Assembly (NCBI GenBank): GCA_017861415.1
Contig: JAGFXS010000023.1
Coordinates: forward strand, 1 to 11,836
Source: Bacillota bacterium
GTDB taxonomy: Bacteria; Bacillota; Clostridia; Oscillospirales; Oscillospiraceae
Direction: 5' to 3'
DNA: 11,836 nucleotides
The notes beneath the pieces were generated by a model. That model made no database searches, was not told the DNA's origin, and saw nothing but the letters and a program-made list of their open reading frames with translations. The position numbers and the translations under genes were made by a program. Position 1 is the first letter of the stretch. Every line of letters starts with the position of its first letter. Below are positions 1 through 11,836 of the stretch, in pieces.

Positions 1-560
1 AAATCCAAGTCAATGCTATTAATGGGATGGACGATGCGCCGGGTCAGATAGGAGGCCATTAAAATTGCCGCCAGACCCACAACTACTACAATGGTAAGCA
101 TGAGTCCAAACAACTGGTCAAAGGAGGCCAGCACGCTGGCAGTGGTGTCGGACACTCGTAGAATACTGCCGTCGGCCAGCAGAACCGCATAGTAGTAGGT
201 TTGCTCCCGCAATGTATCGGAAAAGCGGATGTCTTCGCCGTAACCCTGGTTCAATGCGGATTGAATCTCCGGACGGTTGAGATGGTTTTCCATGTTGGAC
301 GAATTGCGACTGCTGTCATAGAGAACCATCCCATCAGGAGAGATAAGGGTTAGTCGATGGCCGGTGACGGCCTTCAGTTTGCTCAGCTCGGATATTTCCC
401 AGTTGGAGAGCTCGCTCTGCAGGGATAGACAATTGCTTCGCACCTGAGACTTTACCGCAGAGAAAGAGTCCTGATAAGCGGCAAGGGTAATCAAGGCAGC
501 GGTAATTAAGACTGCTGACACCGACAACAACGCGGTGGAGAAAAAGATTTTACGTCTCAT
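1..560 (-). CDS. phoR: PhoR-type sensor histidine kinase, N-terminal part (cut by the window edge)
   Basis: Membrane sensor kinase expected to phosphorylate the response regulator encoded just upstream. The frame is open from an ATG at 560 to the left edge (186 codons). Visible parts are a short basic N-terminus, TM1 (about residues 6-28), an extracytoplasmic PAS-like sensor (about 30-148), TM2 (about 151-171) and the start of HAMP (RRIVHPINSIDLD). The sensor carries the pattern usual in Firmicute PhoR-like kinases: SPDGMVLYDS (74-83), then NMENH and RPEI (89-99), an R.S pair at 112-114, YYYA and a terminal LRVS. The ATG overlaps the end of the regulator gene by 11 bp and has GGGAG seven bases upstream, inside that gene. 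The DHp and catalytic domains lie outside the window, so kinase activity cannot be verified. The phosphate role is inferred from operon context. It is the last visible gene of the pst operon. Confidence 0.9.
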   Translation of the reverse strand, partial: MRRKIFFSTALLSVSAVLITAALITLAAYQDSFSAVKSQVRSNCLSLQSELSNWEISELSKLKAVTGHRLTLISPDGMVLYDSSRNSSNMENHLNRPEIQSALNQGYGEDIRFSDTLREQTYYYAVLLADGSILRVSDTTASVLASFDQLFGLMLTIVVVVGLAAILMASYLTRRIVHPINSIDLD

Positions 561-1230
561 GAATGTCTCCCAGCCGATACCCCACGCCTCGCACGGTTTC
601 AATGTACTGCCCGAAAGTGCCCAGCTTGGATCGCAGAGAGCGAATGTGTACATCCACTGTGCGGCTTTCTCCGTCAAAGTCCTGCCCCCAGACGCCGGAC
701 ATGATCTGGTCACGAGTTAACACCATACGGGGGTGCCGCAGGAAAAAGACCAGCACATCAAACTCTTTTGGGGTTAGGGTTAGGGGGGTGCCGTCAAAAG
801 TAACCAGGTAGCGGGGAATGCTTACAAAAAGGGAACCCAGGCGAAACTCACCGGTTTGGGGCGATGGCTCTGTGCGGCGTAGCAGGCTTCGCACTCTGGC
901 CACTAGCTCCATCATCCCGAAGGGCTTGGGCAGATAGTCGTCAGCGCCGGCGTCCAACCCCTGCACCTTATCGTATTCAGTTCCCTTTGCGGTGAGCATC
1001 ATTACCGGCAGACGGGCGGTATCCGGGGAGGAACGAAGCTGCCGCAGAATGGACAGGCCATCATCACCCGGAAGCATAATGTCCAACAGAACCAGTTGAG
1101 GGCGTCGTCTTTCCATAGCCATCCAGAATTTTTGGCTATTGTCAAAGCCCTCGGCCTCCATGCCGGACTGATTCAAGGTATACACAACCAGATTTCGGAT
1201 GCTGGTTTCATCCTCCAGAATGTAGACCAT
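550..1230 (-). CDS. phoB: PhoB/PhoP-type response regulator (OmpR family)
   Basis: Transcription factor of 226 aa, activated by phosphorylation and expected to control the phosphate regulon (called PhoP in Bacillus, PhoB in Proteobacteria). The receiver domain (about 1-115) has the acidic pair E6/D7, phospho-acceptor D50 in LLDIMLP, the switch T80 in LTAK and the conserved K102 in PKPF. A winged-helix DNA-binding domain follows (about 125-222), with LTPKEFDVLVFFLRHP, SRTVDVHIRSLRSKL and the closing ETVRGVGYRL. The frame stays open upstream to 1341, but the 1230 start is preferred because the receiver fold begins MVYILEDE there and AAGGAGAG sits about eight bases upstream. That start overlaps the 3' end of phoU by 23 bp. 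Phosphate specificity is inferred from its place between phoU and a PhoR-type kinase. Confidence 0.93.
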   Translation of the reverse strand: MVYILEDETSIRNLVVYTLNQSGMEAEGFDNSQKFWMAMERRRPQLVLLDIMLPGDDGLSILRQLRSSPDTARLPVMMLTAKGTEYDKVQGLDAGADDYLPKPFGMMELVARVRSLLRRTEPSPQTGEFRLGSLFVSIPRYLVTFDGTPLTLTPKEFDVLVFFLRHPRMVLTRDQIMSGVWGQDFDGESRTVDVHIRSLRSKLGTFGQYIETVRGVGYRLGDIHET

Positions 1231-1897
1231 TCTGTGCCTCTCCTTCTTCGCCCTCCATGCGGCGGTCACCGGTGACGGCATAGAGCACCCATTCGGCCAG
1301 GTTTTCCGCATGGTCACCGATGCGCTCAAAATACTTGGCAATCATCAGCAGATCCAGGCATTCTCCGCCAAGATTTCCGTCTTTGGTGAGGACTTCAATC
1401 AGTTCTCCCCGTACAGTGGTGAATAGATTATCCACCACATCATCATAGCGAATGACCGTCCAGGCCTGGTCATAGTCCAGGCGGACGAAGGAGTCTATGC
1501 TGTCTGTGAGCATCTTGATGGTTGCCCGGGCCATATCGGCGATGTGAACGTCACGCTTTACGGGGCTGTCCACCATAAAGGCGGACAGCTCGGCAATGTC
1601 CGCCGCCTGGTCGCCGATGCGCTCCATATCGGTGATCATTTTCTGGGCCGCTGTAATTTTGCGCAGATCGCTGGCGACGGGCTGCTGACGCAGGAGCAAG
1701 CGGACGCAAAGCTGTTCGATATCCCGCTCCATGATATTAATGTCCTGCTCTAGAGAGAGCGCGCGCTCTCGCAGGTCGGCATTGCCGTCCAGAAGTGCCT
1801 TTGTGGCGCAGGCAATGGCGTCTTCGCACAAGGCGCCCATGTAAATGAGGTTGTTATGCAAAGTTTCAAGTTGCTGTTCAAACTGGTGACGCATCAT
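1208..1897 (-). CDS. phoU: PhoU, phosphate signalling and transport regulator
   Basis: Cytoplasmic helical-bundle protein of 229 aa that links the Pst transporter to the sensor kinase and damps Pho signalling when phosphate is plentiful. It has the two PhoU repeats, each with the E..(R)..D...D/N metal-binding helix: [11 protein letters not shown] (about 90-100) and [11 protein letters not shown] (about 189-199). The C-terminal tail after YAVTGDRR is low-complexity and acidic, and it is coded by the stretch that overlaps the next gene, so it may be an incidental extension. The first ATG (1897) overlaps the pstB stop in an ATGA arrangement, and GGGAGG lies upstream. A second ATG directly follows, so the start is uncertain by one codon. 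Function is assigned from family motifs and from its place after pstB. Confidence 0.95.
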
Positions 1898-2646
1898 CCA
1901 AACCTCCCTGTGATGTAGTCCTCCGTGCGCTTGTCTTTTGGCATGGAGAAAATATTCTCGGTGCTGTCGTACTCGACCATGTCACCCAGCAGGAAGAAGG
2001 CTGTTTTGTCGGAGATGCGCACCGCCTGCTGCATGTTGTGAGTGACGATAACTATAGTATACTGTAAACTCAGCTCACTCACAAGCTCTTCTATTTTGGA
2101 GGTGGAAATGGGATCTAAAGCGGAGGTGGGTTCGTCCATGAGAAGAACCTCCGGCTCCACTGCCAGAGCGCGGGCAATACAGAGGCGCTGCTGCTGGCCG
2201 CCAGAGAGGCCCAGAGCGCTCTTTTTCAGTCGGTCTCGGGTCTCCTCCCAGATGGCGGCGGAACGAAGGGCACGCTCCACAATTTCGTCCAGCTGCACTT
2301 TGGAGCGGATATTATGGGTGCGGGGACCAAAGGCGATATTGTCATAAATGCTCATTGGGAAGGGGTTCGGGCGTTGGAAGACCATGCCCACCCGCTTGCG
2401 GAGGAGGCTTACATCCAAATCCTTGTAGATATCCACACCGTCAAGAAGAACCTTGCCGGTGATTTTGCAGTCCTCCACCAAGTCGTTCATCCTGTTGAGG
2501 GATTTCAGCAGAGTGGATTTTCCGCAACCTGAGGGGCCTATAAAGGCGGTGACCTCACCCTTCCCAATTTGCATGTCGATATTTTTTAGGGCCTGAAAGC
2601 TGCCGTAATGCAAATTCAGGTTTTCAATCACAATCTTTTTATCCAT
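1894..2646 (-). CDS. pstB: PstB, phosphate ABC transporter ATP-binding subunit
   Basis: ATPase that powers phosphate import through PstC/PstA. With the start at 2646 it is 250 aa, the normal family length. All nucleotide-binding motifs are present: Walker [10 protein letters not shown] (37-45), Q-loop at Q91 followed by [12 protein letters not shown] (typical of PstB), ABC signature LSGGQQQR (147-154), Walker B VLLMDEP (167-173) and the H-loop histidine in VTHN (about 203). The open frame extends to 2673, but the ATG at 2646 has GGGAGG about six bases upstream and begins the normal [16 protein letters not shown]-terminus, so the longer version is rejected. It overlaps the 3' end of pstA by 8 bp and the start of phoU by 4 bp. 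Confidence 0.97.
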
Positions 2647-3475
2647 GGGAGCCTCCCGACATTTTTTTAGCAATCCAGGCAGAAGCGGTGTTAATAAGCA
2701 GGGTCAGAGCCAGCAGGACGACGGCGGTGGCAGAGGCCTGATCCATATAGAGACCCTCGCTGGATAGGTTGTACATATGCACCGACAGGGTGCGGGCGGA
2801 GTCAAAGACACTACTCGGAATCTCTGCCAGGGTGCCTGCGGTAAAGATGAGAGCGGCGGTCTCGCCCACAATACGGCCTACAGCCAGAATAATGCCCGCC
2901 AGAATGCCGGGGATGGCGGCTGGCAGAACGATGGAGAACACGGTGCGAAGGCGACCGGCTCCCAGACCGAAGCTGCCCTCTCGGTAGGAGGTAGGAACGG
3001 CGATGAGAGCCTCCTCTGTGGTGCGCATGATGAGGGGAAGTATCATGATGGTCAGGGTACAGGTGCCGGCCAGCAGAGAGTAGCCCCAGTGGAGGGTGAC
3101 CACAAAGAATATCATGCCGAAAAGACCGTAGACGATGGAGGGAATACCTGCCAAAACCTCCGCTGCAATACGGATGAGTCCTACAATACGGTTGCCGCGC
3201 TTGGCGTATTCTACTAGATAGATGGCGGAGAATATGCCCAAGGGAGCGGCCATGAGGAGGGACAAGCCCGTCATGTAAACGGTGTTGATAAGGGCAGGGG
3301 TAAGAGATACGTTCTCCGAGGTGTAGTGGAGCGCAAAGAGGGAGGGGGTTAGATGGGGAACACCCTGTACCAAAATGTAAGCGATGAGGAAGACCAAGGT
3401 AAGAAAGGTAAAGGTTGCTCCGCAAAAAACCAGAATGCGCAGGAGCAAGGATGCAGGATCCCAGCGTTTTTTCAT
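2639..3475 (-). CDS. pstA: PstA, phosphate ABC transporter permease
   Basis: Integral membrane permease of 278 aa that forms the phosphate channel together with PstC. It has a first membrane segment near 15-36, several further hydrophobic helices, [12 protein letters not shown] (about 109-120) and the cytoplasmic EAA loop [20 protein letters not shown] (about 154-173), which docks the ATPase. A downstream GRIVGET motif (about 200-206) is typical of Pst permeases. The ATG at 3475 overlaps the pstC stop as ATGA, and AAGGAGGG sits upstream. PstA is distinguished from PstC by order and by its RTTEEAL and FTAGT sequences. Confidence 0.96.
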
Positions 3476-4320
3476 GACAAGGCCCTCCTTTTAATGACAG
3501 AAAGAAGGAGGTTGATCAGAAGAATGAAGATGAAGAGCACCACGGCGGTGGCAATCAGCGCTTCCCGGTGAAGATCTGCGGCGTAGCCCATTTCCAGAAC
3601 AATATTGGCAGTCAGAGTTCGAACGCCCTTTGTTATTCCGGAGGGGATAACGGCCTGGTTGCCGGCCACCATAATCACAGCCATGGTTTCACCTACAGCC
3701 CGGCCAATGCCCAACACGATGGCGGCCATAATGCCGGATTTTGCTGCCGGCAATACCGTGAAAAAGACACTGCGCTCGTGGCTGGCGCCCAGAGCCAAGG
3801 CGCCCTCATAATATGAGCTAGGTACCGCGCGAAGGGCAGCCTCAGAAACGCTGATCACCGTGGGAAGAATCATAATGCCCAGTAGAAGAGAAGCGGTAAG
3901 TATGCTCTTTCCGCCGCCAAAGGCGATTCTAATCCAGGGGACTAGGACCACAAGGCCGAAGAAACCGTAGACGATGGAGGGGATGCCCGCCATCAGGGAA
4001 ACGGCAGAAGAAAGAAGACCGTGGAATCGTTTTGGACAGAAACGAGCCAAAAAAACGGCGGTGAGGACACCAAAGGGGACGCCGAATATAATGGCACCCG
4101 CAGTGACAAAGAGGCTTCCCAAAATCATGGGGGCAATGCCAAAAAGGTCATTGCCCGGCTTCCAGCGGGTACCCAATAGAAACTCCAATGGCCCGATTTC
4201 GCCAATGGCCGGCAGTCCGTTGGCGAATAGGAAAAGGCAAATCAGCACGACGCAGAGAATGGAAACGCAAGCAGCCAGCAAAAAGACCACATGCATGACT
4301 TTTTCTTTCAATTGATTCAT
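3472..4320 (-). CDS. pstC: PstC, phosphate ABC transporter permease
   Basis: Integral membrane partner of PstA, 282 aa, slightly shorter than many PstC proteins. It has a hydrophobic N-terminal helix (about 10-33), the periplasmic FLLGTRWKPGNDLFGI segment (about 47-62) characteristic of Pst[20 protein letters not shown] (about 111-129), the EAA loop EAALRAVPSSYYEGALALGA (about 160-179) and GRAVGETMAVIMVAGN (about 206-221). The ATG at 4320 has AAGGAG eight bases upstream. A hairpin lies between it and pstS. It is the first permease gene and the start of the tightly overlapping part of the operon. Confidence 0.96.
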   Translation of the reverse strand: MNQLKEKVMHVVFLLAACVSILCVVLICLFLFANGLPAIGEIGPLEFLLGTRWKPGNDLFGIAPMILGSLFVTAGAIIFGVPFGVLTAVFLARFCPKRFHGLLSSAVSLMAGIPSIVYGFFGLVVLVPWIRIAFGGGKSILTASLLLGIMILPTVISVSEAALRAVPSSYYEGALALGASHERSVFFTVLPAAKSGIMAAIVLGIGRAVGETMAVIMVAGNQAVIPSGITKGVRTLTANIVLEMGYAADLHREALIATAVVLFIFILLINLLLSVIKRRALS

Positions 4321-4340
4321 AGGGTGAACTCCTTATGGGA

Positions 4341-4366
4341 ATAAGCCGGAGCGAAGGGCTCCGGCC
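4341..4366 (-). terminator. Hairpin between pstS and pstC (attenuator or mRNA-stability element)
   Basis: An 8-bp perfect stem, GCCGGAGC (4345-4352) against GCTCCGGC (4358-4365), with a 5-nt loop. On the minus strand it is followed by TTATTCCC, a poor U-tract, so complete termination is unlikely. Such hairpins after a binding-protein gene are known in ABC importer operons to terminate partially or to protect the upstream mRNA, giving more binding protein than permease. That role is inferred here. The hairpin ends shortly before the pstC ribosome binding site. Confidence 0.6.
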
Positions 4367-4380
4367 TGCTTGGGGCGTCT

Positions 4381-5268
4381 TTACTTAAGGTCGCTCCACA
4401 AGGTGGAAACGCCGGTGTAGATGTCCTTGACCTGGGTGTTCGTCAGGTCGCTAATGGGGTTATCCAGATTTACGATGACAGCGATGCCGTCCATGGCGAT
4501 GGCCTGCCCCACAAGTCCCTTTTCAATCTCGCTGTCTTTCAGATCGCGTGAGGCCATACCGATATCGCAGATTCCTTCATCCACGGAGTTCATGCCTGTG
4601 GTGGAATCGCTCTGCTGAACTTCAATACTTGCATTGGGATTAATTGCCGTGTAGGCTTCCTTCAAGGCCTCCATGACCGGGGTGACGGAGGAGGAGCCTG
4701 CTACGACAACCTTGCCGGAGGGGAGGCTGCCGGCATAAGCGCCGGTATTTTCCACGGGGACGTAGCCTTTGGATGCTACGACGGCCTGACCATCAGCACT
4801 AAAGATGAAGTCCAGGAAATCCTGTGCAACGGGGCTTACATCACCCTTGGTGGCGACGTTGAAGGGACGGGCAATGGCATAAGTGCCATCAACAATGCTT
4901 TCTGCGCTGGGAGCCACACCGTCAATGCTCAAGGCCTTCACGGTATCGTTAAGGGAGCCTAAGGAGATATAGCCGATGGCACTGGGGTCTCCGGCGACGG
5001 AGGTCATCATGACGGAGGTGCTGTTGGTGATCTCTGCAGTCTCAATGGTCATATCTTCCTTGTTACCTTTGGCGTCCTTCACTTCGACGCCAAAGAGCTC
5101 AATGAAGGCACCGCGGGTGCCGGAACCGTCTTCGCGGGAAATGACAGTGATAGGCTGGTTTTCTGTGTCTGTGCCGCCGGTTCCGGCATCTCCGCCGCAG
5201 CCGGCCAGAGTCAGAAGGGAAAGGGTAGCGGTCAGGACCACACCAAGAAGTTTTTTGCTTTTTTTCAT
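4381..5268 (-). CDS. pstS: PstS-like phosphate-binding lipoprotein with circularly permuted domain order
   Basis: Extracytoplasmic phosphate receptor for the PstCAB importer, 295 aa. The N-terminus is a lipoprotein signal: KKSKK, a hydrophobic core, then lipobox LAGC with the lipidated Cys24. A short Gly/Thr linker follows. Unusually, the next segment (about 39-172) is what normally forms the second half of PstS: ITVISREDGSGTRGAF (phosphate loop, R45, D47, S49-T51), NSTSVMMTSVAGDPSAIGYI, ARPFNVATKG and a closing GYVPV. After a linker (about 173-184) comes the normally N-terminal half (185-295): KVVVAGSSSVTPVMEAL, QQSDSTTG, DIGMASRDLKDSE, AMDGIAVIVN and VKDIYTG, ending in LWSDLK. Both halves look complete, so the gene is intact but permuted. 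Start 5268 is chosen because GGAGG lies eight bases upstream; an in-frame TTG at 5283 overlaps that site. Identity as PstS is supported by the pstCAB context. Confidence 0.93.
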   Translation of the reverse strand: MKKSKKLLGVVLTATLSLLTLAGCGGDAGTGGTDTENQPITVISREDGSGTRGAFIELFGVEVKDAKGNKEDMTIETAEITNSTSVMMTSVAGDPSAIGYISLGSLNDTVKALSIDGVAPSAESIVDGTYAIARPFNVATKGDVSPVAQDFLDFIFSADGQAVVASKGYVPVENTGAYAGSLPSGKVVVAGSSSVTPVMEALKEAYTAINPNASIEVQQSDSTTGMNSVDEGICDIGMASRDLKDSEIEKGLVGQAIAMDGIAVIVNLDNPISDLTNTQVKDIYTGVSTLWSDLK

Positions 5269-5283
5269 TTTTATTTCCTCCAA

Positions 5284-5379
5284 ACGATCATTTTAAAAGA
5301 TATTCTTGTAGCTTGACCTTAGTTTACGCGTTTAAGGTAAAGAAAATCATCGTGGCTATGTTAAACTTAAGTAAAATGT
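5284..5379 (-). promoter_or_regulatory. pst operon promoter region with PhoP/PhoB-box-like repeats
   Basis: AT-rich gap between the degV terminator and pstS. On the minus strand it holds TTTTAC and TTTAAC spaced 11 bases apart start to start (5360-5376), resembling the direct repeats bound by PhoP in Firmicutes. Nearer the gene is an inverted repeat, ACCTTA/TAAGGT (5316-5338), which overlaps a nested TTTAC/GTAAA pair (5323-5341). No good -35 box is visible, as expected for an activator-dependent promoter. Possible -10 boxes are TACAAG (5305-5310) and TAAAAT (5290-5295). Control by the operon's own regulator is inferred. Confidence 0.45.
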
Positions 5380-5426
5380 AAAAAAATAAACAGCTGCCCT
5401 TTTTTGATTCAAAAGAGCAGCTGTTT
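5380..5426 (-). terminator. Rho-independent terminator of degV
   Basis: On the minus strand a 10-bp arm AAACAGCTGC pairs with GCAGCTGTTT (5388-5397 with 5417-5426). A further six inner pairs (one G-U) leave a loop of about seven bases. The hairpin is followed at once by ATTTTTTTA. This is a strong intrinsic terminator lying 22 bp after the degV stop, and it insulates degV from the pst promoter. The same stem on the plus strand is followed only by TTTTGC, and no plus-strand gene arrives there. Confidence 0.9.
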
Positions 5427-5447
5427 TGCGGAAAATATAGGCGGAAT

Positions 5448-6293
5448 TTATTGCTTAAGTACAGCAAGTCCCAATGCCTGTGGGCCAGAATGGCTACAGA
5501 TAGTACAGCCAGCGTAATAAAGTATGTCTGACGTAAGTCCGGCGTGTTGCTGGAGTTGATCCGTTGACAGGGTAATCCAGTGAGCGGGACAACTGGTGGT
5601 GACAAGAAGGGTTTTCTCAGCAATGATATCACTTCGATCTTTTAGTCGATCCTGCAAAAACTGAGGAAGAACCTTTTCCATAACGCCGCGGTATTTTTTA
5701 GCCATGCCCAGAGTCCCGCCCTCATGCACTGCAATAGAGGGTTTCAGGCGTAGCAGATTTGCCCCCAGGGCGGCAATTCCGGAGCAGCGTCCTCCTTTAT
5801 GAAGGTAGGTGAGCTGGTCAATGAGGAAGGTAAACTCCACCCGTTTTGCCATTTCAGTTAGAATATCGGCAATTTCTTTGGGGTTTCGGCCTTCCTCGAT
5901 CAGCCGCTTCGCTTCCAGAACCAGAAGGCCGGAGCCTACGGATATATTCTGGGAGTCCACCAGGTACACATTGGGAAAGCCTTCTGCTGCTAGCTTTGCG
6001 TGGGTATAGCAGGAAGAAATGCCGGAGCCTAAGGAAATATGAATGACTGCGTCGTGCTGGTGGGAAAGGGCGGAAAAACGTGCGTGATAGTCCGCCACAT
6101 TGACTGCGCTGGTGGTAGGGACGGGTTCGCCCTGGGCCACCCGCCGGTAAATATCTTCAGGAGTGATATCCACACCATCTAAGTACTCCACACCGTTTTG
6201 GATAATGGTGAGGGGGATTAGTTCAAAGGGGATGGGGGACAGGGCATCCTTTGGCAGGTCGCAGCTGCTGTCCGCCGTCACAATGATCGACAT
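5448..6293 (-). CDS. DegV family (fatty-acid-binding, FakB-like) protein
   Basis: Soluble lipid-binding protein of 281 aa. Family members such as FakB bind a fatty acid and present it to the kinase FakA, which makes acyl-phosphate for phospholipid synthesis. The sequence shows the N-terminal IIVTADSSCDLP (3-13), YLDGVDI (38-43), the PTTSAVN stretch (59-65), HISLGSGISSCYTHAKLAA (85-103) with the ligand-contacting serines, LVDSQNISVGSGLLVLEA (111-128), TYLHKGGRCSG (162-172) and LKPSIAVHEGG (183-193). The ATG at 6293 has TAGGAGG upstream. The gene has its own promoter and terminator, so it appears monocistronic. No fakA is visible. Fatty-acid specificity cannot be read from the sequence. Confidence 0.93.
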   Translation of the reverse strand: MSIIVTADSSCDLPKDALSPIPFELIPLTIIQNGVEYLDGVDITPEDIYRRVAQGEPVPTTSAVNVADYHARFSALSHQHDAVIHISLGSGISSCYTHAKLAAEGFPNVYLVDSQNISVGSGLLVLEAKRLIEEGRNPKEIADILTEMAKRVEFTFLIDQLTYLHKGGRCSGIAALGANLLRLKPSIAVHEGGTLGMAKKYRGVMEKVLPQFLQDRLKDRSDIIAEKTLLVTTSCPAHWITLSTDQLQQHAGLTSDILYYAGCTICSHSGPQALGLAVLKQ

Positions 6294-6345
6294 AATGCCT
6301 CCTAAAACAAAATGAAATTCACAGCATCTAGTAAAGCCTCAACAT

Positions 6346-6351
6346 ATTATA
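6346..6351 (-). promoter_or_regulatory. degV promoter -10 box
   Basis: A perfect TATAAT on the minus strand, about 52 bases upstream of the degV ATG. The -35 region at the usual distance (TGGCTA) matches poorly, and it falls in the AAAACCT/AGGTTTT inverted repeat region, so an activator or repressor may act there. Position and consensus support the call; no start site has been mapped. Confidence 0.5.
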
Positions 6352-6463
6352 GTATAAAACCTAGAAGATAGCCAGAGGTTTTTGGATTACTTTAAAAAAT
6401 AGCGGCTACATAAACATTTTCACTACAAATGAAAGAAAACAAAAAGATTTTTAGGAATCCTCT

Positions 6464-6491
6464 TTGCAAATGAGTGAATCTATATTAAAAT
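6464..6491 (+). promoter_or_regulatory. Probable promoter of the pyrH operon
   Basis: TTGCAA (6464-6469, 4 of 6 to the -35 consensus) and TAAAAT (6486-6491, 5 of 6 to the -10 consensus), with a 16-base spacer. Transcription would begin near 6498, leaving a short leader of about 35 bases that ends in an AGGAGG site before the pyrH ATG. The leader has no visible riboswitch or attenuator. Confidence 0.5.
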
Positions 6492-6532
6492 AGACCACAG
6501 CGAATTTTGAACAATCAGCAGGAGGACTTCGT

Positions 6533-7261
6533 ATGGATGAACCGAAGTATAAACGCGTGCTCTTAAAAATTAGCGGGGAAGCACTGGCAGGAGAAGCTTC
6601 TCGCGGCCTTGATTTTGGCGTTATTGGACAGGTGTGCGATGTCATTTGTGAATGCACCAAGCGCGGAGTTGAGGTGGGCATGGTGGTAGGCGGCGGCAAT
6701 TTCTGGCGCGGCTTGAAGGACGGCGGCGACAGAATGGAGCGCTCCCGCGCGGACCATATGGGCATGCTGGCCACCGTGATCAACTGTCTGGCCGTGGCCG
6801 ACGTGCTAGAGCAGAAGGGTGTGGAGGTTCGGGTACAGACTGCCATCGAAATGCGCTCCGTGGCGGAACCATATATCCGGTCCAAGGCCATTCGTCACCT
6901 GGAAAAGGGGCGCGTAGTGATTTTCGGAGCGGGCACCGGTAACCCTTATTTCTCCACCGATACGGCCGCGGTACTCCGGGCAGCGGAAATCGGTGCGGAC
7001 ATTATTCTTCTTGCCAAAAACGTAGACGGGGTATACAGCGCTGACCCCAAAGTGGATCCCAACGCAGTGAAATACGATAGCATAACCTATGACGATGTGC
7101 TGGCAGGGCATCTGCAGGTGATGGATTTCACCGCCACATCCCTGTCCATGGACAACAAGATCCCCGTGATGCTTTTTGCCTTGAAAGATCCCGGAAACAT
7201 CCTGCGGGTCGTGATGGGCGAACAAATCGGTACCATTGTGAAGGAGGACGTAAAACCATGA
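6533..7261 (+). CDS. pyrH: UMP kinase
   Basis: Cytoplasmic amino-acid-kinase-fold enzyme of 242 aa that converts UMP + ATP to UDP + ADP for pyrimidine nucleotide, RNA and cell-wall sugar synthesis. Motifs include [15 protein letters not shown] (7-21), [13 protein letters not shown] (48-60), [18 protein letters not shown] (73-90), [18 protein letters not shown] (129-146), [15 protein letters not shown] (159-173) and the late [13 protein letters not shown] (196-208). Length and motif order are normal for PyrH. The start is supported by AGGAGG seven bases upstream. It is the first gene of the plus-strand operon, and its stop overlaps the frr ATG (ATGA). Unlike in many bacteria, rpsB-tsf do not sit directly before it. 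Confidence 0.98.
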
Positions 7262-7812
7262 AAGAGATATTTCAGGAATATGACCACAAGATGAAGAAGA
7301 CCATCGAAGTGGTGATGAGTGACTTTGCCGCGGTTCGGGCAGGTCGAGCCAATCCCGCTGTACTGGATAAGCTCTCTGTAGAGTATTACGGTGTTGATAC
7401 CGCACTCCAGCAAGTGGCTGCCATCGCTGCGCCGGATCCACGTACCCTGACCATCCAGCCCTGGGACGCATCCCTGCTGAAGGCCGTTGAGAAAGCCATT
7501 CTCACCTCAGATCTAGGGCTTAACCCCCAGAATGACGGCAAGATTATTCGGTTGTCTTTCCCCCAGCTAACGGAGGAACGCCGCCGTGATCTCACCAAAC
7601 AAGTGAAGAAGTACGGCGAAGGTGGCAAGGTTGCTATCCGTAACATCCGTCGGGATGCTGTGGAGAAGTTCAAGGCCATGAAAAAGAAGTCGGAAATCAC
7701 CGAGGATGACCTGAAGGAATACGAGAAGGAACTCCAGGACATGACCGACAAGCGCTGCCGGGAAATCGACGAGCTGACTGCGAAAAAAGAAACTGAGCTA
7801 CTGGAGCTGTAA
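7258..7812 (+). CDS. frr: Ribosome recycling factor
   Basis: Splits post-termination ribosomes together with EF-G, freeing subunits for a new round of translation. At 184 aa it is the standard family length. Conserved stretches are [20 protein letters not shown] (26-45), [14 protein letters not shown] (about 73-86), the [11 protein letters not shown] segment and the [22 protein letters not shown] helix (about 107-128), then a long charged C-terminal helix rich in Lys and Glu. The ATG overlaps the pyrH stop by 4 bp, with AAGGAGG about ten bases upstream. The pyrH-frr pairing is one of the most conserved in bacteria. Confidence 0.98.
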
Positions 7813-7820
7813 GGAGACCT

Positions 7821-8567
7821 ATGGCATTTTGGAAGAGAAGAGGGCAGGCGGGAACTTTGGACAGAGGGCGCCTGCCCCGCCATGTGGCCATTATCATGGA
7901 TGGAAACGGGCGGTGGGCCAAGGGTCGCGGTCTGCCCCGTACGGCAGGGCACGCCGCCGGAGCGGAGACCTTTCGTACCATAGCAACCCACTGCAAACAC
8001 TTAGGAATTCCGTACCTCACGGTGTATGCTTTCTCCACGGAGAACTGGAAGCGTCCCAAGGAGGAGGTTTCCGCCATTATGGGCCTTCTGGAGAAGTATC
8101 TTCTGGAGGCCGCCGAAAAAATGGCAAAGGATAAAATTAGGCTCCGCTTTTTTGGAGATCTAACCCCCTTATCCCGCGAGCTGCGCCTGCTCTGCGATGA
8201 GACGGAGCGGATTTCTCGCAGCTATGAATCGGAAATCCAGGTGAACATTTGCCTTAATTACGGAGGCAGGGATGAAATCCTGCGAGCCGCCAGGGCTTGT
8301 GCCCGGGACTGCATGGATGGAAACCTGGATCCGGACAATTTTACGGAAAAAGACTTGGCCCGACATCTCTACTCCAAGGATATCCCAGACCCGGATCTGG
8401 TGATACGACCCAGCGGAGAGGTTCGCATTTCAAATTTTTTACTTTGGCAGTCCGCCTATGCGGAATACTATTTTACGCAGGTACTCTGGCCGGATTTCAC
8501 CCCGGGCGAACTGGATCGTATTCTTGGGATATATCAACGCAGGCAGCGTAGATTTGGGGGCGTGTGA
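7821..8567 (+). CDS. uppS: Undecaprenyl diphosphate synthase (cis-prenyltransferase)
   Basis: Adds isopentenyl units to farnesyl-PP to make the C55 carrier lipid for peptidoglycan and wall polymers; 248 aa. It shows the catalytic HVAIIMDGNGRWA (21-33, Asp27), GLPRTAGHAAG (37-47), FSTENWKRP (71-79), the NICLNYGGRDEI segment (142-153) and RPSGEVRISNFLLWQSAYAE (196-215). The last motif has Pro where many homologues have Thr (RTSGE), a small variation that is unlikely to change function. AAGGAG lies four bases before the ATG, a rather short spacing, eight bases after the frr stop. UppS uses precursors made by the dxr/ispG pathway encoded downstream. Confidence 0.97.
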   Translation: MAFWKRRGQAGTLDRGRLPRHVAIIMDGNGRWAKGRGLPRTAGHAAGAETFRTIATHCKHLGIPYLTVYAFSTENWKRPKEEVSAIMGLLEKYLLEAAEKMAKDKIRLRFFGDLTPLSRELRLLCDETERISRSYESEIQVNICLNYGGRDEILRAARACARDCMDGNLDPDNFTEKDLARHLYSKDIPDPDLVIRPSGEVRISNFLLWQSAYAEYYFTQVLWPDFTPGELDRILGIYQRRQRRFGGV

Positions 8568-9382
8568 GGTTGAGAAATCGAATCCTGGTGGCCTTGGTTG
8601 GCTCTCCGATTTTATTGTGGGTGCTGCTGGGGCTACCGCCAATTTTTACGCCCGTATTTGTAGCTCTGCTGGCCATGGTGGCCTCTTATGAGGCAAGTCG
8701 TGCCTTGGGAGTGAAACATCTGCGTATACAGGCCTACTCTATGGTTTTGTCTGCGGGTATACCTTTCTGGGTCTATTTCGGGGAAGGGCAGCTTCCGGCT
8801 CTTATTGCCATGCTCCTCTATGTGGGATTGCTTTTTATGGAGGCGCTTCCCAGCAATTATGCCGTTAAAGTGAGCTCCATTGGGGCAGTGTTCTTTTTCT
8901 CTGTGTTTATCCCCTATTTTCTTTCGTCTTTGGTGCGCATCAATGCCTTGCCTCTGCGACTTTGCTACATTCTAGTGCCGCTGATCATCCCCTTCATGTC
9001 TGATGCCTGCGCCATGTTTTCCGGCATGCTGTTCGGAAAGCGAAAGCTGGCTCCGGGGATTTCCCCCAAAAAGACCTTGGAGGGTTCCATTGGTGGTCTT
9101 GCAGGCGGTACGCTGGCCGCCTTGCTTTACGGCTTGATTATAGGCCATATCATGGGGGTGGAGGTTCACTTTGCGGCCCTGCTGATTTATGGCTGCTTGG
9201 GCAGCGCGGTCTCGCAGATAGGAGATCTGTCCTTCTCCTATGTAAAGCGGCAGAACGGGATTAAGGATTTCGGCGACATATTTCCCGGACACGGCGGTGT
9301 GTTAGATCGCTTTGACAGCGTCATCTTTTGCGCACCTTTTATTGAAGTGTTGATTATGGTGCTGCCTGCCTTTACCTCTTGA
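8564..9382 (+). CDS. cdsA: Phosphatidate cytidylyltransferase (CDP-diacylglycerol synthase)
   Basis: Polytopic membrane enzyme of 272 aa that makes CDP-diacylglycerol from phosphatidate and CTP, the branch point of phospholipid synthesis. About seven to eight hydrophobic segments are visible. Catalytic regions are SDACAMFSGMLFGKRKLAPGISPKKTLEGS (about 146-175) and the family signature in SQIGDLSFSYVKRQNGIKDF followed by PGHGGVLDRFDS (about 217-252). The start is taken as the GTG that overlaps the uppS stop (GTGA). A TTG six bases later (8570) is an alternative and is better spaced from GGGGG at 8556-8560, so the first two residues are uncertain. Confidence 0.96.
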   Translation: MRLRNRILVALVGSPILLWVLLGLPPIFTPVFVALLAMVASYEASRALGVKHLRIQAYSMVLSAGIPFWVYFGEGQLPALIAMLLYVGLLFMEALPSNYAVKVSSIGAVFFFSVFIPYFLSSLVRINALPLRLCYILVPLIIPFMSDACAMFSGMLFGKRKLAPGISPKKTLEGSIGGLAGGTLAALLYGLIIGHIMGVEVHFAALLIYGCLGSAVSQIGDLSFSYVKRQNGIKDFGDIFPGHGGVLDRFDSVIFCAPFIEVLIMVLPAFTS

Positions 9383-9400
9383 CAGGCGAGGAATATTCTG

Positions 9401-10561
9401 ATGAATAAAACGATTTCAATTTTGGGGTCTACAGGGTCAATTGGAACCCAGACCTTGGAAGTGGCTGCCTCCTGCGGCATTCCTGTTGCGGCTTTAGCTG
9501 CCCACCGAAATGTGGCGCTGCTAGAGCGTCAGGCCCGTGCCTTCAGACCAAAACTTGTGGCGGCGGCGGATGAGACCGCCGCCGCTGATTTGAAGCAGCG
9601 TCTTCGGGATACGGACATCCGTGTGGTTTCAGGGTCAGAAGGTATTTTAGAGGCGGCCTGCTTTGATGAAGCCCAGACAGTGGTTACAGCCATGGTGGGT
9701 ATTGCCGGTCTAGTCCCAACACTGGCCGCCATCGGGGCGGGGAAACGAATTGCCCTGGCTAACAAAGAGACTCTGGTTTGTGCCGGTCCACTGGTGATGG
9801 CCGAGGCCAAAGCTCGAAATGTGGAGGTTATCCCCGTTGATTCGGAGCACTCCGCCATATTTCAGTGTTTGCAGGGCAGCCGCGGACGGGAAGAGGTGAA
9901 GCGGCTGCTGCTCACGGCATCCGGTGGCCCCTTTTTCGGATATACGAGGGAAGCTTTGGAACAGGTTACCCTGGAACAAGCCCTGAAGCATCCCAACTGG
10001 ACCATGGGCGCGAAGGTGACCATTGATTCCGCAACCTTGATGAATAAGGGACTGGAGTTTTTGGAGGCAATGTGCCTGTTTGGGCTACCGCCGGAAAAAA
10101 TTTCCGTTTTGGTGCATCGGCAGAGTATAGTTCACTCTCTGGTGGAATACTGTGATAATGCGGTCTTAGCGCAATTGGGAACTCCAGATATGCGGGTTCC
10201 TATCCAGTACGCCCTGACTTGGCCACGGCGCGTACCGGGGCCGGCTACGGAGCTGGACCTTCTCTCTTGCCCGCCTCTGACCTTCCAGCAGCCGGATACA
10301 GAGGCCTTCCCTTGCCTGGCTCTGGCCATCCACGCAGCAAAGGAGGGTGGAACGCTGCCTGCCATCATGAACGGAGCCAATGAGATTGCTGTGGCGCGGT
10401 TTTTGAAGGGGGAGATCGGCTTTCTGGATATTCCGCGGCTGGTGGAGCGAACCATGGCACTTGTGCAGCCGGAGAAGGCGGTTACCCTTGAGACCGTATT
10501 GGAGGCAGATGCCAGCGCCCGACGCGCCGCGTCGGAGGAGCCTGCCCGTTATTTGAGGTGA
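9401..10561 (+). CDS. dxr: 1-deoxy-D-xylulose 5-phosphate reductoisomerase
   Basis: NADPH- and metal-dependent enzyme of the non-mevalonate (MEP) isoprenoid pathway, converting DXP to 2-C-methyl-D-erythritol 4-phosphate; 386 aa, normal length. The nucleotide-binding loop ILGSTGSIG (7-15), ALANKETLV (118-126), the metal-binding D147-S-E149 in PVDSEHSAIFQ, LTASGGPF (171-178), HPNWTMGAKVTIDSATLMNK (197-216) with the E219 ligand, and VLAQLGTPDMRVPIQYAL are all present. The substrate loop reads VHRQSIVHS where E. coli has HPQSVIHS; this is probably a clade difference. The ATG follows cdsA after 18 bases and has GAGG nine bases upstream. Its product feeds uppS. Confidence 0.97.
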   Translation: MNKTISILGSTGSIGTQTLEVAASCGIPVAALAAHRNVALLERQARAFRPKLVAAADETAAADLKQRLRDTDIRVVSGSEGILEAACFDEAQTVVTAMVGIAGLVPTLAAIGAGKRIALANKETLVCAGPLVMAEAKARNVEVIPVDSEHSAIFQCLQGSRGREEVKRLLLTASGGPFFGYTREALEQVTLEQALKHPNWTMGAKVTIDSATLMNKGLEFLEAMCLFGLPPEKISVLVHRQSIVHSLVEYCDNAVLAQLGTPDMRVPIQYALTWPRRVPGPATELDLLSCPPLTFQQPDTEAFPCLALAIHAAKEGGTLPAIMNGANEIAVARFLKGEIGFLDIPRLVERTMALVQPEKAVTLETVLEADASARRAASEEPARYLR

Positions 10562-11634
10562 ATGGTTTGCTAGTCTATATTATCCTGGCGATATTAATGT
10601 TCGGCGTACTCATTGCAGTCCATGAGTGGGGGCATTTCATTGCTGCAAAGCGACTGGGTGTCCGGGTCAATGAGTTTGCCATCGGAATGGGTCCTGCTCT
10701 CTGGTCCAAGCAGAAGGGGGAGACCTTGTACTCCCTGCGGGCCTTTCCCATAGGCGGATTCTGCGCCATGGAGGGGGAGGACGAGGATACGGCGTCGCCG
10801 GACTCCTTTGCTAAGAAATCCTTGTGGAGGAAGCTGGTGATTCTGTGTGCCGGGTCCTTTATGAATTTCGTAGCGGGACTGTTGCTGCTGTTGCTGCTCC
10901 TTTCTCAGAGTACCGGCTTTGCTGTGCCGGTCATTCAGAGTTTTGCTGAGGGATTCCCCGGGCAGAGCGAGGAAGGATTATTGCCTGGAGACCGTATCCT
11001 CGCCGTAGATGGACGAAAAGTACACATCTATAGTGATGTTACCCTGTATTTTAACCTCTCCAATGGTGAGACCATGAATCTGCTCATCCAGCGAGACGGT
11101 CAGGTGATGGAGAGAACAGATTTTCCTTTAAAACCCCGGGAATATATGACTAACGGCCAGTCCGTGCTCCGCTATGGAATCAATTTTCAATCCGTAGTGG
11201 CCACCCCCGGCCGTGTGCTTAGTGAGACTTGGGGGACTGCGGGTTACTTTGCCCGCTCCGTCTGGCTGGGGCTACAGATGTTGGCCAAAGGCGATGCTGG
11301 CATGAAGGATCTGGCTGGCCCTGTGGGGATCGTCTCCATGATCGGGGAGACCAGCGCCCAGGCGGGTGCCCAAAGCTTAATGGCAGGAGTCATGAATCTC
11401 TGTTATATCATTGCCCTGGTGGCGGTGAACCTGGCCATTATGAACATGTTGCCCATTCCAGCCCTAGACGGGGGCCGTGTGTTTCTACTATTGGTGGGGA
11501 AGGGATACCACCTGCTCACCCGCCGGGAGCTTAATTCCAAGTATGAAGCCTATATCCATGCCGCGGGATTTGTGCTTTTGATCGGCCTGATGGTGATAGT
11601 CACCTTCCAGGATGTTATCAAGCTGGTGAGGTAG
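10558..11634 (+). CDS. rseP: RseP/RasP-type site-2 intramembrane zinc metalloprotease
   Basis: Membrane protease of 358 aa that cuts transmembrane segments, typically of anti-sigma factors or leftover signal peptides. The zinc site HEWGH (22-26) lies in the first membrane helix, followed by [11 protein letters not shown] and [15 protein letters not shown] membrane helix rich in Leu (about 103-115) precedes a PDZ domain, whose clearest piece is [17 protein letters not shown] (about 141-157). The C-terminal part has AGPVGIV, then [12 protein letters not shown] with the third metal ligand D304 in the LDG motif. The GTG start overlaps the dxr stop (GTGA) and has only a weak ribosome binding site, so it probably depends on coupling. 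The substrate cannot be told from the sequence. Confidence 0.96.
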
Positions 11635-11639
11635 ATGCT

Positions 11640-11836
11640 ATGACAAAACAAATGATGGTGGGTGGCGTTGCCATAGGCGGAGGCGCTCCGGTAACCATTC
11701 AATCTATGACGAATACAAACACAGCGGAGGTGGAGGCGACGGTGATGCAGATCCGTCGCCTTCAAAGCGCTGGCTGTGAGATTGTCCGGGTGGCAGTGCC
11801 GGACAAGGCCTCGGCTTTTGCCATAGGCGCCATCCG
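11640..11836 (+). CDS. ispG: 4-hydroxy-3-methylbut-2-en-1-yl diphosphate synthase, N-terminal part (cut by the window edge)
   Basis: Iron-sulfur enzyme (GcpE) of the late MEP pathway that converts methylerythritol cyclodiphosphate to HMBPP. Only the first 65 codons are present. The N-terminus [18 protein letters not shown] followed by [19 protein letters not shown] and [12 protein letters not shown] is diagnostic of IspG (the VQSMTNT and [10 protein letters not shown] blocks). The ATG at 11640 has GAGGT about seven bases upstream, just after the rseP stop. An ATG at 11635 is rejected because it meets a stop after one sense codon. The cysteines binding the 4Fe-4S cluster lie beyond the window. 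It is the second MEP gene in this operon after dxr. Confidence 0.95.

Follow-up and report, generated by a model that had tools for sequence, protein, structure and literature searches.

A circularly permuted PstS, almost certainly a phosphate receptor, heads a distinct lineage of Pst operons

The window, a stretch of 11,836 nucleotides from a member of the Oscillospiraceae, encodes a natural circular permutant of PstS, which almost certainly serves a Pst importer as its lipid-anchored receptor for phosphate. PstS is a textbook binding protein. In the window protein the half that is canonically second leads the chain, the former termini are bridged by a linker of 12 residues, and the chain now begins and ends within the short joint that normally connects the two halves. 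The permuted form is common and is shared by many gut bacteria and the pneumococcus. The swapped order was first proposed from a reading of the DNA letters, in which the coordinates were correct and the residues were numbered in agreement with the 295-residue protein; the gene lies on the minus strand. It is built as listed below, where 'half' means half of the chain and not a lobe; in canonical PstS the first lobe combines the beginning of the chain with its extreme end, as described for CpPstS (part of PMC12421899).

4381..5268, minus strand: pstS, circularly permuted; 295 amino acids plus stop, comprising signal peptide with lipobox, spacer, C-half, linker and N-half
4753..5154, minus strand: PstS C-half (canonically second), residues 39–172 by the half models
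4717..4752, minus strand: PstS linker of 12 residues (173–184), joining the canonical C- and N-termini
4387..4716, minus strand: PstS N-half (canonically first), residues 185–294 by the half models

The 295 codons run from an ATG at 5268 to a stop codon at 4383-4381, and the lipobox is LAGC, with its Cys at residue 24. The C-half contains the ligand loop R45-E-D47-G-S49-G-T51; the N-half carries the GSSSVTP loop (191–197) and S222, and the chain ends one residue after it. The boundaries found with the half models confirm the linker predicted at about residues 173–184, and by the same models neither half is repeated. As had also been stated, the DNA upstream is noncoding: 179 bp without an evident gene, holding the degV terminator, are followed by degV on the same strand. 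On the other side pstC starts 60 bp past the pstS stop codon, and the ORF is complete, with signal peptide and stop, as expected of a gene that is not a fragment of a longer one.

Profile and structure comparisons showed that the order of the halves is swapped. TIGR02136 matched the window protein in two stretches, the best of them placing residues 186–294 on profile positions 40–155 (193 bits), and PF12849 likewise in two, with residues 180–293 on positions 5–125 (121.8 bits). Both halves were found with significant scores, in the reversed order that the original prediction had expected of such profiles. The canonical PDB chains 4q8r, 4gd5, 1twy and 4exl each aligned to the window PstS in two pieces with the order exchanged; since each piece reached an E value of 9e-27 to 3e-17 with 4q8r, 4gd5 and 1twy, and of about 1e-9 with 4exl, these alignments are not due to chance. 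The chain 4h1x aligned end to end in one piece (E about 3e-61). It is S. pneumoniae TIGR4 SP_2084, named PstS 2 (PstS2), whose crystal structure was released in 2012.

For the fold, each half of the predicted model was superposed separately on canonical PstS and the whole model on 4h1x. Residues 33–172 matched 1twy (rmsd 2.6 over 139), residues 181–295 matched 9l8j (rmsd 2.9 over 115), and the whole model equalled 4h1x. A sequential alignment covering both lobes at normal topology would have spoken against the permutation, and the one obtained covered only about half of canonical PstS; the same aligner covered 239–242 residues for canonical PstS of the window's genus, a control in which 4h1x was absent among the best 50 structural matches listed, an absence that is no test of topology. 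The confident model and the crystal structure of the homologue 4H1X, which is co-linear with the window protein, show that the ordinary two-lobed fold is retained. Each segment of the parent is present once, in exchanged order, with the old ends linked.

The position of the breakpoints was analysed among relatives. Three similarity searches, the best 120 of each, gave 355 proteins, a set that leans toward the queries, with the order C-N in 344, C-N-C in five, N-C-N in four and a lone C-half in two. Adding 108 proteins from loci to the 344 made a C-N set of 452 (four of the 108 being the window's own gene), in which the linker was 12–14 residues long in 437 and the N-half ended 1–3 residues before the C-terminus in 415. 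Of 33 canonical ORFs, three of them repeats, 29 had a joint of five residues between the halves. These lengths place the new ends of the permuted proteins in the short canonical joint, which is the first inter-lobe crossing of the chain and a hinge as in CpPstS (part of PMC12421899), so the claim that the new ends open at the inter-lobe crossover held. A simple pattern detected a lipobox-like motif in the leader of 95 of 100 permuted and 27 of 30 canonical proteins. The lipid tether would be expected to enter at this first crossover, and what the permutation mainly changes is its point of entry, before the R45–T51 loop and not before the GSSS loop. For TpMglB-2, a permuted binding protein considered below, it was suggested that tether strain near the binding residues is avoided (part of PMC4990184); this idea is not obviously helped by PstS, because both of its ends run straight into a ligand loop.

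The window pstS lies in a pstCAB-phoU operon, with the following genes around it.

3472..4320, minus strand: pstC, permease, of a PstC clade that among the rows compared occurs only with permuted PstS
2639..3475, minus strand: pstA, permease
1894..2673, minus strand: pstB, ATPase; start codon not refined
1208..1897, minus strand: phoU
550..1341, minus strand: phoB-type response regulator; ORF bounds, the true start probably internal
3..713, minus strand: phoR-type sensor kinase, an open ORF at the window edge, named from place and sequence
5388..5426, minus strand: terminator-like hairpin after degV, between degV and pstS
5448-6293, minus strand: degV, upstream of pstS

A promoter scan found none. 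Among the best 80 of 535 loci, which held 83 permuted copies, the permuted gene stood directly before pstC in 78; of the others, two were followed by a second permuted PstS, two had neither gene within 1.5 kb and one ran to a contig end. The permuted gene was the sole match in 25 of 26 of these genomes tested at E <= 1e-12, a threshold that distant canonical types would escape. Thermoclostridium caenicola has a canonical PstS match besides its permuted gene, and one further genome (G023) holds both types. The window's own genome encodes one more PstS-like domain, in canonical order, within a 520-residue protein outside the pst operon. This protein (L001:1483-3045, contig C4) has a hydrophobic, probably multi-span N-terminal region with the PstS-like domain at its end, and its neighbours are AzlC-like and HIT-like by eye.

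Trees of the permease showed that the PstC partners form one clade and that the permuted receptor belongs to its own Pst operon lineage. In a quick tree, thinned from 95 rows, all 53 permuted-partner PstC proteins fell on one side of a branch and 21 others on the opposite side (SH-aLRT 96), and all five permuted partners grouped together (bootstrap/SH-aLRT 100/95) when a careful tree was built that also contained canonical rows from outside. The window PstC shares 65–73% identity with seven of the eight permuted-partner PstC proteins chosen (70% with that of Treponema) and 50% with the divergent L012 PstC, compared with 41–50% for six canonical-type PstC proteins of its own genus. Because it is closer to the permuted partners than to the canonical proteins of its genus, a simple change of the resident operon in the window species does not explain it. 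The species has an operon of a separate lineage, for which horizontal transfer is the simplest source, and we infer that this lineage has moved between bacterial families and into Treponema. Going further, we suggest with slightly less than even confidence that a single ancient permutation founded a second Pst importer lineage, in which receptor topology and permease were kept together, PstC adapted to a tether entering at the hinge, and the operon spread in one piece through Bacillota and reached Treponema. If this is true, a receptor of one topology could not freely replace one of the other at a given permease.

Duplication followed by trimming is the usual route to a circular permutation, and the PstS permutation probably arose once or very few times in this way, through tandem duplication and then loss of the outer halves. 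We built PstS trees from halves aligned apart and set in the same column order. The permuted rows fell on one side of one branch both with 95 rows (support 61/82, the bootstrap not settled) and with 48 rows (74/61). When two distant outgroups were included, the divergent permuted rows L012, L013 and L127 were placed apart on a long branch, as they would be if the permutation had arisen more than once at the same joint and this type were separate. We consider that unlikely, although a serious alternative: forcing one permuted clade cost 1.74 log units, so that one clade was neither rejected nor demonstrated (p-AU 0.14), the breakpoints of the three are the same as in the other permuted proteins, and the PstC partners of L012 and L127 group with the other permuted partners (100/95 in the careful tree, SH-aLRT 96 in the quick one), a search for the partner of L013 having found no PstC. 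A single origin is thus favoured by the PstC trees, not proven. The three proteins are 38–41% identical to the window PstS and have a GSGTG loop instead of DSTTG, and the S240 position is followed by Glu.

A tandem N-C-N-C PstS displays the duplication with which such a permutation should begin. It is encoded by a single ORF immediately upstream of a PstC-like gene, in two species that belong to the same Bacillota genus (L125:1105-2697 and L126:1105-2736, both minus strand; 531 and 544 residues), and both copies retain their ligand loops. Its internal C-N stretch has the permuted order, and its halves, like those of the window protein, share one ORF before a PstC-like gene; it differs in that canonical units are repeated, with a 4-residue junction by the half models. 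Since it groups with the canonical rows in the PstS trees, it was rejected as the ancestor of the permuted clade and illustrates the route only.

We then considered which ligand the window protein binds. Phosphate would be held between the lobes by the canonical ligand loops and handed to PstCA. The E. coli contacts are T10, F11, S38, D56, R135, S139, G140 and T141 (part of PMC10846223). The equivalents proposed for the window protein were consistent with conservation, R45, S49, G50, T51, S194, S222 and S240 being present in 111 of 111 permuted rows, except that D47 was not invariant (97 of 111); the N-half contacts were mapped by eye. A ligand other than phosphate, such as another oxyanion, with an operon whose name misleads, is very improbable. 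It would draw on the position of E. coli Asp56, which we take to be Ser240 in the window protein from a by-eye alignment to the E. coli sequence, but canonical members of the subfamily have the same Ser (26 of 29 rows), phosphate is described as bound in the canonical chain 4gd5, and phoU, phoB-type and phoR-type genes lie downstream in the operon. In addition, the pneumococcal Pst2 importer, to which PstS2 belongs, is transcribed constitutively and has been implicated in the uptake of Pi: a double pst1-phoU1 pst2-phoU2 mutant lost about half of the Pi uptake rate and the single mutants did not, Pst1 being needed for optimal uptake at low Pi (part of PMC4913102).

An error of assembly, a frameshift, or a piece cut from a longer gene of canonical or duplicated type can be dismissed almost outright as the source of the swapped order, and is already refuted by independent isolates: although the window lies in a fragmented metagenome-assembled genome (152 contigs, 72.87% complete) and some long PstS-like database proteins look chimaeric, e.g. 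P0279, isolate genomes have the same order, breakpoints and operon, namely Anaerotignum lactatifermentans DSM 14214, Eubacterium barkeri VPI 5359 and Clostridium aminobutyricum DSM 2634 for the order, matches in single-contig genomes span both halves, a complete circular Treponema plasmid has a permuted PstS, a co-linear structure has been solved (4H1X), and the window ORF is whole. P0279, from a metagenome, switches from a permuted PstS, the same as in P0013 and P0017, to a seryl-tRNA synthetase-like part (PF00587), which is evidence of chimaeric contigs in its source. The proteins of about 400–440 residues with the order C-N-C (P0011, P0013, P0017, P0034 and P0262) or N-C-N (P0218, P0232, P0332 and P0333) are probably chimaeric assemblies as well. 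A single source ('ena') supplied all nine, each on one contig; P0013 and P0017 have their first part in common and diverge after it; and no such form was found among the ORFs of 141 loci. They were rejected as evidence for evolutionary intermediates, which is not to say that they are disproved as such.

Circular permutation of binding proteins is already known from TpMglB-2 (Treponema pallidum Tp0684), and a permuted PstS structure has been public since 2012; the operon lineage, the breadth of occurrence and the annotation gap may be new. TpMglB-2 is likewise a tethered binding protein of an ABC transporter that is naturally permuted and retains its fold and its ligand binding, its permuted forms occur in treponemes and Gram-positives, and the name 'Type Ic / Cluster Bc' was proposed for proteins like it (part of PMC4990184). 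It has, however, the Type I sugar-binding fold, in which three strands of one lobe were moved and a fourth crossover was added, whereas in the window PstS the cut is at the joint of the halves and whole halves are exchanged, a parallel drawn from the description (part of PMC4990184). The PstS permutation is taken as a separate event, and TpMglB-2 as a parallel and not as the family of the window protein. Compared with canonical PstS (TIGR02136 / PF12849: 4gd5, 4q8r and 1twy, with E. coli 2abh as the fold), both halves, the ligand loops and the operon role are common; the order of halves, the position of the lipid tether and the PstC lineage differ. Within the permuted proteins 4H1X is a relative from the Bacilli, the window PstS belonging to a clostridial branch. 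No paper on permuted PstS was found in open PubMed Central, the listings of which were covered in part; in the main text, 'permut' and '4H1X' are absent from PMC12421899 and PMC10846223, and 'permut' is absent from PMC4913102.

The curated NCBI cut-off of TIGR02136 is 206.6 bits. Being permuted and so not co-linear with the profile, the window PstS falls below it, and was filed as a permuted relative and not as a regular member; five of five other permuted proteins also scored below (179–202 bits) and four of four canonical ones above (210–264 bits). Linear profiles thus score a permuted PstS as two pieces, and pst operons may seem to be without pstS. The permuted genes of Treponema and Monoglobus are annotated only as 'substrate-binding domain-containing protein', while three canonical genes of the same collection are named phosphate receptors. 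This gap is incomplete, some permuted records bearing a phosphate name, e.g. P0116 and P0123.

Proteins of similar order had been proposed to occur in other gut Clostridia, and surveys of homologues found them. In the genome surveys a permuted gene was counted as one match spanning both halves, except where loci were read. Ten of the nearest 40 genomes, the window's own included, were permuted. Its genus (16 genomes with its own) had three permuted, nine canonical two-piece and four without a match at E <= 1e-10; with both topologies in one genus, it offers a clean system for the effects of tether position and chain order on folding, binding and permease docking, a question raised and left unanswered for Treponema MglB-2. 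A phylum sample gave 14 of 398 permuted, again including its own, plus the two N-C-N-C genomes (E <= 1e-25). In a class sample with completeness of at least 90%, except for the window's own genome, 41 of 196 were permuted (own included), 39 spanning both halves and two being truncated frames that begin with leader and C-half; at its threshold of E <= 1e-30 most canonical types are missed, so these counts give no ratio of permuted to canonical. A phylum survey around a Phascolarctobacterium genome gave matches at coordinates already found and was not counted as independent.

The order was C-N in all of the best 80 of the 535 loci, whose named carriers include Anaerotignum, Lactonifactor, Blautia hansenii, Eubacterium barkeri, Clostridium aminobutyricum, Thermoclostridium caenicola and Phascolarctobacterium; the proteins listed add a dozen or so Streptococcus species, Bavariicoccus, Trichococcus, Carnobacterium and Granulicatella. 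The permuted PstS of Treponema saccharophilum is on plasmid pTS2, a 382-kb spirochaete plasmid with a complete permuted pstSCAB-phoU set (L147). Five unannotated faecal 'Bacteriophage sp.' records of 5–8 kb (H19–H23) gave one-piece permuted matches; they are probably bacterial contigs, and a phage origin was rejected. Two permuted PstS genes were seen in each of five loci (L050, L062, L068, G553:C12 and G641:C14), adjacent except in L068, where one of the copies is very divergent.
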